Below, in pieces: positions 1-64,000 of a DNA stretch of 64,000 nt. Position numbers and translations under genes: made by a program. A model generated the notes under the pieces. That model had not been told where the DNA came from, did no database searches, and worked only from the letters and a program-made list of their open reading frames with translations. Within the stretch, counting starts at the first letter, position 1. Every line of letters begins with the position of its first letter. Origin of the DNA: Peptoniphilus raoultii (GTDB taxonomy: Bacteria; Bacillota; Clostridia; Tissierellales; Peptoniphilaceae); NCBI RefSeq assembly GCF_900099555.1, contig NZ_FMWM01000002.1, positions 816,018 through 880,017 of the forward strand. Reading direction: 5' to 3'.

Positions 1-1
1 G

Positions 2-649
2 AAAGATAAAAATAATGATACATCAAAAGATAAACAGGACGATATGGCTATACAATCCACCACACTACCAAAACAAAATGATTTAACAGATATGCTCTCT
101 CATCTCATAAAAGAAAACGCAGATAATAGTAATATAAACTTAGAAAAATATATTGAAAGTTATCAATTCTTGAAAGAGAAAAATATTACATTAATATCCG
201 AATTGAAAGAAAGTATATCAGCATTAAAAGATAAGAATTACAAGACTACAAGAGCAATAAAAGATACCGAAAAGAAAATCAATGACAGAGTACAGCTTAT
301 CGACCAAGCAGAGAAATATTTGAAACATAAAGACACATACAAAGCTTATACCAAGTTAAAGAAAAGCAAACAGGAAGATTTTTATAACGAACATACAGCA
401 GAGATTATTTTATTTGAGAGTGCAAGAAAATATCTAAAAGAGCATTTAGGAGATAGCAAGACCTTAAATATATCTAAATGGAAATCAGAAGTTGCTAATA
501 TGAAGAAAGAGAAAAAGAGCCTATACAATCAAATATTAGAAATACGAGAAGAAGTAGAAAAAGCAGAAAAAGTTAAAATCTGTATAGAGCAGTTACAGGA
601 ACAAGAAAAGCGACTAACACAGGTAAAGAGGAATGAGTTAGACCTATAA
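2..649 (+). pseudogene. MobA/MobL relaxase, C-terminal fragment (runs off left edge)
   Basis: The reading frame is open to the left edge, so the first in-frame ATG (44) is probably internal. The product is lysine- and glutamate-rich and predicted coiled coil. It matches the tail of the intact relaxase at 12,583-14,235: both share a Y..K-K....F--FYN-H--EI segment followed by an ARK-I/YL stretch and a leucine/lysine SxWxxEV/I motif. The catalytic N-terminal domain would lie outside the window, so intactness cannot be judged. It belongs to the right-hand part of a mobilizable element that ends near 1,865. The next genes, a methyltransferase and TnpW, fit an element of the same type as the complete one downstream. 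Confidence 0.72.
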
Positions 650-664
650 AACTAAGTGAAAAAA

Positions 665-673
665 TGGTATAAT
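665..673 (+). promoter_or_regulatory. Extended -10 promoter for the methyltransferase gene
   Basis: TGGTATAAT is a perfect extended -10 element about 45 bases before the ribosome binding site of the methyltransferase gene. No convincing -35 box lies at the normal distance, as is common for extended -10 promoters. The same TGGTATAAT sequence recurs at 17,522 and 24,695 in this mobile region. Confidence 0.55.
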
Positions 674-769
674 GATATAAATATAGAGTGAAATAAAATT
701 TCAATTAACTCAAAGAGGTGTGTTGAAATACAAAAAGTAAAGATAGAAAAGAATACTGTTCAGGAAACA

Positions 770-1561
770 TTGCTTGTGCCACTTTATGGTAGAAAAATGT
801 GTTCTGAAAAATTCCCTGAACTTTATACAGACATTTTCGCAAAGAATTTATGCGATAGTTTGGATTATGATTTTTCAGAATTAGAGAGAAAAAATAATTC
901 GTTTTTATATGAATTCGGATCACTTGAAGCGGCAATGCGTCAGTTGGATATTATGTGGGAAATCAAAGAATATCTAAAGACTTATCCAAAGGCAACTGTT
1001 GTAAATCTCGGTTGCGGATTGGACGAAACAGGAAAAGCTTGTGATAATGGAAGTTGTAAAATGGTCAATGTAGATTTTCCTGATGTTATAGAGGTTCGTA
1101 ATCGGCTTATTTCAAATTATGAAAGAGAAAAAAATGTTGCCTGTGATTTAAAAGATTATTCATGGATGAACGAAGTAGACGGTTCAAATGGAGTTATTTT
1201 CTTTGCGGCAGGGGTATTTCATTATTTTAAGAGAAACGAAGTAAAGGATTTGGTTTTAGAGCTTTCTAAAAGATATGTAGGAGGCGGCTTGATTTTTGAT
1301 AGTGTAGGCAAGCTTGGTTTAAAGCTAATGATGTCAAAGATACTAAAGAATATGGGTATCAGCGATGTAGAAGGATTATTCTATACAAATAATACAATGC
1401 AAGAGCTTAACTGGTCGGACAAAATAAAAATCACCTCAAAAGGCTATATGTTAGGTTACTATGACATGAAAAGCCCCAATATTCGTTTCTCTCATCGCTT
1501 ACTTGCAAAGATAGGCGATGATATGATGAAGATGGCTATAAATAAAATTGAGTTTGTTTAA
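770..1561 (+). CDS. Class I SAM-dependent methyltransferase, LCM/TcmP-like
   Basis: The product resembles the leucine carboxyl methyltransferase/TcmP O-methyltransferase group, which transfers methyl groups from SAM to small molecules or carboxyl groups. The SAM site is VVNLGCGLDETG (about residues 79-90), followed by the VDFPDVIEVRNRLI segment typical of the group. The coordinates start at the first usable codon, TTG 770. The frame is open back to 692 and residues from about 722 look like real protein (EIQKVKIEKNTVQETLL), yet no ATG, GTG or TTG sits behind the AGAGGTG site at 714-720. The original start codon may be mutated, or a rare codon may be used. The gene is cargo between a relaxase and TnpW. 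Substrate unknown. Confidence 0.7.
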   Translation: MLVPLYGRKMCSEKFPELYTDIFAKNLCDSLDYDFSELERKNNSFLYEFGSLEAAMRQLDIMWEIKEYLKTYPKATVVNLGCGLDETGKACDNGSCKMVNVDFPDVIEVRNRLISNYEREKNVACDLKDYSWMNEVDGSNGVIFFAAGVFHYFKRNEVKDLVLELSKRYVGGGLIFDSVGKLGLKLMMSKILKNMGISDVEGLFYTNNTMQELNWSDKIKITSKGYMLGYYDMKSPNIRFSHRLLAKIGDDMMKMAINKIEFV

Positions 1562-1602
1562 CTCAAGCAACTAAATAAAATCTATAACATATCAACTTAC
1601 GA

Positions 1603-1634
1603 AACAGTAAATCATAAAAGGTTTACTGTTTTTT
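1603..1634 (+). terminator. Leader stem-loop with T-run before tnpW
   Basis: Nine-base arms AACAGTAAA and TTTACTGTT enclose a ten-base loop and run into six T's. The structure sits 29 bases before the tnpW start, with no room for a promoter in between. It is one of a family of such leader hairpins in the first 27 kb. By form it is an intrinsic terminator or attenuator. Confidence 0.6.
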
Positions 1635-1662
1635 CTTCGTCTAAAAATGGAAAGGAAGAAAC

Positions 1663-1827
1663 ATGGAAGAAGAAAAAAGAGAAATACAAGCACCAACCAA
1701 TAAACAGTTAATTATGGATATTGGAAAGACAAAATACACTGTAAATCTACATTTTAAGCAAGGTACAGGCGAAACATACAAGGATAAAATATTAAAGCTA
1801 ATCAAGAGAGAAACAGAGAAGATGTAA
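1663..1827 (+). CDS. tnpW: Transposon-encoded TnpW-family protein
   Basis: This 54-residue reading frame starts with ATG after an AAAGGAAG ribosome binding site. The central IGKTKYTVNLHFKQG and C-terminal KDKILKLIKRE segments match the layout of the 61-residue protein at 16,655 (IGKATYEVVVHFNEN, DKLKRIMLREME). Both genes are the last before the right end of a serine-recombinase-type mobilizable element, the usual place for TnpW proteins. Their function is unknown. A role in DNA binding or transfer is only a guess. Confidence 0.65.
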   Translation: MEEEKREIQAPTNKQLIMDIGKTKYTVNLHFKQGTGETYKDKILKLIKRETEKM

Positions 1828-1868
1828 ATTTATCAAAAAATTTTTGTTTATGTCCTTGACAAATCTTC

Positions 1869-2363
1869 CCAAAAGGAACAATAGTCCTTGAGTGTGGAAA
1901 GATGCTTGAAGATAATGGATATGAGATTAAAATTCTAAATACCATCAATTTCAAAAAATCTATGAAATACAATCCCTTTGCTTATCTTCGATCAGAAAAA
2001 GATATTTTAAAGCTTGTCCAAACCATAATTGCCAACACCAAGGGAGATGGAGAAAAGGCAGGAGAAGATTTTTGGGCAAAGGTAGAAAAGTTATATTACA
2101 CTGCCCTAATCGGTTATATCTATTATGAAGCACCAGAAGAAGAAAAGAATTTTAAGACGCTTTTAGATATGATTGATGCAAGTGAAGTCAGAGAAGATGA
2201 TGAAACCTATATGAACCCAATTGATAGGCTCTTTGAAGCACTTGAAAAGAAAGACCCAAGTCATTTTGCAGTTAAGCAATATAAGAAATATAAGCTTGCA
2301 GCAGGAGTAATAGAATTAAGGAGAACACTTAATCACTGTTTTAGTGAAACATGTACTTCTTAA
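1869..2363 (+). pseudogene. virD4/traG coupling protein, N-terminal-side fragment
   Basis: Translation gives PKGTIVLECGKMLEDNGYE and then a long stretch (NPFAYLRSEKDILKLVQTII, EDFWAKVEKLYYTALIGYI) typical of VirD4/TraG-type conjugation coupling ATPases. The left end is cut off where the upstream element ends. The genuine virD4 sequence stops at AAG (2,306), and the last 19 codons to the stop at 2,363 are mobile-element DNA. The missing continuation (GKTAKSILISCGARLAPFDI) lies 14.56 kb away at 16,864. The intact protein would couple DNA to the type IV secretion channel. This split copy cannot work. Confidence 0.85.
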
Positions 2364-2378
2364 TTCTTTTTTATTTAA

Positions 2379-4241
<1,863 letters not shown>

Positions 4242-4248
4242 ACCTATC

Positions 4249-4277
4249 TTGACAAATATTGAATTTTGATTTATTAT
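4249..4277 (+). promoter_or_regulatory. Promoter of the TetR gene with overlapping half-sites
   Basis: TTGACA (4,249-4,254) and TATTAT (4,272-4,277) are separated by 17 bases, close to the sigma-A consensus. An AATATTGAATT half-site (4,255-4,265) directly follows the -35 box and ATTCAGTATT (4,287-4,296) lies after the -10. The same two half-site sequences form a palindrome before the ABC genes, which suggests autoregulation by the TetR protein. Confidence 0.65.
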
Positions 4278-4316
4278 TAAATATATATTCAGTATTGGAA
4301 TAGAAAGAGGTGTGCT

Positions 4317-4889
4317 ATGGCACAAGTATTAAAAGAAGAAGTTAGAAATAGAATACTCGAAGCAGCAGAAAAAGTATTTTATAAAAAGGATTATAGAGGT
4401 GCCAAATTAACAGAAATTGCAAAAGAAGCAGATATTCCTGTGGCACTCATTTATACCTATTTCAAAAATAAGGAAGTTTTGTTTGATGCAGTAGTAAGTT
4501 CTGTTTATATAAACTTCGAGTCAGCTTTTAATGAGGAAGAATCTTTGGAAAAAGGTTCTGCTTCTGAAAGGTTTGATGAGGTTGGAGAAAATTATATTCA
4601 TGAACTTTTAAAAGATCGTAAGAAGTTAATTATTTTAATGGATAAAAGCTCAGGTACAAAGCATACAGAAGCAAAACAAAAACTCATATCACAAATGCAG
4701 GTTCATATTGAAGTAAGTTTAAAAAGACAATCGAAACAGGAATATGATCCAATGCTTGCCCATATTTTAGCCAGTAACTTTACAGAGGGACTTCTTGAAA
4801 TAGCAAGGCATTATCAAAGTGAAAAGTGGGCAAAAGATATGCTAAAACTTATTGCAAGGTGTTATTACAAGGGAGTGGAATCCCTATAA
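4317..4889 (+). CDS. TetR/AcrR-family transcriptional regulator
   Basis: This 190-residue protein has a classic TetR N-terminal helix-turn-helix at about residues 12-50 (ILEAAEKVFYKKDYRGAKL, then LTEIAKEADIPVALIYTYFK). The helical ligand-binding C-terminal domain is variable. It starts at ATG behind AGAGGTG. It stands directly upstream of the ABC/ECF transporter genes in the same direction, and matching half-sites occur in its own promoter and before the first ABC gene. The likely role is a ligand-responsive repressor of the transporter operon. The ligand is unknown. Confidence 0.88.
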   Translation: MAQVLKEEVRNRILEAAEKVFYKKDYRGAKLTEIAKEADIPVALIYTYFKNKEVLFDAVVSSVYINFESAFNEEESLEKGSASERFDEVGENYIHELLKDRKKLIILMDKSSGTKHTEAKQKLISQMQVHIEVSLKRQSKQEYDPMLAHILASNFTEGLLEIARHYQSEKWAKDMLKLIARCYYKGVESL

Positions 4890-4904
4890 TCAGCACAAAA
4901 AAAT

Positions 4905-4929
4905 AGACTTTGCGTAATCAGCAAAGTCT
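4905..4929. terminator. Stem-loop between TetR gene and ABC operon
   Basis: Nine-base perfect arms AGACTTTGC and GCAAAGTCT enclose a seven-base loop. No T-run follows on the plus strand, though an A-run precedes it. It may partly terminate TetR transcription or act as a protein-binding site. The call as a terminator is tentative. Confidence 0.35.
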
Positions 4930-4942
4930 TACTTTAAACCTT

Positions 4943-4966
4943 AATACTGAATTAAAATTCAATATT
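4943..4966. promoter_or_regulatory. Predicted TetR operator before the ABC/ECF operon
   Basis: An imperfect palindrome has half-sites AATACTGAATT (4,943-4,953) and AATTCAATATT (4,956-4,966), one mismatch apart from perfect symmetry. The same half-sites occur around the TetR gene's -10 box. A TATTAT (4,963-4,968) that overlaps the right half-site could be the -10 of the transporter operon, so binding here would block transcription. Confidence 0.5.
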
Positions 4967-4992
4967 ATTCAATTTTGAAAGGAGAGTTGTTC

Positions 4993-6732
4993 ATGCCGGA
5001 AAAAGAATTAAGAAAAAAAGTGATTGGGAAAAACGGTTTATCCAATTCACTTCTTGCTTTAAAAATAGTATTTGATTTGATACCACAAATCTTACTCGTA
5101 TATTTGATTAGTTCTTTAATTACAAACAATATTAACGAAGGTAATTTAAAGTATATATTTTTGGGAATCTTTATATCGTTTGTATTAAAAGGAGTGTTTT
5201 ATTATTTTGCAACAAAGGTTGCCCATGAGAAAGCATACGAAAAATTAACAGAACTTAGGTTAGATATTATCGGTCATCTGAAAAAACTAAGTTTGGGATT
5301 CTTTAAAGAACATAATACAGGAGAGCTTACCAACATTGTCCAACATGATGTAGAACAAGTGGAAGTATATCTTGCTCATGGTCTCCCTGAAATAATGTCA
5401 GTTACACTTCTACCTACCATTATTTTTGTAGCTATGATTTTTGTGGATTGGCGTCTTGCTCTTGGGATGATTGCCGGAGTTCCACTCATGTATTTGGTAA
5501 AAGTTCTTTCACAGAAAACAATGGATAAAAACTTTGCGATTTACTTCAATCATGAAAACAGAATGAGAGAAGAGCTAATGGAATATGTAAAAAATATTTC
5601 TGTGATTAAGGCTTTTGCTAAAGAAGAGGAAATTAGTGAAAGAACATTAAAAACGGCAAGAGAATATATTTACTGGGTTAAAAAGAGCATGGGGATGGTT
5701 ACAATTCCAATGGGACTCATTGACATATTTATGGAAATTGGAGTGGTTATTGTCATGATTTTGGGAAGCATATTTCTTTATCATGGAAATATTACAACGC
5801 CTAATTTTATCCTTGCCATTATTTTATCGTCTGCTTTTACTGCTTCTATAAGTAAGACAGCTACATTGCAACATTTTTCTATTGTGTTTAAGGAAGCGTT
5901 AAAGGCGATAGGGAAAGTATTAACAGTTCCACTTCCAAACAAAAAGACAGAACAAGGTTTAGAATTTGGAAACATAGAATTTAAAGATGTGAATTTTGCA
6001 TACGGAAAAGATAGCTTTGAGCTTAAAAATATCAATTTGAATTTTAAGAAAAATAGTTTGAACGCCTTTGTAGGAGCAAGCGGTTGTGGAAAGAGTACGG
6101 TATCTAATTTGCTTATGGGATTTTGGGATGCAGATGAAGGACAAATACTGATAAATGGAAAAGATATAAAAGAATATAGTCAAGAAAATATCTCAATGCT
6201 GATTGGTAGTGTGCAACAAGAAGTTATCCTTTTTGACTTAAGTATTTTTGAAAATATAGCAATTGGAAAACTAAATGCAACAAAAGAAGAAGTCATAGAA
6301 GCTGCTAAAAAAGCAAGATGCCATAATTTTATTTCAGCATTGCCAAATGGATATGAAACACGAGTAGGTGAAATGGGAGTTAAGTTATCCGGTGGAGAAA
6401 AACAAAGAATCTCTATAGCAAGAATGATACTGAAAAATGCACCGATTTTAATATTAGATGAAGCAATGGCGGCTGTTGATAGTGAAAATGAAAGACTTAT
6501 CGGCGAAGCAATTGACGATTTAAGCAAGGATAAAACCATCATTACAATTGCTCATCATCTAAATACGATTAGAGATTCAGACCAAATTATTGTTATGGAT
6601 AAGGGTGTTGTTCTTGATGCAGGAAGCCATGAAGAGCTGATGAAAAGATGTGAGTTCTATAAGGATATGGTTGAAGCACAGAACAAGGTAGATAGATGGA
6701 ATTTGAAAGAGGTGGTAACAGAAAATGTTTAG
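4993..6732 (+). CDS. ABC half-transporter, permease-ATPase fusion (IrtA/YbtP-like)
   Basis: ATG 4,993 is chosen because AAAGGAGAG lies just before it. This gives 579 residues. The N-terminal half is a six-helix type I exporter-fold membrane domain. The C-terminal half is an ATPase with Walker A GASGCGKST (about 361), signature LSGGEKQR (about 466), Walker B LILDEAMAAVD and H-loop IAHHL. Its stop overlaps the start of the next, related half-transporter, so the two should form a heterodimer. Exporter-fold pairs of this kind include the siderophore importers IrtAB and YbtPQ, and the link to an ECF module supports uptake. Export of a drug or peptide remains possible. Confidence 0.85.
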   Translation: MPEKELRKKVIGKNGLSNSLLALKIVFDLIPQILLVYLISSLITNNINEGNLKYIFLGIFISFVLKGVFYYFATKVAHEKAYEKLTELRLDIIGHLKKLSLGFFKEHNTGELTNIVQHDVEQVEVYLAHGLPEIMSVTLLPTIIFVAMIFVDWRLALGMIAGVPLMYLVKVLSQKTMDKNFAIYFNHENRMREELMEYVKNISVIKAFAKEEEISERTLKTAREYIYWVKKSMGMVTIPMGLIDIFMEIGVVIVMILGSIFLYHGNITTPNFILAIILSSAFTASISKTATLQHFSIVFKEALKAIGKVLTVPLPNKKTEQGLEFGNIEFKDVNFAYGKDSFELKNINLNFKKNSLNAFVGASGCGKSTVSNLLMGFWDADEGQILINGKDIKEYSQENISMLIGSVQQEVILFDLSIFENIAIGKLNATKEEVIEAAKKARCHNFISALPNGYETRVGEMGVKLSGGEKQRISIARMILKNAPILILDEAMAAVDSENERLIGEAIDDLSKDKTIITIAHHLNTIRDSDQIIVMDKGVVLDAGSHEELMKRCEFYKDMVEAQNKVDRWNLKEVVTENV

Positions 6733-8434
6733 AGAAATGTTAAAACTACTTACAAAAACCGGCAAGAGAGATTTGATTATATCGAGTGTATTCTTTGCCC
6801 TTTATGGACTAAGCTCCATAGCTATGATTGTGATCGTATTTTCTATACTGTTCCAAATATTCGATGGAACGAGCTTAGCAAGTCTATATAAATATTTTAT
6901 TGCGATTGGATTACTTGTAGTGTTCAAAGGTATTTGTAATATGGTTGCAGATATGAAAAAGCATAGTGCAGGTTTTGATATTGTTCAGCAAATCAGAGAA
7001 CGCATGATTATCAAATTAAAAAAATTCAGCTTAGGATTTTATACCAACGAAAGACTGGGCGAGATCAATACAATTTTACACAAAGATGTTGATAATATGT
7101 CCCTTGTTGTAGGACACATGTGGTCAAGAATGTTTGGTGATTTTTTGATAGGTGCAGTCGTATTTGTTGGTCTTGCAAGTATTGATTTCAAACTTGCTAT
7201 TATTATGGCTGTATCTGTTCCGATTGCACTTATCTTTCTATATCTGACAATTAAGCAATCTGAAAAAATAGAAAATCAGAACAACTCAGCACTTCTTGAT
7301 ATGGTTAGCTTATTTGTTGAATATGTTAGAGGAATACCTGTACTAAAGAGTTTTTCAAACAATAAGAGCTTAGATAATGAGCTTATGAACAAAACGAAAA
7401 AGTTCGGAGAAACAAGTAAAGCAGCTTCAAGATTCAAGGCAAAACAGTTATCTATATTTGGTTTTTTACTGGATATTGGATATTTAGTTCTTTTAACCTC
7501 TGGAGCAATACTTGTTATAAAGGGAAATCTCGATGTGCTTAATTTTATTATCTTTGCGGTAATTTCAAAAGAGTTTTATAAGCCGTTCGCTTCTATGGAA
7601 CAACACTATATGTACTATGTTTCGGCGGTAGATAGTTACGAAAGACTTTCAAGAATTTTATATGCAGATGTAATCCCGGATAAAGTGAATGGAATTGTTC
7701 CGAAAGATAATGATATAGCTTTTGAAAACATAGATTTTTCCTATGAAAAAGATGAATTTAAAATGGAAAAATTGAGTTTTTCTATTGCTGAAAAAACAAT
7801 GACAGCCTTAGTTGGAGAATCAGGTAGTGGAAAGACTACTATAACAAACTTACTTCTAAGATTTTATGATGTGCATAAAGGGAAAATTACACTCGGAGGA
7901 ACTGATATAAGGGATATTCCTTATGATGAGCTTTTGGATCGTATCAGTATTGTCATGCAAAATGTTCAACTATTCGATAACACGATTGAAGAAAATATTA
8001 GAGTAGGTAAAAAAGGAGCTACAAAAGAGGAAATCATTAAAGCTGCAAAGAAGGCAAGGATACATGATTTCATTATGAGCTTACCAAAAGGTTATGAAAC
8101 TGATATTGGCGAAAATGGAGGAATTTTATCAGGTGGACAAAGACAAAGAATATCTATTGCAAGAGCTTTTCTAAAAGATGCACCGATTTTAATTCTTGAT
8201 GAAATGACAAGTAATGTTGATCCTGTAAACGAATCTTTGATACAGGATGCTATTACAGAACTTGCAAAGAATAGAACTGTACTTGTAGTGGCTCATCATT
8301 TAAAAACAATTCAAAAAGCTGACCAAATTCTCGTATTTCAAAAAGGAAATTTACTTGAAAAAGGAAAGCATGGCGAACTTCTTGCAAAAAATGGTTACTA
8401 CACAAAATTATGGAAAGCTCAGTATGAGGTATAA
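6725..8434 (+). CDS. ABC half-transporter, permease-ATPase fusion (IrtB/YbtQ-like)
   Basis: This 569-residue partner of the preceding gene overlaps its stop codon by eight bases, which points to translational coupling and equal dosage. It has an N-terminal membrane domain and a C-terminal ATPase with Walker A GESGSGKTT (about 363), signature LSGGQRQR (about 468) and Walker B LILDEMTSNVD. Both ATPases look catalytically complete, unlike many heterodimeric exporters that have one degenerate site. The protein would act in the cytoplasmic membrane with the upstream gene product. Its substrate cannot be read from the sequence. Confidence 0.85.
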   Translation: MFREMLKLLTKTGKRDLIISSVFFALYGLSSIAMIVIVFSILFQIFDGTSLASLYKYFIAIGLLVVFKGICNMVADMKKHSAGFDIVQQIRERMIIKLKKFSLGFYTNERLGEINTILHKDVDNMSLVVGHMWSRMFGDFLIGAVVFVGLASIDFKLAIIMAVSVPIALIFLYLTIKQSEKIENQNNSALLDMVSLFVEYVRGIPVLKSFSNNKSLDNELMNKTKKFGETSKAASRFKAKQLSIFGFLLDIGYLVLLTSGAILVIKGNLDVLNFIIFAVISKEFYKPFASMEQHYMYYVSAVDSYERLSRILYADVIPDKVNGIVPKDNDIAFENIDFSYEKDEFKMEKLSFSIAEKTMTALVGESGSGKTTITNLLLRFYDVHKGKITLGGTDIRDIPYDELLDRISIVMQNVQLFDNTIEENIRVGKKGATKEEIIKAAKKARIHDFIMSLPKGYETDIGENGGILSGGQRQRISIARAFLKDAPILILDEMTSNVDPVNESLIQDAITELAKNRTVLVVAHHLKTIQKADQILVFQKGNLLEKGKHGELLAKNGYYTKLWKAQYEV

Positions 8435-8436
8435 CC

Positions 8437-9942
8437 ATGATTTTGCTAAAAAATGTTTATTATGAATGGGAAGATGGACGAACTGCTTTAAAAAATGTCA
8501 ATCTTGAAATTAGAAAAGGTGAATTTGTTTTAATTTCAGGGAAAAGTGGAAGTGGTAAAAGTACTCTTGGAAGTGTGATGAATGGTCTTATTCCACATTA
8601 TTACAAAGGCAAAATGAAAGGGGAAGCCTTTGCGTCCGGAAAAGATATAAGCAAATTATCGCTTCATGAAATAGGGCATATTGTAGGGACTGTATTTCAA
8701 GATCCAAGAAGTCAATTTTTTACGACAACGACAGATGAAGAAATAGCTTTTGGGCTTCAAACCATTTGCAAATCAAGAGATGAAATAAAACAGAGAGTAG
8801 AAGAAGTATATGCAGAACTGGATATTGAGGAACTGAAAGGAAAATCTGTTTTTGAATTATCAAGCGGACAGAAACAAAAGATAGCTATTGCAAGTATCTA
8901 TGCGATGAATCCGAAAGTTTTAATTTTAGATGAACCTTCAGCAAATTTGGATATGAAAGCAACATTTGACCTATTTTTAATTTTGGAAAAATTAAAGAAA
9001 AAAGGAACAACAGTTGTTCTAATTGAACATCGTTTGTACTATGTAAAATCTTTATTTGACCGTTTTCTTTTGGTGAAAGATGGAGAAATTGCACTGGACT
9101 TGAGTCGGGAAGAAGTTATTCATCTTGAAGGGGAGTTTTGGGATGAGAATGGACTAAGAACTCTTGAATTAGAAGAATATAGGATAAGTGAGAAGAAAGA
9201 CTCATATCAATTAAATGATGAAAGTATAAACGGAAAAGGCTTGAGATTTTGCTATCCGAATGTAGCTAAGGATGGAAAGAAGCAAAAACAGTACATTTTA
9301 AATCATCTTGATTTTAATATGGAGTGCGGAATAGCCATTGGTCTTATCGGCTTAAATGGTACCGGAAAAACTACCTTTGCAAGAGTGATTTCAGGACTTG
9401 AGAAGATAAAAGAGGGGAAGATATGGACGGGGAAAGATAATTCGCTTAATCATAAAGATTTAATGGATATGTCATATTTTGTCTTTCAAGATTCAGACTA
9501 TCAGTTGTTTTCGGAAAGTGTACTTGATGAAATGCTGCTTGGTATTTCAAGTAAAGATAAAAAAGAAAATACTCAAAAGGCAAAGTCTATTTTGAATGTA
9601 CTTGGCTTAGATAAATACATTGATAAGCATCCGTTTGCTTTATCAAGAGGAGAAAAACAAAGACTCACAATAGCTTGTGGAATGATGAAACAGGCAAAAG
9701 TTTTTATCTATGATGAACCAACATCAGGTTGTGATAAAGACTCAATGCTTTCAGTGGCAAAATTAATTGAAGAACAATTAAAAAATGGAACAACAGTTTT
9801 GGTGATAAGTCATGATTTTGAGTTTTTAGCGAACACAGTGAGTAAGCTCTGGGTAATGGGAGATGGAAAAATAGAAAGTGTTTTGAATATGAGTGAAAGT
9901 AATAAAATTCTCATATTGGACAAGATGAGAGGAGGTAGATAA
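8437..9942 (+). CDS. ECF transporter energizing subunit with two fused ATPase domains
   Basis: This 501-residue protein contains two ABC ATPase domains in tandem, the EcfA-A' type. Domain 1 has Walker A GKSGSGKST (about 34) and LSSGQKQK. Domain 2 has GLNGTGKTT (about 305) and LSRGEKQR. Both have Q-loop FQD sequences and Walker B DEP motifs. It starts two bases after the previous stop and would bind the T component encoded next. Fused A-A' proteins usually serve dedicated ECF systems, not the shared vitamin type, which matches the S component encoded in the same operon. Confidence 0.9.
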   Translation: MILLKNVYYEWEDGRTALKNVNLEIRKGEFVLISGKSGSGKSTLGSVMNGLIPHYYKGKMKGEAFASGKDISKLSLHEIGHIVGTVFQDPRSQFFTTTTDEEIAFGLQTICKSRDEIKQRVEEVYAELDIEELKGKSVFELSSGQKQKIAIASIYAMNPKVLILDEPSANLDMKATFDLFLILEKLKKKGTTVVLIEHRLYYVKSLFDRFLLVKDGEIALDLSREEVIHLEGEFWDENGLRTLELEEYRISEKKDSYQLNDESINGKGLRFCYPNVAKDGKKQKQYILNHLDFNMECGIAIGLIGLNGTGKTTFARVISGLEKIKEGKIWTGKDNSLNHKDLMDMSYFVFQDSDYQLFSESVLDEMLLGISSKDKKENTQKAKSILNVLGLDKYIDKHPFALSRGEKQRLTIACGMMKQAKVFIYDEPTSGCDKDSMLSVAKLIEEQLKNGTTVLVISHDFEFLANTVSKLWVMGDGKIESVLNMSESNKILILDKMRGGR

Positions 9943-9946
9943 CTTG

Positions 9947-10648
9947 ATGGATAGAAAAACAGTCGATCCGAGAATAAAACTTACTCTACTTCCAATTGTT
10001 GGATTTACGAGCTTTTTTATAAGCGATACAATTCTACTTTTCGGACTGATTCTCTTTGCCTTTTTTCTGTATGTATACAGCAGTATGTGGAAAAGAGCAT
10101 TACGCTTTATTTTGTTTTTTGTGATTTTATACTGCATAGAGTTATGGCTTGGAAAGTTTTGTGAAGCAAGTATCGTATTTGCAATATATATGTTTATTTA
10201 CTTTGCATCAAGGATGACCTTAATTGCTATGTTTGGTGGATATATAACAAAGACTACAAGTGTAAGTGAAATGCTTGAAGCATTAAATAGAATGAAAGTA
10301 CCAAGAAGCATTGGTATACCTTTTAGTGTTTTGCTTAGGTTTGTACCAACTATAAAAATAGAACTCAAGGCATTAAAAGAGAATATGAAGATTCGAGGAA
10401 TCGTAACAAGTAGATTTTTCCCCTTGCTACATCCAATTAAATATATTGAATATACGCTTGTTCCGCTTTTAATGAGAATGATTAAGATTTCAGATGAACT
10501 GTCAGCTTCAGCACTCATTAGAGGACTTGATAGTGATGAGAACAGGGTTACATTAACAAAATTGAGGTTTAGAACAACGGATTTGTTGATTGGACTATTA
10601 GGAGCTTTGATGATTGCTCTTGTGATAGTAATACAGAAAATTTATTAG
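9947..10648 (+). CDS. ECF transporter T component (EcfT)
   Basis: The product is a membrane protein with several hydrophobic segments in its first 110 residues, followed by the coupling-helix region ending ALIRGLDSDENR, which matches the A-R-G motif of EcfT proteins that contact the ATPases. ATG 9,947 is preferred over TTG 9,944 because of the AGGAGGT site at 9,930-9,936. It would scaffold the fused ATPase and the S component at the cytoplasmic membrane. The spacing to both neighbours is short, consistent with one operon. Confidence 0.85.
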   Translation: MDRKTVDPRIKLTLLPIVGFTSFFISDTILLFGLILFAFFLYVYSSMWKRALRFILFFVILYCIELWLGKFCEASIVFAIYMFIYFASRMTLIAMFGGYITKTTSVSEMLEALNRMKVPRSIGIPFSVLLRFVPTIKIELKALKENMKIRGIVTSRFFPLLHPIKYIEYTLVPLLMRMIKISDELSASALIRGLDSDENRVTLTKLRFRTTDLLIGLLGALMIALVIVIQKIY

Positions 10649-10658
10649 GAGGACTTTT

Positions 10659-11243
10659 ATGAAAAACAAATTAAATGGTCGTGATTTTATTACAATCGGA
10701 ATCTTTAATGCAATTGGAATTGTCATATACATGGCGGTTGCATTTGCTATGGCAACAACAGTGATTGGAGGATTTATTGCTTCAGGAGTTAGCTTTATGG
10801 TAGCTGCTACCGTTTATATCCTTATGGCTTTGAAAGTTAAAAAGAAGGGCGTATTTACAATATCAGGAACGCTTCTTGGTTTAATTGCATTGTCAGGAGG
10901 ACATTTGCCTCATGCAGTCTTTGCTGTAATCGGTGGAATTATATGTGATTTGATTATAGGAAATTATGAGAGCAAGGGACGAATGATTATTGGATATGGG
11001 ATATTTGCATTAGCGGATTTTTTAGGGACAGTAATTCCTGTGATTTTATTCGGAACAGCTTCTTTTGTGGAAAGAGCATCAAAATGGAAAATGAGTGAAG
11101 CACAAATAAATGAAGCATTATCTTATTTCAAAGTTTCATGGGCAGTAGGCTTTGCCTTGATAACATTTGTTCTTGCTTGCATAGGAGCATTCGTTGCAAC
11201 AAAGATACTCAAAAAGCATTTTGAAAAAGCAGGAGTGATTTAA
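10659..11243 (+). CDS. ECF transporter S component, MptD/Trep_Strep family
   Basis: This 194-residue integral membrane protein has about six hydrophobic segments and a short charged tail. Its start (KLNGRDFITIGIFNAIGI) and layout match the MptD family of predicted substrate-binding ECF S components. It completes a full ECF transporter with the two genes upstream, ten bases after the T component stop and behind AGGAGG. The substrate of this family is not firmly established. The operon link to IrtAB-like ABC proteins suggests that the two modules handle the same compound, perhaps a metal chelate. Confidence 0.8.
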   Translation: MKNKLNGRDFITIGIFNAIGIVIYMAVAFAMATTVIGGFIASGVSFMVAATVYILMALKVKKKGVFTISGTLLGLIALSGGHLPHAVFAVIGGIICDLIIGNYESKGRMIIGYGIFALADFLGTVIPVILFGTASFVERASKWKMSEAQINEALSYFKVSWAVGFALITFVLACIGAFVATKILKKHFEKAGVI

Positions 11244-11423
11244 TAATAAATTTACTTAGGAGGGAAAATAATGGAGGGATAATTATGTCAAAACTTATAG
11301 TTTCGGTTTTCACAGAACGATATAATTATCCTTTTTTATTCTTGGAATTGCTTACACATAGCAATAATACTTTACCAGAAACGACCAAATAGAAAATTAT
11401 ATAAAACATTAGTTTTTAAGCCG
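11244..11423. other. Intergenic stretch after the transporter operon
   Basis: An AGGAGGG site (11,260s) precedes a four-codon frame and then a 35-codon frame (11,285-11,392) starting MSKLIVSVFTERYNYPFLF. The frame has no recognisable relatives and may be the remains of a deleted gene. No other structure is seen here apart from the hairpin that follows. Confidence 0.3.
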
Positions 11424-11463
11424 AGAGGACTTTTTACGCCAAAGTGTAGAAGTCCTCCTTTTT
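11424..11463 (+). terminator. Stem-loop with T-run before the sigma-like gene
   Basis: Arms GAGGACTT (11,424-11,431) and AAGTCCTC (11,450-11,457) are followed by six T's. It can end the transporter transcript, or serve as a leader hairpin for the sigma-like gene, whose start lies 45 bases on. Confidence 0.6.
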
Positions 11464-11508
11464 TATTCTCAAAACCAAAACAGAGAACTTAAAAAGGAGG
11501 ATGACTAA

Positions 11509-11925
11509 GTGGCAAAGAAAGAATATTACCTTTATGTAAAAGGCAAAGCCGTACCTGTAAGTGAAGAAGTCTACAAAGCCTATTGGAAGATAACAGAGCA
11601 TGAAAAGTATCTCCAAAGAAAAGATTGGAAGCATAATGTAATACCATTTTCGGCACTGGATCATGATGGACACTTTGTAGATAACATCATAGATGAAAAG
11701 ATAGACTTAGAAAAAATTGTAGAAGTAAAAATGCGAATTGAAGAACTTCATAAAGCATTAAATACTCTTACAAAAGAAGAACGAGAACTAATGGAAGCCA
11801 TCTTCTACAAAGAAGAAAGTCTAAGGTCAATCAGCAGAAGAGAGAAAGTTACACATCAAGCAATCAGTGGGAGGAGGGATAGGATTTTAGAAAAACTGAG
11901 AAAGATTTTAGAAGATAAAATCTAA
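11509..11925 (+). CDS. Sigma-70-like helix-turn-helix protein of mobile elements
   Basis: This 138-residue protein starts at GTG behind AAGGAGG. The C-terminal part (LNTLTKEERELMEAIFYKEESLRSISRREKVTHQAISGRRDRILEKLRKIL) is a sigma region 4-like helix-turn-helix. The N-terminal MAKKEYYLYVKGKAVPVSEEVYKAYW is typical of small sigma-like proteins in Tn916- and Tn1549-type elements. It probably switches on the transfer and mobilization genes of the element, but no specific target promoter could be identified. Confidence 0.75.
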   Translation: MAKKEYYLYVKGKAVPVSEEVYKAYWKITEHEKYLQRKDWKHNVIPFSALDHDGHFVDNIIDEKIDLEKIVEVKMRIEELHKALNTLTKEERELMEAIFYKEESLRSISRREKVTHQAISGRRDRILEKLRKILEDKI

Positions 11926-11932
11926 AAACTTG

Positions 11933-11972
11933 GAAAGGTTAAGTGTCAAAAAAGGTGCTTAACCTTTCTTTA
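11933..11972 (+). terminator. Leader stem-loop before the DUF3847 gene
   Basis: Perfect eleven-base arms GAAAGGTTAAG (11,933-11,943) and CTTAACCTTTC (11,958-11,968) follow the sigma-like gene stop by seven bases. Only a short T-rich tail comes after. The position is equivalent to the other leader hairpins of this region. Confidence 0.5.
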
Positions 11973-12008
11973 TGGAAACAAGCAGATACCAAAACGGAGG
12001 AATTAAAA

Positions 12009-12338
12009 ATGAAGAAAGAAAAAACATTACAGGAAGTACAGGAACAAATTTCTGAACTTCAGGAAGAAAGAGAAAAGTGCAATGTGAAGCTGAAACAATT
12101 AGAAAATCAAGGCAAGAAATTAGAAAAACTGGCAAATGAAAATGAACGAAAAAGAAGAAATCACAGGCTCATACAAAGGGGATTGATAGTAGAAAGGGTC
12201 ATTAAAAATCCTCTAATATTTACCAATGAGGAGATAGAAAAACTGTTAAATATCTCTACTCACACAGAAGAATACAGACAAGCCTATGAAGAAATGATAA
12301 ATGGGAAAGATATGGAAGATGAAACAGACATAGAGTAG
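12009..12338 (+). CDS. DUF3847-family mobile-element protein
   Basis: ATG 12,009 is chosen for its ACGGAGG site (11,994-12,000). The frame itself is open further upstream. The 109-residue product is charged and coiled-coil in its first half (TLQEVQEQISELQEEREKC). It continues with a basic ERKRRNHRLIQRGLIVERVI segment and a helical end. DUF3847 proteins commonly stand between the sigma-like gene and the relaxase gene of mobilizable elements and may be relaxosome accessory factors. The oriT lies directly downstream. A broken copy of the same gene type begins at 22,365. Confidence 0.65.
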   Translation: MKKEKTLQEVQEQISELQEEREKCNVKLKQLENQGKKLEKLANENERKRRNHRLIQRGLIVERVIKNPLIFTNEEIEKLLNISTHTEEYRQAYEEMINGKDMEDETDIE

Positions 12339-12406
12339 ATAAAATAAAAGACCTTAGTTTTTTCAGAAGCTCCCTGCAAGGGCAAAAAGCTCCGCAGGAC
12401 GCAAAG

Positions 12407-12448
12407 CACCCTTTAGGGTGTATAATTGCGCCCTTAGTAAACTAAGGG
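12407..12448 (+). other. oriT: Origin of transfer (oriT), MOBQ type
   Basis: An inverted repeat CACCCT/AGGGTG (12,407-12,420) is followed at once by ATAATTGCGCCCTTAG. This is close to the nick region TAAGTGCGCCCT of RSF1010-, pSK41- and pIP501-type MOBQ systems, so the nick would fall between 12,434 and 12,435. A second repeat CCCTTAG/CTAAGGG (12,431-12,448) overlaps the nick. The site lies 134 bases before a MobA/MobL (MOBQ) relaxase gene, as expected. Confidence 0.75.
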
Positions 12449-12582
12449 ATTTTAGCAAGTCTTTGAAAATCCAAAACCTAATAAAAACATACGGATAAAG
12501 CAGATAGGAAAAGATACAAAAAATAACCCGTCTGCTTTTTTCTTTACCTGAAAACAAATAAAAAAATGAAAGGAGTTTAAAA

Positions 12583-14235
12583 GTGGCAGAAACATTTCAC
12601 TTTAATATTTCAATGATAAGCAGAGGAAAAAGTAAATCGGCAGTTGCAAGTGCAGCATATATCTCTTGCGAGAAAATCAAAAATGAATGGGACGGAGAAG
12701 TTCATGACTATCACAATAAAAAAGGACTTTTACATTCAGAAATTTTCTTGCCGGAGAATGTCCCCATAGCATTAAAAGATAGAACTACCTTATGGAACAG
12801 CGTTGAACTAAATGAGAAAGCAAGCAACGCACAGCTTGCAAGAAATTTTATCATTGCTCTACCAAAAGAATTATCCTTTGAAGAAAACAAGAAACTCATT
12901 ACCGACTTCATACAAGAAAATTTTGTATCAAAAGGAATGATAGCAGACCTTGCAATCCATGATGAGAGTGATGAAGAAAATAACAATATCCATGCACATA
13001 TTATGACTACCCTTAGACCAATCAATGAAAAAGGAGAGTGGCAGGCAAAGAGTAAAAAAGAATATGTACTTGATGAAAAGGGAGAAAAGATAAAACTAAA
13101 AAGCGGAAACTATAAAACAAGAAAAATAGAACTGACAGACTGGAACGATAAAGGCAACGCAGAGAAATGGAGAAAGAATTTTGCAAGCCTTTGTAATCAG
13201 TATTTAGAAAAAAATCATCAGGAAAAGAGAGTGGATCATCGTTCCTACAAAAGACAAGGAAAAGAAGAAATCCCAACCATTCATTTAGGAGCAAGTGCAA
13301 GTGCCTTAGAGAAAAAAGGAATCGAAACCGACAAAGGAAACATCAACAGAGAAATCAAAAAGCATAATTCCTTAGTAAAAGCCATCAAGAACAAGATAAA
13401 AGAAATCACTTCATGGATAGACTCTTTACTTGGAAATCTGCAAGCAAAATACGATGAGTATAAACAGACCAAGAAAGATGAACTGGAGAACAAAGCAGAA
13501 CTCTTTAACCTTTATGAATATATTTCTATCTACAACGAAATACAGGGAGAAAAAATAAAAAATCTATCCTACTATGGACAGATAAAAAAGGGAAATGCAG
13601 ACCTAAAGAGATTTGTAAAAGCAATCTACTATCTAAAAGATAATCATCTTCAAACCATAGCAGACCTACAAGAAAAAGTCATTGAACTGGCAAAGCAAAG
13701 TAAAAAGATAAGTGGTGATATTCAGAGTAAAACACAAAGAATTAAAGACCTAAATCAGTGTGTAAGCTGCATAGACGCTATCAGAGAAAACAAAGAAGTC
13801 TATCAGGAATACAAAAGCAAGACACTATTCAAAGACAGTTTTTACAATTCCCATAAAAAAGAAATAGACAGATACCAAAGAGCAAGAAAGATCATAGAAA
13901 AATTTACCGGGACATCATCCATCAAATTAAGTGATTGGCAAAAAGAAATATCACATCTTGAAAATGAGATACAAAATTTAACCGAAGATAAAGCTAAAGT
14001 ACAAGATGAATTTAAGCAGATAGACCATATCAAATATGCAGTAAAGATTGTTAATGACGAGTATGGCATAGACCTATCCATAGAGATAGACAAGGCAATT
14101 AAGAGAGGAGATAAACCAAGCGTGATTGCACAACTAAAAAAATTCCAAGAGCAAGGCAAAAAAGAAAAAGAGTACAACCAAAAAGTCAAGGAAAAGGCTA
14201 AAGAAAATTATAAAAATAAAGGGGAGGAAAGATAA
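12583..14235 (+). CDS. mobL: MobA/MobL-family relaxase (MOBQ)
   Basis: This 550-residue relaxase nicks one strand at oriT and stays linked to its 5' end during transfer. The N-terminal domain carries the likely catalytic tyrosine in ASAAYIS (Tyr26) and the metal-binding NIHAHIM motif (His137, His139). The C-terminal 300 residues are coiled-coil and lysine-rich. It starts at GTG behind AAAGGAG. The upstream oriT matches its family. Two fragments of related relaxases lie at 2-649 and 22,365-22,692. The gene stop is two bases before the replisome-organizer gene. Confidence 0.9.
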   Translation: MAETFHFNISMISRGKSKSAVASAAYISCEKIKNEWDGEVHDYHNKKGLLHSEIFLPENVPIALKDRTTLWNSVELNEKASNAQLARNFIIALPKELSFEENKKLITDFIQENFVSKGMIADLAIHDESDEENNNIHAHIMTTLRPINEKGEWQAKSKKEYVLDEKGEKIKLKSGNYKTRKIELTDWNDKGNAEKWRKNFASLCNQYLEKNHQEKRVDHRSYKRQGKEEIPTIHLGASASALEKKGIETDKGNINREIKKHNSLVKAIKNKIKEITSWIDSLLGNLQAKYDEYKQTKKDELENKAELFNLYEYISIYNEIQGEKIKNLSYYGQIKKGNADLKRFVKAIYYLKDNHLQTIADLQEKVIELAKQSKKISGDIQSKTQRIKDLNQCVSCIDAIRENKEVYQEYKSKTLFKDSFYNSHKKEIDRYQRARKIIEKFTGTSSIKLSDWQKEISHLENEIQNLTEDKAKVQDEFKQIDHIKYAVKIVNDEYGIDLSIEIDKAIKRGDKPSVIAQLKKFQEQGKKEKEYNQKVKEKAKENYKNKGEER

Positions 14236-14237
14236 AA

Positions 14238-14984
14238 ATGGCAGACAACAGAAGATACTATTGGTTAAAATTGAAAGAAGATTTTTTTACAGATAAGAGA
14301 ATCAAAAGGCTAAGAAAAATATCAGGAGGAGATACCTATACAATCATTTACCTCAAATTGCTTTTGCTTAGCCTAAAAGATAGTGGAAAACTGTATTATG
14401 ACGGAGTAGAAACAGACTTTATCAAAGAGCTTGCCTTAACGATTGATGAAACAGAAGATGATGTAATGGTTACAGTGAACTATCTTATGGCACAAGGATT
14501 GATGGAGATAATCACAGAAAATGACGAGTATTTTTTAACAGAAATCCCAAGTCTTATAGGTTCAGAAACAGCGTCTACAAGGCGTTCGAGAAAATCGAGA
14601 GGACAAAAAGCGTTGCAATGCAACACTAATGCAACACATTGCAACCTTTTGCAACAAAATTGCAACGGAGATATAGAGAAAGAAATAGATATAGAGTTAG
14701 AAAAAGAGGGGGAGAAAGAAAAAATATCCCCCTCCCTTTATGGAGAATATAAAAATGTTTCCTTAACTGATGAAGAATATGGAAAATTAAAGGATAAAAT
14801 GCAATGTCATAGGGATAAAATGATAGAGAAGCTGTCAACCTATATGCAAAGTACAGGAAGAAACTACAAAGACCATTATGCGACCTTGGTTCATTGGTAT
14901 GAACAGGACAAAGGGAAATTAAAGGAAAACAGTAAATCAAAAGTATATACCTTTGAAGATTATGACAAGGGTGAACACTTGTAG
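14238..14984 (+). CDS. Phage replisome organizer N-terminal domain protein (replication initiator-like)
   Basis: This 248-residue protein begins RRYYWLKLKEDFFTDKRIKR and contains ISGGDTYTIIYLKLLLLSLKD, typical of the phage replisome organizer N-terminal winged-helix domain. The middle is a low-complexity charged linker (residues 140-165). A helical C-terminal domain follows (YGEYKNVSLTDEEYGKLKDKM, YKDHYATLVHWYEQDK). It probably starts replication of the excised circle by loading the host helicase. Related genes occur at 24,215 (N part only) and 25,906 (frameshifted), and their comparison confirms the domain layout here. Confidence 0.8.
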   Translation: MADNRRYYWLKLKEDFFTDKRIKRLRKISGGDTYTIIYLKLLLLSLKDSGKLYYDGVETDFIKELALTIDETEDDVMVTVNYLMAQGLMEIITENDEYFLTEIPSLIGSETASTRRSRKSRGQKALQCNTNATHCNLLQQNCNGDIEKEIDIELEKEGEKEKISPSLYGEYKNVSLTDEEYGKLKDKMQCHRDKMIEKLSTYMQSTGRNYKDHYATLVHWYEQDKGKLKENSKSKVYTFEDYDKGEHL

Positions 14985-15166
14985 ACCTCGTATAAGACGG
15001 TGGAAAGGCTTTTTAAGAGTGTTAATAATAAAATAGGTATCAGATTATGGCTAATTGTAAAAACATCGTATAAGGGCTTAAATTTGTGGTATGGAAAAAA
15101 TATCGTATTTATGATAAAATGATAATGATATGGTAATAAACTCAGTTATAAGGAGAGGATATATAA

Positions 15167-15490
15167 ATGCGAATTCAATTTACTGTAACCGATGAAGAAC
15201 TTGAAATTTTAACTAAAAAAGCAATAGAGGGAGGTTTCCCAAGCGTTACTGAATATTGTAAGTGTAGTAGTTTACAAGAAAATACAAGCTATGCTGACCT
15301 ATATACTACCTTATTAAACAAAATTAGCTCTTTACCGAAAGGCAAAGAATTTGTTTTGAGAGAGTTAATCGCAACACCGCCGGCATTGATTGGCAGATGG
15401 TTTTATGAAAATGTAAATAAGAGACTTGTAAAAAATGTGGAACACATCGGAAAAGCTGAAGGTGGAGTAGAAAAATATAAAAAGATATGA
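15167..15490 (+). CDS. DUF1413-like small protein
   Basis: This 107-residue protein starts at ATG behind AAGGAGAGG. The N-terminal MRIQFTVTDEELEILTKKAIEGGFPSVTEY part resembles a ribbon-helix-helix region. The C-terminal LPKGKEFVLRELIATPPALIGRWFYENV part matches the DUF1413 pattern. Such proteins are common in mobile elements and could bind DNA, but no function is established. It lies between the replication and ORF6N genes of the second element. The 182 bases before it hold AT-rich DNA with a possible TATGATAAAAT -10 region but no gene. Confidence 0.6.
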   Translation: MRIQFTVTDEELEILTKKAIEGGFPSVTEYCKCSSLQENTSYADLYTTLLNKISSLPKGKEFVLRELIATPPALIGRWFYENVNKRLVKNVEHIGKAEGGVEKYKKI

Positions 15491-15563
15491 GACTTATTTC
15501 AAAAAGCTACGCAGTGCGTGGCGGATTGGAAAAGATATTTAGATAATTTTGGAGGTGCATTTC

Positions 15564-16553
15564 ATGGCAGATGAAAATAAAGAGATAGTTATTGTAGATG
15601 ATAAAACTATACAAGAAAAAATATATTTCATTCGTGGACAAAAAGTAATGCTTGATGCAGATTTAGCTGAAATATATGGTTATGAAACTAAAAACTTTAA
15701 TAGACAGGTAAAAAATAATATTGAAAAGTTTGAAGGCGAAGATTTTATGTTTCAATTGACCGAGAATGAGTTTGAAAACTTGAGGTGCAAAAATTTCACC
15801 TCAAGTTGGGGCGGCTCAAGGTACCTACCAAATGCCTTTACGGAACAAGGTATTTATATGCTTATGACGGTATTAAGAGGTGAACTTGCGATTAGGCAAA
15901 GTAGAGCCTTAATTAGAACATTTAAGCAGATGAAAGACTTTATAATCGAAAATCAAGATTTTATTAGCTCAAAAGAATTGGTACAAATAGCAGTACAGAC
16001 AAATCAAAACACAAAGGATATAGCTGAAATAAAGTCGCAAATGGCTACAAAAGAAGATTTGAAAAAGGTTATGGATAATTTTATAGATCCGGACACATAC
16101 AAGCATTTCCTTTTAATGAATGGAGATAAGATTGAAGCGGATGTTGCCTATACAAAAATATATAAGTCAGCAAAGAAAAGCATTTATGTAATAGATAACT
16201 ATATAGGCTTGAAAACCTTAGAATTATTAAGAGCTGCAAAAGACAATGTTGAAATTATAGTCTTTAGCGACAATATGAAAAATAAAGATATGCTTACAAA
16301 AAACATCCTAAATGATTTTAGAAGAGATTATCCAAATATCAACTTAAAAATGAAGGTTGCAGGCAAAAAATATCACGATAGATATATTGCAATAGACTAT
16401 GGAACAGAAAATGAAGCCTTTTATCTTTGCGGAGCTTCATCAAAGGACGCAGGAAATAAAATATCAAGTATTACCAAGATAGAAGAATCCTCTAAGGATA
16501 TGTATCATAAAATGTTTGGTGGAATGTTAAACAATAAGAATTTGAAAATTTAA
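15564..16553 (+). CDS. ORF6N-domain DNA-binding protein with PLD-like C-terminal domain
   Basis: ATG 15,564 follows GGAGGTG (15,551-15,557) and gives 329 residues. Residues about 15-125 form an ORF6N domain (KIYFIRGQKVMLDADLAEIYG, TSSWGGSRYLPNAFTEQGIY). The C-terminal 130 residues (KSAKKSIYVIDNYIGLKTLELL, KYHDRYIAIDYGTENEAFYLCGASSKDAGNK) resemble the half-barrel of phospholipase D-like proteins, with HDR in place of the usual HxK. ORF6N proteins come from phages and mobile elements and act as DNA-binding regulators. It is nearly identical in its C-terminal half to the protein at 24,822. Whether the PLD-like part cuts nucleic acid is unknown. Confidence 0.75.
   Translation: MADENKEIVIVDDKTIQEKIYFIRGQKVMLDADLAEIYGYETKNFNRQVKNNIEKFEGEDFMFQLTENEFENLRCKNFTSSWGGSRYLPNAFTEQGIYMLMTVLRGELAIRQSRALIRTFKQMKDFIIENQDFISSKELVQIAVQTNQNTKDIAEIKSQMATKEDLKKVMDNFIDPDTYKHFLLMNGDKIEADVAYTKIYKSAKKSIYVIDNYIGLKTLELLRAAKDNVEIIVFSDNMKNKDMLTKNILNDFRRDYPNINLKMKVAGKKYHDRYIAIDYGTENEAFYLCGASSKDAGNKISSITKIEESSKDMYHKMFGGMLNNKNLKI
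15777..15807. repeat. Inverted repeat inside the ORF6N coding region
   Basis: Perfect eleven-base arms AACTTGAGGTG (15,777-15,787) and CACCTCAAGTT (15,797-15,807) enclose a nine-base A/T-rich loop. They encode the stretch just before SSWGG. The paralog has an inverted repeat at the same codons with different inner arm sequence (25,032-25,062). Confidence 0.8.
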
Positions 16554-16596
16554 TATGCAGATAACAGAATAGACAGTTATATGAGCTTTAAGCAAG

Positions 16597-16627
16597 GCGG
16601 TAGAAGTAAAAATCTATCGTCTTTTTT
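16597..16627 (+). terminator. Leader stem-loop with T-run before tnpW
   Basis: Arms GCGGTAGA (16,597-16,604) and TCTATCGT (16,613-16,620) pair with two G-T wobbles around loop AGTAAAAA and run into six T's. The tnpW start codon is only 27 bases downstream, so no separate promoter fits between. Its loop and stem resemble the hairpin at 25,854. Confidence 0.65.
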
Positions 16628-16654
16628 AATTGCAACAAACAGGAGGAAAACTAT

Positions 16655-16840
16655 ATGCAAGAAAATAAAAATGAACAGAATACAGGAACAAAGACGATAA
16701 AGAAAATTGGTAAAGCAACCTATGAGGTTGTTGTTCACTTTAATGAAAATGCAACGGAAACAATGCAAGACAAATTAAAACGCATAATGCTTAGAGAAAT
16801 GGAGAGAGAAAAACATCAAAAAGTCGATAAAAATGATTAG
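16655..16840 (+). CDS. tnpW: Transposon-encoded TnpW-family protein
   Basis: This 61-residue protein is the last gene of the second element and ends 24 bases before the right attachment site. It shares the IGK-TYxVxxHF core and a basic C-terminal helix with the 54-residue protein at 1,663, which has the same relative position in the upstream element. It starts at ATG behind AGGAGG. No function is established. Its constant place next to the right end suggests a role tied to the element's ends or transfer, which is inference. Confidence 0.7.
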   Translation: MQENKNEQNTGTKTIKKIGKATYEVVVHFNENATETMQDKLKRIMLREMEREKHQKVDKND

Positions 16841-16863
16841 AAAGTCCTTGACAAGTTGTTACA

Positions 16864-17496
16864 GGAAAAACTGCCAAGTCAATTCTAATATCTTGTGGAG
16901 CAAGACTTGCACCTTTTGATATAAGAGAGCTTAGAGAACTAATGAGCGAAGATGAATTAGAACTCGATAAAATTGGAGATAGGAAAACTGCTCTATTCGT
17001 AATAATATCAGATACTGATGATACCTTTAACTTTGTAGTCTCAATAATGTATTCCCAATTATTTAATCTACTATGTGATAAGGCAGATGATGTGTATGGT
17101 GGAAGACTTCCAGTTCATGTTAGGTGTCTACTTGATGAGTTTGCAAATATAGGCTTAATTCCAAAATTTGAGAAACTAATAGCGACAATTCGTTCAAGAA
17201 AAATATCAGCAAGTATAATACTGCAAGCACAATCTCAATTAAAGGCAATCTATAAAGACCATGCAGATATAATAGTTGGCAACTGTGACTCTACACTTTT
17301 TCTAGGAGGAAAAGAAAAAATAACAGTAAAAGAGTTATCAGAAACTTTAGAAAAAGAAACCATAGACCTATATAACACATCAGAAACAAGATTAAATCAA
17401 AAATCTTTTGGTCTAAATTACCAAAAAACTGGCAAAGAACTTATGAGCCAAGATAAAATAAAAATAAATAGGAACAGTTTGATTACAAGATTATGA
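16864..17496 (+). pseudogene. virD4/traG coupling protein, C-terminal-side fragment
   Basis: Translation from the right junction gives GKTAKSILISCGARLAPFDI and RELRELMSEDELELDKIGDR, then the ATPase core with LDEFANIGLIPKFEKLIATI (Walker B region) and SIILQAQSQLKAIY. It directly continues the fragment that ends at 2,306. Real coupling-protein sequence stops at GKELMSQDK (about 17,460). After that come a dozen unrelated residues and a stop, so the 3' end has also been lost by a further rearrangement. The first ATG in this frame is at 16,942, but the homology starts earlier. Confidence 0.85.
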
Positions 17497-17521
17497 ATTA
17501 ATACTAAGATAAAAATATTTT

Positions 17522-17530
17522 TGGTATAAT
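17522..17530 (+). promoter_or_regulatory. Extended -10 promoter before the ClbS/DfsB-like gene
   Basis: TGGTATAAT stands 30 bases before the ATG of the next gene, with GGAGGT in between. No good -35 box is seen. The same extended -10 sequence occurs at 665 and 24,695. Confidence 0.55.
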
Positions 17531-17559
17531 ATCTATATACAAACCACGGAGGTCGGAAT

Positions 17560-18078
17560 ATGAGGTCTTATGAAAGTAAGGAAGAATTAAAAAATGAAAT
17601 AAAGAAAACTTTTGAAAAATATATTTCAGAATTTGATAATATCCCAGAAGAATTGAAAGACAAAAGAATAGATGAAGTTGATAGGACACCAGCGGAAAAT
17701 CTTGCCTATCAAATAGGTTGGACAACTTTACTCTTAAAATGGGAAGAAGATGAGAAAAAAGGACTCGAAGTCAAAACACCATCAGATAATTTCAAATGGA
17801 ATCAACTTGGAGAATTATATCAATGGTTTACAGATACCTATGCCCATAAATCGTTAAAGGAACTAAAAGCAAAACTAACACAAAATGTAGAAAATATTTA
17901 TCTTATGATAGATGAATTAACAGAAGAAGGGTTATTTAAACCACATATGAGAAAATGGGCAGATGAAGCAACCAAAACTGCAACTTGGGAAGTTTATAAA
18001 TTTATCCATGTAAACACAGTAGCACCATTTGGAACGTTCAGAACGAAGATTAGAAAATGGAAGAAGTTGGCATTGTAA
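17560..18078 (+). CDS. ClbS/DfsB-family four-helix protein
   Basis: This 172-residue protein matches the ClbS/DfsB family (DinB-like four-helix bundle). It begins MRSYESKEELKNEIKKTFEK and contains RTPAENLAYQIGWTTLLLKW and a C-terminal HVNTVAPFGTFRTKIRKWKK, all typical. ClbS itself is the colibactin self-protection hydrolase. Most relatives have unknown roles, often guessed as protection from DNA-damaging compounds. It has its own promoter and stands as cargo directly after the broken coupling gene. Confidence 0.75.
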   Translation: MRSYESKEELKNEIKKTFEKYISEFDNIPEELKDKRIDEVDRTPAENLAYQIGWTTLLLKWEEDEKKGLEVKTPSDNFKWNQLGELYQWFTDTYAHKSLKELKAKLTQNVENIYLMIDELTEEGLFKPHMRKWADEATKTATWEVYKFIHVNTVAPFGTFRTKIRKWKKLAL

Positions 18079-18110
18079 GTGCTTAACAAATAGAATTGCT
18101 AACAAATTAG

Positions 18111-18144
18111 ACGATAGAAATTAAAAACTCTATCGTCTTTTTTT
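18111..18144 (+). terminator. Leader stem-loop with T-run
   Basis: Perfect arms ACGATAGA (18,111-18,118) and TCTATCGT (18,129-18,136) are followed by eight bases of mostly T. Downstream is an AGGAGG site and a seven-codon frame (MVRIRSPT, 18,168-18,194) that looks like the stub of a deleted gene. Confidence 0.65.
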
Positions 18145-18167
18145 ATATCCAAAATCAGGAGGTTAAG

Positions 18168-18194
18168 ATGGTAAGGATAAGAAGTCCCACTTAA
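18168..18194 (+). pseudogene. Eight-residue stub of a deleted gene
   Basis: ATG behind a full AGGAGG site reads MVRIRSPT and stops. The leader hairpin and ribosome site are those of a normal gene in this element, but the body is missing. A short leader peptide is an alternative reading. Confidence 0.3.
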
Positions 18195-18218
18195 AACAAT
18201 TTAATATATAAGGCATTT

Positions 18219-18251
18219 AGCGATTGAATTATAAGTTCAGTCGCTTTTTTA
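18219..18251 (+). terminator. Leader stem-loop with T-run before ssb
   Basis: Ten-base arms AGCGATTGAA (18,219-18,228) and TTCAGTCGCT (18,236-18,245) pair with one G-T wobble and run into seven T's. The ssb start is 33 bases further on behind AAGGAG. Confidence 0.65.
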
Positions 18252-18283
18252 ATTGACATTTATAGATTAAGGAGAAGAAATTA

Positions 18284-18597
18284 ATGGATAGAGAAATGAT
18301 AAATATTAATGCAAATTTAGTTAAGGAAGCTGAATTTTCAGAATTTGAAAAAGATGGAGAAAGTGTTCAAGTAGCAAATTTTGCTCTTGTTAAAAAATAT
18401 GGAAAGGGCAAAGAATATACAAATTGCTCAGTATATGGAGAAAAGGTAGAAATTGTAAAAGAATTTTAAAAGGAGATCTAATCCATGTCTTTGGATATTT
18501 CAAAGAAAATAAAAAAGGAGATAAGGTCTACAAGAATTTTATAGTTAAATCACTAAACAAAATAGAAAATAAAGAGAAAGAAAACGAGGAGGAATAA
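18284..18597 (+). pseudogene. Single-stranded DNA-binding protein gene with a one-base frameshift
   Basis: The first frame reads 61 codons (ANLVKEAEFSEFEKDGESVQ, VANFALVKKYGKGKEYTNCS, VYGEKVEIVKEF) and stops at 18,467. The protein continues in another frame with KGDLIHVFGYFKENKKGDKV and YKNFIVKSLN up to 18,597. Together they form one mobile-element SSB. One base is missing in the TTTTAAAA stretch at 18,464-18,471. The gene lies between the coupling-protein remnant and maff2, the usual order in Tn1549-like elements. If the shift is real, the protein is lost. Confidence 0.75.
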
Positions 18598-18598
18598 T

Positions 18599-18757
18599 AT
18601 GGAATTTTTTACAGCTGGAGTTGGAGTTTTAAAGACACTTGTAACTGCAATTGGTGCAGGTTTAGGAGCATGGGGAGTTATTAACTTAATGGAAGGTTAT
18701 GGTAATGATAACCCTGGTGCTAAATCTCAAGGTATTAAGCAATTTATGGCAAAATAA
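18599..18757 (+). CDS. Maff2-family mobile-element membrane protein, shortened
   Basis: This 52-residue frame starts at ATG behind GAGGAGG, two bases after the ssb stop. It encodes a glycine-rich hydrophobic helix (TLVTAIGAGLGAWGVINL) and then GYGNDNPGAKSQGIKQFMA, typical of Maff2 proteins, which resemble small TrbC/VirB2-like components. Family members usually carry about 20 more residues with a second hydrophobic helix. Here the frame ends at once after KQFMAK, so the 3' end is probably cut by the rearrangement that brought in the restriction-modification module. Confidence 0.7.
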   Translation: MEFFTAGVGVLKTLVTAIGAGLGAWGVINLMEGYGNDNPGAKSQGIKQFMAK

Positions 18758-18810
18758 GGACGGAATAACAAAACAAATTCTCTAAAATAAATCACTAAAC
18801 CAATGTAAGA

Positions 18811-18839
18811 TTGAATGAAATCAATATTTATGCTATAAT
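18811..18839 (+). promoter_or_regulatory. Promoter of the regulator and restriction-modification operon
   Basis: TTGAAT (18,811-18,816) and TATAAT (18,834-18,839) are separated by 17 bases, with a TGC extended -10 motif. The XRE regulator starts 35 bases downstream. Confidence 0.65.
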
Positions 18840-18874
18840 TAAATAAATCTAATAAAGAGAAAAAGAGGGATATT

Positions 18875-19093
18875 ATGGCACTTAACTATAAACCATTATG
18901 GATACAGTTAGCGAAAAAAGGACTAAAGAAAACAGATGTAATAGCTATGGCAGGACTTACAACAAATGTTATGGCACAAATGGGCAAGGATAAACCAATA
19001 ACATTTAAGAATTTAGAAAGAATATGTAAGGCTTTATCTTGTACTCCTAATGACATTATTAGTTTTGAAGATAATTTTAGTGATGAGGAATAG
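18875..19093 (+). CDS. XRE/Cro-family regulator of the restriction-modification module
   Basis: This 72-residue protein is a single helix-turn-helix domain (KKTDVIAMAGLTTNVMAQMG, then FKNLERICKALSCTPNDIIS), the short Cro-like form. It lies two bases before the methylase-nuclease gene and shares its promoter. That is the arrangement of controller proteins, which delay or limit expression of a restriction enzyme when the module enters a new cell. No clear operator repeat was found near the promoter. Confidence 0.8.
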   Translation: MALNYKPLWIQLAKKGLKKTDVIAMAGLTTNVMAQMGKDKPITFKNLERICKALSCTPNDIISFEDNFSDEE

Positions 19094-19095
19094 GT

Positions 19096-21114
19096 ATGAT
19101 TGAAAAGTGGAAACTCGAAGATGATGTAAATGATTATGTAAAAAATAAATTTTCGGAAATAGGTCTTAAAAAATTAAAAGATTATAATGTGGAATCTTCT
19201 ATGTCTGACTACATGAAAGATGCTCTAAAAGGTTCTGCAAAAACAAAGACAAAAACAAATTTCGGAAAACCTGATTTTCATGTCGAAAAATATGATATAC
19301 CAGTTATATTTGAAGACAAACTGGGAAGTAAAAGGTTAATATCTGAAAATAAAGATGGAATAAAAGAAGATGAGAAATCTATTCGAGATTATGCTAGCAA
19401 TGGTGCTATATATTATTCAACACAAATGATAGCAAGCGGAAAGTATAAGGAAGCGATAGCTATTGGAGTGGCAGGAGATAATAGTGAAAATGTAATCTTC
19501 GATACTTATTATATTTTTGGTTCATCATTTAAATCCATAAAAAAAATGCAAAGCTATGCAAGTATAGATTTTTTAGAGAATGAAAAAACTTTCTCTAATT
19601 TTTATAATGATTGTGTTTTAACAGAAGAAGAAAAACATGAAATATTAATCACCAGTAGAACACTTTTGCAGAAATATGCAGGTGAATTAAACAAACTTAT
19701 GCACAATCATAATATTACAGCTCCACAAAGAGTACTTTATGTATCGGGTATGCTTTTATCTATGCAGGATATATTAGACGAAGATGGAAATTTAGTTCAA
19801 AGAGGACTTATACCAGAAGACTTGTTGGGAGCAAAAACAGACACTAAAAGAGATGGTATCTTAATCACAAATCAAATAAAAGAATATTTAAAACAAAAAC
19901 AAATAAAACAAGAGAAAGTAGATTTAATGCTTTCATCTTTTAGTGAAATTTCAAAAGATAGTCAAAGAGATGAGCCAACAGATTTAGATAAGTTAGTTGG
20001 AAAACTTTTAGAAAAAGAAGCAAGTAGTAATAAGCAAATCTTCACTTATATTTTCAATAATATTTATATGTCTATAGATGCTATGGCAGGACACTTAGAT
20101 ATAATGGGCGAGATGTATTCTGAATTTTTAAAATATGCTTTAGGTGATGGTAAAGAAATAGGAATAGTTCTTACTCCTCCATATGTAACAAAAATGATGG
20201 CTGAAATTTTAAATGTAAATAAAGATTCAAGAACCATGGATTTAGCCACGGGATCGGCAGGATTTTTAATAAGTTCTATGGAAATAATGATTGACGATGC
20301 TAATAAAACTTTTGGAAAAGATACAAGCAAGGCTAATAAAAAAATAGAAGAAATCAAAAAAGAACAATTACTCGGCGTAGAATTGAATGCAGAAATGTTT
20401 ACCTTAGCAGCAACCAACATGATTTTAAGAGGAGATGGGTCAAGTAATATTAGAAAAGGCAACACATTTAGAACTCCAGAGGAATTATATACAAACTTTA
20501 AGGCTAATAGACTTCTTTTAAACCCACCTTTTTCATTTGAGGAAAATGGTATGCCATTTATAAGATTTGGTTTATCAAAAATGGAAAAAGGAGGTCTAGC
20601 AGCAATAATCATACAAGATAGTGCAGGAAGTGGAAGAGCTGTATCCAGCAATCAAGAAATTTTGAAAAATAACACTCTTCTTGCAAGTATAAAAATGCCG
20701 GTTGATTTATTTATTCCAATGGCAGGAGTTCAAACAAGTATATACGTCTTTGAGGCAGGAGTGCCACATGACTATGAAAAGACGGTAAAATTCATAGATT
20801 TTAGAAATGATGGATATAAGAGAACAAAAAGAGGATTAAATGAAACAGATAGTCCAACCGAAAGATATCAAGACATTGTAAAAATATATAAAGCGGGGAA
20901 AAGTGCAAGAGTAAATGGAAGTCTTTGGGATATTGATGAAATTTATATAGAGGATTTTATAAGTGATGGTGGTAATGACTGGAATTTTGAACAACATAAG
21001 ATAATAGATACTAAACCTAAGATAGAAGATTTTAAAAATACCGTTGCCGATTATTTAGCTTGGGAAGTATCTAATATTTTAAAAAGTGAGGACAAATCAT
21101 TAAAAAAAGCTTAA
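19096..21114 (+). CDS. Fused restriction endonuclease/N6-adenine methylase (BcgI-like type IIB)
   Basis: This 672-residue protein joins a nuclease and an HsdM-type methylase. The N-terminal part has PD (59-60) and EDK (73-75), matching a PD-(D/E)xK nuclease core. The methylase has SAM motif DLATGSAGF (382-390) and catalytic NPPF (476-479). A fused R-M chain of this size next to a separate S gene, with no hsdR visible, is the BcgI arrangement: the complex methylates and also cuts on both sides of a two-part site. A modification-only enzyme is less likely because the nuclease residues look intact. It overlaps the 5' end of the S gene. Confidence 0.75.
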   Translation: MIEKWKLEDDVNDYVKNKFSEIGLKKLKDYNVESSMSDYMKDALKGSAKTKTKTNFGKPDFHVEKYDIPVIFEDKLGSKRLISENKDGIKEDEKSIRDYASNGAIYYSTQMIASGKYKEAIAIGVAGDNSENVIFDTYYIFGSSFKSIKKMQSYASIDFLENEKTFSNFYNDCVLTEEEKHEILITSRTLLQKYAGELNKLMHNHNITAPQRVLYVSGMLLSMQDILDEDGNLVQRGLIPEDLLGAKTDTKRDGILITNQIKEYLKQKQIKQEKVDLMLSSFSEISKDSQRDEPTDLDKLVGKLLEKEASSNKQIFTYIFNNIYMSIDAMAGHLDIMGEMYSEFLKYALGDGKEIGIVLTPPYVTKMMAEILNVNKDSRTMDLATGSAGFLISSMEIMIDDANKTFGKDTSKANKKIEEIKKEQLLGVELNAEMFTLAATNMILRGDGSSNIRKGNTFRTPEELYTNFKANRLLLNPPFSFEENGMPFIRFGLSKMEKGGLAAIIIQDSAGSGRAVSSNQEILKNNTLLASIKMPVDLFIPMAGVQTSIYVFEAGVPHDYEKTVKFIDFRNDGYKRTKRGLNETDSPTERYQDIVKIYKAGKSARVNGSLWDIDEIYIEDFISDGGNDWNFEQHKIIDTKPKIEDFKNTVADYLAWEVSNILKSEDKSLKKA

Positions 21115-22304
21115 GCCCTCGTTTAGAAAAACTTGAAAGAGAGTTTTTAGAAAACGGGGGCGAATGGAAAGAATTTGATTTTGATAAACTCTTTAATGTT
21201 GCACGTGGAGATATTCAAAATCAAAAAACTCTTATAAGAAATGATGTTGGAGTTTCGTTTGTTGCACAAAACGATATAAATAATGGCTATGTATATAAAG
21301 TTAGCAATAATGATTATAGGAAATTTAAAGGTAATTCTATAATAATCGGCAGACAGACAGGAGTTATTTATTATCAACCGGAAGAATTCATAACAACCGA
21401 TGGAGTGCTTATATTAGAAGAAAAAATTCCATTAATAAAAAATAAACGAGTAGGATTATTTATTTGTAGTTTAATTAAGAAACATATGGTTATATATGGA
21501 TATACAAACACAGTTTCTGCAAAAAAGTTGAATAATTTAAAACTCAATTTGCCATTTTTAAATGGCAAGATGAATTTTTCCTATATGGAAAAATTCATCG
21601 AGGAACTCGAAGCGGAACGCATCGAGGAACTTGAAGCGTATTTAATGGCAACTGGACTTAAAGATTATAAATTGACAAAAGAAGATGAAAAAATACTTGA
21701 TGATTTTGAAAAAATGTCAGACAATTCTTTAGAAAGAAAGAAAGAAAGAAAGAAAGACAAGATTAGATTAGAAGATTTATTGATATGGCAAAGTGGAATT
21801 TCAGAGATAGATCCGTTGAAATTGAATGAATTATACGATAAAGCTTCTGAAAAATATCCATTTTATGGTCAATCTACTGATAACAACGGAATAATAAGTT
21901 ATGAATCATTAAAGGCAGAAGTTTTAAATAATAAAAATGCTTTGCCAACTATATTGGTTCATTCAAACAATCAAAATGTTGTTTATCTACAAACACCTTT
22001 TTATTTAAAAGATGGTCATGGAGCTACTAGTGTATTACAGAATGAGAATATGAACTTAGATATTGCATTATATATAATGACATGTATTAGAAAATCAATA
22101 ACAGAAAGATTTGATTATAATGCAAAAGCAACTAAGATAGGATTAAAGAATACAGAAGTAGAAATACCATTTTGCAATGAGGTTGTCGATTATATATTTA
22201 TGGATAAATTTATAAAGGTTGTTAAGAAACTTATTATAAAAGATGTTGTAATATGGGCAGATAAAAAAATTGAAGCTACAAAAAAAGTAGCCTTACAAAA
22301 TTAA
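21099..22304 (+). CDS. Specificity subunit (HsdS-like) with tetranucleotide repeat
   Basis: The S subunit recognises the two halves of the target for the preceding enzyme. The first target domain (about 21,130-21,560) ends in the helix SYMEKFIEELEAERIEELEA. A second target domain runs from about 21,775 to 22,180, with a final helical segment. A tract of six GAAA units lies between the halves. The frame is open from 21,090 but has no ATG near its start. The candidate is ATT 21,099 behind GAGGA (21,088-21,092), so the start is uncertain. The first in-frame ATG (21,405) would cut off half of domain one. Loss or gain of one repeat unit leaves a half-length protein. Confidence 0.75.
   Translation: MKKSLSPRLEKLEREFLENGGEWKEFDFDKLFNVARGDIQNQKTLIRNDVGVSFVAQNDINNGYVYKVSNNDYRKFKGNSIIIGRQTGVIYYQPEEFITTDGVLILEEKIPLIKNKRVGLFICSLIKKHMVIYGYTNTVSAKKLNNLKLNLPFLNGKMNFSYMEKFIEELEAERIEELEAYLMATGLKDYKLTKEDEKILDDFEKMSDNSLERKKERKKDKIRLEDLLIWQSGISEIDPLKLNELYDKASEKYPFYGQSTDNNGIISYESLKAEVLNNKNALPTILVHSNNQNVVYLQTPFYLKDGHGATSVLQNENMNLDIALYIMTCIRKSITERFDYNAKATKIGLKNTEVEIPFCNEVVDYIFMDKFIKVVKKLIIKDVVIWADKKIEATKKVALQN
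21597..21638 (+). repeat. Two 18-base direct repeats in the central helix of the S subunit
   Basis: ATCGAGGAACTCGAAGCG (21,597-21,614) and ATCGAGGAACTTGAAGCG (21,621-21,638) differ by one base and have a 24-base period. They encode two IEELEA units. Similar repeats in type I S subunits set the distance between the two half-sites, and changes in copy number change the recognised spacing. Confidence 0.8.
21732..21755 (+). repeat. Six GAAA tetranucleotide repeats inside the S subunit gene
   Basis: Six uninterrupted GAAA units encode an alternating E-R-K-K stretch between the halves of the S subunit. A change of one or two units shifts the frame. Both other frames stop within five codons (TAG at 21,764 and 21,769 in present numbering). 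Confidence 0.9.
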
Positions 22305-22311
22305 GCACAAG

Positions 22312-22344
22312 AACGATTAGAAATAAAAATCTAGTCGTTTTTTT
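22312..22344 (+). terminator. Leader stem-loop with T-run after the S subunit gene
   Basis: Ten-base arms AACGATTAGA (22,312-22,321) and TCTAGTCGTT (22,330-22,339) pair with one wobble and run into seven T's. It can end the restriction-modification transcript, and it also sits 20 bases before the start of the DUF3847 remnant like the other leader hairpins. Confidence 0.65.
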
Positions 22345-22364
22345 ATTTTAAGAAAGGATACATT

Positions 22365-22692
22365 ATGGCAAGTAAAAGAATAAAGTTGAGTATTGAAGAA
22401 CAGATTGATAAGAAAGAAGAAAGCATTAAACAATTACAAAATCAAAAAAGAAGTTTATGAAGAATATCAAAAGAAAAATATATTCACAAAAGACGCATTT
22501 TATAACAAACATAAGAAAGATATAGACCAATATAAAGTAGTAAGTGGGAAATTAAAAAAACTCCTATCAGATAAGGAAAAACTAAGTCCTAAAAAATGGA
22601 ATGAAGAAAAAAATCTTTTAATGAGAAAGCTTGAAGAAATAAATAAAGAAAAAGTAAAACCAAGCAAAAAAGATATGACCAGAGAAATCTAA
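22365..22692 (+). pseudogene. Deletion scar joining a DUF3847 start to a relaxase end
   Basis: ATG 22,365 behind AAAGGA opens a DUF3847-like start (SIEEQIDKKEESIKQLQNQK) that stops at 22,458. From about 22,446 a second frame encodes KKEVYEEYQKKNIFTKDAFY and NKHKKDIDQYK, matching NKEVYQEYKSKTLFKDSFYN of the intact relaxase, up to its natural end at 22,692. The oriT and about 85 percent of the relaxase are missing. A single deletion joining A-rich stretches explains this. It marks a third mobilization module of the same family. Confidence 0.75.
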
Positions 22693-22735
22693 GGGAGTAA
22701 CGAAAAGTTACACCCTTAAATAACCATAACAACAA

Positions 22736-22806
22736 GACTTCTGAAAAGCAGAAGTCCAGAATTCCGAAAATCGGAAATCAAGAATTTCGATTATCGAAAA
22801 TCTGGA
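22736..22806. repeat. Cluster of nested inverted repeats
   Basis: A hairpin GACTTCTG/CAGAAGTC (22,736-22,756) is followed by two short hairpins, TTCCGA/TCGGAA (22,762-22,776) and TTTCGA/TCGAAA (22,785-22,799). The last two are enclosed by an outer pair TCCAGA/TCTGGA (22,755-22,760 and 22,801-22,806). This forms a branched structure just before the promoter of the DUF1016 gene. Confidence 0.75.
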
Positions 22807-22833
22807 AAATATCAATGTAGAAAGGATATAATA

Positions 22834-22862
22834 TTGAATAAACACAATATTTATGATATAAT
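22834..22862 (+). promoter_or_regulatory. Promoter of the DUF1016 gene
   Basis: TTGAAT (22,834-22,839) and TATAAT (22,857-22,862) have a 17-base spacer and a TGA extended -10 motif. The gene starts 33 bases later. Confidence 0.6.
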
Positions 22863-22894
22863 TAGAACAATTAAGAGGTCAAAGAGGTGCTTGT

Positions 22895-23518
22895 ATGAAT
22901 AAGAAAAATAACATAGATAGAGTCCATGATGATGTTTTTAATAGTATAAAAACATTAATGGATAAGGCAAGAAATCAAGTCGCAAGAGAATTCAATAATA
23001 TTTTAGTTCAAACTTACTGGGAGATTGGACGTATTATCGTAGAAGATGAGCAAGGACATTCAGAAAGAGCCGAGTATGGTAAAGAGCTTATAAATGATTT
23101 GTCAAGACAACTTACAAAGGAATATGGTAAAGGATTTTCTAAGTCTAATTTATTTAATATGAGAAACCTATATTTATCATATCCAATATTCCAGACACTG
23201 TCTGGAAAATTGACCTGGTCCCATTATTGTGAACTCTTATCCATTAGCGATGAGAAAAAGAGAAGCTTCTATGAAAAAGAAAGTATCAATGCAAACTGGT
23301 CGGTGAGAGAAGTTAAAAGACAAATTAAAACCTCACTTTTTGAAAGACTGCTCTTGTCATCTGGAGAAGAGAACAAAGAAAAAGTCCTAGACCTAGCCTT
23401 AAAGGGCAATGAAATAAATAAGACAGCCAAACAAAGAGTAAATCTCGGCAACACACATTATTATGTGGACATGGTATTTTATAATCAAAGGAGGAAATAT
23501 TATGAAACTTGGTTTTAG
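22895..23518 (+). pseudogene. DUF1016 (YhcG-like) nuclease gene, 5' part
   Basis: The N-terminal DUF1016 domain is complete (NNILVQTYWEIGRIIVEDEQ, NLFNMRNLYLSYP, KLTWSHYCELLSISDEKKRS). The C-terminal PD-(D/E)xK nuclease domain is damaged: the segment before QRVNLGNTHYYVDMVFYNQ is missing, and the sequence after it is replaced by the ribosome binding region of a lipoprotein gene. The end of the original gene reappears at 23,974-24,150. DUF1016 proteins are putative nucleases linked to mobile elements and defence. This copy lacks the ELKxG catalytic lysine region, so it is not expected to be active. Confidence 0.75.
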
Positions 23519-23918
23519 AATTCTTTTTGCTTTAATATTTTTATTTTCATTAGCAGCATGTAAAGGAAAAGCAGATGGAGATATTACAATCGACATAGGT
23601 GATTCTAGTAAATTTAGCGAAGAAGAAATAAATTCTGTAATTAAAGTAGTAAAGGATAACTTTTCATTTCCAGGCTCAAAATTAAAAGCATTTCGCTACG
23701 ATGAAGCTAAATCTGAAGATGCAATAAAAGCCTTTATGGAATATGGAAAAGGTAAGGGTACTGATATAAATCCAAATAATATTATTGTACTATTTTCAGA
23801 ATTTGATGTAAGTGGAGAAAATCCTGTATTAAGTAAAGGAGAATACAAGGATTACAGCTGGACCTTAGTTAGAGCAGACAAAGACAAGGAATGGAAGATA
23901 GAAGATCAAGGTTATTAA
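23502..23918 (+). CDS. Small secreted lipoprotein of unknown function
   Basis: ATG 23,502 follows AGGAGG (23,489-23,494) and gives 138 residues. A lysine-poor signal peptide ends in lipobox LAAC (Cys19 region), so the protein should be lipid-anchored outside the membrane. The mature part (FSEEEINSVIKVVKDNFSFP, NPNNIIVLFSEFDVSG, YSWTLVRADKDKEWKIEDQG) resembles a group of small Firmicute lipoproteins with no known role. It lies inside a disrupted DUF1016 gene and overlaps its truncated 5' part, so it was inserted there as cargo. Confidence 0.7.
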   Translation: MKLGFRILFALIFLFSLAACKGKADGDITIDIGDSSKFSEEEINSVIKVVKDNFSFPGSKLKAFRYDEAKSEDAIKAFMEYGKGKGTDINPNNIIVLFSEFDVSGENPVLSKGEYKDYSWTLVRADKDKEWKIEDQGY

Positions 23919-23973
23919 AATGTAAAAGCTAAGCCGAAATATTTTCTTTTTATTAAGCTTAGTTAAGAAGTGA

Positions 23974-24150
23974 GCAAATGAACCAATAGGGATTATCTTG
24001 TGTACTGATAAATACGGGGTACAAGCAGAATACGCCTTAGGAAATTTATCAAATAAAATATTCGCATCAAAATACACCTTGTATATTCCAAATAGGGAAG
24101 AGCTTGAAGAACAAGTAGAAAAAGTCATTAAAAAGTATAAGGGAAAATAA
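23974..24150 (+). pseudogene. DUF1016 (YhcG-like) nuclease gene, 3' end fragment
   Basis: Translation gives NEPIGIILCTDKYGVQAEYA, LGNLSNKIFASKYTLYIPNR and EELEEQVEKVIKKYKGK, the typical C-terminus of DUF1016 proteins. There is no start codon or ribosome binding site, and a stop lies in frame just upstream. It is the lost end of the gene that begins at 22,895. About 40 codons of the catalytic core between the fragments are replaced by the lipoprotein cassette. Confidence 0.75.
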
Positions 24151-24167
24151 AATATAAATTATAAGGA

Positions 24168-24196
24168 GAGGTAGAGAAAAAATCTACTTCTTTTTT
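24168..24196 (+). terminator. Leader stem-loop with T-run before a replisome-organizer gene
   Basis: Arms GAGGTAGA (24,168-24,175) and TCTACTTC (24,183-24,190) pair with one wobble and run into six T's, 19 bases before the start of the next gene. Confidence 0.6.
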
Positions 24197-24214
24197 ATTG
24201 CAAGGAGGATTAGA

Positions 24215-24688
24215 ATGGCAACAAACAAAAGATATTATTGGATAAAATTAAAAGAAGAATTTTTCACAGACAAAAGGAAAAAAAGATTAAGGAGAATATC
24301 GGGAGGAGATACCTACACGATAATCTACCTCAAACTTCTACTACTAAGCCTAAAAGATGAGGGCAAACTCTATTATGACGGAGTAGAAAGTGATTTTATA
24401 AAAGAGTTAGCACTAACCATAGATGAAACAGACGATGATGTAATGGTCACAGTTAATTATTTAATAAATCAAGGCTTATTAGAAGTTGTAACAGAAAATG
24501 ATGAATATTATTTAACTGAGATACCAAGCCTAATAGGATTAGAAACAGCTTGGGCAGAGAAAAAAAGAATATACAGACAAAATAAACAGAGGACATTGTC
24601 CTTAATGAGTCCAACCCATGTCCGACAAGAGATAGAGAAAGATATAGAGATAGATAAAGAGAGAGAGGGAGAGATAGAAAAGATTTAA
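24215..24688 (+). CDS. Phage replisome organizer N-terminal domain protein, shortened
   Basis: The first 115 residues are nearly identical to the protein at 14,238 (RRYYW/RYYWIKLKEEFFTDKR, ISGGDTYTIIYLKLLLLSLK). After a charged linker (EKDIEIDKEREGEIEKI) the frame ends at 157 residues, so the helical C-terminal domain is missing. A matching C-terminal domain occurs at 26,378-26,606, behind another initiator gene and an ORF6N gene. Insertion of the ORF6N/initiator block into this gene, or exchange of tails, would explain the layout. The remaining winged-helix domain could still bind DNA. Confidence 0.65.
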   Translation: MATNKRYYWIKLKEEFFTDKRKKRLRRISGGDTYTIIYLKLLLLSLKDEGKLYYDGVESDFIKELALTIDETDDDVMVTVNYLINQGLLEVVTENDEYYLTEIPSLIGLETAWAEKKRIYRQNKQRTLSLMSPTHVRQEIEKDIEIDKEREGEIEKI

Positions 24689-24694
24689 CATTTT

Positions 24695-24703
24695 TGGTAT
24701 AAT
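24695..24703 (+). promoter_or_regulatory. Extended -10 promoter before the second ORF6N gene
   Basis: TGGTATAAT lies seven bases after the shortened initiator gene and about 120 bases before the ORF6N start, leaving a long untranslated leader that contains no recognised structure. Confidence 0.5.
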
Positions 24704-24821
24704 TATAAAAATTAGACTTTGAAAATATGATGGATAATTGGCTTAAGAGCTGTAAGCTAAATGAAATAAAGAGAAAATGGCTAAAAGTTGTAGTCCCCAA
24801 AATATATAGGAGGTGCATTTT

Positions 24822-25817
24822 GTGGCAGAACAAAATAAGGAAATTGTAGTTATAGATGAAACTACAATTAAAAGTAAGATTTACTATATACGAAATCAAA
24901 GGATTATGCTTGATTTTGAGTTGGCTGAAATCTATGGGTATACAACGACAAGATTTAACGAACAAGTAAAAAATAATTCGGAGAAATTTGATGATGATTT
25001 TATGTTTCAGTTGACGAAGTCAGAGTTTGAAAACTTGATATCGAAAAAATCGACATCAAGTTGGGGCGGGCGTAGAAAACTACCTTATGCTTTTACAGAA
25101 CAGGGAATATATATGCTTATGACTGTATTAAGGGGAGAACTTGCTGTTAAACAGAGCAAGGCTTTAATACGAATGTTTAAGCAGATGAAAGACTTCATCG
25201 TTGAAAATCAAGATTTTATCAGCTCAAAGGAATTAGTTCAAATAGCAATTCAAACAAATCAAAACACAAATGATATTGCAAGGATAGATAGCAAGATTAA
25301 CACATTAGCTACTAAAGAAGATTTGAAAAAGGTAATGGACAATTTTATAGACCCGGAAACATATAAACATTTCCTCTTGATGAATGGAGATAAGATAGAA
25401 GCTGATGTTGCCTATACAAAAATATATAAATCAGCAAAGAAAAGCATTTATGTAATTGATAACTATGTAGGACTTAAAACATTGGAACTTTTAAGAGCTG
25501 CAAGAGATAAGACTCAAATCATAGTCTTTAGCGATAATGTCAAGAACAAGGATATGCTTACAAAAAATATCTTGGATGATTTTGTAAAAGATTATCCTAA
25601 TATAGACCTGAAGCTTAAGATAGCAGGTAAAAAATACCATGATAGATATATTGCCATAGACTATGGAACAGAAAATGAAGCCTTTTATCTTTGCGGAGCT
25701 TCGTCAAAGGATGCAGGAAATAAAATATCAAGTATTACCAAGATAGAAGAATCTTCTAAAGATATGTATCATGACATGTTTAGTAAGATGTTAAATAATA
25801 AAGACTTAAAAATTTAA
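24822..25817 (+). CDS. Second ORF6N-domain protein with PLD-like C-terminal domain
   Basis: GTG 24,822 follows AGGAGGTG and aligns with the ATG of the paralog at 15,564. This gives 331 residues. The N-terminal ORF6N domain (KIYYIRNQRIMLDFELAEIY, TSSWGGRRKLPYAFTEQGIY) differs clearly from the paralog, while the C-terminal PLD-like part (KYHDRYIAIDYGTENEAFYL) is almost the same even in DNA. This mosaic pattern suggests exchange of the DNA-binding part with conservation of the effector part. The function is unknown. It stands between two replication-initiator genes. Confidence 0.75.
   Translation: MAEQNKEIVVIDETTIKSKIYYIRNQRIMLDFELAEIYGYTTTRFNEQVKNNSEKFDDDFMFQLTKSEFENLISKKSTSSWGGRRKLPYAFTEQGIYMLMTVLRGELAVKQSKALIRMFKQMKDFIVENQDFISSKELVQIAIQTNQNTNDIARIDSKINTLATKEDLKKVMDNFIDPETYKHFLLMNGDKIEADVAYTKIYKSAKKSIYVIDNYVGLKTLELLRAARDKTQIIVFSDNVKNKDMLTKNILDDFVKDYPNIDLKLKIAGKKYHDRYIAIDYGTENEAFYLCGASSKDAGNKISSITKIEESSKDMYHDMFSKMLNNKDLKI
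25032..25062. repeat. Inverted repeat inside the second ORF6N coding region
   Basis: Thirteen-base arms AACTTGATATCGA (25,032-25,044) and TCGACATCAAGTT (25,050-25,062) have one mismatch and a five-A loop. The position in the gene is the same as the repeat at 15,777-15,807, but the inner arm bases have changed on both sides together. Confidence 0.8.
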
Positions 25818-25853
25818 TATATAATTATGTTAAATCATAGCAATATGCAAGGT

Positions 25854-25883
25854 CGATAGAAGTAAAAAACTATCGTCTTTTTT
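25854..25883 (+). terminator. Leader stem-loop with T-run before an initiator gene
   Basis: Arms CGATAG (25,854-25,859) and CTATCG (25,870-25,875) are followed by a T-rich tract. The AAGTAAAAA loop closely resembles the hairpin at 16,597. The next gene starts 23 bases later. Confidence 0.6.
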
Positions 25884-25905
25884 ATTTCAAGAAAGGTAGG
25901 AGAGC

Positions 25906-26606
25906 ATGGTAGATAAAAGAATGTTTTCACTAAAGATAGTGGATAGCGACTTATTTTTGGATATGCCACTAAGTAGTCAATGTCTGTATTTTCATCTATC
26001 AATGCGAGCAGATGATGACGGTTTTGTAAATAATCCTAAGAAAATCATCAAGATTATCGGAGCAAATGAAGATGACCTAAAAATACTTATTGCTAAAGGC
26101 TTTGTGATAGTCTTTGATCAGGGAATTATCGTCATTACTTATTGGAAGATAAATAACTTTATTAGAAAAGACAGATATAAGCCAACAATGTATATCGATC
26201 AGAAACAGCAGCTTTATCAAACGGAAAATGGAGCATATATTTCAGAAGAAAAAGTTGGTTGTCATTTGGTTGACCAAAGGTTGTCAAGTGGTCAACCCAG
26301 TATAGGTAAGGGTAGATTAGATAAGGTTAGTATAGATAAGGGGAGAGAGAACAGTCCACCCCCATCTTTTATGGAGAATACAAAAATGTAAGGCTAAGCA
26401 AAGAAGAATACAAAAATTTTAAAGAAAAATTAAACTCACACACAGAAATAATGATAAATAAACTATCAAGATACATGAAAAGCAGTGGCAAGACCTATCA
26501 AAACCACTATGCAACAATCTTAAATTGGTATGAAGAAGATAAAGAAAAACTAACACAGAAAGGTTTAAATAAAAAAATGAACTATGATGTAGGAGAATCT
26601 TTATAG
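25906..26606 (+). pseudogene. Replication initiator-like gene with a one-base frameshift
   Basis: The first frame encodes 161 residues starting MVDKRMFSLKIVDSDLFLDM, with LSSQCLYFHLSMRADDDGFV, a winged-helix start common in phage and plasmid initiator proteins. It ends NSPPPSFMENTKM. In another frame YGEYKNVRLSKEEYKNFKEK and YQNHYATILNWYEEDKEKL follow to 26,606, matching the C-terminal domain of the 14,238 protein. Comparison places one missing T in the TCTTTT run at 26,365-26,370. The gene is broken as read. A sequencing error or a reversible T-run change cannot be excluded. Confidence 0.75.
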
Positions 26607-26701
26607 TTAAAAAGAGGTGGAAAGCCGCTATTAAAGACTTTAAGTCTAAAAAGGTATCAAAGTATGCCAGAGATAATAAAAATATAAATATGACACTTAA
26701 A

Positions 26702-26739
26702 AGGCGATTAGAAAATTAAAAATCTAATCACCTTTTTTT
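26702..26739 (+). terminator. Leader stem-loop with T-run
   Basis: Eleven-base arms AGGCGATTAGA (26,702-26,712) and TCTAATCACCT (26,723-26,733) have one mismatch and run into seven T's, 25 bases before the next small gene. Confidence 0.6.
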
Positions 26740-26763
26740 ATTGCAACAAAAGGGAGAAATTAT

Positions 26764-26903
26764 ATGGAATTAAAAAATAAAAAACGAAGTGGAAAAATCA
26801 ACTATGAAACAAAGCGAGTATATGTAGGGAAAAGCCGATTGAAGAAGTATTTGAAGATATTATCGAGCATGTAGTCGAAAGAAACTTAGAAAAAGACAGA
26901 TAA
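26764..26903 (+). pseudogene. Small mobile-element gene with a frameshift
   Basis: ATG behind AGGGAG encodes NKKRSGKINYETKRVYVGK and then stops after 36 codons. In another frame KPIEEVFEDIIEHVVERNLE follows to 26,903. A one-base insertion near GGGAAAAG (26,830s) separates the two parts, so the intact product would have about 46 residues. It holds the place that TnpW has in the other elements but is not clearly related. Function unknown. Confidence 0.5.
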
Positions 26904-26978
26904 AACAAACGCAAGCGTAAGTATGTACATTTGTAAGTGATGTGATACCAAAAATAATAAAATAAATATCCTATATGT

Positions 26979-27016
26979 TAATCTATTATTGTGGGCTAGC
27001 CCCCAATAATAGATTA
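26979..27016. terminator. Near-perfect 38-base palindrome at the IS transposase end
   Basis: Nineteen-base arms centred on CTAG (26,979-26,997 and 26,998-27,016) differ at one position. The GC-rich centre GGGCTAGCCC is flanked by T/A-rich arms, so it can act as a two-way terminator. It lies at the 3' end of the transposase remnant. Confidence 0.65.
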
Positions 27017-27576
27017 CGCTTTTCAATAGGACTAAACCAATTCAAAGTCTGCATTGGAAGTCTATTAGATTTATACAAATAACTTTTCATCTGAACTTTC
27101 AAATCATCATAACTATAATAAAGATAAATATTTATAAAATTTTTCATTATCATTTATATGGATTCTTTCAACTTTTCCATTATGTCTAGGTGTTCTAGGC
27201 CTTATTAATTGATGCTTTATACCTAATTCACAACATAATTTATCAAATGTATGTATCCTTTCCTAAACTTAAGTTTTGCATATAGTTCTATCATAGAAAT
27301 ATTAGGATTTCTTTTAATAAAAGACTTTATCCATAAGATTTCTTCATCAGTATATGCGTTAAGATGCTTACTTAAAGGCTTATGAGATTTATCCCTAAGA
27401 GATTATTTTGTTCCATCAAATTTTTTATTCCATCTCATTAAAGATGCTTTAGAAATTTTGTATCTTCTTACTACAAAATTTACAGAATATCCCTTTCTAT
27501 ATATTTTAACTGCGTGATATCTTGTGTCTAAAGTATGTGGCAAATATCTTTGGTTTTTTGGTATAATTGTATTCAT
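27012..27576 (-). pseudogene. IS481-like transposase, broken
   Basis: Minus-strand reading from ATG at 27,576 gives MNTIIPKNQRYLPHTLDTRY, then HAVKIYRKGYSVNFVVRRYK and ISKASLMRWNKKFDG, a helix-turn-helix start, and then a stop. Later pieces in changing frames read KHLNAYTDEEILWIKSFIKR, RPRTPRHNGKVERIH (the conserved block with the last catalytic acid) and MQTLNWFSPIEK. The part with the first two catalytic aspartates is deleted. The element cannot move on its own. Confidence 0.65.
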
Positions 27577-27745
27577 AGAGAGAATCAGTCCTTTTTTAAA
27601 ATTTTGGTTAATTTAATTATATAGGATATTTCTCTTTTTTCTTTTATTTTGTCTCGCATCAATTGTAACACTACACAAAATTTTTTTACAATTTTATCTT
27701 GCTTTTCTTTTTGTTAATAGATATCATATATATTGAATTTATTTT

Positions 27746-27832
27746 GCAGAAGTGCTGGAATAGGCAGACAGGCATGTTTGAGGGGCATGTGCACACTGGT
27801 GCGTGAGGGTTCAAGTCCCTTCTTCTGCACCA
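27746..27832 (+). tRNA. tRNA-Leu (GAG)
   Basis: Acceptor arms GCAGAAG and CTTCTGC, anticodon stem CATGT/GCATG with loop TTGAGGG (anticodon GAG), a long variable arm typical of leucine tRNAs, T-loop GTTCAAGTC and an encoded CCA end are all visible. It reads CUC and CUU codons. Confidence 0.93.
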
Positions 27833-27884
27833 TTTTGTTGACAGTTTTTCTTTTAAATAATATAATATAAAAAATTACTTTTGA

Positions 27885-27971
27885 GCCGAAGTGGCGGAAT
27901 TGGCAGACGCATCAGACTCAAAATCTGACGGTGGCAACATCGTGGGGGTTCGAGTCCCCCCTTCGGCACCA
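27885..27971 (+). tRNA. tRNA-Leu (CAA)
   Basis: Acceptor arms GCCGAAG and CTTCGGC, anticodon stem TCAGA/TCTGA with loop CTCAAAA (anticodon CAA), a long variable arm, T-loop GTTCGAGTC and an encoded CCA end are present. It reads UUG codons. Confidence 0.95.
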
Positions 27972-27975
27972 TTTT

Positions 27976-28002
27976 AAAGATCCTATTTTTAGGGTCTTTT
28001 TT
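27976..28002 (+). terminator. Terminator of the tRNA-Leu pair
   Basis: Arms AAAGATCCTA and TAGGGTCTTT pair with one wobble around a four-T loop and run into T's. Confidence 0.75.
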
Positions 28003-28062
28003 CTTTTATGGTTTTTTAGGTTATAATTAATTATAGTTATTCAAAGTTTTGTGAGGTGGATT

Positions 28063-30720
28063 ATGGATAAGAAAAAATTTTTAATTATAGATGGTTCGTC
28101 ATTATTTTTTAGGGCTTTTTATGCTCTTCCTCTTTTAAAAACTAAAAAGGGACTTTATACTAATGCCATTTATGGTTTTGTTATGATGCTTGAAAATGCA
28201 ATTGAAAAAATTAAGCCGACAAATATTGTCGTTTGTTTTGACATTAAAGGAAGTCTTTTTAGGAGGGAAATTTATAAGGACTATAAAGGCACAAGACAAA
28301 AAACTCCAAGTGAACTTGAACAGCAATTTCCATATATTAGAGAAATTTTAAAATATATGAATATTAAGGTTATGGAGCTTTCGGAATATGAGGCTGATGA
28401 CATTGCAGGCACTTTATCTTTAATGGCTTCAAAGGAAGGCTATAAATCTTATCTTTTAACCGGGGACAAGGATTATTATCAGCTTGTTGATGAAAATAAT
28501 ATGGTTTTAATGACAAGAAAGGGAATTACTGAACTTGAAATAGTTGACCTAAATTATTTAAAAGAAAATTATGGAATTGCAGGAGAGGAATTTATTGAAC
28601 TTAAGGCCCTAATGGGTGATCCTTCTGACAATATTCCTGGAGTTAAGGGAGTTGGAGAAAAGACTGCCCTAAAACTTGTAAAAGAATATGGAAATCTTGA
28701 AAATATTTATAATAATATTGATGAAATTTCTGGAAAAAAGTTAAGGAAAAATTTGGAAGAATGTAAGGCCAGTGCCTTTATGTCAAGAACTTTAGGGACT
28801 ATTGTAAGAAATATTTATCTTGAAGTAAAGCTTTCTGATTTTGAAGTTAAGGAATATGATTATAAAAATCTTTCGGATCTTTACAGAAAATTTGAATTTA
28901 ATTCAATCCTTCAAAGATTGCCCGAAGAATATCAAAAAGAAGAAGCACTTGAAATTAGTGAAAAGTTTTTTGACCTCACAAGCAAAAGTTTAGATGACTT
29001 AATTAAGGAAATAAAAAAAGCTGGGTCCTTTGCCTTTAAATTTATTAGTGACGGCAAGGTATATGCAGGAGTAAATCCTCTAAAAATTGCCATTCTACCA
29101 GAGGGCGGACTGGCAGGGATTTATGATTATTCAAAAGAGAATTTATCTGCTTTAAAAAATCTTTTTGAAGATGCAGATATTGAAAAGCTTTCTCATGACC
29201 TTAAGGAAGATATAATAATTTTACAATTTAATAATATTGATATAAAAAATTTCACATCTGACACAAAAATAGGTGAATATCTTTTAAATTCTACTAAATC
29301 AAATTATGACTTAAATGAAATTTATAAGGGATATTTTAATATGGCTTATAAGGATGAAGAAGAGCTTCTTGGAAAGGGGGCTAAAAAGAAAAAATTTAAG
29401 GATTTAGATGAAGAAGAATTAAATAAGTATTTTGCCTTTGGTCTGAATGCCATTTATGAAATTACCTATAAGCAAAGGGAAAAGATTGAAGAGGAGGAAA
29501 TGCTTGACCTTTATAAAAATGTGGAGCTACCTCTTGTGGAAGTCCTTGCAAGTATGGAACTTATTGGAATCAGAACTAGAGAAGAAGTTTTAGATGAAAT
29601 TGATGAAGATGTTAAGGGTAGGATTGTAAATTTAGAAGAAAATATTTATAGGCAGGCAGATGAAGAGTTTAATATTAATTCTCCAAAACAGCTGGGGGTA
29701 ATTTTATTTGAAAAAATGGATTTACCTGTTATTAAAAAGACAAAAACTGGTTATTCAACATCTGTTGAAGTTTTAGAAAAATTAGAGGGAAAGGCAGAAA
29801 TTATTTCCTATATTTTGGAATATAGAAAGCTAACAAAACTAAAAAATACCTATATTGATGGCTTAAAGGCTGTAATAAATGAAAAGACTGGGAGAATCCA
29901 TTCAAGTTTTAATCAAACTGTAGCATCTACTGGCAGAATTTCATCAACAGAACCAAATCTACAAAATATTCCTATTAGGACAAAAGAGGGAAGACTTATT
30001 AGGAAGGCATTTTTGGCAAGTGAAGGCTGTCTTTTAGTTGATGCTGACTATTCACAAATAGAGCTTAGGGTTTTGGCTTCACTTTCAAATGACGAGGACA
30101 TGATTAAGGCTTTTGAAGGAGGACTGGATATTCATAGAAAAACAGCCTCAGAAGTTTTTCATACGCCCTATGATGAAGTGACAAGTGAAATGAGATCTAT
30201 GGCAAAGGCAGTAAATTTTGGAATAGTTTACGGAATTTCAGACTATGGTCTTTCACAAAATTTAAATATTCCTAGAAAGGAAGCGAAAAATTATATAGAT
30301 AATTATTTAGGGCATTTTAAGGGCATTAAAAATTATATGTCAGAGGAAATTGAAAAGGGTAAAAAAAATGGCTATGTTGAAACAATTCTTCACAGAAGAA
30401 GATATATTCCAGAACTTTCAGCAAAAAATTTCAATATAAGGTCTTTTGGAGAAAGAGTTGCCTTAAACACACCGATTCAAGGTTCTGCAGCAGATATTAT
30501 TAAAATTGCTATGGTAGGCTGCTACAAAGAATTAAAAAAGAAAAAATTGAAGGCGAAATTAATACTTCAAATTCATGATGAGCTTGTTGTGGATAGTCCA
30601 CTGGAAGAAGCCGAAGAAGTTAAAAAAATTATGAAGGATGTTATGGAAAATGCAGCTAAAATGAAGGTAAAACTTAATGTAGACATGAATGAAGGGCAAA
30701 GTCTTTATGATGCAAAGTAA
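28063..30720 (+). CDS. polA: DNA polymerase I
   Basis: ATG 28,063 follows GAGGTGG and gives 885 residues. The N-terminal 5'-3' exonuclease domain (residues 1 to about 300) has SSLFFRAFYALP, LTGDKDYYQLV and GDPSDNIPGVKGVG. The middle domain (about 310-480) lacks the DxE motif of proofreading enzymes, so the 3'-5' exonuclease is probably inactive, as in many Gram-positive PolA proteins. The polymerase domain has motif A (DADYSQIELRVLA), motif B (RSMAKAVNFGIVYGIS) and motif C (QIHDELVVD). It fills gaps in repair and removes Okazaki primers. The stop overlaps the start of coaE. Confidence 0.97.
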   Translation: MDKKKFLIIDGSSLFFRAFYALPLLKTKKGLYTNAIYGFVMMLENAIEKIKPTNIVVCFDIKGSLFRREIYKDYKGTRQKTPSELEQQFPYIREILKYMNIKVMELSEYEADDIAGTLSLMASKEGYKSYLLTGDKDYYQLVDENNMVLMTRKGITELEIVDLNYLKENYGIAGEEFIELKALMGDPSDNIPGVKGVGEKTALKLVKEYGNLENIYNNIDEISGKKLRKNLEECKASAFMSRTLGTIVRNIYLEVKLSDFEVKEYDYKNLSDLYRKFEFNSILQRLPEEYQKEEALEISEKFFDLTSKSLDDLIKEIKKAGSFAFKFISDGKVYAGVNPLKIAILPEGGLAGIYDYSKENLSALKNLFEDADIEKLSHDLKEDIIILQFNNIDIKNFTSDTKIGEYLLNSTKSNYDLNEIYKGYFNMAYKDEEELLGKGAKKKKFKDLDEEELNKYFAFGLNAIYEITYKQREKIEEEEMLDLYKNVELPLVEVLASMELIGIRTREEVLDEIDEDVKGRIVNLEENIYRQADEEFNINSPKQLGVILFEKMDLPVIKKTKTGYSTSVEVLEKLEGKAEIISYILEYRKLTKLKNTYIDGLKAVINEKTGRIHSSFNQTVASTGRISSTEPNLQNIPIRTKEGRLIRKAFLASEGCLLVDADYSQIELRVLASLSNDEDMIKAFEGGLDIHRKTASEVFHTPYDEVTSEMRSMAKAVNFGIVYGISDYGLSQNLNIPRKEAKNYIDNYLGHFKGIKNYMSEEIEKGKKNGYVETILHRRRYIPELSAKNFNIRSFGERVALNTPIQGSAADIIKIAMVGCYKELKKKKLKAKLILQIHDELVVDSPLEEAEEVKKIMKDVMENAAKMKVKLNVDMNEGQSLYDAK

Positions 30721-31306
30721 AATTATCGGACTTACTGGTTCAATTGCAACGGGCAAAAGTCAGGTTTCAAATTTTTTAAGAGAAAGGGGCTATAAAGTCA
30801 TTGACTCTGATCTTTTGGCAAGGGATATTTTAGAAGATGAAAAAGTTATTTTGAGGATAAAAAAGGCCTTTGGTGAAAATATTTTTAAAAATAATGACCT
30901 TGACAGAAAAGCTCTTGGCAAAATTGTTTTTGATGATAAAAACAAGAGAGATATTTTAAATTCCATAACCCATCCGCCAATCTACCAAAAAATTTTAAGG
31001 GAAATAGAGTCTTCAAAGGAAAAAATAATTTTTGTGGATCTCCCTCTTTTAATTGAAAACGGGCCTAACTCTCATGGCCTGAAATTTGATGAGATTTGGC
31101 TATCCTATACAAGGCCAGAAATTCAGCTTTTAAGGCTTATGGAAAGAGATAATATTTCAAAATCCTATGCAAGGACGAAAATAAATTCCCAAATGCCCAT
31201 TGATGATAAAAAAGCTTATGCTGATTTTATAATTGATAACAATTCAAGCCTAGAAAATCTTCAAAGACAGGTTGAAGAAAGGCTTAAAATTTTGGAAGAG
31301 TCATGA
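30707..31306 (+). CDS. coaE: Dephospho-CoA kinase
   Basis: The enzyme adds the 3'-phosphate in the last step of coenzyme A synthesis. The P-loop GSIATGKS is near the N-terminus, followed by IDSDLLARDIL and the THPPIY motif of the family. ATG 30,707 (or ATG 30,710) is preferred over 30,689, because homology begins at SKIIGLTGS. The gene overlaps the polA stop by 14 bases and its own stop overlaps the next gene by four, so the three are translationally linked. Length (about 199 residues) is normal. Confidence 0.93.
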   Translation: MMQSKIIGLTGSIATGKSQVSNFLRERGYKVIDSDLLARDILEDEKVILRIKKAFGENIFKNNDLDRKALGKIVFDDKNKRDILNSITHPPIYQKILREIESSKEKIIFVDLPLLIENGPNSHGLKFDEIWLSYTRPEIQLLRLMERDNISKSYARTKINSQMPIDDKKAYADFIIDNNSSLENLQRQVEERLKILEES

Positions 31307-32058
31307 AATATTTTTTTATATTCTTAATGATTCTTGCCCTTTATGAAGTCTATGAAAATAAATTTTTTAAAAGGACAAGACAGCTGATTGTTTCTGAAAA
31401 AATAGGGCAGGACATAAAATTTATTTTAATTTCTGATTTTCACTTAAATCCTCTTATAAATTTAAAAAAACTTGAGAAATATATTAAGGATTTTGACCCT
31501 GATTTTATCTGCCTAACGGGGGATATTATAAACAGGGTTTCTGGGCAAAAGGAAATTGCAAGGGCTGAAAATTTTTTGAAAATTTTTAAGAAAAAAACTT
31601 TTTATGTCAGCGGAAACCATGAATATGAAAATAAAAACAGGGAGTTTTTTGAAGATTTATTAGAAAAATGGGGGATAATAAGCCTGAGGGGAGAAAGTTT
31701 TACCTATAAGGACTTAAAAATTTCAGGAATTTTTTACAAGGAAAAGGCGAAAAATTTAAATTTTGATCCTAAAGCTTTTAATCTTTTATTAATTCACGAC
31801 CCCCTTTCTTATGTCTATGGAAATTTTAAAGATTTTGATCTAGTTTTAGCAGGGCATACCCATGGAGGGCAAGTTAGGATTCCAGGATTAGGGCCGGTAA
31901 TTGGTCCTGACCTAAAACTTTTTCCAAAATTTTCAAAGGGTTTTTATAAAATTTCTAGGGGCAGTCTTTTTATTACATCAGGTCTTGGCAGCAAATTTTT
32001 CTTAAGACTTTTCAATCGTACTGAAATTTGTCTTTTTACTATTCAATCTCAAAAATAA
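31303..32058 (+). CDS. Membrane-anchored metallophosphoesterase
   Basis: An N-terminal hydrophobic helix (YFFIFLMILALYEVYE) anchors a calcineurin-like phosphoesterase domain. The metal-binding motifs are complete: SDFHLNP, LTGDII, SGNHEYE, LIHDP and AGHTHGGQVRIPG. This form (YkuE/YaeI type) is associated with lipid or envelope phosphoester cleavage. The exact substrate is not known here. It overlaps the coaE stop by four bases. Residue count is 251, usual for the family. Confidence 0.87.
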   Translation: MKYFFIFLMILALYEVYENKFFKRTRQLIVSEKIGQDIKFILISDFHLNPLINLKKLEKYIKDFDPDFICLTGDIINRVSGQKEIARAENFLKIFKKKTFYVSGNHEYENKNREFFEDLLEKWGIISLRGESFTYKDLKISGIFYKEKAKNLNFDPKAFNLLLIHDPLSYVYGNFKDFDLVLAGHTHGGQVRIPGLGPVIGPDLKLFPKFSKGFYKISRGSLFITSGLGSKFFLRLFNRTEICLFTIQSQK

Positions 32059-32080
32059 GCTCTTTTAAAAATTTTTGTAG

Positions 32081-32086
32081 TATAAT
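32081..32086 (+). promoter_or_regulatory. -10 box before the pilin gene
   Basis: A TATAAT preceded by TAG stands 33 bases before the TTG start of the pilin gene, right after the phosphoesterase gene. No strong -35 box is seen. Confidence 0.4.
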
Positions 32087-32118
32087 AAATAAGTAAATGT
32101 TTTTAAGGAGATGATTTT

Positions 32119-32508
32119 TTGATTAATTTCAAAAGACTTAAGTCTAAGAAAAAAGGTTTCACCCTACTTGAACTTGTTATCGTAATTTCCATAATAGCCA
32201 TTTTAATTTCAATTGCAGCTCTTTCCTATAGAACATCAAATTTAAGAGCAGAGGCAACAGCCCATAATGCAAATGTAAAGACTATTAAAAACGCAGCAAT
32301 TTTATATTTAATTGACAAACCAGAAGCAACTGCAATTACTATGGGCGAATTAAAAGATTATTTGGAAGATGCTGACAAGATAAAACCTGCCAAGGGACTT
32401 GGAGATTCTTTTTCCATTAATGTCAGTGAAGGAAAAATAAATGTAAGCCCTGGCCTTTGTAAGCTTGAAGGCGGAAAAATTGTTTTAGATTCAGGTTCTG
32501 GAAAATAA
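32119..32508 (+). CDS. Type IV pilin-like protein (prepilin)
   Basis: The product of 129 residues starts at TTG behind TTAAGGAG. The basic leader LKSKKKG is followed by FTLLELVIVISIIAILISIA, the class III prepilin cleavage site and helix, with Glu at position +5 after the cut. The remaining domain is small and polar. It would be processed by the prepilin peptidase encoded two bases downstream and assembled into a pilus or DNA-uptake pseudopilus. No assembly ATPase or platform gene is in the window. Confidence 0.85.
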   Translation: MINFKRLKSKKKGFTLLELVIVISIIAILISIAALSYRTSNLRAEATAHNANVKTIKNAAILYLIDKPEATAITMGELKDYLEDADKIKPAKGLGDSFSINVSEGKINVSPGLCKLEGGKIVLDSGSGK

Positions 32509-32510
32509 TA

Positions 32511-33254
32511 ATGCTTCCCATATTTTTCTTAATATTTATTTTAGGAGCATCCTTTGGTTCTTTTTTTTCCTTATTTTATAGGAGGAGGGAAAGGGGAGAG
32601 GATTTCATTCTAAAAAAGTCTTATTGTGAATCCTGCAACAGGAAATTAAAATTTTTTGACCTAGTTCCTATTTTCTCCTACATAAAAAATAGGGGCACTT
32701 GCAAATATTGCGGCTCTAAAATTCCTAGAGACCTTTTATATTTTGAAATTATTTACGGACTTATCTTTTTATTAAACCTAAGTCTTTATGGTCTGACTAT
32801 AAATTTTATAATAAGATCCCTTGAAATTTCTCTTCTATTTTTAATTTCTTATACAGACTTAAAAACTGGATATATTTACACAATGGATAATATATTTTTA
32901 TTTATTTTAGAAATTGTTTTTCAGATAATAAATAAAATTAATATTTTTGCATCCTTAAAATTCGGCTTAATTTTTTTTGGGATTTTTTTACTTATACATC
33001 TTTTAACAAGGGCCATGGGCTTTGGAGATGTAGAACTTTCCCTTGTAGGTGGTTTTTTTGCTAGAGATTTTTTTAGCCTCCTTAGGATTTTTACAAGTTC
33101 CTTTACTCTAGCGGCTTGTTTTGGACTTATTTTAATTTTTTTTAGGAAAAAATCTTTGAAGGAAAGCCTGCCTTTTGGACCTTTTCTTGCCCTTGGAATT
33201 TTAATTGAAATAGTTTTAGGAGAAAATTTATGGCGTTTTTATACCTTTATTTGA
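32511..33254 (+). CDS. Prepilin peptidase (A24 family, PilD-like)
   Basis: The 247-residue membrane enzyme cleaves prepilin leaders. The N-terminal domain carries a zinc site of two CxxC pairs (CESCNRKL, CKYCGSKI). The two catalytic aspartates are in SYTDLKTG and GFGDVELSL. Several membrane helices follow. Family members often also N-methylate the new N-terminus. The gene starts two bases after the pilin stop and overlaps the next gene by 25 bases, forming one operon. Confidence 0.9.
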   Translation: MLPIFFLIFILGASFGSFFSLFYRRRERGEDFILKKSYCESCNRKLKFFDLVPIFSYIKNRGTCKYCGSKIPRDLLYFEIIYGLIFLLNLSLYGLTINFIIRSLEISLLFLISYTDLKTGYIYTMDNIFLFILEIVFQIINKINIFASLKFGLIFFGIFLLIHLLTRAMGFGDVELSLVGGFFARDFFSLLRIFTSSFTLAACFGLILIFFRKKSLKESLPFGPFLALGILIEIVLGENLWRFYTFI

Positions 33255-34486
33255 AAAGTGGTTACCTTTACATAAAATATAAGGATATGGCAAAAATTTT
33301 TTATTTGCCCCTACATATCTATGAAGATGGAAAAATTTTAGACTATCACCATTTTTTCTATGTCTTAAAAAAGTCCATTGAAGAATTAAATCCAGTAAAA
33401 AATACGCAAGTTATTTTATTTCTGTCAGCCAAAGATTTTGTTCATATTAATTATAAGGTTCCTAAACTTGATAGGGAAGATCTTGATAATTTTCTTTCCT
33501 TTGACTTAGAGGATTATAAGGACATAAAAATTGATGACTATAAAATAGAATATGATTTAAAAACCTTTGACAAGACCTATGACCTTTCCATAACTTTAAT
33601 TCCAAAAGTAATTTATGAGAGATTTGTGGAAATTTTTAAAAAATATAACTTAAACCTTTTAAAGATTTTCCCCTGCTCAAAAATTTTAAAAGATGATGGA
33701 TTTTATCTTTTCATTGACTTGAATTCCATAAATTTTGCAGAATTACGAGGAGGGCTTATAAAAAAAGATAAGTATATTTTTTTGAAAGACCTTAAAAATC
33801 TCTATAAGGACAATAAACTTGAAGGAGAAAATGTGGCAAATATTTTAAGGGGCAAATATGACATAATGAAAGAAGAAATTGATGAGGATCTTTCCCTAAG
33901 ATATTTTAATATTCTTTCAAACTATTCAAGGGAAATAGCATCATTTGCTGGCGACAGACCCTTAATATTTACAGGTCTTCTTGGAGATAGTATAATAAAT
34001 AAGAATTTGGGACCAGAGAGGAAAAGTTTTATTGATTCTTTTGAACTTTTTAAAGAATTTTTATATGAGGAAAAGAAAAAGAAAAAGTATAGGATTTTTC
34101 CCCTTGCTCTTGGCGGAATTTTTATAATTCTTCTTGCTGCCAATCTTTTGTATTCTAAAAGTCTTGACCAAAAAATTGAGAAACTTGAAAAGATAAAGCT
34201 TGAAAATGCTAAAGAAGATGACGTAAAGATTGACACTTCACTTTCATCAGATAGGCACCAAGATGCAAATAAAAGATTTTTTGAAAAAATCGAAGCTATA
34301 CAGAAATTGGAAGATGAAAATATAATGTTTACTGACTATATTTATGGCGATAAGCAAATAATTGTCAGAGGCCTAACAAGAAGTGAAGAATTTTTAGATA
34401 AATTAAATAATTATGAGATAGTTAATAGAGAAGTTTTTATGGAAGATGGACTTTATAAATTTGAACTGAGAATAAAAGATGATTAA
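33230..34486 (+). CDS. PilM/PilN-like fused pilus assembly protein
   Basis: This 418-residue protein has a divergent actin-like N-terminal part with the pattern of PilM (DLDNFLSFDLEDYKDIKIDD, YDLSITLIPKVIYERFVEIF). A single membrane helix follows near residue 290 (IFPLALGGIFIILLAANLLY), and then a coiled coil and a small periplasm-type domain as in PilN. This is the layout of GspL or a PilM-PilN fusion. Assignment rests on topology and context, since sequence motifs are weak. The start overlaps the peptidase gene. An internal start at about 33,287 is also possible. Confidence 0.6.
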   Translation: MAFLYLYLKSGYLYIKYKDMAKIFYLPLHIYEDGKILDYHHFFYVLKKSIEELNPVKNTQVILFLSAKDFVHINYKVPKLDREDLDNFLSFDLEDYKDIKIDDYKIEYDLKTFDKTYDLSITLIPKVIYERFVEIFKKYNLNLLKIFPCSKILKDDGFYLFIDLNSINFAELRGGLIKKDKYIFLKDLKNLYKDNKLEGENVANILRGKYDIMKEEIDEDLSLRYFNILSNYSREIASFAGDRPLIFTGLLGDSIINKNLGPERKSFIDSFELFKEFLYEEKKKKKYRIFPLALGGIFIILLAANLLYSKSLDQKIEKLEKIKLENAKEDDVKIDTSLSSDRHQDANKRFFEKIEAIQKLEDENIMFTDYIYGDKQIIVRGLTRSEEFLDKLNNYEIVNREVFMEDGLYKFELRIKDD

Positions 34487-34518
34487 CTTTCTGTTTTTTA
34501 TATTTTAGGAGTGAGATT

Positions 34519-35520
34519 GTGGATATAGGTAAAATTTCCAATAGAGATTTGGAAAAATATGTTTTTAAAAATATACATGCAAATAGAAAAGAAGTTTTGT
34601 CGAAGGCATCTGTGGGATTTGACACAGCTCTTATGGATTTTGAAAATGATTTAATTGTTGTCAGCACTGATCCCATAACAGGAGCGGCAAAAAATATTGG
34701 CTATTTGGCCATAAATATTTCTGTAAATGACATTGCCTGTCAAGGTGCAGACCCAGTTGGGGTTTTACTATCAGTTTTACTGCCAGAAAATGCAGAAATT
34801 TATGATTTAGAACAAATTATGGAAGATGCTGATAGAGCATGCAAGGAAAATAATCTTGAAATAGTTGGAGGCCATACAGAAGTTACAGATGCTGTAAACA
34901 AAATAATTTTAACCACAACGGTGATTGCAAGAGCAAATATGGAAAAACTTCCCAAAACTTCTTCTGTTAAGGTAGGAGATTTAATAGTAATTTCAAAGGA
35001 CATTGGTCTTGAAGGCACATCAATTATTTTAGAAGATTTAGAAAATGGCTTTTTGAAAGATAAAAAAGATTCTTACAAAATTGACATTAAGGAACTTTCC
35101 GTTTTAGAAGAAGCAAGAATTGCAACTGATTATGGTGTAAAATATATGCACGACATAACAGAAGGCGGAGTTTTTGGGGCCCTTTGGGAATGTTCCAAGG
35201 CCTTAAATTTTGGTTTAATTGCAGAAAAAAATAAAATCCCCTATAGGGAAATAACAAAGATTTTGGCTGATGCCTATAATCTAAATATGTATAGATTAAT
35301 TTCATCAGGATCAATGCTTATGGTTTTTGATCCCAAGGATTTTGAAAAATTTGCAGAAAGATGTAAGAATGAAAATATTAAAGTTACAGCTATTGGACAT
35401 TTGACTAAAGATAAGGAGATTTTACTTGATGATAAGGGGACTTTAAAGGAAATTGCACAGCCTGCAAGTGATGAGCTTTACAAGGCCTTAAAATCAAAAA
35501 TAAGTGATAAAGAAAAATGA
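34519..35520 (+). CDS. AIR synthase-related protein (HypE/SelD/ThiL superfamily)
   Basis: The 333-residue protein starts at GTG behind TAGGAGTG. The fold is recognised from STDPITGAAKNIGYLAINIS and VNDIACQGADPVG, IVGGHTEVTDAVNK and MHDITEGGVFGALWE, all typical of PurM-like ATP-binding dimers. It is nearest to HypE-like or archaeal-type AIR synthase-related proteins, but it lacks the C-terminal cysteine of HypE and no hydrogenase genes are near, so the reaction is unknown. It overlaps the amidase start by four bases. Confidence 0.75.
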   Translation: MDIGKISNRDLEKYVFKNIHANRKEVLSKASVGFDTALMDFENDLIVVSTDPITGAAKNIGYLAINISVNDIACQGADPVGVLLSVLLPENAEIYDLEQIMEDADRACKENNLEIVGGHTEVTDAVNKIILTTTVIARANMEKLPKTSSVKVGDLIVISKDIGLEGTSIILEDLENGFLKDKKDSYKIDIKELSVLEEARIATDYGVKYMHDITEGGVFGALWECSKALNFGLIAEKNKIPYREITKILADAYNLNMYRLISSGSMLMVFDPKDFEKFAERCKNENIKVTAIGHLTKDKEILLDDKGTLKEIAQPASDELYKALKSKISDKEK

Positions 35521-36872
35521 AAAAAATATTATTAAGCCTAATTATTTTAAATATACTTTTAATAACAGCCTTTGCAAATTCATCTTCAACTTTTAAGGTA
35601 AAAATTCAAAATAAGGATGTCAGTGTAAAAACTGCAAAAGTCGAAGTTGATGGAGAAAATTATTCTAAAGAATTTTTACCTTTTATAAAAGATGGAAGAA
35701 CCTTTGTTGCAATAAGAGAAATTAGCGAAGGATTGGGAGCCAAGTGCGAATGGGATGGAGATAAGAAAAGCGTCCTAATTAAAATGGATGATAAGGAAAT
35801 AAAGATGAAAATTGATTCAACTGTAGTTTATATTAATGACGAAAGAAAAAAAGTTGATAAAAGCTCCCAGCCCAAACTTGTCCTCTATAAAAATCCTCGT
35901 CAGGAAACAAAAACTATGGTGCCCCTAAGATTTATTTCAGAAACTTTTGGCTATGACGTTTCTTGGGACAAGGACACAAATATGGTAAAAATTTCTACTA
36001 TAAAGGCAGAGGGAATTAGAGATGATTCAACTGATGAGAATACAAAAGATTCAAAAGAGGCAAAGAAATCGAGCAGTTCAAAAAATAATGGAAGCAAAAA
36101 ATCAGTTGAAAAGGACTATACAACAAATTCAATTGTAAAAAATGTCTTCCAATCTGTTGAAGAAGTAAGGGAAACAAAATCCTTTGAAAGTAAAATTTCA
36201 AAAGGGGGAAAGGAAGAAGCCTACAAAGCTGTAGGACTTAACATCGATGATTTTAAGGAAGAGGAAAGAGTTATAAAGAAAAAAATTGTGGCAGATGGAA
36301 AGATAAAAATCGTCATAGATCCTGGTCATGGAGGCAAAGATCGGGGAGCAACGGCTTGTGATAATGAAACTTATGAAAAGGACTATGTGCTTGAAGTTGC
36401 AACTAAACTCTATGACAAAATGCAAAATACTCCCTATGAAATTTTAATCACGAGATCAAGAGATGAATTTATAAAACTTCAAGATAGGGCTAGTCTTTCA
36501 AATGAAAATAATGCCCACCTATTTTTATCAATTCACTTCAATTCAGCTCCAAATAAAGATGCCAATGGCATTGAAGTCCTCTATGCTTCTGAAAAAAATG
36601 TAAAAATAAAAACAGTTGAACAAAAATACTTTGCCAAAGAAATTTTAGATGCCTTGATAGAAGAAACAGGAGCAGTAAATAGGGGAATAAAAAATAGAAC
36701 AAATTTAATAGTTTTAAATAAGACAAAAAATGTTTCAGCCCTAGCAGAACTTGGATTTATTTCAAATGAAGAAGAACTTGAAAAGATTAAAAGTGATGAG
36801 TATATTGATAAATTAGTAGAAGGTTTATATAAGGGTATAAATTCTTATATTGATAAATATGTAGAAGAATAA
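35517..36872 (+). CDS. N-acetylmuramoyl-L-alanine amidase with copper-amine-oxidase-like N domain
   Basis: A signal peptide (KKILLSLIILNILLITAFAN) is followed by a stalk-type copper amine oxidase N-terminal domain (FLPFIKDGRTFVAIREISEG, VPLRFISETFGYDVSWD). A charged serine/lysine linker comes next, then an Amidase_3 domain. The zinc ligands are in VIDPGHGGKDRGA, YEKDYVLEV and LSIHFNSAP, and the catalytic Glu is in LAELGFISN. It cleaves peptides from peptidoglycan outside the cell. It overlaps the preceding gene by four bases, and rph follows after ten. Confidence 0.9.
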   Translation: MKKILLSLIILNILLITAFANSSSTFKVKIQNKDVSVKTAKVEVDGENYSKEFLPFIKDGRTFVAIREISEGLGAKCEWDGDKKSVLIKMDDKEIKMKIDSTVVYINDERKKVDKSSQPKLVLYKNPRQETKTMVPLRFISETFGYDVSWDKDTNMVKISTIKAEGIRDDSTDENTKDSKEAKKSSSSKNNGSKKSVEKDYTTNSIVKNVFQSVEEVRETKSFESKISKGGKEEAYKAVGLNIDDFKEEERVIKKKIVADGKIKIVIDPGHGGKDRGATACDNETYEKDYVLEVATKLYDKMQNTPYEILITRSRDEFIKLQDRASLSNENNAHLFLSIHFNSAPNKDANGIEVLYASEKNVKIKTVEQKYFAKEILDALIEETGAVNRGIKNRTNLIVLNKTKNVSALAELGFISNEEELEKIKSDEYIDKLVEGLYKGINSYIDKYVEE

Positions 36873-36882
36873 GTAGGTAATA

Positions 36883-37620
36883 ATGAGAGAAGATAGACAA
36901 AATAGTGAAATTAGACAGATAAAAATGACTCCTAATTTCACACCAAATGCTGACGGATCAGTTTTAATTGAATGTGGCATGACAAAAGTAATTTGTACGG
37001 CAACAATTGAAGATAAGGTGCCAAGATTTTTAAAGGGGAAGGAAATGGGATGGATTTCTGCAGAATATTCCATGCTACCAGCTTCAACAGTAATAAGAAA
37101 AGTTAGAGATATTTCAAAGGGAAAAATTGACGGACGAAATCAGGAAATTCAAAGATTAATTGGCAGATCCCTAAGAACATGTATTGATTTAAAAATTCTT
37201 GGAGAAAAAACAATTTGGCTTGACTGTGATGTTATTAATGCAGATGGGGGCACGAGGACAACATCAATAAATGGATCATTTATTGCCCTTGAACTAGCAA
37301 TTAAAAAAGCCCTTGCCGATGGAAAACTTGAAAATAATCCTTTGATATCAAAAGTTGGAGCTATTAGCGTAGGCAAGGTAAATGGCATAAGACTTTGCGA
37401 TTTAGATTATAAAGAAGATTCTAAGGCGGATGTTGACCTAAATATTGTAATGAATCAAAAATTTGAAATTGTGGAAATTCAAGGCACATCAGAAAGAGAT
37501 ACTTTCACAAGTGAAGAACTTTTTGAATTTTTAGATTTTGCAAAAATTGGTATTGAAGATATTTTTAAATATATGGAAATTTTGGAGAAATATTATGAGA
37601 TTAATTTTATCAACGGATAA
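36883..37620 (+). CDS. rph: Ribonuclease PH
   Basis: The 245-residue phosphorolytic exonuclease trims tRNA 3' ends. It has MREDRQNSEIRQIKMTPNFT at the N-terminus, SMLPASTVIRKVRD, GRNQEIQRLIGRSLRTC, DADGG-like NADGGTRTTSINGSF and the final GTSERDTFTSEEL, as in standard RNase PH. It starts at ATG behind TAGGTAA. Its end overlaps rdgB by 26 bases, the usual rph-rdgB pairing in Firmicutes. Confidence 0.96.
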   Translation: MREDRQNSEIRQIKMTPNFTPNADGSVLIECGMTKVICTATIEDKVPRFLKGKEMGWISAEYSMLPASTVIRKVRDISKGKIDGRNQEIQRLIGRSLRTCIDLKILGEKTIWLDCDVINADGGTRTTSINGSFIALELAIKKALADGKLENNPLISKVGAISVGKVNGIRLCDLDYKEDSKADVDLNIVMNQKFEIVEIQGTSERDTFTSEELFEFLDFAKIGIEDIFKYMEILEKYYEINFING

Positions 37621-38182
37621 TGAAAATAAAGTTAGGGAAATAATAGACCTTTTGGAAGGCACAGGCCTTGAAATTTTGTCAAAAAAAGAAGCAGGTCTTG
37701 GAGAAATTGATGTCATTGAAGACAAAGATACTTTAGAAGGAAATGCCTCCTTAAAAGCTATGGCTTTGGCAGAAAAAACTGATGATTTAATTTTGGCAGA
37801 CGATACAGGACTTTTTGTTGAGGCCTTAGGAGGAGAACCTGGAGTAAAATCTGCAAGATATGCAGGAGACCATGACGAGAAAAAAAACAGGGCAAAACTT
37901 TTGAAAAATCTCAAAGGAGAAAAAAATAGGTCAGCATACTTTAAAACAGCACTTGCCCTTGTAGATAAAAATAAAAGAGTAAAATTTTTGGAGGGCATAT
38001 GTCAAGGCGAAATAGCCGAGGAAGAAAAGGGAAATGAGGGATTCGGTTACGACCCAATTTTTATTCCAAAGGGTTTTAAAAAGTCATTTGGTCAAATGAC
38101 AGAAGAAGAAAAAAACGCCCTAAGTCACAGAGGAAGAGCTTTACAAAAACTAAAAGAATATTTTACTAATAATAAATATTAA
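37595..38182 (+). CDS. rdgB: Non-canonical purine NTP pyrophosphatase (ITPase)
   Basis: ATG 37,595 follows TTGGAGA and gives 195 residues. The earlier open frame is not homologous. The enzyme removes ITP and XTP from the nucleotide pool. Family motifs are STDNENKVREI, LADDTGLFVEALGGEPGVKS, SARYAG, GFGYDPIFIPKG and the final LSHRGRAL. It is the last gene before the tRNA-His gene. Confidence 0.95.
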   Translation: MRLILSTDNENKVREIIDLLEGTGLEILSKKEAGLGEIDVIEDKDTLEGNASLKAMALAEKTDDLILADDTGLFVEALGGEPGVKSARYAGDHDEKKNRAKLLKNLKGEKNRSAYFKTALALVDKNKRVKFLEGICQGEIAEEEKGNEGFGYDPIFIPKGFKKSFGQMTEEEKNALSHRGRALQKLKEYFTNNKY

Positions 38183-38211
38183 TTGACAAAAAACTGAAGC
38201 CTTGCTATAAT
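38183..38211 (+). promoter_or_regulatory. Consensus promoter of tRNA-His
   Basis: TTGACA (38,183-38,188), a 17-base spacer and TATAAT (38,206-38,211) with an extended TGC form a perfect sigma-A promoter, 13 bases before the tRNA. Confidence 0.9.
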
Positions 38212-38223
38212 TAATAAAGATGT

Positions 38224-38301
38224 GGTGGGTATGGCCTAGCTGGTTAAGGCGTCAGATTGTGGTCCTGAAGATCGTGGGTTCGATTCCCACTATCCACCCC
38301 A
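38224..38301 (+). tRNA. tRNA-His (GTG)
   Basis: Acceptor GTGGGTA pairs with TATCCAC. The extra G(-1) at 38,224 faces discriminator C, the hallmark of histidine tRNAs. Anticodon loop TTGTGGT gives GTG. The CCA end is encoded. Confidence 0.95.
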
Positions 38302-38305
38302 TAAA

Positions 38306-38336
38306 AAAGCGTTGGTTTCCAGCGCTTTATTTTTTT
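38306..38336 (+). terminator. Terminator of tRNA-His
   Basis: Ten-base arms AAAGCGTTGG and CCAGCGCTTT pair with one wobble around a three-T loop and run into seven T's. Confidence 0.85.
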
Positions 38337-38401
38337 ACCCTAAAATAATTGAATTTTTTATTTTCCATTAGGCAAAGGATTTTGATAATTCAAGCTTTTA
38401 T

Positions 38402-38430
38402 TTGACAAAAGATGTCATTAATCATATACT
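38402..38430 (+). promoter_or_regulatory. Promoter of asnS
   Basis: TTGACA (38,402-38,407) and TATACT (38,425-38,430) have a 17-base spacer. The asnS start is 32 bases downstream. No T-box features were found in the leader. Confidence 0.75.
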
Positions 38431-38461
38431 AAAATATCATAAGAATTATTTTGGAGGGGCT

Positions 38462-39847
38462 ATGATTACTATAAGAGAAGTATTTAAAAATACTGAAAAA
38501 TTTATTAATAAAGATATAGAGATTTGTGGATGGATTAAAACTAATAGGGCATCAAAAAATTTTGGTTTTATTGAACTTACTGATGGAACTATTTTTAATT
38601 CTCTTCAAATCGTATACGGGAAGGAGCTTCAAAATTTTTCTTTAATTGAAAAATATTCTTTAAGCTCTTCTATTTTAGTTAAGGGAAAACTTGTTGAATC
38701 ACCTGGTGCAAATCAAAGTTTTGAAATGCAGGCACAGGAAGTAATTCTTCTCTCAGCTGCCGATAATACTTACCCTCTTCAAAAGAAGAGACACACCATG
38801 GAATATTTAAGGACGATTTCTCACCTTCGCCCAAGGGCAAATGCTTTTAATGCTGTTTTTAGAGTAAGGTCAATAATTGCCTTTGCAATTCACAAATTTT
38901 TTCAAGAAAGGGGCTTTGTTTATTTCCATGCTCCTATTATTACATCATCTGATGCTGAAGGTGCAGGAGAAATGTTTAAAGTAACAAATCTTCCCCTTAA
39001 TGATATTCCTAAAAATGATGAAGGGAAAATTGATTATAAGAAAGATTTCTTTGGCAAAAAAGCAAATTTAACTGTATCTGGTCAGCTTGAAGCTGAAGCC
39101 TTTGCCATGGCCTTTAGAAATATTTACACCTTTGGACCTACTTTCAGGGCAGAAAATTCTAACACCCCAAGGCATGCTGCCGAATTTTGGATGATTGAAC
39201 CTGAAATGGCCTTTGCAGATTTAAATGTAAATATGGATGTTGCTGAAGACATGCTAAAATATATTATTAAATATACAATGGAAAACGCCAAGGAAGAAAT
39301 GGAATTTTTTAATAAATTTATAGACAAGGGTCTTATTGATAGGCTAAATAATATTGTAAATAATGAATTTGCAAGAATTACTTATACAAAGGCGATTGAA
39401 ATTTTGGAAAAGGCTGACAAGGAATTTAAGTATCCTGTTTCTTGGGGTATTGACCTTCAGACAGAACATGAAAGGTATATTACTGAAGAAGTTTATAAAA
39501 AACCAGTTTTTGTCACTGACTATCCAAAGGAAATTAAGGCCTTTTACATGTATGAAAATGAAGACAAAAAAACTGTTGCTGCCATGGATTTATTAGTTCC
39601 TGGAGTTGGTGAAATTATTGGCGGCTCTCAAAGGGAACACAGAATTGAAATATTAGAAGAAAAAATGAAAAATCTAAATATGGATATGAATGAATATGAA
39701 TGGTATTTAGATTTAAGAAGATATGGTTCTTGTGTTCATTCAGGTTACGGTCTGGGATTTGAAAGAGCTGTAATGTATATTACAGGAATGAAGAATATTA
39801 GAGACGTTATACCTTTCCCAAGAACTGCAGGTTCTTGTGACTTTTGA
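38462..39847 (+). CDS. asnS: Asparaginyl-tRNA synthetase
   Basis: ATG 38,462 behind TTGGAGG gives 461 residues, the normal length. The N-terminal OB-fold binds the anticodon ([20 protein letters not shown]). The class II catalytic core has motif 2 ([20 protein letters not shown]) and motif 3 ([15 protein letters not shown]). It charges tRNA-Asn directly. The open frame reaches 38,402, but that part overlaps the promoter and is not homologous. It is followed after 25 bases by leuS. Confidence 0.96.
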
Positions 39848-39872
39848 GATTTCAAATATTTAAGGAGTTAGT

Positions 39873-42284
39873 ATGAGAGAATATAATCCTAAAGACATAG
39901 AAAAAAAATGGCAAGATTATTGGGACGAACACGAAACTTATGTTTCAAAAAATGATGATGACAGAGAAAAAATCTATCTATTAGTAGAATTTCCTTATCC
40001 ATCTGGTCAAGGTCTTCATGTTGGACATCCAAGACCTTACACTGCCCTTGATATAGTGGCAAGGAAAAGAAGGTACGAGGGTTACAATGTCTTATTTCCT
40101 ATGGGATGGGATGCCTTTGGTCTTCCAACAGAAAATTTTGCAATAAAAAATAAAATTCATCCAGCTATTGTTACAAAAAATAATATAAAACATTTTAAGG
40201 ATCAATTAAAGTCAATTGGATTTTCCTTTGACTGGTCAAGGGAAATTAATACAACCGATTCTTCCTACTATAAGTGGACTCAATGGATATTTTTACAATT
40301 ATTTAAACATGGCCTTGCCTACAAGAAAAAAATGCCCATAAATTGGTGCCCATCTTGTAAGGTTGGTCTTGCTAATGAAGAAGTAATTGGAGGCCACTGC
40401 GAAAGATGCGGTGAAAGTGTTGTAAGACGAGTTAAAAGTCAATGGATGCTAAAAATAACTGCCTATGCCGATAGGTTAATTGACGATTTAGATGACCTTG
40501 ATTTTATTGAAAGGGTAAAAATTCAGCAAAAAAATTGGATTGGTAAAAGTAGAGGGGCAAGTGTTTTATTTAAACTAGAAGATAGTGACGAAAAAATTGA
40601 AGTCTTTACAACAAGACCTGACACCATTTTTGGAGCTACTTACATGGTAATTGCTCCTGAACATCCAATAATTGAGAAATATAAGGATAGGATTGAAAAC
40701 TTAGATGAGATAAATGCTTATAAAGAAGAAGTTGCAAAGAAATCAGACTTTGAAAGAACTGAACTTGTAAAAGAAAAAACAGGTGTTGAAGTAAAGGGTC
40801 TTAAGGTTATTAATCCAATTACAAATAAAGAAATTCCACTTTGGATTTCAGATTATGTTTTAATGGGATATGGAACAGGAGCAATAATGGCGGTTCCTGC
40901 TCATGACCAAAGAGATTATGAATTTGCTAAGAAATTCGGTCTTGAAATGACCCGAGTTATTAAGGGCGGAGATATTTCAAAAGAAGCCTATATAGATACT
41001 TCGAGTGGAGAGATGGTAAATTCAGGATTTTTAAATGGACTTGAAGTAAAAGAAGCCATTCATAAAATGATTGAATATTTAGAAGAAAATAATCTTGGAA
41101 AAGAAAAGACAAATTATAAATTAAGGGACTGGGTATTTTCAAGACAAAGATATTGGGGAGAACCAATACCAATTGTTGAATGCCCAAAGTGTGGATATGT
41201 GCCTTTAGATGAAAAAGATTTGCCTCTTCTTCTTCCAGAAGTAGAAAATTATGAGCCGACAGGGGACGGAGAATCACCACTTTCTAATATTGAAGAATTT
41301 GTAAACACAACTTGTCCAAAGTGTGGTGGTTCAGCTCACAGAGAAACAGATACAATGCCTCAATGGGCAGGATCATCCTGGTACTATTTAAGATATGCTG
41401 ATCCCCATAATGATAATGCCCTTGCATCAAAAGAAGCCTTAAATTATTGGACACCAGTTGATTGGTATAATGGTGGAATGGAACATACAACCCTTCATCT
41501 ATTATATTCAAGATTTTGGCATAAATTTTTATATGACCTTGGCATTGTGCCAACAAAAGAACCCTATCAAAAGAGAACTTCTCACGGCATGATTCTTGGA
41601 GAAAATGGCGAAAAAATGTCTAAGTCCAGGGGAAATGTTATAAATCCTGATGACATTGTTAGAGATTATGGAGCAGACACTTTAAGATGCTATGAAATGT
41701 TCATAGGGGATTTTGAAAAACCTGTGCCTTGGAGTGAACAAGGAGTTAGAGGCTGCAGAAGATTTTTGGAAAGAGTTTGGAATTTAAGCGAACTTGTTAA
41801 AGATGGAGATTTTTACTCAAAAGAATTAGAAAAATCAATTCACAAGACCATAAAAAAAGTTTCCTATGACTATGAAAATTTAAAAGCAAATACTGCAATT
41901 GCTGCTCTTATGACCCTTTTAAATGAATTTAATCAAGCCGGAAAAATTACAAAAGAAGATTTAAGAACTTATTTAATGCTTTTAAATCCAGTTGCTCCTC
42001 ATATTACTGAAGAGCTTTGGGAAGTAAATGAACTTGGTGGTCATTTAAATGAAAAGTCTTGGCCCGTTTATAGTGAAGACAAAACTATTGACGATGTAAT
42101 AGAACTTCCAGTACAATTTAACGGCAAAGTTAGATTTACAATTGAAGTAGCAAGAGATGCAGTTAAAGATGAAGTTAATAAAATAGCCATGGAAAATGAA
42201 GCTTATGGAAAAAATGTAGAAGGCAAAAAAATTGTTAAAGAAATTTATGTTCCCGGCAAAATTTATAATATAGTTGTCAAATAA
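39873..42284 (+). CDS. leuS: Leucyl-tRNA synthetase
   Basis: The 803-residue class I synthetase has the HIGH-type motif [12 protein letters not shown] (near residue 48), a zinc-like [18 protein letters not shown] insert, the CP1 editing domain with [20 protein letters not shown], and the [14 protein letters not shown] motif in its second half. The anticodon-binding helical domain and a short C-terminal domain follow. It starts at ATG behind AAGGAGTT. It charges both tRNA-Leu species encoded upstream. Confidence 0.97.
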
Positions 42285-42293
42285 GGAGTTTAT

Positions 42294-43169
42294 ATGAAAA
42301 GTATGACAGGATATGGACTTGGTGAGGCTGAAAGCGAAAGTTATCAGGTCAAAATAGAAATGAGATCAGTCAACAATAGGTACTGCGATATTAATTTGAG
42401 AAATCCCGTCTTACTTTTTCCTATTGAAGACAAGATAAAAAAGGCTATTAAAGAAAAAGTAAAAAGAGGAAAGATTGACGTATTTATAAAACTTAAGTCT
42501 TTAAATTCTTCAAACTATTCCTTGGCACTTGACTTAAATCTTGCAAGAAATTATTATGAGGCGGCAGGAGAAATTTCAGATGCTTTAAATCTTGAAAATT
42601 CTCTTTCCGTCAAAGATTTAATGACTATGCCGGGAGTTGTTAGCGAAAATGAAGAAGAAAAAACTACAGAGGAGCTTGAAAATTTACTTTTTGAAGTTTT
42701 AAATTCAGCTTTAAATTCCTTTATTTATGCAAGAGTAAGAGAAGGAGAATCTATAAAAGAAGATTTCAAGGGAAAATTAAAAAATATAGAAAGTATTCTA
42801 AAAAAAATTGAAAGCCTTGCTCCTCAGTCTCTTGTAGAAAATGAAGAAAAATTAAAGGAAAGAGTTTCAAAATATTTAGATGCATCTGAAATTGAAAGGC
42901 AGAGAATTGCAACTGAATGTTTTTTAATTATTGACAAATTATCAATTGATGAAGAAATTACAAGGCTAAAAATTCATTTAAAATCTTTTTGGGATTTAAT
43001 TGAAGAAGAGGGCAGCCTTGGCAGAAAAATGGACTTTTTGATCCAAGAGATGAATAGAGAAGTAAATACAATTGGATCAAAGGCAAATAATATAAACATT
43101 ATTAATGATGTGGTTGCAATTAAGGCTGAAATTGAAAGAATAAGAGAACAAGCCCAAAATATTGAGTAA
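42294..43169 (+). CDS. yicC: YicC-family endoribonuclease-like protein
   Basis: The 291-residue protein begins MKSMTGYGLGEAES, contains EMRSVNNRYCDINLR and ends DFLIQEMNREVNTIGSKAND-like (KANNINIINDVVAIKAEIER), all typical of YicC/YloC. Relatives have been shown to act as endoribonucleases in RNA turnover. It stands directly before gmk and rpoZ, the standard Firmicute order. It starts ten bases after leuS behind AAGGAGTT. Confidence 0.93.
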   Translation: MKSMTGYGLGEAESESYQVKIEMRSVNNRYCDINLRNPVLLFPIEDKIKKAIKEKVKRGKIDVFIKLKSLNSSNYSLALDLNLARNYYEAAGEISDALNLENSLSVKDLMTMPGVVSENEEEKTTEELENLLFEVLNSALNSFIYARVREGESIKEDFKGKLKNIESILKKIESLAPQSLVENEEKLKERVSKYLDASEIERQRIATECFLIIDKLSIDEEITRLKIHLKSFWDLIEEEGSLGRKMDFLIQEMNREVNTIGSKANNINIINDVVAIKAEIERIREQAQNIE

Positions 43170-43189
43170 GAAATTTTGACGAGGTGGAA

Positions 43190-43804
43190 ATGAGCGCAGG
43201 ATTTTTATTAGTATTGTCTGGACCTTCAGGAAGTGGAAAAGGGACAGTAAGTGAAGCTATAATGAAAAAAAATAAGGAAATTGTCTATTCAACATCCGTT
43301 ACAACAAGAAGGTCGAGACCCGGAGAAGTGAGCGGCCAAAACTATTTTTTTGTTAGCAAAGAAGAGTTTGAAGAGATGGTAGAAAAAGATGAGCTTTTAG
43401 AGCATGCTTTTGTCCATACAAATTATTATGGAACTCCTAAAAAGTTTGTCTTTGACGAAATTGAAAAGGGAGAAATTGTACTTTTAGAAATTGATGTGCA
43501 GGGAGCCTTGCAGATTAAGAAAAAATATAAGGAAGCCATTTTTATATTTTTAATACCTCCAACTATGGAAGAATTAAAAAATAGGCTTATTAAAAGAGAT
43601 ACAGAAACTGAAGAGGAAATTAATACTAGGTATAAAAATGCCTTTAGGGAACTTAATTTTGTAGGAGAATATGACTATTTTGTTGTCAATGATAAAGTTG
43701 ATGAAGCGGTAACTGATATTGAGAATATTATTGCTGCTGAGAAACTTAGGGTAAAAAGACACAAAGATATTAAAAGCGAAGTCTTAAAAGAAAAGAGGAA
43801 TTAA
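43190..43804 (+). CDS. gmk: Guanylate kinase
   Basis: ATG 43,190 is chosen, since GAGGTGG (43,181-43,187) is its ribosome binding site. An in-frame GTG at 43,184 lies inside that site. The product of 204 residues converts GMP to GDP. Motifs are LSGPSGSGKGTVSEA (P-loop), STSVTTRRSRPGEVSGQNY and IDVQGALQIKKKY. It is followed by rpoZ after one base, so the two are co-expressed. Confidence 0.95.
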   Translation: MSAGFLLVLSGPSGSGKGTVSEAIMKKNKEIVYSTSVTTRRSRPGEVSGQNYFFVSKEEFEEMVEKDELLEHAFVHTNYYGTPKKFVFDEIEKGEIVLLEIDVQGALQIKKKYKEAIFIFLIPPTMEELKNRLIKRDTETEEEINTRYKNAFRELNFVGEYDYFVVNDKVDEAVTDIENIIAAEKLRVKRHKDIKSEVLKEKRN

Positions 43805-43805
43805 T

Positions 43806-44102
43806 TTGAACATACCTTCATTTGAAGAATTAAAAGAAGTAACTAATTCAAGATATGAACTTTGTATATTAGCTTCTAAGAGGGCAAGAAAAATTGTTGA
43901 CGGTGGGGAAGCTCTCATTGATACTGATATGAAAAAACCAGTATCAATAGCAATTGAAGAAATTATGGATAGGCAAATTCTTTTCAACGAGCCAATGACT
44001 GATAAGGAATACGAAGAAAAAATTGCTATTGAAAGGGCAGAACTGGAAGCAAAATTGCAAGAAACTCAGGTCTTGCCGACTAATTATATAGAAGCTGAAT
44101 AA
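43806..44102 (+). CDS. rpoZ: RNA polymerase omega subunit
   Basis: The 98-residue protein starts at TTG behind AAAGAGG and begins NIPSFEELKEVTNSRYELCI, then LASKRARKIVDGG and KPVSIAIEEIMDRQI, the omega core that wraps the beta' subunit. It lies between gmk and coaBC as usual. The length is normal for Firmicute omega proteins with an acidic tail. Confidence 0.93.
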   Translation: MNIPSFEELKEVTNSRYELCILASKRARKIVDGGEALIDTDMKKPVSIAIEEIMDRQILFNEPMTDKEYEEKIAIERAELEAKLQETQVLPTNYIEAE

Positions 44103-44103
44103 T

Positions 44104-45300
44104 ATGTTAAAAAATAAAAGAATCCTGTTAGGAGTAAGCGGAGGAATTGCGGCCTATAAAAGCCCTAGCATTTGCTCCCTTTTAAGAAAAAAAGGGTCCG
44201 AGGTTAAGGTCATGATGACTGAAAATGCAAAGGAATTTATTACACCCCTATCCCTCCAAACAATGTCAAATAATACAGTCCACTCAAAAATGTTTAATCA
44301 GCTTTTAAATACAGATGTGGAACATATTTCCCTTGCCAAATGGGCAGATATTATTGTAATTGCACCTGCAACTGCAAATATAATTGGAAAATTTGCAAAT
44401 GGTATTTGCGATAATCTTTTAACTACAGTTTTTATGGCTTCAAGGTGCCGCGTTTTAATTGTGCCTGCCATGAATACAGAAATGTTAAATAGCCCTGCAA
44501 ATATAAATAATATGGAAATTTTAAAAAAGAGGGGAATAGTAATTTTAGACACAGAAAAAGATTTGCTTGCTTGCAATGATTATGGTAGCGGCAAAATGTT
44601 GTCGCCTGAAAAAATTGTGGATGCAATTGATGATAATTTAACTGAAAAAGACCTTGCTGGAAAAAAGTTTTTAATTACAGCAGGTCCAACAGTTGAGCCC
44701 CTTGATCCAGTAAGATTTTTGACCAACCACTCATCGGGAAAAATGGGCTATGCCCTTGCAGCAAATGCTCAAAAAAGAGGGGCAGAAGTCACATTAATTA
44801 CAGGACCCACAAATATCGAGCCTCCAAAAGTTCATAGGCTGGTAAAAATTAATACGACACAGGATATGTTTGGTGCTGTTGGCAAATATTTTGATGATTG
44901 TCATGTTTTAATTAAGGCGGCAGCCCCAGCTGATTATAAACCAAAATATTATTCTAAGGATAAGATAAAGAAAAATTCATCTAATTATCTTGATGTTATT
45001 GAACTTGAAAAAAATCCTGATATAGCAAAATATTATGGCAAAAATAAAGTTGGACAAATAATTGTTGGATTTGCGGCAGAATCAACAAATATTTATAAGT
45101 ATGCCAAGGAAAAACTTATTTCCAAAAATCTTGACATGATTGTTGTAAATAATATTGTTAAAGCTGGAGCAGGATTTGGAACTGACACAAATATTGCAAG
45201 CATTATTGACAAAAATGGGGAAACTGAAGATTTTGAGATTATGTCTAAGTCAGAACTTGCAAATATTATTTTAAATAAGGTGAAAAATTTATTTAGCTAG
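44104..45300 (+). CDS. coaBC: Phosphopantothenoylcysteine synthetase/decarboxylase
   Basis: The 398-residue bifunctional enzyme makes 4'-phosphopantetheine for coenzyme A. The N-terminal flavoprotein decarboxylase (CoaC) has GVSGGIAAYKS, APATANIIGKFANGICDNLL and PAMNTEM. The C-terminal synthetase (CoaB) has AGPTVEPLDPVRFLTNHSSG and KIKKN. It starts one base after rpoZ. Its stop codon is part of the stem of a terminator. With coaE it is one of two CoA genes in the window. Confidence 0.95.
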   Translation: MLKNKRILLGVSGGIAAYKSPSICSLLRKKGSEVKVMMTENAKEFITPLSLQTMSNNTVHSKMFNQLLNTDVEHISLAKWADIIVIAPATANIIGKFANGICDNLLTTVFMASRCRVLIVPAMNTEMLNSPANINNMEILKKRGIVILDTEKDLLACNDYGSGKMLSPEKIVDAIDDNLTEKDLAGKKFLITAGPTVEPLDPVRFLTNHSSGKMGYALAANAQKRGAEVTLITGPTNIEPPKVHRLVKINTTQDMFGAVGKYFDDCHVLIKAAAPADYKPKYYSKDKIKKNSSNYLDVIELEKNPDIAKYYGKNKVGQIIVGFAAESTNIYKYAKEKLISKNLDMIVVNNIVKAGAGFGTDTNIASIIDKNGETEDFEIMSKSELANIILNKVKNLFS

Positions 45301-45318
45301 GTAATCCTAGCTTTTTTT
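45295..45318 (+). terminator. Terminator overlapping the coaBC stop codon
   Basis: Perfect seven-base arms AGCTAGG and CCTAGCT with loop TAAT run into seven T's. The left arm contains the coaBC stop, and the T-run ends at the AGGAG site of priA ten bases before its start. Confidence 0.8.
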
Positions 45319-45328
45319 AGGAGAAAAA

Positions 45329-47680
45329 ATGTATTGCGACCTATTTATAGAAAATAATTATTCAAAAATTGATATTTTATATTCCTATATTGTTCCAAAG
45401 ACTTTAGAAAATGAAGTAGAAATTGGGAAAAGGGCCATTGTTTCCTTTGGCAAGGGCATAAGAACAGGTCTTATTTTAAAAATCTATAAGACTTATGAAG
45501 GGGATTTTAAAGATGAATTAAAGGAAATAATTGATATTATTGATCCCCAGCCCATTCTTTCAAATGAATTAATTGACCTAGGACTTTGGATGAAAAATAG
45601 GTATCTCCTTGGCTATTCAAAGGCCTTTTCTCCCCTTCTTCCTCTTGGTAAATTAAAGGCTATAAAAAGAGAAATGATCATAAAAAAATATCCAGTTGAG
45701 GAAGAGCTTGATTATTTACAAAAGCTGGACCTTAAAAAGTATTATGAAGATTTGCCAAGAAACCAAAAAATACTGGCAAAAAAACTTTTTGAGAGGGGAA
45801 TAATTGAATTTTCCTATATAGCCATTGCAAGGATAAAAGAAAAGACCCAAAAGTTTTTAAGGTTAAGAGATGACATTTCCCTTAATGATTTAAAAAATCT
45901 TTCAGAAAAACAGATCCTTGTTTTAAATTTTTTAAAAGAAAATACAGAAAGTTCCAAAAAGGATTTAATGACAGGTCTAGGAATTTCAAATTCTCCTATA
46001 AAATCTCTTTTAGATAAAAATTTAATCATTGAATTTGATAAAAAAATAGATCTAAAAGAAGATAAAAAAAATTATGATTATGAGGAAAAAAATTTAAATG
46101 AAGAGCAGGTTATGGCCATAAAAAATATTGAAGATACTGACAAAGAAGTTAGTCTTTTGTATGGCCTAACGGGTTCTGGAAAAACGGAAATATATTTAAG
46201 ACTTGCAGAAAAAGTTATAAAAGATGGGGGAGATGTTATTGTTCTCGTTCCTGAAATAGGTTTAACTCCTCAAATGATTGAAAGATTTAAGGGAAAATTT
46301 AATAATGAGGTTGCAATAATTCATTCTAAACTTTCTCCCACTGAAAGATTTGAAGAATATAGAAAAATTTTAAATGGAAAAGTACACATAGCAGTTGGCG
46401 TTAGATCTGCAGTTTTTGTTCCCTTTAAAAATTTAAAATTAATAGTTGTCGATGAATTTCACGATTCTTCCTATAAATTTCACGATTCTTTAAAGTATAA
46501 TACACTTGAAATTGCTATAAGGAGAATGAAAAATAAGGGAAAGGTGATTTTAGGGTCGGCTACCCCCAGCGTTTCCCTTTATTATAAGGCAAGCAAAGGA
46601 TTATTTAATCTAGTTACCTTAAAAAAGAGGGCCATGAAAAATGCCCTTATGCCAAATTCCTATTTAGTGGATATGAGAGAAGAACTTTTAAAGGGAAATC
46701 TTTCGATTTTTTCAAGGCTTTTAAAGGATAAGATGAGAGAAAAGCTTGAAAAAAAAGAGCAAATAATTTTATTTTTAAATCGGAGGGGCTTTTCAAATTT
46801 TGTTTCCTGTAGGTCATGTGGTCATGTTATTAAATGCAATTCTTGTGACATTTCCATGACCTATCACAGGACGAATAATAGACTTATTTGCCATTACTGC
46901 GGTTCAACAAAAGTTCTTCCCAAGGTCTGCCCTGAATGTGGATCAAAATATATAAAACTATTTGGTCTTGGAACTCAAAAAATTGAAGAAGAAGTTAAAA
47001 ATCTTTATCCGGAGGCTAGGGTTTTAAGAATGGATAGGGACACTACAAATTCCAAGGAATCCTATGGCAAATATTATAAGATGATTAAGGATAAAAAAGT
47101 AGATATAATTATTGGAACTCAAATGATCTCAAAGGGTTTTGATTTTCCTGATGTCACTCTTGTTGGAGTTGTGGCAGCTGATCTTTCGCTTTTTATTTCA
47201 GGCTACGAAGCATCAGAAGATACTTTTCAGCTTATAACACAAGTTTCTGGAAGGGCAGGAAGATCCTATAAAAAAGGGGATGTTATAATTCAGTCCTACA
47301 GCCCAGGACACTATGCCATTGCTCATGCAGCGGAAGGATCTTATGAAAGTTTTTATAGGGATGAGATAAAAGAAAGAGAAACTTTTTCTTATCCACCCTT
47401 TAAAAAAATCATAAGTCTTGAATTTGTGTCAGCAAATGAAAATATTGCAAAAAAATGGGCAGGAGGATTTATTTACAATATTGGAAAATTAATGGGGGAT
47501 TTAAATGTTGAAGTAACAAAAATAATTTCTCTTCCCAAAATAAAAAATTTATATAGGTGTCGTTTTTCCTTAAAATTCAAGGATGAAGAGGAAAAACTGT
47601 TACTAGATATCTTAAAAAGGGTATTAAATAAAAGTAAGATTAATGAAGAAAAAGATGTTTCTTTAAATATAGAATTTTAA
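45329..47680 (+). CDS. priA: Primosomal replication restart helicase
   Basis: The 783-residue protein restarts stalled replication forks. The N-terminal DNA-binding domain is followed by helicase motifs LYGLTGSGKTEIY (Walker A), DEFHDSSYK (Walker B) and GSATPSVSLYY. The zinc-binding region has CRSCGHVIKCNSCDISM and CHYCGSTKVLPKVCPECGSK, and late motifs include GTQMISKGFDFPDV and QVSGRAGRS. Walker B reads DEFH where PriA usually has DEEH. The acidic pair is kept. A 15-base direct repeat is responsible for the local difference. Confidence 0.95.
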   Translation: MYCDLFIENNYSKIDILYSYIVPKTLENEVEIGKRAIVSFGKGIRTGLILKIYKTYEGDFKDELKEIIDIIDPQPILSNELIDLGLWMKNRYLLGYSKAFSPLLPLGKLKAIKREMIIKKYPVEEELDYLQKLDLKKYYEDLPRNQKILAKKLFERGIIEFSYIAIARIKEKTQKFLRLRDDISLNDLKNLSEKQILVLNFLKENTESSKKDLMTGLGISNSPIKSLLDKNLIIEFDKKIDLKEDKKNYDYEEKNLNEEQVMAIKNIEDTDKEVSLLYGLTGSGKTEIYLRLAEKVIKDGGDVIVLVPEIGLTPQMIERFKGKFNNEVAIIHSKLSPTERFEEYRKILNGKVHIAVGVRSAVFVPFKNLKLIVVDEFHDSSYKFHDSLKYNTLEIAIRRMKNKGKVILGSATPSVSLYYKASKGLFNLVTLKKRAMKNALMPNSYLVDMREELLKGNLSIFSRLLKDKMREKLEKKEQIILFLNRRGFSNFVSCRSCGHVIKCNSCDISMTYHRTNNRLICHYCGSTKVLPKVCPECGSKYIKLFGLGTQKIEEEVKNLYPEARVLRMDRDTTNSKESYGKYYKMIKDKKVDIIIGTQMISKGFDFPDVTLVGVVAADLSLFISGYEASEDTFQLITQVSGRAGRSYKKGDVIIQSYSPGHYAIAHAAEGSYESFYRDEIKERETFSYPPFKKIISLEFVSANENIAKKWAGGFIYNIGKLMGDLNVEVTKIISLPKIKNLYRCRFSLKFKDEEEKLLLDILKRVLNKSKINEEKDVSLNIEF

Positions 47681-47693
47681 GAAGGAGAAAAAA

Positions 47694-48197
47694 ATGGCTA
47701 TAAGAATAATTAGAACTGATGACGATCCGATTCTTAGAAAAAAAGCTAAGGAAGTTGGCAATATAAATGACAGATTAAAAGTTTTAATTGACGATATGTT
47801 TGAAACTATGGATGCATCTTATGGAGTTGGCCTTGCTGCTCCTCAAGTTGGTATTTTAAAAAGAGTAATTACAATTGATGATAATGCGGAGGAAAACAAT
47901 ACTAGAATGTATATGATCAATCCTGTCATCACTAGAAAAGATGGTTCAGATGTGTGCAGGGAAGGATGTCTTTCAATTCCTGGAAAACAAGGAGATGTTG
48001 AAAGGGCAACTGATATTGACGTTAGCTATGAAAATTTAAATGGAGAAAAGTTAGAGATGAATGCCAAAGATTTTTTGGCAAGAATTATTCAGCACGAAAT
48101 TGATCACTTAGACGGAATTTTATATACAGATAGAGCTTTGCAAATGTATAGGATTATTGACCAAGACGAAGATTTAGGCGAAGAAGAGGAAATATGA
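47694..48197 (+). CDS. def: Peptide deformylase
   Basis: The 167-residue metalloenzyme removes formyl groups from new proteins. All three motifs are present: GVGLAAPQVG, EGCLSIPG and QHEIDHLDG, which hold the metal through Cys and two His. It starts at ATG behind AGAAGGAG, and its stop overlaps the fmt start by four bases, so the deformylase and formyltransferase are coupled. Confidence 0.96.
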   Translation: MAIRIIRTDDDPILRKKAKEVGNINDRLKVLIDDMFETMDASYGVGLAAPQVGILKRVITIDDNAEENNTRMYMINPVITRKDGSDVCREGCLSIPGKQGDVERATDIDVSYENLNGEKLEMNAKDFLARIIQHEIDHLDGILYTDRALQMYRIIDQDEDLGEEEEI

Positions 48198-49117
48198 GAT
48201 TTGTTTTTATGGGTACCCCGGAATTTTCCATTCCCCTTATGGAAAAATTAAATGAAATTGGCGATTTAAAACTTGTCGTTACACAAATTGATAAAAAGAG
48301 GGGAAGGGGCAAAAAATTAAGCCCAAGCCCCGTAAAAAAAAGAGCAGAAGAACTTGGCCTTGAAGTTTTTCAGCCAGAAAATATAAATGACGAGGCATCT
48401 ATTGAAAAATTAAGGGAAATGAATGCTGATTTATTTGTAATTGCAGCTTACGGGCAAATTTTAAAAGAGGAAGTTTTAAATCTTCCCAAATACTATTCAG
48501 TTAATGCTCACGCTTCCCTACTCCCTCATTTAAGAGGGGCATCGCCAATAAATACTGCCATAATTAATGGGGATAGGGAAAGCGGAATTACTATTATGAA
48601 AATGGCAAAAGAACTTGATAAGGGAGATATGGCTTTAAAAGAAAAAGTTGAAATCGGCAAAAAAAATGCTGGAGAGTTGGAGGAAGAACTTGCAAAAGTT
48701 GCTACAAATTTAATGGAAAAATTTGTAAATGACCTTGAAGATGGATGTTTAAGATTTGAAAAGCAAGATGATGATAAGGCATCCTATGCAGGAAAGCTAT
48801 CTAAAGAAGATTTTATAATTGATTTTTCAAAGTCTAGTGAGGAAATTTTATCATTAATTAGGGGTCTGGCACCTGATCTTGGAGCAAGGACAAAATATAA
48901 GGGTGAGCTTTTGAAAATTTTTGCAGGAGAAGAAGCTGATGTAAAAACTGCAGGAAGAGCTGGTCAAATTCTTGATTCAGATAAAAAACTTATAATAAAA
49001 ACAGGAAATGGAGCAATTTCAGTAACAAGTCTTCAAATAGCTGGTAAAAAAACTATGGACATTAAATCTTTTCTACTAGGGAATAGTTTAGAAAAAAATA
49101 TAATTTTAGGAGAGTAG
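48194..49117 (+). CDS. fmt: Methionyl-tRNA formyltransferase
   Basis: The 307-residue enzyme formylates initiator Met-tRNA using 10-formyl-THF. It contains FMGTPEFSIPLMEKL, PENINDEASIEKLREMNADL, NAHASLLPHLRGASPINTAI (catalytic Asn and His) and a C-terminal OB-like domain (IRGLAPDLGARTKYKGELLK). It is the usual partner of def. It is followed after four bases by a membrane metallopeptidase gene. Confidence 0.96.
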   Translation: MRFVFMGTPEFSIPLMEKLNEIGDLKLVVTQIDKKRGRGKKLSPSPVKKRAEELGLEVFQPENINDEASIEKLREMNADLFVIAAYGQILKEEVLNLPKYYSVNAHASLLPHLRGASPINTAIINGDRESGITIMKMAKELDKGDMALKEKVEIGKKNAGELEEELAKVATNLMEKFVNDLEDGCLRFEKQDDDKASYAGKLSKEDFIIDFSKSSEEILSLIRGLAPDLGARTKYKGELLKIFAGEEADVKTAGRAGQILDSDKKLIIKTGNGAISVTSLQIAGKKTMDIKSFLLGNSLEKNIILGE

Positions 49118-49121
49118 ATAA

Positions 49122-49814
49122 ATGAATAACGTTTATGGTTATGGATTTTCATATTTATTTTATATTCTGCCGGGCATTATACTTGCCATATATGCTCAAG
49201 GAAAAATTTCTTCTGCTTATTCAAAATATCTTGATATAAGGACAAAAAGAAGAATAAGAGGCTATGATGCTGCGAGAATGATTTTAGATGCCAATGGCAT
49301 GAGGGATGTAAGAATTGAAGAAATTCCAGGTAAGTTAACAGATAATTATGATCCAAGAGATAAAACTCTGCATCTTTCAAAAGATGTTTATCATGGAGAT
49401 TCTCTTGCATCAGTTTCAATTGCGGCTCACGAAGTTGGCCACGCTATGCAGGATAATACAGATTATTTTCCCTTAAGATTTAGGGCAAGCCTTGTGCCTC
49501 TTGCAACAATTGGGACAAATTTTTCCTTTTATTTAATTGTTGCGGGCTTTTTCTTTTCATATTTTTTAACAAAACTTGGCATTGCTTTATTTTTCTTTGG
49601 AGTATTATTTCAAATAGTAACTCTTCCTGTAGAATTTAACGCATCAAATAGGGCAAAAATTGCCTTAGAAGAAGGCGGCTATTTAGATGAAAGTGAATTA
49701 AAGGGGACAAGAGAAGTTTTATCTGCAGCAGCTTTAACTTATATTGCCGCAACTTTAACGGCCCTTGGACAATTTTTAAGATTACTTGCCATATTCGGCA
49801 ACAGGAGAGATTGA
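49122..49814 (+). CDS. Membrane zinc metallopeptidase (YugP-like)
   Basis: The 230-residue protein has an N-terminal membrane helix, the zinc motif AAHEVGHAMQD (about residues 103-113) and two more hydrophobic segments (FSFYLIVAGFFFSYFLTKLG and following). It is the typical YugP/zinc peptidase 2 layout. The later NASNRAKIALEEGGYL stretch is also conserved. Its substrates are unknown. The def-fmt-yugP-rsmB order is common in Firmicutes. The stop overlaps the rsmB start by one base. Confidence 0.9.
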   Translation: MNNVYGYGFSYLFYILPGIILAIYAQGKISSAYSKYLDIRTKRRIRGYDAARMILDANGMRDVRIEEIPGKLTDNYDPRDKTLHLSKDVYHGDSLASVSIAAHEVGHAMQDNTDYFPLRFRASLVPLATIGTNFSFYLIVAGFFFSYFLTKLGIALFFFGVLFQIVTLPVEFNASNRAKIALEEGGYLDESELKGTREVLSAAALTYIAATLTALGQFLRLLAIFGNRRD

Positions 49815-51103
49815 TGAGAAATATTAGAGAAAAGGCACTTTTTATTATTGACTCTGTCTTTAATAAGGGTGCCTTTTTGGAAGAAGAACTAGATATTTTA
49901 AGGAAGAGCAAAATTAGTGATAGGGATTTTGCCTTTGTTAGGGAAATAAGCTCAGGAGTTATTAGAAATAGGTCCTACATTGATTATATAATAGAAAAAA
50001 ATTCTTCCCTTAAAATAAAAAAAATTCATAAAATTATATTTATTATTCTGGAAATGGGAATTTATCAGATGTATTTTTTGGACAAGGTCCCAAATTATTC
50101 AACTATAAATGAATCTGTAAACCTTGCAAAAATTTATGGAAATAGGGGGTCCGCTTCCTTTGTAAATGGAATATTAAGAGCCATTAGCAGAAAGGAAAGG
50201 GAGAAAGTCACTATAAAAGATTCTATAGAAAATCTTTCGATATTTTATTCTCATCCTAAATTTTACACTGAACATTTCTATAAGAATTATGGAGAAGGTT
50301 TCACCAAAAAACTTTTAAAGGCCAATAATGAAATTCCGGATTTTGTTATTAGGGCAAACACCCTAAAAATTTCAAGAGAAGAACTTTTAAATAAATTATC
50401 CAATGAAGGATTTTCAGGTAAAAAAGGACTTTTTAAAGAGTCACTTGTAATTGAAAATCCAAGGGAGATTTTTAATTCGAGGGCCTTTAAGGCGGGGTAT
50501 TTTTATGCTCAAGACCTTTCGTCTATAAGGGTATCCCAGCTATTAAATCCTAAAAAAAATTCAAAAATTTTAGACCTCTGTGCTTCCCCAGGTGGCAAGA
50601 CCACCCACTTATCAGCTCTTATGGAAAATACTGGGGAAATTTTGGCCTGCGATTTAAATAAATTTAAAATAAAAGCCATTAGGGAAAATGCAGAAAGGCT
50701 GGGATCAAAAAATATAAAGACTATGGTTAATGATGCCAGCATTTTTAAGGAAAATTTTAAGGACTATTTTGACTATGTTCTTGTTGACGCTCCTTGTTCA
50801 GCCATAGGTCTTTATAGAAGAAAGCCTGACATAAAATGGAATAAAAGCTTAGAAGATATAAAAACTCTTGCAGGAGTCCAAAAGAAAATATTAAATAATG
50901 CAGGATCTTATGTAAAAAAGGGCGGAGCCATCATTTATTCTACATGCTCTTTAAGTTTTGAAGAAAATGAAGAAGTTGTAAAGGAATTTTTAAAGACAAA
51001 GGATTTTGAAATAGATAAAATAGAGGGCAAGGAAATTTTTAGACTCTATCCCTTTGAAGGATGCGATGGATTTTCCATTACAAGATTAATAAGGAAGGCT
51101 TAA
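49814..51103 (+). CDS. rsmB: 16S rRNA (cytosine-967-C5)-methyltransferase
   Basis: ATG 49,814 overlaps the previous stop (TGATG) and gives 429 residues. The N-terminal NusB-like helical domain is followed by a SAM-dependent methyltransferase domain with LDLCASPGGKTTHLSALM, the motif IV cysteine in VDAPCSAIGLYRRKPDIKW and the catalytic cysteine in YSTCSLSFEENE. Both cysteines needed by m5C enzymes are present. It ends the def-fmt-yugP-rsmB run. The next promoter is 15 bases downstream. Confidence 0.94.
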   Translation: MRNIREKALFIIDSVFNKGAFLEEELDILRKSKISDRDFAFVREISSGVIRNRSYIDYIIEKNSSLKIKKIHKIIFIILEMGIYQMYFLDKVPNYSTINESVNLAKIYGNRGSASFVNGILRAISRKEREKVTIKDSIENLSIFYSHPKFYTEHFYKNYGEGFTKKLLKANNEIPDFVIRANTLKISREELLNKLSNEGFSGKKGLFKESLVIENPREIFNSRAFKAGYFYAQDLSSIRVSQLLNPKKNSKILDLCASPGGKTTHLSALMENTGEILACDLNKFKIKAIRENAERLGSKNIKTMVNDASIFKENFKDYFDYVLVDAPCSAIGLYRRKPDIKWNKSLEDIKTLAGVQKKILNNAGSYVKKGGAIIYSTCSLSFEENEEVVKEFLKTKDFEIDKIEGKEIFRLYPFEGCDGFSITRLIRKA

Positions 51104-51116
51104 TTTTTTTAAAATT

Positions 51117-51144
51117 TTGTCTTCACCAGGCCTTTTGTTATAAT
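51117..51144 (+). promoter_or_regulatory. Promoter of the rlmN-PP2C-prkC operon
   Basis: TTGTCT (51,117-51,122) and TATAAT (51,139-51,144) have a 16-base spacer, 19 bases before rlmN. No further promoter is seen up to rpmB, so six genes may share it. Confidence 0.6.
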
Positions 51145-51162
51145 ACTTAAATAGGTGAGAAA

Positions 51163-52209
51163 ATGGAATTAAATGGAGTTTATTTAGATGAACTTAGGGA
51201 TTTTTTTGTAAAAAATGGAGAGAAGGCTTTTAGGGCAAACCAGCTTTTTACCTTTTTCCATAAAAATGGAAGATGGGATGTGGATAATTCTAATTTATCT
51301 AAAAAAGCCTTAGAAATAATTAAAGTCCAGAAAATATCTAAGACAGAGATTTTAAAAGTTTTAGAATCCAAAGTCGATGAAACAAAAAAATTTTTATTTG
51401 AGCTTGACGATGCAAATATTGTTGAAGGCGTTTTAATGAAGTATAATTATGGATATAGTCAGTGCATTTCAACGCAAGTTGGATGTAGAATGGGCTGTAA
51501 GTTTTGTGCTTCAACAAAGGCGGGCCTTTTAAGAAATTTAAGTCCAGGCGAGATGCTTGGTCAGGTTTATGCCGCAGAAAATTATTATAAGATAAAGGTT
51601 AAAAATTTTATCTTAATGGGTTCGGGTGAACCTATGGATAATTTTGAAAATGTTATTAAATTTTTAAAAATCCTCCATGATGAAAGAGGTCATAATACGT
51701 CTTACAGAAATATAACTATTTCTACTTGCGGAGTGGTAAGCGAAATTTATAAATTGTCAGAACTAGATATGCCAATAAATCTTGCCATTTCTCTTCATGA
51801 AACAAATGATTTAGATAGGTCTGCAATTATGCCTATAAATAATAGATATAATTTAGATGACTTGTCAAAGGCTTTAGATTATTATATATCTAAGACCAAT
51901 AACAGAATTACTTTTGAATATACCTTAATAAAGGGGAAAAATGATTCTGAAAAAAATGTGAGAGAATTAAAAAATAGATTTTCACATCTTCTATGCCATA
52001 TAAATCTTATTCCTCTCAATCCTATTGATGAATATGATGAAAAAAGGCCGAGCAGAGAAGATATAAATAAATTTAAAAAGCTTTTAGAAGAAGCATCTTT
52101 TAATGTAACTATTAGGAGGGAATTGGGTCCAGATATTGATGGATCCTGCGGACAATTAAGAGCTAAGTTGTTAAGAGGTGATTTAAATGGTTGTTGTAGG
52201 AGCAACTAA
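51163..52209 (+). CDS. rlmN: Dual-specificity 23S rRNA/tRNA adenine-C2 methyltransferase
   Basis: The 348-residue radical SAM enzyme methylates A2503 of 23S rRNA and A37 of some tRNAs. The iron-sulfur motif is CRMGCKFCAS. Other motifs are GSGEPMDNFENVIKFLKIL, SLHETNDLDRSAIMPIN and NLIPLNPIDEYDEKRP. The C-terminal catalytic cysteine is in DIDGSCGQLRAK. It starts at ATG behind AGGTGAG. Its last 23 bases overlap the phosphatase gene. Confidence 0.95.
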   Translation: MELNGVYLDELRDFFVKNGEKAFRANQLFTFFHKNGRWDVDNSNLSKKALEIIKVQKISKTEILKVLESKVDETKKFLFELDDANIVEGVLMKYNYGYSQCISTQVGCRMGCKFCASTKAGLLRNLSPGEMLGQVYAAENYYKIKVKNFILMGSGEPMDNFENVIKFLKILHDERGHNTSYRNITISTCGVVSEIYKLSELDMPINLAISLHETNDLDRSAIMPINNRYNLDDLSKALDYYISKTNNRITFEYTLIKGKNDSEKNVRELKNRFSHLLCHINLIPLNPIDEYDEKRPSREDINKFKKLLEEASFNVTIRRELGPDIDGSCGQLRAKLLRGDLNGCCRSN

Positions 52210-52912
52210 TGTTGGTAAACACAGGACCAATAATGAGGATTCTTATTTTATAGATGAGAATAAAAATTTTTTTATTTTAGCTGACGGGATGGGCGGCCAC
52301 TTGGCAGGAGAAACTGCCTCCCAAATGGCAACGCAAATTATAAGCGATAATTTATACAAATTTAAGGAAAATCCCCCTAAGTCTGATATAATAGAAGAAA
52401 TAAGAAAATCAATTATTGATGCTAATTTGGAAATATTTAATAAGTCAAAAGACTTTGAAGAATACAGGGGCATGGGAACGACCTTAACTTTTGCTTACAT
52501 TAATAATGGACATGTAATTTATGCAAATATAGGAGATTCAAGACTTTATAAAATTGATATAGAAAAAAAGGAAATCAAACAAATTACAAAAGATGATTCC
52601 TATGTCAATTATCTAATTGAAATCGGCGAAATTACAGAAGATGAAGCAAAAATCCATCCAAAAAAAAATGTCCTGACAAAGGCCCTTGGCACTAGCCCGA
52701 AAATAGATTTTTCTATCGATGAAATGAATCTTGAAAAGGGAGAGATACTTCTTCTATGTTCAGATGGCCTTACAAATATGGTCGATAATAAAGATATTTT
52801 AAGAATAGTTAAAGAAAAGGAGCCGCACAAAGCTCATGAAGAACTTATTAATGAGGCTTTAAAAAATGGCGGCATAGATAATGTTACTTTGATTTTGATA
52901 TATAATGAGTAG
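52187..52912 (+). CDS. prpC: PP2C-type serine/threonine phosphatase
   Basis: The 241-residue phosphatase reverses phosphorylation by the kinase encoded next. PP2C metal motifs are complete: VGKHRTNNEDSYFI, ADGMGGHLAGE, IGDSRLYKI, LCSDGLTNMV and GGIDNVTLI. It starts at ATG inside the end of rlmN behind AAGAGGTG. The kinase start is eight bases after its stop, the standard prpC-prkC pair that controls cell wall and division proteins. Confidence 0.94.
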   Translation: MVVVGATNVGKHRTNNEDSYFIDENKNFFILADGMGGHLAGETASQMATQIISDNLYKFKENPPKSDIIEEIRKSIIDANLEIFNKSKDFEEYRGMGTTLTFAYINNGHVIYANIGDSRLYKIDIEKKEIKQITKDDSYVNYLIEIGEITEDEAKIHPKKNVLTKALGTSPKIDFSIDEMNLEKGEILLLCSDGLTNMVDNKDILRIVKEKEPHKAHEELINEALKNGGIDNVTLILIYNE

Positions 52913-52919
52913 GTGTTTT

Positions 52920-54932
52920 ATGATTAGTAAAGTTTTTGGAAATAGATATGAAATTTTAGAAAAAATTGGCACCGGCGGAATGGGTAATGTTTATAAGGCT
53001 CATGACTCTAGGCTAGATAGAATTGTAGCCATAAAAGTTTTAAAGCTGGAGTATAATGACGACAATAATTTTATTAGAAAATTTAAAAGAGAATCTTTGG
53101 CGGCAGCAAGTATTTCTCATCCCAACATTGTTAGCATTTATGATGTGGGTTCAGAAACAATTGATGGTGATGTTGTCCATTATATTGTTATGGAATATAT
53201 TGACGGAAAAACCTTAAAGGAATTAATAAATGAGGAGGGCAGACTTTCTGAAAAAAGAGCCTTAAATTATGCTCTTCAAATTGCAGAGGCTTTAAAAACC
53301 GCTCACTCAAAACATATTGTCCATAGGGATATAAAATCTCAAAACATTATGGTAACCAAAGATGATAGAGTAAAAGTTACAGATTTTGGAATTGCAAGAG
53401 TTGCTGACAACACAACTGTTACTGCAACAAATGCTGTTATGGGAAGCGTACATTATTTTTCACCAGAGCAGGCAAGAGGAGCAAAAGTTGATAACAGAAG
53501 TGATATTTATTCTATGGGAATAGTCTTATATGAAATGTTAACAGGAACTCTTCCCTTTGATGCAGATAATCCAGTTTCCATTGCTCTAATGCAGGTACAA
53601 ACAAATATGCCAAGACCTTCAGATAAGGTTAAAAGTTTGTCATCGGCCGTTGATGATTTAGTTTTAAAAATGACAAGGAAAGATCCTAATAAAAGATATT
53701 CAGATGTCTACGAATTAATTAAGGACATTAAATCAGTTTCAATTAATGGAAGGGTTCAAAGTCCATATTCTTCTTATCAAAAAGAAGACAGTGATGCAAC
53801 AAGCGTGATTGAACCAGGAATCTTTATGCCTTCAAAGGATAATGCTTATAATTCTTATAACAATAGAAGTAAACCAAGGCCTGAAAGGGATGTTCCCAAA
53901 AAGCCCTCTAAGAAAAATTCAGCTGCTCCTGCAATTCTAGGAATCTTTTGTGCAATTATCATTGTATTTTTGCTTGCAAAAGTTGCCCCAAAAGCTATTG
54001 CTGGAATCCATAGTAATGAAGAAGTAGAACAAGTTGAAGTAGTTAATGTTGTAGGCTCATCAAAGGGCGAAGCGGAAGCTAAACTTGACAGCCAAGGCCT
54101 AAAATTTTCAATTTCAACTAGCGAAGATCCAACAAAAAAATCTCAAGAAGTTTTATCTCAAGATCCAGCTGCCGGAACTGTTGTTGATAAGGGAACCACA
54201 GTTAGTCTTGTAATAAATTCAATCCCTGATGATGTAGAAGTTCCAAATTTAAAAAATTATACCTTGGAACTTGCTGAAGAAAAGTTAAATAATTCAGGTT
54301 TAAAAGTTGGAGAAGTTGAAAATGAATTTAATGAAGAAATAGAAGCCGAAAAAATTATTTATACAGAACCAGCTGCTGGAGAAAGAGTGGCAAGAGGCAT
54401 GGAGATAAAATTATTTATTTCAAAGGGAATTGACGAAAGTCCAGTTGTCTACAATTCATCCTTTAGAGGAATGGATCCAAAAGCTCCCAAGGAACAGCTT
54501 GAAAAGCTTGGTCTTGTAGTGGAATTAAAAGAAGGCTATTCAGGAGAAGTAAATAAGGGAGAAATTTATAAAATTGATCCAAAACCAGGAACAGAACTTG
54601 CAAAGGGTTCAACAGTAACTTTTTATATTTCCAAGGGTCCTGAAACGGGAGATATTATTGATGATGGCTCAGATTCTGAAAGTGAAAATGAAAATACGGG
54701 CAAATCTGATGTTTCAACTTACACCTACACCTTAAAAGTTCCTGATGATGGAAAAACTCACAATGTTAAGGCTTATAGAGTTGTGAACTCCAGAGGAGAA
54801 GAAGTTTCAGAAGGTCCTGTTTGGGATTACAATAGGGATCCAGGAACAACAGATAAAATTGAATTAATTGGCAAGGGAACCTATGAAATTTACCTTGATG
54901 ACCAATATGTAACAAGAGAAGTAGTGAAATAA
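52920..54932 (+). CDS. prkC: PASTA-domain serine/threonine kinase
   Basis: ATG 52,920 (670 residues) is preferred over the overlapping 52,905. The cytoplasmic kinase domain has GTGGMGNVYKAHD, AIKVLK, HRDIKSQNIM, DFGIARV and GSVHYFSPEQARG. A membrane helix follows near residue 350 (AILGIFCAIIIVFLLAKVAP). Three PASTA repeats then bind peptidoglycan stem or muropeptides outside (VVNVVGSSKGEAEAKLDSQG, VPNLKNYTLELAEEKLNNSG, SSFRGMDPKAPKEQLEKLGL). A fourth, non-PASTA domain of about 75 residues ends the protein. It senses wall state and phosphorylates division and wall proteins. Confidence 0.95.
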   Translation: MISKVFGNRYEILEKIGTGGMGNVYKAHDSRLDRIVAIKVLKLEYNDDNNFIRKFKRESLAAASISHPNIVSIYDVGSETIDGDVVHYIVMEYIDGKTLKELINEEGRLSEKRALNYALQIAEALKTAHSKHIVHRDIKSQNIMVTKDDRVKVTDFGIARVADNTTVTATNAVMGSVHYFSPEQARGAKVDNRSDIYSMGIVLYEMLTGTLPFDADNPVSIALMQVQTNMPRPSDKVKSLSSAVDDLVLKMTRKDPNKRYSDVYELIKDIKSVSINGRVQSPYSSYQKEDSDATSVIEPGIFMPSKDNAYNSYNNRSKPRPERDVPKKPSKKNSAAPAILGIFCAIIIVFLLAKVAPKAIAGIHSNEEVEQVEVVNVVGSSKGEAEAKLDSQGLKFSISTSEDPTKKSQEVLSQDPAAGTVVDKGTTVSLVINSIPDDVEVPNLKNYTLELAEEKLNNSGLKVGEVENEFNEEIEAEKIIYTEPAAGERVARGMEIKLFISKGIDESPVVYNSSFRGMDPKAPKEQLEKLGLVVELKEGYSGEVNKGEIYKIDPKPGTELAKGSTVTFYISKGPETGDIIDDGSDSESENENTGKSDVSTYTYTLKVPDDGKTHNVKAYRVVNSRGEEVSEGPVWDYNRDPGTTDKIELIGKGTYEIYLDDQYVTREVVK

Positions 54933-55789
54933 TGAAGGGAAAAATTATTAAGCTGACAGGTGGTTTTTACTATATAAAATCAGGAGATGAAATTATAGAA
55001 ACAAGAGCCAAGGGAGCCTTTAGATATTTAAATGAAAGTCCTATAGTCGGCGATAATGTAGAATTTCAATATGATAATAAAAGTCTGGGATATATTCAAA
55101 AGATATATCCCAGAAAAAATATACTCACAAGGCCCAAGGTTTCAAATGTTGATCTTGCCCTAATTGTCGTACCCTTAAAAAATCCAGACTACAATTTAAC
55201 TCTTATTGATAAAATGATTGCTCAAGTTGAAAACTCGAGCATAGAAATTTTTATTGTTGTCAACAAGTCTGATTTAAATTTTGAAGAGGCAAAAAAAATA
55301 AAAGAAATTTATGAAAGGGCAGGTTTTAAAAGTCTTGAAATTTCTGCCACAGAATATTTAAATATGGAGCTTTTAAAGGAAAAATTAAAAAATAAAACTA
55401 CAGCCCTTTGCGGAGTGAGTGGGAGTGGAAAGTCAACAATTTCTTCCTATATCCTAAATAGGGAAATTGTGTGTGGAGAGGTTTCCAAAAAAAATGGAAG
55501 GGGAAGGCACACCACAAGGCACACGGAATTGTTATTTAATGAAGACTATTATATTTTTGACACACCAGGCTTTTCTTCCCTCGATCTCAATATAAAGTCT
55601 GAAGATTTGGTCCATTATTTTAGAGAATTTGAAAAGTATTTAGGGGGTTGTAAATTTAATAATTGCAAGCACTTAAATGAACCAGGTTGCCAAATTAAGG
55701 AAAAAGTTAAGGAGGGGGAAATCCCCCAAAGCCGCTATGAAAATTATAAATACTTATATGAAGAATTAAAATCAAAGGAGGAATATTAA
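54932..55789 (+). CDS. rsgA: Ribosome small subunit GTPase A
   Basis: The 285-residue protein is a circularly permuted GTPase that helps mature the 30S subunit. The OB-fold comes first. The permuted motifs then appear in the order G4 (VVNKSDL), G1 (GVSGSGKSTISS, slightly unlike the usual GVGKSS form) and G3 (DTPGFSSLDL), and the C-terminal zinc site is CKFNNCKHLNEPGC. It overlaps the prkC stop by one base and rpe by one, a tight operon. Confidence 0.95.
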   Translation: MKGKIIKLTGGFYYIKSGDEIIETRAKGAFRYLNESPIVGDNVEFQYDNKSLGYIQKIYPRKNILTRPKVSNVDLALIVVPLKNPDYNLTLIDKMIAQVENSSIEIFIVVNKSDLNFEEAKKIKEIYERAGFKSLEISATEYLNMELLKEKLKNKTTALCGVSGSGKSTISSYILNREIVCGEVSKKNGRGRHTTRHTELLFNEDYYIFDTPGFSSLDLNIKSEDLVHYFREFEKYLGGCKFNNCKHLNEPGCQIKEKVKEGEIPQSRYENYKYLYEELKSKEEY

Positions 55790-56433
55790 TGCTTTCACCA
55801 TCAATTTTATCAGCAGATTTTACTGATATAAAGAAAGATTTTAAGATAATGGAAGAGGGAGGATGCGATTTTATCCATGTGGACATTATGGACGGAAATT
55901 ATGTCCCAAACATTTCTTTTGGCCCTTCAATTGTGGGTCAATTTAGAAAACTTACAGAAATCCCCTTTGACACCCACTTAATGATTGAAAGACCAGAAAA
56001 TTATGTTGAAGAATTTGCAAAAGCTGGGTCAAATATTTTAACTATCCATCCACAGACAACAAAGCACTTGGATAGAACCTTAAATTTAATTAAGGCCCAT
56101 GGAATGAAATGCGGCGTGGCTTTAAATCCAAGCGATGATTTAAGCGGCCTTAAATATATTTTAAAGGATTTATATTTAGTTTTAATTATGAGCGTAAACC
56201 CAGGCTTTGGAGGTCAATCCTTTATTCCATCTGCCCTTAAAAAAATTAAGGACCTAAGAAAAATTATTGATGAAAATTCCTATGAAACCTTAATTGAAGT
56301 TGACGGAGGAGTAAAACTTGAAAATGCCAAGGAAGTCCTTGATGCAGGAGCTGACATTTTAGTTTCAGGCTCAGGAGTTTTTAAGGGAGATGCAGCCAAA
56401 AATATAAAAAAATTTAAAGAGCTTATGAAATGA
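55789..56433 (+). CDS. rpe: Ribulose-phosphate 3-epimerase
   Basis: The 214-residue TIM-barrel enzyme interconverts ribulose-5-P and xylulose-5-P in the pentose phosphate pathway. Motifs are LSPSILSADF, HVDIMDGNYVPNISFG, DTHLMIERPENYV, MSVNPGFGGQSFIP and VDGGVKLENAKEVLDAGADI. The metal-binding His and Asp residues are present. It overlaps both neighbours (rsgA by one base, thiN by four). Confidence 0.96.
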   Translation: MLSPSILSADFTDIKKDFKIMEEGGCDFIHVDIMDGNYVPNISFGPSIVGQFRKLTEIPFDTHLMIERPENYVEEFAKAGSNILTIHPQTTKHLDRTLNLIKAHGMKCGVALNPSDDLSGLKYILKDLYLVLIMSVNPGFGGQSFIPSALKKIKDLRKIIDENSYETLIEVDGGVKLENAKEVLDAGADILVSGSGVFKGDAAKNIKKFKELMK

Positions 56434-57065
56434 AAAAGGCTTTAATTGTAGCGGGCGGTTCTCCTATTTCCAAAGAAAATTTAAGCCCCTATTTCAACAG
56501 ATATATTGTGGCTGCCGATAGGGGAACGGATATGTTAAAAGAATATGGCATAAGACCAGATTTAATAATTGGCGATATGGATTCTGTTTCAAAAGAAGGG
56601 GAAAAATTTATTGAAGAAGAAAATATTAAAAGAGAAATTTTCCCATACAAAAAAAATTTAACGGATACGGAAATTTGCCTTGAAAAATTAATTAAATGTG
56701 GATTTAAAGATATAGTCCTTGTAAATACTAGAGGGACAAGGTTTGACCATGAACTTGCATCAGTTTTTCTTCTCCAAAAACTCTATAAGAAAAATATTAA
56801 TGGAAAAATTATTGACAACAACAATGAGATTTTTTATAGGGAAAGAGGGACCTATAATTTTTCAAAGGATGACAAAAAATATATTTCCATCATTTCCTTA
56901 AGTCATGAAAGTATTTTTTCAACAGAAGGCATGGCCTATGAGGTTAAAAGGATTTCAATTTTCAGGGAAAATCCAGGCCTTGGCGTTTCTAATGAAATAA
57001 TAAAAGAAAGAGCAAGTATAAAAATTCACAGGGGAAAAGTTTTTATAATAAAAAGTAAGGACTGA
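56430..57065 (+). CDS. thiN: Thiamine pyrophosphokinase
   Basis: The 211-residue enzyme makes thiamine diphosphate. It has AADRGTDMLKEYGIRPDLII, GDMDSVS, FPYKKNLTDTEICLEKLIKC and NTRGTRFDHELASVF, the typical catalytic and dimer motifs. It is the last gene of the rlmN-to-thiN operon in the order rsgA-rpe-thiN found in Bacilli and Clostridia. A new promoter for rpmB follows. Confidence 0.93.
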   Translation: MKKALIVAGGSPISKENLSPYFNRYIVAADRGTDMLKEYGIRPDLIIGDMDSVSKEGEKFIEEENIKREIFPYKKNLTDTEICLEKLIKCGFKDIVLVNTRGTRFDHELASVFLLQKLYKKNINGKIIDNNNEIFYRERGTYNFSKDDKKYISIISLSHESIFSTEGMAYEVKRISIFRENPGLGVSNEIIKERASIKIHRGKVFIIKSKD

Positions 57066-57096
57066 ATTTTTGAAATTTTAATATGTAAAAAATTAT

Positions 57097-57125
57097 TTGC
57101 AAAAGCATGAAATTTTTGGTAAAAT
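57097..57125 (+). promoter_or_regulatory. Promoter of rpmB
   Basis: TTGCAA (57,097-57,102) and TAAAAT (57,120-57,125) are separated by 17 bases, 38 bases before rpmB. Confidence 0.6.
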
Positions 57126-57163
57126 AAGTAAACGTGTAAAAGATAAATTTTAGGAGGTGTGAT

Positions 57164-57355
57164 ATGTCAAAGAAGTGTGAAATTTGCGGTAAGCAAAAAG
57201 TTTTTGGAAATAAAATTTCCTTCTCTCACTCTCGCAGCAATAGAAGCTGGGCTCCTAATATAAGAAGAGTCAGAGCTGTTGTCAACGGTTCTACAAAGAG
57301 GATTAATGTTTGTACAAGATGTTTGAGATCAGGAAAAGTTGAACGTGCAATTTAA
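57164..57355 (+). CDS. rpmB: 50S ribosomal protein L28
   Basis: The 63-residue protein starts MSKKCEICGKQKVFGNKISF and has SRSNRSWAPNIRRVRAVVNG and a final CTRCLRSGKV. The two CxxC pairs mark the zinc-binding form of L28. It starts at ATG behind TAGGAGG and is followed by two hairpins. It stands alone, with its own promoter, as in many Firmicutes. Confidence 0.96.
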   Translation: MSKKCEICGKQKVFGNKISFSHSRSNRSWAPNIRRVRAVVNGSTKRINVCTRCLRSGKVERAI

Positions 57356-57399
57356 AAGGGATCGGCGAGGTCCTTTTTTGCTATATAAAAATAATTTTT

Positions 57400-57425
57400 A
57401 AGTCCTAAATTTTAGGACTTTTTTT
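57400..57425 (+). terminator. Terminator after rpmB
   Basis: Arms AAGTCCTA and TAGGACTT (within an AAATTT centre) are followed by five T's. A weaker hairpin with a T-run lies just before it at about 57,355-57,379. Confidence 0.75.
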
Positions 57426-57505
57426 AATGACCCCTGCAAATTATAAAATATTTTTAAAGTTGGAAACTTTCTGTTATAATAATAGCAGTACAAGGAGGTG
57501 CCCAT

Positions 57506-57859
57506 ATGCCGGCAATTATAAATACTGAGTTAGGAAATATTGTTATAGATAATAATGTAATAGCTAATATTGCGGGGATTTCCGCCATGGAAAGCTATGG
57601 TATTGTTGGAATGGCATCTAAAAATGCTACTGACGGTATTTTTGAACTTTTAAAATTTGAAAATCTTTCTAAGGGAATTAAAGTTAACACTGAAAATAAT
57701 GAAATAAATATAGAACTTCATGTGATTTTAGAATATGGAGTAAAAATTTCCGTTGTTGGAGAGAATATTATTGAAAGAGTAAAATTTAATATTGAAAATT
57801 TAACAGGTTTAAATATTGATAATATTGAAGTTCTAGTTGAGGGAATTAGACTTAAGTAG
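57506..57859 (+). CDS. Asp23/Gls24-family protein (YloU-like)
   Basis: The 117-residue protein has the Asp23 pattern (TELGNIVIDNNVIANIAGIS, ESYGIVGMASKN, EINIELHVILEYGVKISVVG) and a final NIDNIEVLVEGIRL. Such proteins are linked to envelope stress. In the order rpmB-yloU-yloV-recG the partner is the DAK2 protein encoded next, suggesting a joint role in lipid metabolism or envelope upkeep. It starts at ATG behind AAGGAGGTG. Confidence 0.9.
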   Translation: MPAIINTELGNIVIDNNVIANIAGISAMESYGIVGMASKNATDGIFELLKFENLSKGIKVNTENNEINIELHVILEYGVKISVVGENIIERVKFNIENLTGLNIDNIEVLVEGIRLK

Positions 57860-57870
57860 TGGAGGTTAAA

Positions 57871-59529
57871 TTGGAAACTAAGATTATAGATGGAAAGCTA
57901 TTAAGGGAAATTTTTGTAGGTGCAGTTAATCATCTTATTTCAAAAAAGGAAGAGATTAATGCCCTAAATGTTTTTCCCGTTCCTGATGGAGATACGGGAA
58001 CTAATATGTCTTTAACAGGTAAATCAGCTTTAAAACAAATTGAAGGGCTTAAGGGAAATTTAACTACTGGAGATGTTGCCAAGGCAGCTGCAAGGGGTGC
58101 TCTTATGGGGGCAAGAGGAAATTCCGGAGTCATTCTTTCACAATTTTTAAGAGGATTTTCAGAATCCTTAGAAGGATCAGAAAGCACAAATATTTCTCAA
58201 ATTGCTCAAGCCTTTAAAAAGGCATCTGAAACAACTTATAAGGCAGTAATGAAACCAGTTGAAGGAACAATTTTAACCGTTGGTAGAGAAACAGCTGATT
58301 ATGCCTTAAAAATATATAAAAAATTTAATATTTTTGAAGATTTTTTATTAGAAACTATTAAATATGCAAATATTTCTTTAGATAAGACTCCTGAAAAACT
58401 CCCCACTCTTAAGGAAGCAGGCGTTGTAGATGCAGGAGGCAAGGGACTTGTAACCCTACTTGAAGGGGCTCTTTTAGTTTTAAAGGGAGAAGAAATTTTA
58501 AATCTTATAGATGATGATGTCCTAAAACAAAAAAAGCAAAAGGATATTAATTTTGGCGAGGCTGATCTTTCTTTAAAATATGGTTATTGCACAGAATTTG
58601 TCATTCAAACAGACAGTGAAGAAGTAGAAGAATTTAGATCTAAACTTGCTCCTCTTGGGGACTGTCTTTTAGTTGTCGGCGGTGGCGGAAGCGGAATTAT
58701 TAAAGTTCATGTTCACACAAATCACCCGGGCAAGGCTCTTGAATATGCCTGCGAACTTGGCCTTCTTCAAGATATAAAAATTGACAATATGAGATTTCAA
58801 CACAGGGAAATTTTATTTAAGGAAGAGGAAGTTCAAAGGGCAAAGAAAAAGGAAGAAGAAAAAAGAGCTCCAAAGGAAAATGGCTTTGTTGTCGTTTCAA
58901 TGGGAGAGGGAATTTCAGAACTTTTTAAATCCTTAGGTTGTGATTATGTAGTAAATGGCGGCCAAACAATGAATCCTTCAACAGAAGATCTTTTAAAGGG
59001 AGCAAATGAAGTAAATGCCAATAATATTTTCATTCTTCCAAATAATTCTAATATTATTTTAGCGGCAGAAACTGCAAGGGACCTTTCAGAAAAAAATATT
59101 TTTGTAATCCCATCAAAATCTGTGCCAGGAGGTGTTGCAGCAATGCTTGCCTTTAATGACTCAAAGGATGGAAAAGAAAATGAAAGGGAAATGACAGAGG
59201 CCTTAAAAACTGTTGTTGATGCTCAGGTAACCTATGCTGTTAGAGATACTGTAATTGGTGAAAAGGAAGTTAAAAAAGGAGATTTTATTGGCCTTTCCCA
59301 CAAAAATTTATTGGCAGCAGGAACTGATTTAGAAGGCGTGGTATTTGAATTAATAGAAAATTTAATGGATGATGAAAAAACTCTGCTTACCCTTTATTAT
59401 GGTGAAGACGTTAAGAAGGAAGATGCAGAAAATATGTCATCACAACTTGAAGAAAAATATCCCAATATGGACATAGAATTAATTAAGGGTGATCAACCCA
59501 TTTACTATTATTTAATATCACTTGATTAA
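57871..59529 (+). CDS. DAK2-domain protein, fatty acid kinase-like (YloV/FakA)
   Basis: TTG 57,871 is chosen because GTGGAGG (57,859-57,865) fits as its ribosome binding site. The product has 552 residues. The N-terminal DhaL/DAK2 kinase domain has NALNVFPVPDGDTGTNMSLT (metal-binding aspartates), GARGNSGVILSQFLRGF and VDAGGKGLVTLLEG. A middle and a C-terminal domain (NGGQTMNPSTEDLLKGANEV) follow as in FakA, which phosphorylates fatty acids bound to FakB. The fakB partner is not in the window. Confidence 0.9.
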   Translation: METKIIDGKLLREIFVGAVNHLISKKEEINALNVFPVPDGDTGTNMSLTGKSALKQIEGLKGNLTTGDVAKAAARGALMGARGNSGVILSQFLRGFSESLEGSESTNISQIAQAFKKASETTYKAVMKPVEGTILTVGRETADYALKIYKKFNIFEDFLLETIKYANISLDKTPEKLPTLKEAGVVDAGGKGLVTLLEGALLVLKGEEILNLIDDDVLKQKKQKDINFGEADLSLKYGYCTEFVIQTDSEEVEEFRSKLAPLGDCLLVVGGGGSGIIKVHVHTNHPGKALEYACELGLLQDIKIDNMRFQHREILFKEEEVQRAKKKEEEKRAPKENGFVVVSMGEGISELFKSLGCDYVVNGGQTMNPSTEDLLKGANEVNANNIFILPNNSNIILAAETARDLSEKNIFVIPSKSVPGGVAAMLAFNDSKDGKENEREMTEALKTVVDAQVTYAVRDTVIGEKEVKKGDFIGLSHKNLLAAGTDLEGVVFELIENLMDDEKTLLTLYYGEDVKKEDAENMSSQLEEKYPNMDIELIKGDQPIYYYLISLD

Positions 59530-59535
59530 AAATTT

Positions 59536-59559
59536 AAGGAGCTTTCGGGCTCCTTTTTT
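59536..59559 (+). terminator. Terminator between the DAK2 gene and recG
   Basis: Arms AAGGAGC (59,536-59,542) and GCTCCTT (59,549-59,555) with loop TTTCGG run into T's. RecG starts only 14 bases later, so any recG transcription must read through or begin upstream. Confidence 0.75.
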
Positions 59560-59572
59560 GAAGGTGAAAAAA

Positions 59573-61582
59573 ATGAAAATAAATGATTCAATAGAAATTT
59601 TAAAGGGGGTTGGACCAAAAACTCTGAAACTTTTAAATAATCTTGGAATTTTTACAATAGAAGATTTGCTTTACCACTATCCTAACAGATATGAAGATTC
59701 TTCAAAAATATTGAAATTAAATGAAGGAGTTCCTGGCGAAAAGGGAACCTTTAGATGTAGGATTTTAAAAAATACTCAAGACAGAAGAATAAGAAAGGGC
59801 CTATACATATCAACTTTTTTAATTGAAGATGAAACGGCTAGGGCAAGCCTGACTTTTTTTAACAATAGATTTATTGGAAAATCCATTCATTATGGCGAAG
59901 AATACTTAGTTTATGGAAGATTTGAAAGATTTAAGGGTCTAATTCAAATAAGCTCCCCTGAAATTGAAAGGCTTTCTGAAATAAAAAATATAGGGAGAAT
60001 TAGGGCAATCTATCCCCTTACTCAGGGAATTAATAATAATCTCTTGGAAAAACTTTTTGCCCAAGTTTTACCCCTGAATTTATTTGAAAATAAGCTTCCA
60101 AAAGATCTTAGGGAAAAGTACGGACTTATGGAAAAAAATATGGCAATTGAAAATATTCACAGACCATCCAATAGAAAAGCCTATATAAGAGCCAGAAATA
60201 CCTTAATTTATGAAGAATTATTTTTCTTTGAACTTTCAATTTTGCAGCTTAAAAATAATAATATAAAAGATTCTGGCATAAAATTTGAAATTCACGATGA
60301 AGTTTTTGACCTTATAAAAAATCTTCCCTTTAAATTAACAAGTGGTCAAGAAAAAGTTTTAGATGAAATTTTTAAGGACATGGAAGAAGGGAAGGCAGTA
60401 AATAGGCTTTTACAAGGAGATGTTGGAAGTGGAAAGACAATTGTAACAGTAATTCTTTCTTACATAGCGAAATTAAATGGCTATCAAAGTGCAATAATGG
60501 CCCCAACAGAAATTTTAGCTAGCCAGCATTTCCAATCCTTTAGGTCTTTACTTGAAAGCCGTGGAGTCCACGTTCGTCTATTAGTGGGCTCAACTCCACC
60601 AAAGATTAAGGAAGAAATATTAAATGCTTTAAAAAATGGCCTTATTGATATTTTAATTGGCACCCATGCAATTATTGAAGAAAATGTCGAATTTTTTAAT
60701 CTAGGTCTTAATGTAATTGACGAGCAGCACAGATTTGGAGTTATTCAAAGGAAAAAGCTACAAGAAAAAAACAGATCTGCCGCCAATATTGTTATGAGCG
60801 CAACGCCAATTCCAAGAAGTTTATCCCTAATTTTATATGCTGATCTTGACCTTTCAGTTATTGACACCATGCCCATGGGCAGAAAAAAAATAAAAACTCT
60901 CTCTATAAATTCAAGTCAGGAAAAAGATGCCTTAAATTTTATAGGTCAAGAACTAAAAAATGGCAGACAAGCCTATGTTATTTGCTCTTTAATTGAAGAA
61001 AATGAAAATTTAGAAAATCTTGAAGCGGTGGAAGATGTATATGAAAAATTAAAATCTTTTTATAAGGATTTTAACGTTGCCCTCCTTCACGGCAGGCTAA
61101 CAGGTCAGGAAAAAAACCAAGTCATGGAAGACTTTAAAGAAAATAAAATACAGCTTATTGTTTCCACAACAGTTATTGAAGTTGGCATAAATGTTGCAAA
61201 TGCAAGTGTAATTATGGTCTATAATGCTGAGAGATTTGGCCTGGCAACCCTTCATCAGTTAAGGGGGAGAGTTGGAAGAGGATCATATCAAAGTTACTGC
61301 ATTTTATATAACAAGTCAAAAACTGAAATCTCTTGGCAGAGAATGAAAATTTTAACAGATTCTCAAGACGGATTTTATATAGCAAATAAAGATATGGAAT
61401 TAAGAGGTTTTGGCGATATTTTAGGGACAAGACAGTCAGGGCTTCCAAATTTAAGACTTGCAAACCCCTTAAGGAATATAAATATTTTAAAATATGCCCA
61501 CGAGGATGCAGGAAAATATTTAGATGAAAACAATAACACAATAAATATTTTTAAAAATGAATCCAAAAAACTAAATCTATAA
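59573..61582 (+). CDS. recG: ATP-dependent DNA helicase RecG
   Basis: ATG 59,573 behind GAAGGTG gives 669 residues. The earlier frame start at 59,522 covers the terminator and is not homologous. The wedge OB-fold domain (NSIEILKGVGPKTLKLLNNL-like start) is followed by helicase motifs LLQGDVGSGKTIV, MAPTEILASQH, VIDEQHRFGVIQR (DEQH box), MSATPIPRSLSL and QLRGRVGRGSYQSYC. It remodels stalled forks and Holliday junctions. It ends this chromosomal gene run. Confidence 0.96.
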   Translation: MKINDSIEILKGVGPKTLKLLNNLGIFTIEDLLYHYPNRYEDSSKILKLNEGVPGEKGTFRCRILKNTQDRRIRKGLYISTFLIEDETARASLTFFNNRFIGKSIHYGEEYLVYGRFERFKGLIQISSPEIERLSEIKNIGRIRAIYPLTQGINNNLLEKLFAQVLPLNLFENKLPKDLREKYGLMEKNMAIENIHRPSNRKAYIRARNTLIYEELFFFELSILQLKNNNIKDSGIKFEIHDEVFDLIKNLPFKLTSGQEKVLDEIFKDMEEGKAVNRLLQGDVGSGKTIVTVILSYIAKLNGYQSAIMAPTEILASQHFQSFRSLLESRGVHVRLLVGSTPPKIKEEILNALKNGLIDILIGTHAIIEENVEFFNLGLNVIDEQHRFGVIQRKKLQEKNRSAANIVMSATPIPRSLSLILYADLDLSVIDTMPMGRKKIKTLSINSSQEKDALNFIGQELKNGRQAYVICSLIEENENLENLEAVEDVYEKLKSFYKDFNVALLHGRLTGQEKNQVMEDFKENKIQLIVSTTVIEVGINVANASVIMVYNAERFGLATLHQLRGRVGRGSYQSYCILYNKSKTEISWQRMKILTDSQDGFYIANKDMELRGFGDILGTRQSGLPNLRLANPLRNINILKYAHEDAGKYLDENNNTINIFKNESKKLNL

Positions 61583-61680
61583 ATTTCAGAAAATTTACAG
61601 AAAATATAAGTCTTTAATTAATAAATTAAGATAAGTAATAAAAAAAGTAATTTTAGCCACTTGTCAGCGACTTGTGAAAG

Positions 61681-61702
61681 TAGTTCTCAGAACTATTTTT
61701 TT
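61681..61702 (+). terminator. Terminator after recG
   Basis: Arms TAGTTC and GAACTA around loop TCA are followed by eight T's. The 100 bases between recG and this site hold AT-rich DNA only. Confidence 0.6.
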
Positions 61703-61710
61703 AAGAATCG

Positions 61711-61739
61711 TTGACTTTTTTTTGCCCCTAGTATAAAAT
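61711..61739 (+). promoter_or_regulatory. Promoter of the TRAP transporter genes
   Basis: TTGACT (61,711-61,716) and TAAAAT (61,734-61,739) have a 17-base spacer. A 65-base leader follows before the gene. Confidence 0.65.
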
Positions 61740-61804
61740 ATAAGCATCAGATAAACATTTACATAGTAAATAGTTTATTTGGAATTTAATAGAGGAGGAT
61801 TATT

Positions 61805-62869
61805 ATGACAAAAAGAAAGCTATTTGCACTAATTATGACTCTTGTTATGATGCTTGTAACTTTAACTGCTTGTGGCGGTGGAGAAAAGGCTAATAACGGT
61901 GCAGCTGAAAACGCTTCTGCAGCAGAAGAAACTACAAACGCAGCTTCAACAGATGCAGCAGCAACTAACTCTGAAGGTACTCAAGAAACTGAAGGTGGCT
62001 ATATGTCAATAGCAACTGGCGGTACTGGTGGTACATATTATCCATTAGGTGGAGCACTTTCTACAATCCTAAACGGAGCAGGACTTAACTATACAGCTAC
62101 TGCTCAAGCAACAGGTGCGTCAGTAGAAAACATAAACCTAATTCAAAAGGGCGATGCTGAAATTGCTTTTGTACAAAATGACGTTGCATATTATGCAAAA
62201 GAAGGTATAGAAACATTTGATGGCAAACCAGTTGAAGAAATCAGAGGATTATGTACATTATATCCTGAAATAGTTCAAATCATAGCTTCTAATGATTCAG
62301 GCATTGAAAAAGTAGAAGATATGAAGGGCAAAAAAATTGCCGTTGGAGCTCCAGGATCTGGTGCTGAAGTTAATGCAAAGCAAATTCTTAAAGCTCACGG
62401 ATTAACTTATGATGATTTAGGTAAAGCCGATTATTTATCATTCTCAGAAGCAACTGATCAAATTAAGAGTGGTCAAATAGATGCTGCTTTCGTAGTAGCT
62501 GCTATTCCATCTTCAGCAGTTACTGAACTTGCAACAACTCATGATATTCATATGGTTCCAATTGATGCTGCTAAGGCAGAAGAACTTATTAAAGAATATC
62601 CATACTATGTTCACCTAAACATTACTCCTACAGAATATAAGGGCCAAGAAGGCGAAGTTTCTGTAGTAGCTGTTCAAAGTATGTTAATCGTAAGTAAAGA
62701 TATGCCAGATGCAGATGCTTATAACATTACAAAATTATTATTTGAAAATCTTGATGTTATGAAAGAATCTCACGCTAGAGGCGGAGACATTACTTTAGAT
62801 ACTGCTCTTGACGGTATGAGTATTGATTTGCACCCAGGTGCACAAAAATATTTTGACGAAGCTAAATAA
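61805..62869 (+). CDS. TAXI-family TRAP transporter solute-binding lipoprotein
   Basis: The 354-residue protein starts at ATG behind AGAGGAGG. A signal peptide with lipobox LTAC (Cys at about 23) anchors it outside the membrane. An alanine/threonine/glutamate-rich linker follows. The binding domain has ATGGTGGTYYPLGGALSTIL, AQATGASVENINLIQKGDAE and GAPGSGAEVNAKQILKAHGL, typical of TAXI proteins. These bind small organic acids such as glutamate or 2-oxoglutarate. The ligand here is unknown. It is the first gene of a transporter operon that continues past the right edge. Confidence 0.93.
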   Translation: MTKRKLFALIMTLVMMLVTLTACGGGEKANNGAAENASAAEETTNAASTDAAATNSEGTQETEGGYMSIATGGTGGTYYPLGGALSTILNGAGLNYTATAQATGASVENINLIQKGDAEIAFVQNDVAYYAKEGIETFDGKPVEEIRGLCTLYPEIVQIIASNDSGIEKVEDMKGKKIAVGAPGSGAEVNAKQILKAHGLTYDDLGKADYLSFSEATDQIKSGQIDAAFVVAAIPSSAVTELATTHDIHMVPIDAAKAEELIKEYPYYVHLNITPTEYKGQEGEVSVVAVQSMLIVSKDMPDADAYNITKLLFENLDVMKESHARGGDITLDTALDGMSIDLHPGAQKYFDEAK

Positions 62870-62871
62870 TC

Positions 62872-63408
62872 TTGAAAACAAATTATAAAGAAAAGAGTAT
62901 TGGGAGAAATTTTTTTCTTCCACTACTCTTTATCTTACTTGTCTTTTTTTTATTAATTGCACTTATTAAAATTAACTGTTTAATAATTAGGGACCCCTTT
63001 ACAAATCAATATAAAAAAATTTATTATGTAAAAAAGGACGACTTAATAGGAATTATTTATACACATTCAGTTATGAGAACTCAGACAAGTGAGTGGTACA
63101 AAATCCAAGATGGTAAACTTATCCTAAAGGAAGAAAGATATAGGTCTCAAGGGGCGGGTCTTCCTGTGGATTTAATTTATAAATTCAAACATGAAAATGG
63201 GGATTTTGTTTTATATGACATTGACGAGCCCTTTGAAACTGTGATATACAGAACAGGAGATGTTCGTGCAAATCACAGGCTTAAAATCGGTGACAAAGAT
63301 GAAGAACTTTTTACAGATTTTTCTGAGCCTAGAGAGGCTTTAGAATTTTCTGCCAAGAAGATGTCACTTTTAAATTATTTATGGAGGAGGTATCATATTG
63401 AGCGATAA
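62872..63408 (+). CDS. DUF1850 protein of a TRAP transporter operon
   Basis: The 178-residue protein starts at TTG two bases after the binding-protein stop. A single membrane helix (FFLPLLFILLVFFLLIALIK) is followed by a small extracytoplasmic domain with YTHSVMRTQTSEWYKIQDGK and FKSQGAGLP-like YRSQGAGLPVDL, matching DUF1850. This family is regularly found between TAXI binding proteins and fused TRAP permeases and may be an accessory subunit. It overlaps the permease start by 11 bases. Confidence 0.85.
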   Translation: MKTNYKEKSIGRNFFLPLLFILLVFFLLIALIKINCLIIRDPFTNQYKKIYYVKKDDLIGIIYTHSVMRTQTSEWYKIQDGKLILKEERYRSQGAGLPVDLIYKFKHENGDFVLYDIDEPFETVIYRTGDVRANHRLKIGDKDEELFTDFSEPREALEFSAKKMSLLNYLWRRYHIER

Positions 63409-64000
63409 GAACTTAAAAAAAGATAATCTTGAAAATTCTGACGTAGACATTAGGACAGATGAAAAGAAATCTGAAGAAACTAAAGCTGAAGCTAAAGAAA
63501 AAGAAATCGATAAACAATTGAGCGAAAAGGTAGAAGATATTCATGAAGTTGCATCTTCAGCCCATGCTGAAACTCTTGATGTAAATGAACTTCTTGAAAA
63601 ATACGATTTAGATTCTTCTAAACTTCGTAAACTTACTGGTTCTGTTGGACTTGCTATTACAATAGTTGCCATTTTAATGTCAGCTTTCCATTTATATACA
63701 TCTGCTTTTGGAACGTTACTTGCTATGAAGCAAAGGTCACTTCACTTGATTTTTGCCTTTGTATTAGGATTTGCCCTTTATCCGGGCAGAGAAAAATCTA
63801 GCAAGAAAAAAATTGAAATTTTAGATTGGTTATTAATGATCCTTTCAGCTGTAGTTTGGGGATACATATTCTTTAATGTTGAAGCTATAACTTTAAAGGG
63901 TGGCGAAATGAGTACACTTGATACTGTATTTGGATGTTTAGCAATTCTTCTTACTCTTGAAGTTACAAGAAGAGTTGTTGGACCAGAACTTCCAATAGTA
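63398..64000 (+). CDS. TRAP transporter fused permease, N-terminal part (runs off right edge)
   Basis: TTG 63,398 behind GGAGGAGG opens a frame that continues to the window end. The first 80 residues are very charged (lysine/glutamate) and cytoplasmic. Membrane segments follow (SVGLAITIVAILMSAFHLYT, SLHLIFAFVLGFALYP, WLLMILSAVVWGYIFF), as in TRAP fused 4TM/12TM permeases, whose family signature at this point includes the LRSLHL-like QRSLHLIFAF motif. The C-terminal transport domain is not in the window. It works with the TAXI lipoprotein in sodium-driven uptake. Confidence 0.85.
   Translation, partial: MSDKNLKKDNLENSDVDIRTDEKKSEETKAEAKEKEIDKQLSEKVEDIHEVASSAHAETLDVNELLEKYDLDSSKLRKLTGSVGLAITIVAILMSAFHLYTSAFGTLLAMKQRSLHLIFAFVLGFALYPGREKSSKKKIEILDWLLMILSAVVWGYIFFNVEAITLKGGEMSTLDTVFGCLAILLTLEVTRRVVGPELPIV

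Follow-up and report, generated by a model that had tools for sequence, protein, structure and literature searches.

A type IIB-like restriction-modification operon of Peptoniphilus raoultii likely read through a −1 frameshift and a GAAA repeat switch

INTRODUCTION

Repeat-driven switching of a BcgI-like specificity (S) subunit, and the activity of half of such a subunit, are already known from Helicobacter pylori, according to the available excerpts of two reports (PMC3936762, PMC4450513). In strain UM032, the system HpyUM032XIII (K747_03825) consists of a BcgI-like nuclease-methylase fusion (RM) and an S gene that is split into TRD halves by a poly-G12/G11 repeat. RM together with the half-length S is active on the palindrome CYAN7TRG, which it methylates, while the joined S acts on the asymmetric site CYAN7TTC, and S2 alone does nothing (PMC4450513). 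Hpy99XXII and HP1471/HP1472 are also BcgI-like, with a stop after RM, an S without a start, and a G13/G14 tract in S; the authors thought that the missing S start probably explained the lack of activity and supplied a ribosome-binding site and start codon (PMC3936762).

Related enzymes show several other layouts. BcgI has separate subunits, HaeIV is RM fused to one TRD and reads a symmetric site, and AloI is RM fused to two TRDs (PMC3874165). In the type I system NgoAV, a poly-G tract cuts S to one TRD with a palindromic site, and helix repeats alter the spacing (PMC6789123). A second tract in the type IIG enzyme JHP1272/HP1353, which is another enzyme type, adds a C-terminal domain and changes the motif, and the type I S protein JHP1422 has three TRDs and reads two sites, a case to compare with the three-TRD relatives described below (PMC3936762). 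An engineered M-S fusion of EcoKI works, yet needs extra free M in vitro (PMC3510504), and the composition of BsaXI is (RM)2S (PMC11997821).

Here, we describe an operon from a 64,000-nucleotide stretch of Peptoniphilus raoultii (contig NZ_FMWM01000002.1, positions 816,018 to 880,017), referred to in full as the window. It resembles HpyUM032XIII in having a BcgI-like RM and an S divided between its TRDs by a repeat, but the repeat is (GAAA)6 and the host belongs to the Bacillota rather than to a Gram-negative group; furthermore, the window carries a putative frameshift signal between RM and S, of which there is no description for HpyUM032XIII in the available excerpt (PMC4450513). With Hpy99XXII and HP1471/HP1472 it shares the RM stop and the start-less S. 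It is unlike NgoAV in enzyme type and in its tract, which is not mononucleotide (PMC6789123), and unlike HaeIV and AloI, whose layouts are fixed in single genes with no frameshift or repeat described in the excerpt at hand (PMC3874165).

RESULTS

Organization of the operon

The operon encodes a single RM chain with a gamma-type N6 methylase (PADLOC PDLC03616, Pfam N6_Mtase) and an S part with two TRDs, seen both as a Methylase_S match in two stretches and as two matches to TRD profiles (Table 1). The RM N-terminus is covered by the whole-length PADLOC match; Pfam reports no nuclease domain there, and PDFHVEKYDIPVIFEDK in RM is a segment that we take, by eye, to resemble a PD-(D/E)XK motif. A search for solved structures related to S by sequence returned none at E 0.01. 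The domain content suggests a type IIB-like restriction-modification operon, kin to BcgI, AloI, and HaeIV. The short duplication in the helix behind TRD1 could be a unit able to alter TRD spacing. Since the neighboring genes include those for MobA/MobL, a C-terminal piece of TraG-D, and two Phage_rep_org_N plus ORF6N modules, the region around the operon is likely mobile. The two modules are related to each other and flank the restriction-modification region at 14238-16553 and 24215-25817.

Table 1. Features of the RM-S operon, in window coordinates
Feature	Position	Strand	Evidence
Cro/C1-type HTH protein, 72 aa, directly 5′ of RM, possible controller	18875..19093	+	Pfam HTH_26, E 3e-15; role suggested by position
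RM gene, nuclease-methylase fusion, 672 aa	19096..21114	+	PADLOC REase_MTase_IIG PDLC03616, E 7e-234 (residues 3-664); Pfam N6_Mtase, E 3e-30
Shine-Dalgarno-like GAGGA, 5′ of the slippery site	21088..21092	+	sequence
S reading frame, −1 to RM, two TRDs; predicted fusion part from 21108	21090..22304	+	Pfam Methylase_S, E 4e-19; PADLOC Specificity_II, E 2e-22
Slippery heptamer A_AAA_AAA in the RM frame; −1 slip would enter the S frame at 21108	21102..21108	+	sequence
Stem-loop, outer 10 bp and inner 8 bp, beginning 6 nt past the heptamer	21115..21161	+	folding
TRD1	21141..21662	+	own TRD profile, E 5e-43
Imperfect in-frame 24-bp tandem duplication (IEELEAER/IEELEAYL), helix behind TRD1	21597..21644	+	sequence
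TRD2, in frame solely under the present tract phase	21729..22274	+	own TRD profile, E 1e-32
(GAAA)6 tract, proposed frame switch preceding TRD2	21732..21755	+	sequence, frame analysis

Relatives were gathered with RM and RM alignments as queries; S alone reached few (1 locus among 47 pattern stretches of genome contigs and 0 of 12 viral ones). The resulting set comprised 110 loci, namely, 34 stretches from relatives, two further loci (L031, L064), 73 viral contigs, and the window.

The junction between RM and S

The first ATG, GTG, or TTG that the S frame offers before the tract is the GTG at 21405, and since this falls within TRD1, S as drawn has no ordinary start. At the end of RM, a heptamer of the X_XXY_YYZ form lies in the upstream frame with the downstream gene in −1, and a stem-loop, for which a stimulatory role is predicted, follows a few nucleotides 3′ (−22.8 kcal/mol, z −4.58, with 0 of 200 shuffles folding equally well). 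The usual spacing between a heptamer and a stimulatory RNA structure is 5 to 9 nt, and the −1 frameshift cassette of dnaX is built from a Shine-Dalgarno sequence, an A_AAA_AAR-type heptamer, and a stem-loop. dnaX is a different gene, and at the RM-S junction a slip would add a specificity domain.

With the heptamer types picked after the start and frame survey of the loci had been viewed, and therefore not blind, 16/18 start-less −1 clusters had A_AAA_AAA/G or G_GGA_AAA/G in the frame of RM, no more than 33 nt from its stop. This is a raw count, in that the remaining two clusters (L148; L149/L150) were classed as having no start by rule despite an ATG or GTG at the RM stop. Such heptamers occurred in 1/9 clusters with S in −1 and a start, in 1/43 with a +1 offset, and in 1/15 fused clusters, and their rate across RM codons generally was 0.17%. 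Three loci (L060, L062, and L200) have both the heptamer and an ATG, and the heptamer of L108 lies 30 nt 5′ of the RM stop. Five later-added loci (L085, L156, L193, L196, and L200) also fit the signal, with the caveats that L196 has the L122 sequence there, that L200 has an ATG as well, and that L156 has a TTG before TRD1. Among the 16 loci of the junction alignment (A6), 11 have G_GGA_AAA or G_GGA_AAG, with no long homopolymer and with the same phase and stem, and the S-frame codon directly past the slip is ATA in nine, GTA in five, and GCA and ATG in one each.

Stems following the heptamer had a mean z of −4.16 at 16 sites, 13 of them at −3 or lower, the weakest among the relatives being that of L106 (z −0.76). 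By comparison, 226 places chosen at random in these loci averaged −0.13, with 2 reaching −3 or lower, and the RM stops of +1 loci (n = 46) averaged −0.36, with 1 doing so. Within the 17-nt stretch that ends 3 nt 5′ of the heptamer, 11/16 cluster representatives had a Shine-Dalgarno-like 4-mer and 5/16 lacked one, against a background of 0.16 at same-phase RM positions and 0.40 after shuffling.

Eight named records were examined for the junction signal, and three had it: Acinetobacter haemolyticus plasmid CP085285, E. coli phage PhiR12_3, and an unannotated phage clone from faeces, in which there is an ATG too. No signal was seen in the other five (two L. salivarius plasmids, two Staphylococcus phages, and one Butyrivibrio plasmid). 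The PhiR12_3 junction sequence is identical to that of IMG/VR locus L122, and the next deposited gene in this phage begins 180 nt beyond the RM stop, well within the first TRD. In an RM tree, midpoint rooted and with long-branch warnings, a supported 20-row group that includes the window holds 15 frameshift-type rows, 4 fused rows, and 1 ordinary row; one further frameshift-type row, L125, is placed outside it. We conclude that S is probably made as an RM-S fusion through programmed −1 ribosomal frameshifting. Among the matches listed in open-licence PubMed Central, none described programmed frameshifting at an RM-S junction.

Covariation in the stem

Covariation was counted over a 13-bp helix in related sequences that encode conserved residues, against shuffles that ignore kinship. 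Twelve ungapped sequences gave 96.8% standard pairs versus 90.5% when shuffled, and 8 two-sided cells versus 2.4, a value reached in 1/500 shuffles. Adding four previously unused sequences (L085, L156, L193, and L200) gave 96.6% pairs versus 89.0% and 17 two-sided cells versus 3.7 (0/500 shuffles), and helix versions slid along the alignment gave only 33 to 46% pairs. The clearest case is pair 41-63, which pairs in 15/16 sequences as G-C, U-A, C-G, or U-G; column 41 corresponds to the silent third position of a leucine codon, and column 63 to the first position of a codon for Q, E, or K. Seven sequences gapped in the stem (the window, L060, L061, L101, L102, L106, and L125) were left out of these counts. 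Since the window is among them, the covariation supports the clade, and the window just by analogy and by its own fold.

A covariance model trained on 12 relatives, with the window excluded, matched 9 of 249 genomes of the order, each at the RM-S junction by position. Six of these genomes had contributed to the training set, and a seventh, G059, nearly duplicates one of them; the match in G136 (E 3e-10) is new, and G005 (E 0.0096) belongs to a relative in which S has an ordinary start. Applied to 26 sources, the model scored the window at 24 bits (E 0.21) and the new sources L156 and L125 at 75.8 and 52.3 bits, and it missed L061, L101, L102, and L106, whose stems or loops vary in length. Relatives with an ordinary ATG scored about equal to the window or above it (L088 at 34.4 bits and E 0.0019, L076 at 25.4, L078 at 23.5, and L072 at 23.0), so part of what the model recognizes is simply homology of the RM-S coding sequence. 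Given these scores and the four misses, we regard it as a test for near relatives only.

The GAAA tract and the nearest relative

The initial annotation had described six perfect GAAA units in frame between the two halves of S, with both alternative frames closing within five codons, and both statements are borne out. The tract lies inside the open frame 21090-22304, within a surrounding run at 21731-21757; downstream of it, the S frame stays open for 182 codons before its stop, while the alternative frames stop at 21764 and 21769, 2.7 and 4.3 codons beyond. It is thus a coding repeat whose unit is not a multiple of three and around which the other frames close off. It is also the longest tetranucleotide array in the window, compared with a maximum of 4 copies in order-3 Markov simulations (n = 60), and the three overlapping matches to four GAAA units in the 1.62-Mb genome all fall within it. 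A protein alignment places the repeat-encoded peptide as an insertion behind the helix that follows TRD1.

The nearest relative is in Ezakiella coagulans DSM 20705 (L031), with an RM 92% identical to that of the window, a TRD1 region 53% identical (DNA), and a TRD2 94.5% identical. It bears (AGAC)5 at the place of the (GAAA)6 tract. Past TRD1 it is broken: an in-frame TAA precedes the tract, and TRD2 contains one stop and a gap of one base. With these lesions it is in a one-TRD state; RM-TRD1 remains open over 868 codons. dN/dS for RM between the two loci is 0.07. Across window positions 19096-22301, dS is 0.65 in RM, 0.20 in the helix, and 0.13 in TRD2, and the TRD1 sequences are unlike, a mosaic divergence pointing to exchange of S pieces. 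The S half of the Ezakiella copy is fused to RM in one frame, with A8 where the window has A7, and the A run itself could vary. This fusion and that of L110, which has one extra A, look like derivatives freed of the need to slip. A reading of the A7/A8 difference as a mere matter of sequencing or phase variation was dropped, as relatives use G_GGA_AAR heptamers. Downstream (3′) of the Ezakiella copy, at L031 7527-9135, is a gene pair that we take, by eye, to be AbiE-type toxin-antitoxin-like.

Some relatives have a single TRD. In L099 and L100 (RM identity 68%), RM is fused to one TRD and ends just past the post-TRD1 helix, and no profile match to a second TRD was found within the stretch examined. 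L. gasseri pHL20_1 has an RM 53% identical and an S of only 168 aa.

Repeats at TRD-TRD junctions

RM was present in 108 loci, of which 77 had at least two full TRDs and formed 64 clusters at 95% RM identity; the 31 with fewer full TRDs include L094, which has (AT)6 before its last TRD. Repeats were called at 9 copies for A/T, 8 for G/C, 6 for dinucleotides, 5 for trinucleotides, and 4 for tetra- to hexanucleotides. L166-L170, L172, and L174-L177 (contigs already included) and the partial loci L178 and L179 were left out of the count. A short repeat lay at a TRD-TRD junction in 18/64 clusters, and 46 had none. With a junction zone that was drawn after the repeat positions were known, and so not blind, this amounts to 18 repeats in 13,413 junction bases versus 1 in 63,066 other S bases, 1 in 112,145 RM bases, and 9 in 406,540 flanking bases, a density 61 to 149 times that of the rest of the loci. 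Every junction repeat precedes the last TRD, including in S genes with three or four TRDs (L072, L074-L080, L088, L093, L115, L124, L134, L139, and L153). The units are GAAA, AGAC, GACA, AT/TA, AG/GA, and G. The AT tracts of the three- and four-TRD S genes encode YIYIYI.

The repeat-bearing clusters are in frame in 6/18 cases and out of frame in 12/18, the one-third expected of a freely moving frame, and in 21/22 repeat-bearing loci the reading frames on either side stay open as far as the tract, the exception being Ezakiella. On an RM tree of 70 rows (15 with a repeat), which omits 13 near copies and RM stretches below 450 aa, the repeat label changes at least eight times. Copy-number differences are seen between close pairs. 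Viral contigs L115 and L153 differ over 4397 aligned columns by 8 mismatches and one gap of 8 bases, which falls in the AT tract (16 versus 12 units); both are out of frame, each in a different frame, and a search for further tract alleles of these contigs found none beyond those two. The tracts of L079 and L080 are G9 and G10, and the alignment of this pair over 3896 columns shows 8 mismatches and two gaps of one base each. L089 and L090 both carry (AG)8 and are almost alike in RM and TRD1, with a differing TRD behind the tract. In the distant relative L110 (RM identity 34%), (GACA)17 stands at the corresponding place, behind a similar MSDN peptide, and TRD2 is in another frame. The dN/dS of the last TRD was 0.10 to 0.29 in 24 of 66 pairs, namely those above 60% identity, including pairs with both copies out of frame; these values are rough, since dS exceeds 1 in 13 of the 24. 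They point to purifying selection on the last TRD, out-of-frame copies included.

Two other kinds of variation were seen in S. A single in-frame unit of 8 residues (ATLKAERV) in the inter-TRD helix distinguishes the near-identical systems L060 and L062, a difference that resembles the spacer repeats of EcoR124, and L106 and L109 have similar units. For L068 (4073) and L069 (3070), at ~59.9-77.9 kb of G078 C1, the S gene is split inside TRD1 by ~18 kb resembling a Tn916-like conjugative element, with an integrase, an excisionase, and an FtsK-like protein assigned by eye; the situation in G059 is similar.

DISCUSSION

We consider it likely that this type IIB-like RM-S operon is read through two recoding steps, a −1 frameshift followed by the GAAA switch; both are inferred, the first from conserved sequence and structure. 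Most ribosomes would end at the RM stop and release free RM, while a fraction would slip −1 on A_AAA_AAA, aided by GAGGA and the stem-loop, to give an RM-S fusion. Because one message would then yield RM and RM-S, the scheme fits the (RM)2S composition known for the family. The EcoKI M-S fusion needs extra free M in vitro (PMC3510504), and BsaXI is (RM)2S (PMC11997821); a frameshift would supply both parts. The GAAA tract would mutate by slipped-strand mispairing. In its present phase, the fusion would have a calculated length of ~1069 aa, carry TRD1 and TRD2, and be expected to recognize an asymmetric two-part site. Either of the alternative phases would give a fusion of ~890 aa that ends just past the post-TRD1 helix and would be expected to pair with itself to read a symmetric site composed of two TRD1 half-sites. 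Cutting and methylation would switch together, since both share the fusion, and the switch would alter target specificity rather than merely turn the system on or off. The alternatives are thus most likely a two-TRD fusion (AloI-like) and a one-TRD fusion (HaeIV-like), together with free RM, and one gene would probably give the cell lineage two DNA-marking patterns. The suggestion in the initial annotation that the repeat switches a BcgI-like S gains from the relatives (recurrence, copy-number differences, and selection on the last TRD), although S does not appear to be a free-standing subunit; likewise, its out-of-phase product with the first TRD alone agrees with the closing frames but is better described as a one-TRD RM-S fusion.

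Other explanations address one step or the other. For the tract, a plain on/off switch with inactive out-of-phase forms, as in many phase-variable methylases, would be in keeping with 12 of 18 repeat-bearing clusters being out of frame, so that inactive states would be common. We nevertheless find it unlikely, given that the truncated forms retain a whole TRD and its helix, that one-TRD relatives exist (L099, L100, and L. gasseri), that Ezakiella maintains an open RM-TRD1 frame of 868 codons alongside a broken TRD2, and that the H. pylori half-S is active (PMC4450513). The broken Ezakiella TRD2 might instead be read as a sign that the repeats reflect neutral decay of a dispensable last TRD. 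Such decay is very improbable in view of the bias of the repeats toward the junction before the last TRD, the open frames on both sides of 21/22 tracts, and a dN/dS of 0.10 to 0.29 in the last TRD.

For the RM-S junction, S might be a separate protein started at a near-cognate codon (ATC 21096 or ATT 21099) behind GAGGA, which stands at start-site distance from both, and the subunits of BcgI are indeed separate (PMC3874165). Yet no single near-cognate codon is kept directly past the slip, the codon there being ATA, GTA, GCA, or ATG across the 16 aligned loci; the heptamer phase and the covarying stem would be left unexplained, and the heptamer is rare where S has an ordinary start (1/9 and 1/43 clusters). 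We therefore judge a near-cognate start to be a rather poor prospect. Slippage of RNA polymerase or genetic indels in the A run, with A7 split and A8 fused, could account for the single-base difference between the window and Ezakiella and for the fused L110, which has one more A than its G_GGA_AAA relatives, but 11/16 aligned loci have G_GGA_AAA/G with no long homopolymer and keep the same phase and stem, which makes an origin in the A run quite improbable. Programmed −1 ribosomal frameshifting thus remains our preferred reading of the junction.

The initial annotation had proposed that a phase-variable type IIB module on a Gram-positive mobile element would be new. The idea of the switch is not new for type IIB enzymes, since the half-length S of H. 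pylori is active on a palindromic site (PMC4450513, in the excerpt available); the same case supplies a BcgI-like example of the active half-length S that the annotation had drawn from elsewhere. We came across no earlier report of the Gram-positive setting, of a tetranucleotide unit, or of the recurrence, and no repeat-switched type IIB S in Gram-positives appeared among the matches listed in open-licence PubMed Central. On balance, we tend to think that a broad clade, spanning Bacillota, an Acinetobacter plasmid, an E. coli phage, and perhaps the "silent" H. pylori systems, makes S solely by −1 frameshifting, which would set the RM:RM-S ratio for (RM)2S, and that repeats, repeatedly placed before the last TRD, switch the same operon from a one-TRD to a two-TRD enzyme and back (or from two TRDs to three), heritably and without recombination. 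Such a scheme is a candidate explanation for the start-less S genes of BcgI-like systems, which in H. pylori were taken to be broken, and for the supply of two RM per S from a single operon. It would mean that specificity switching by repeats, as in H. pylori, also operates in Gram-positive anaerobes, at a switch site that appears to have been occupied several times, by different repeat units.
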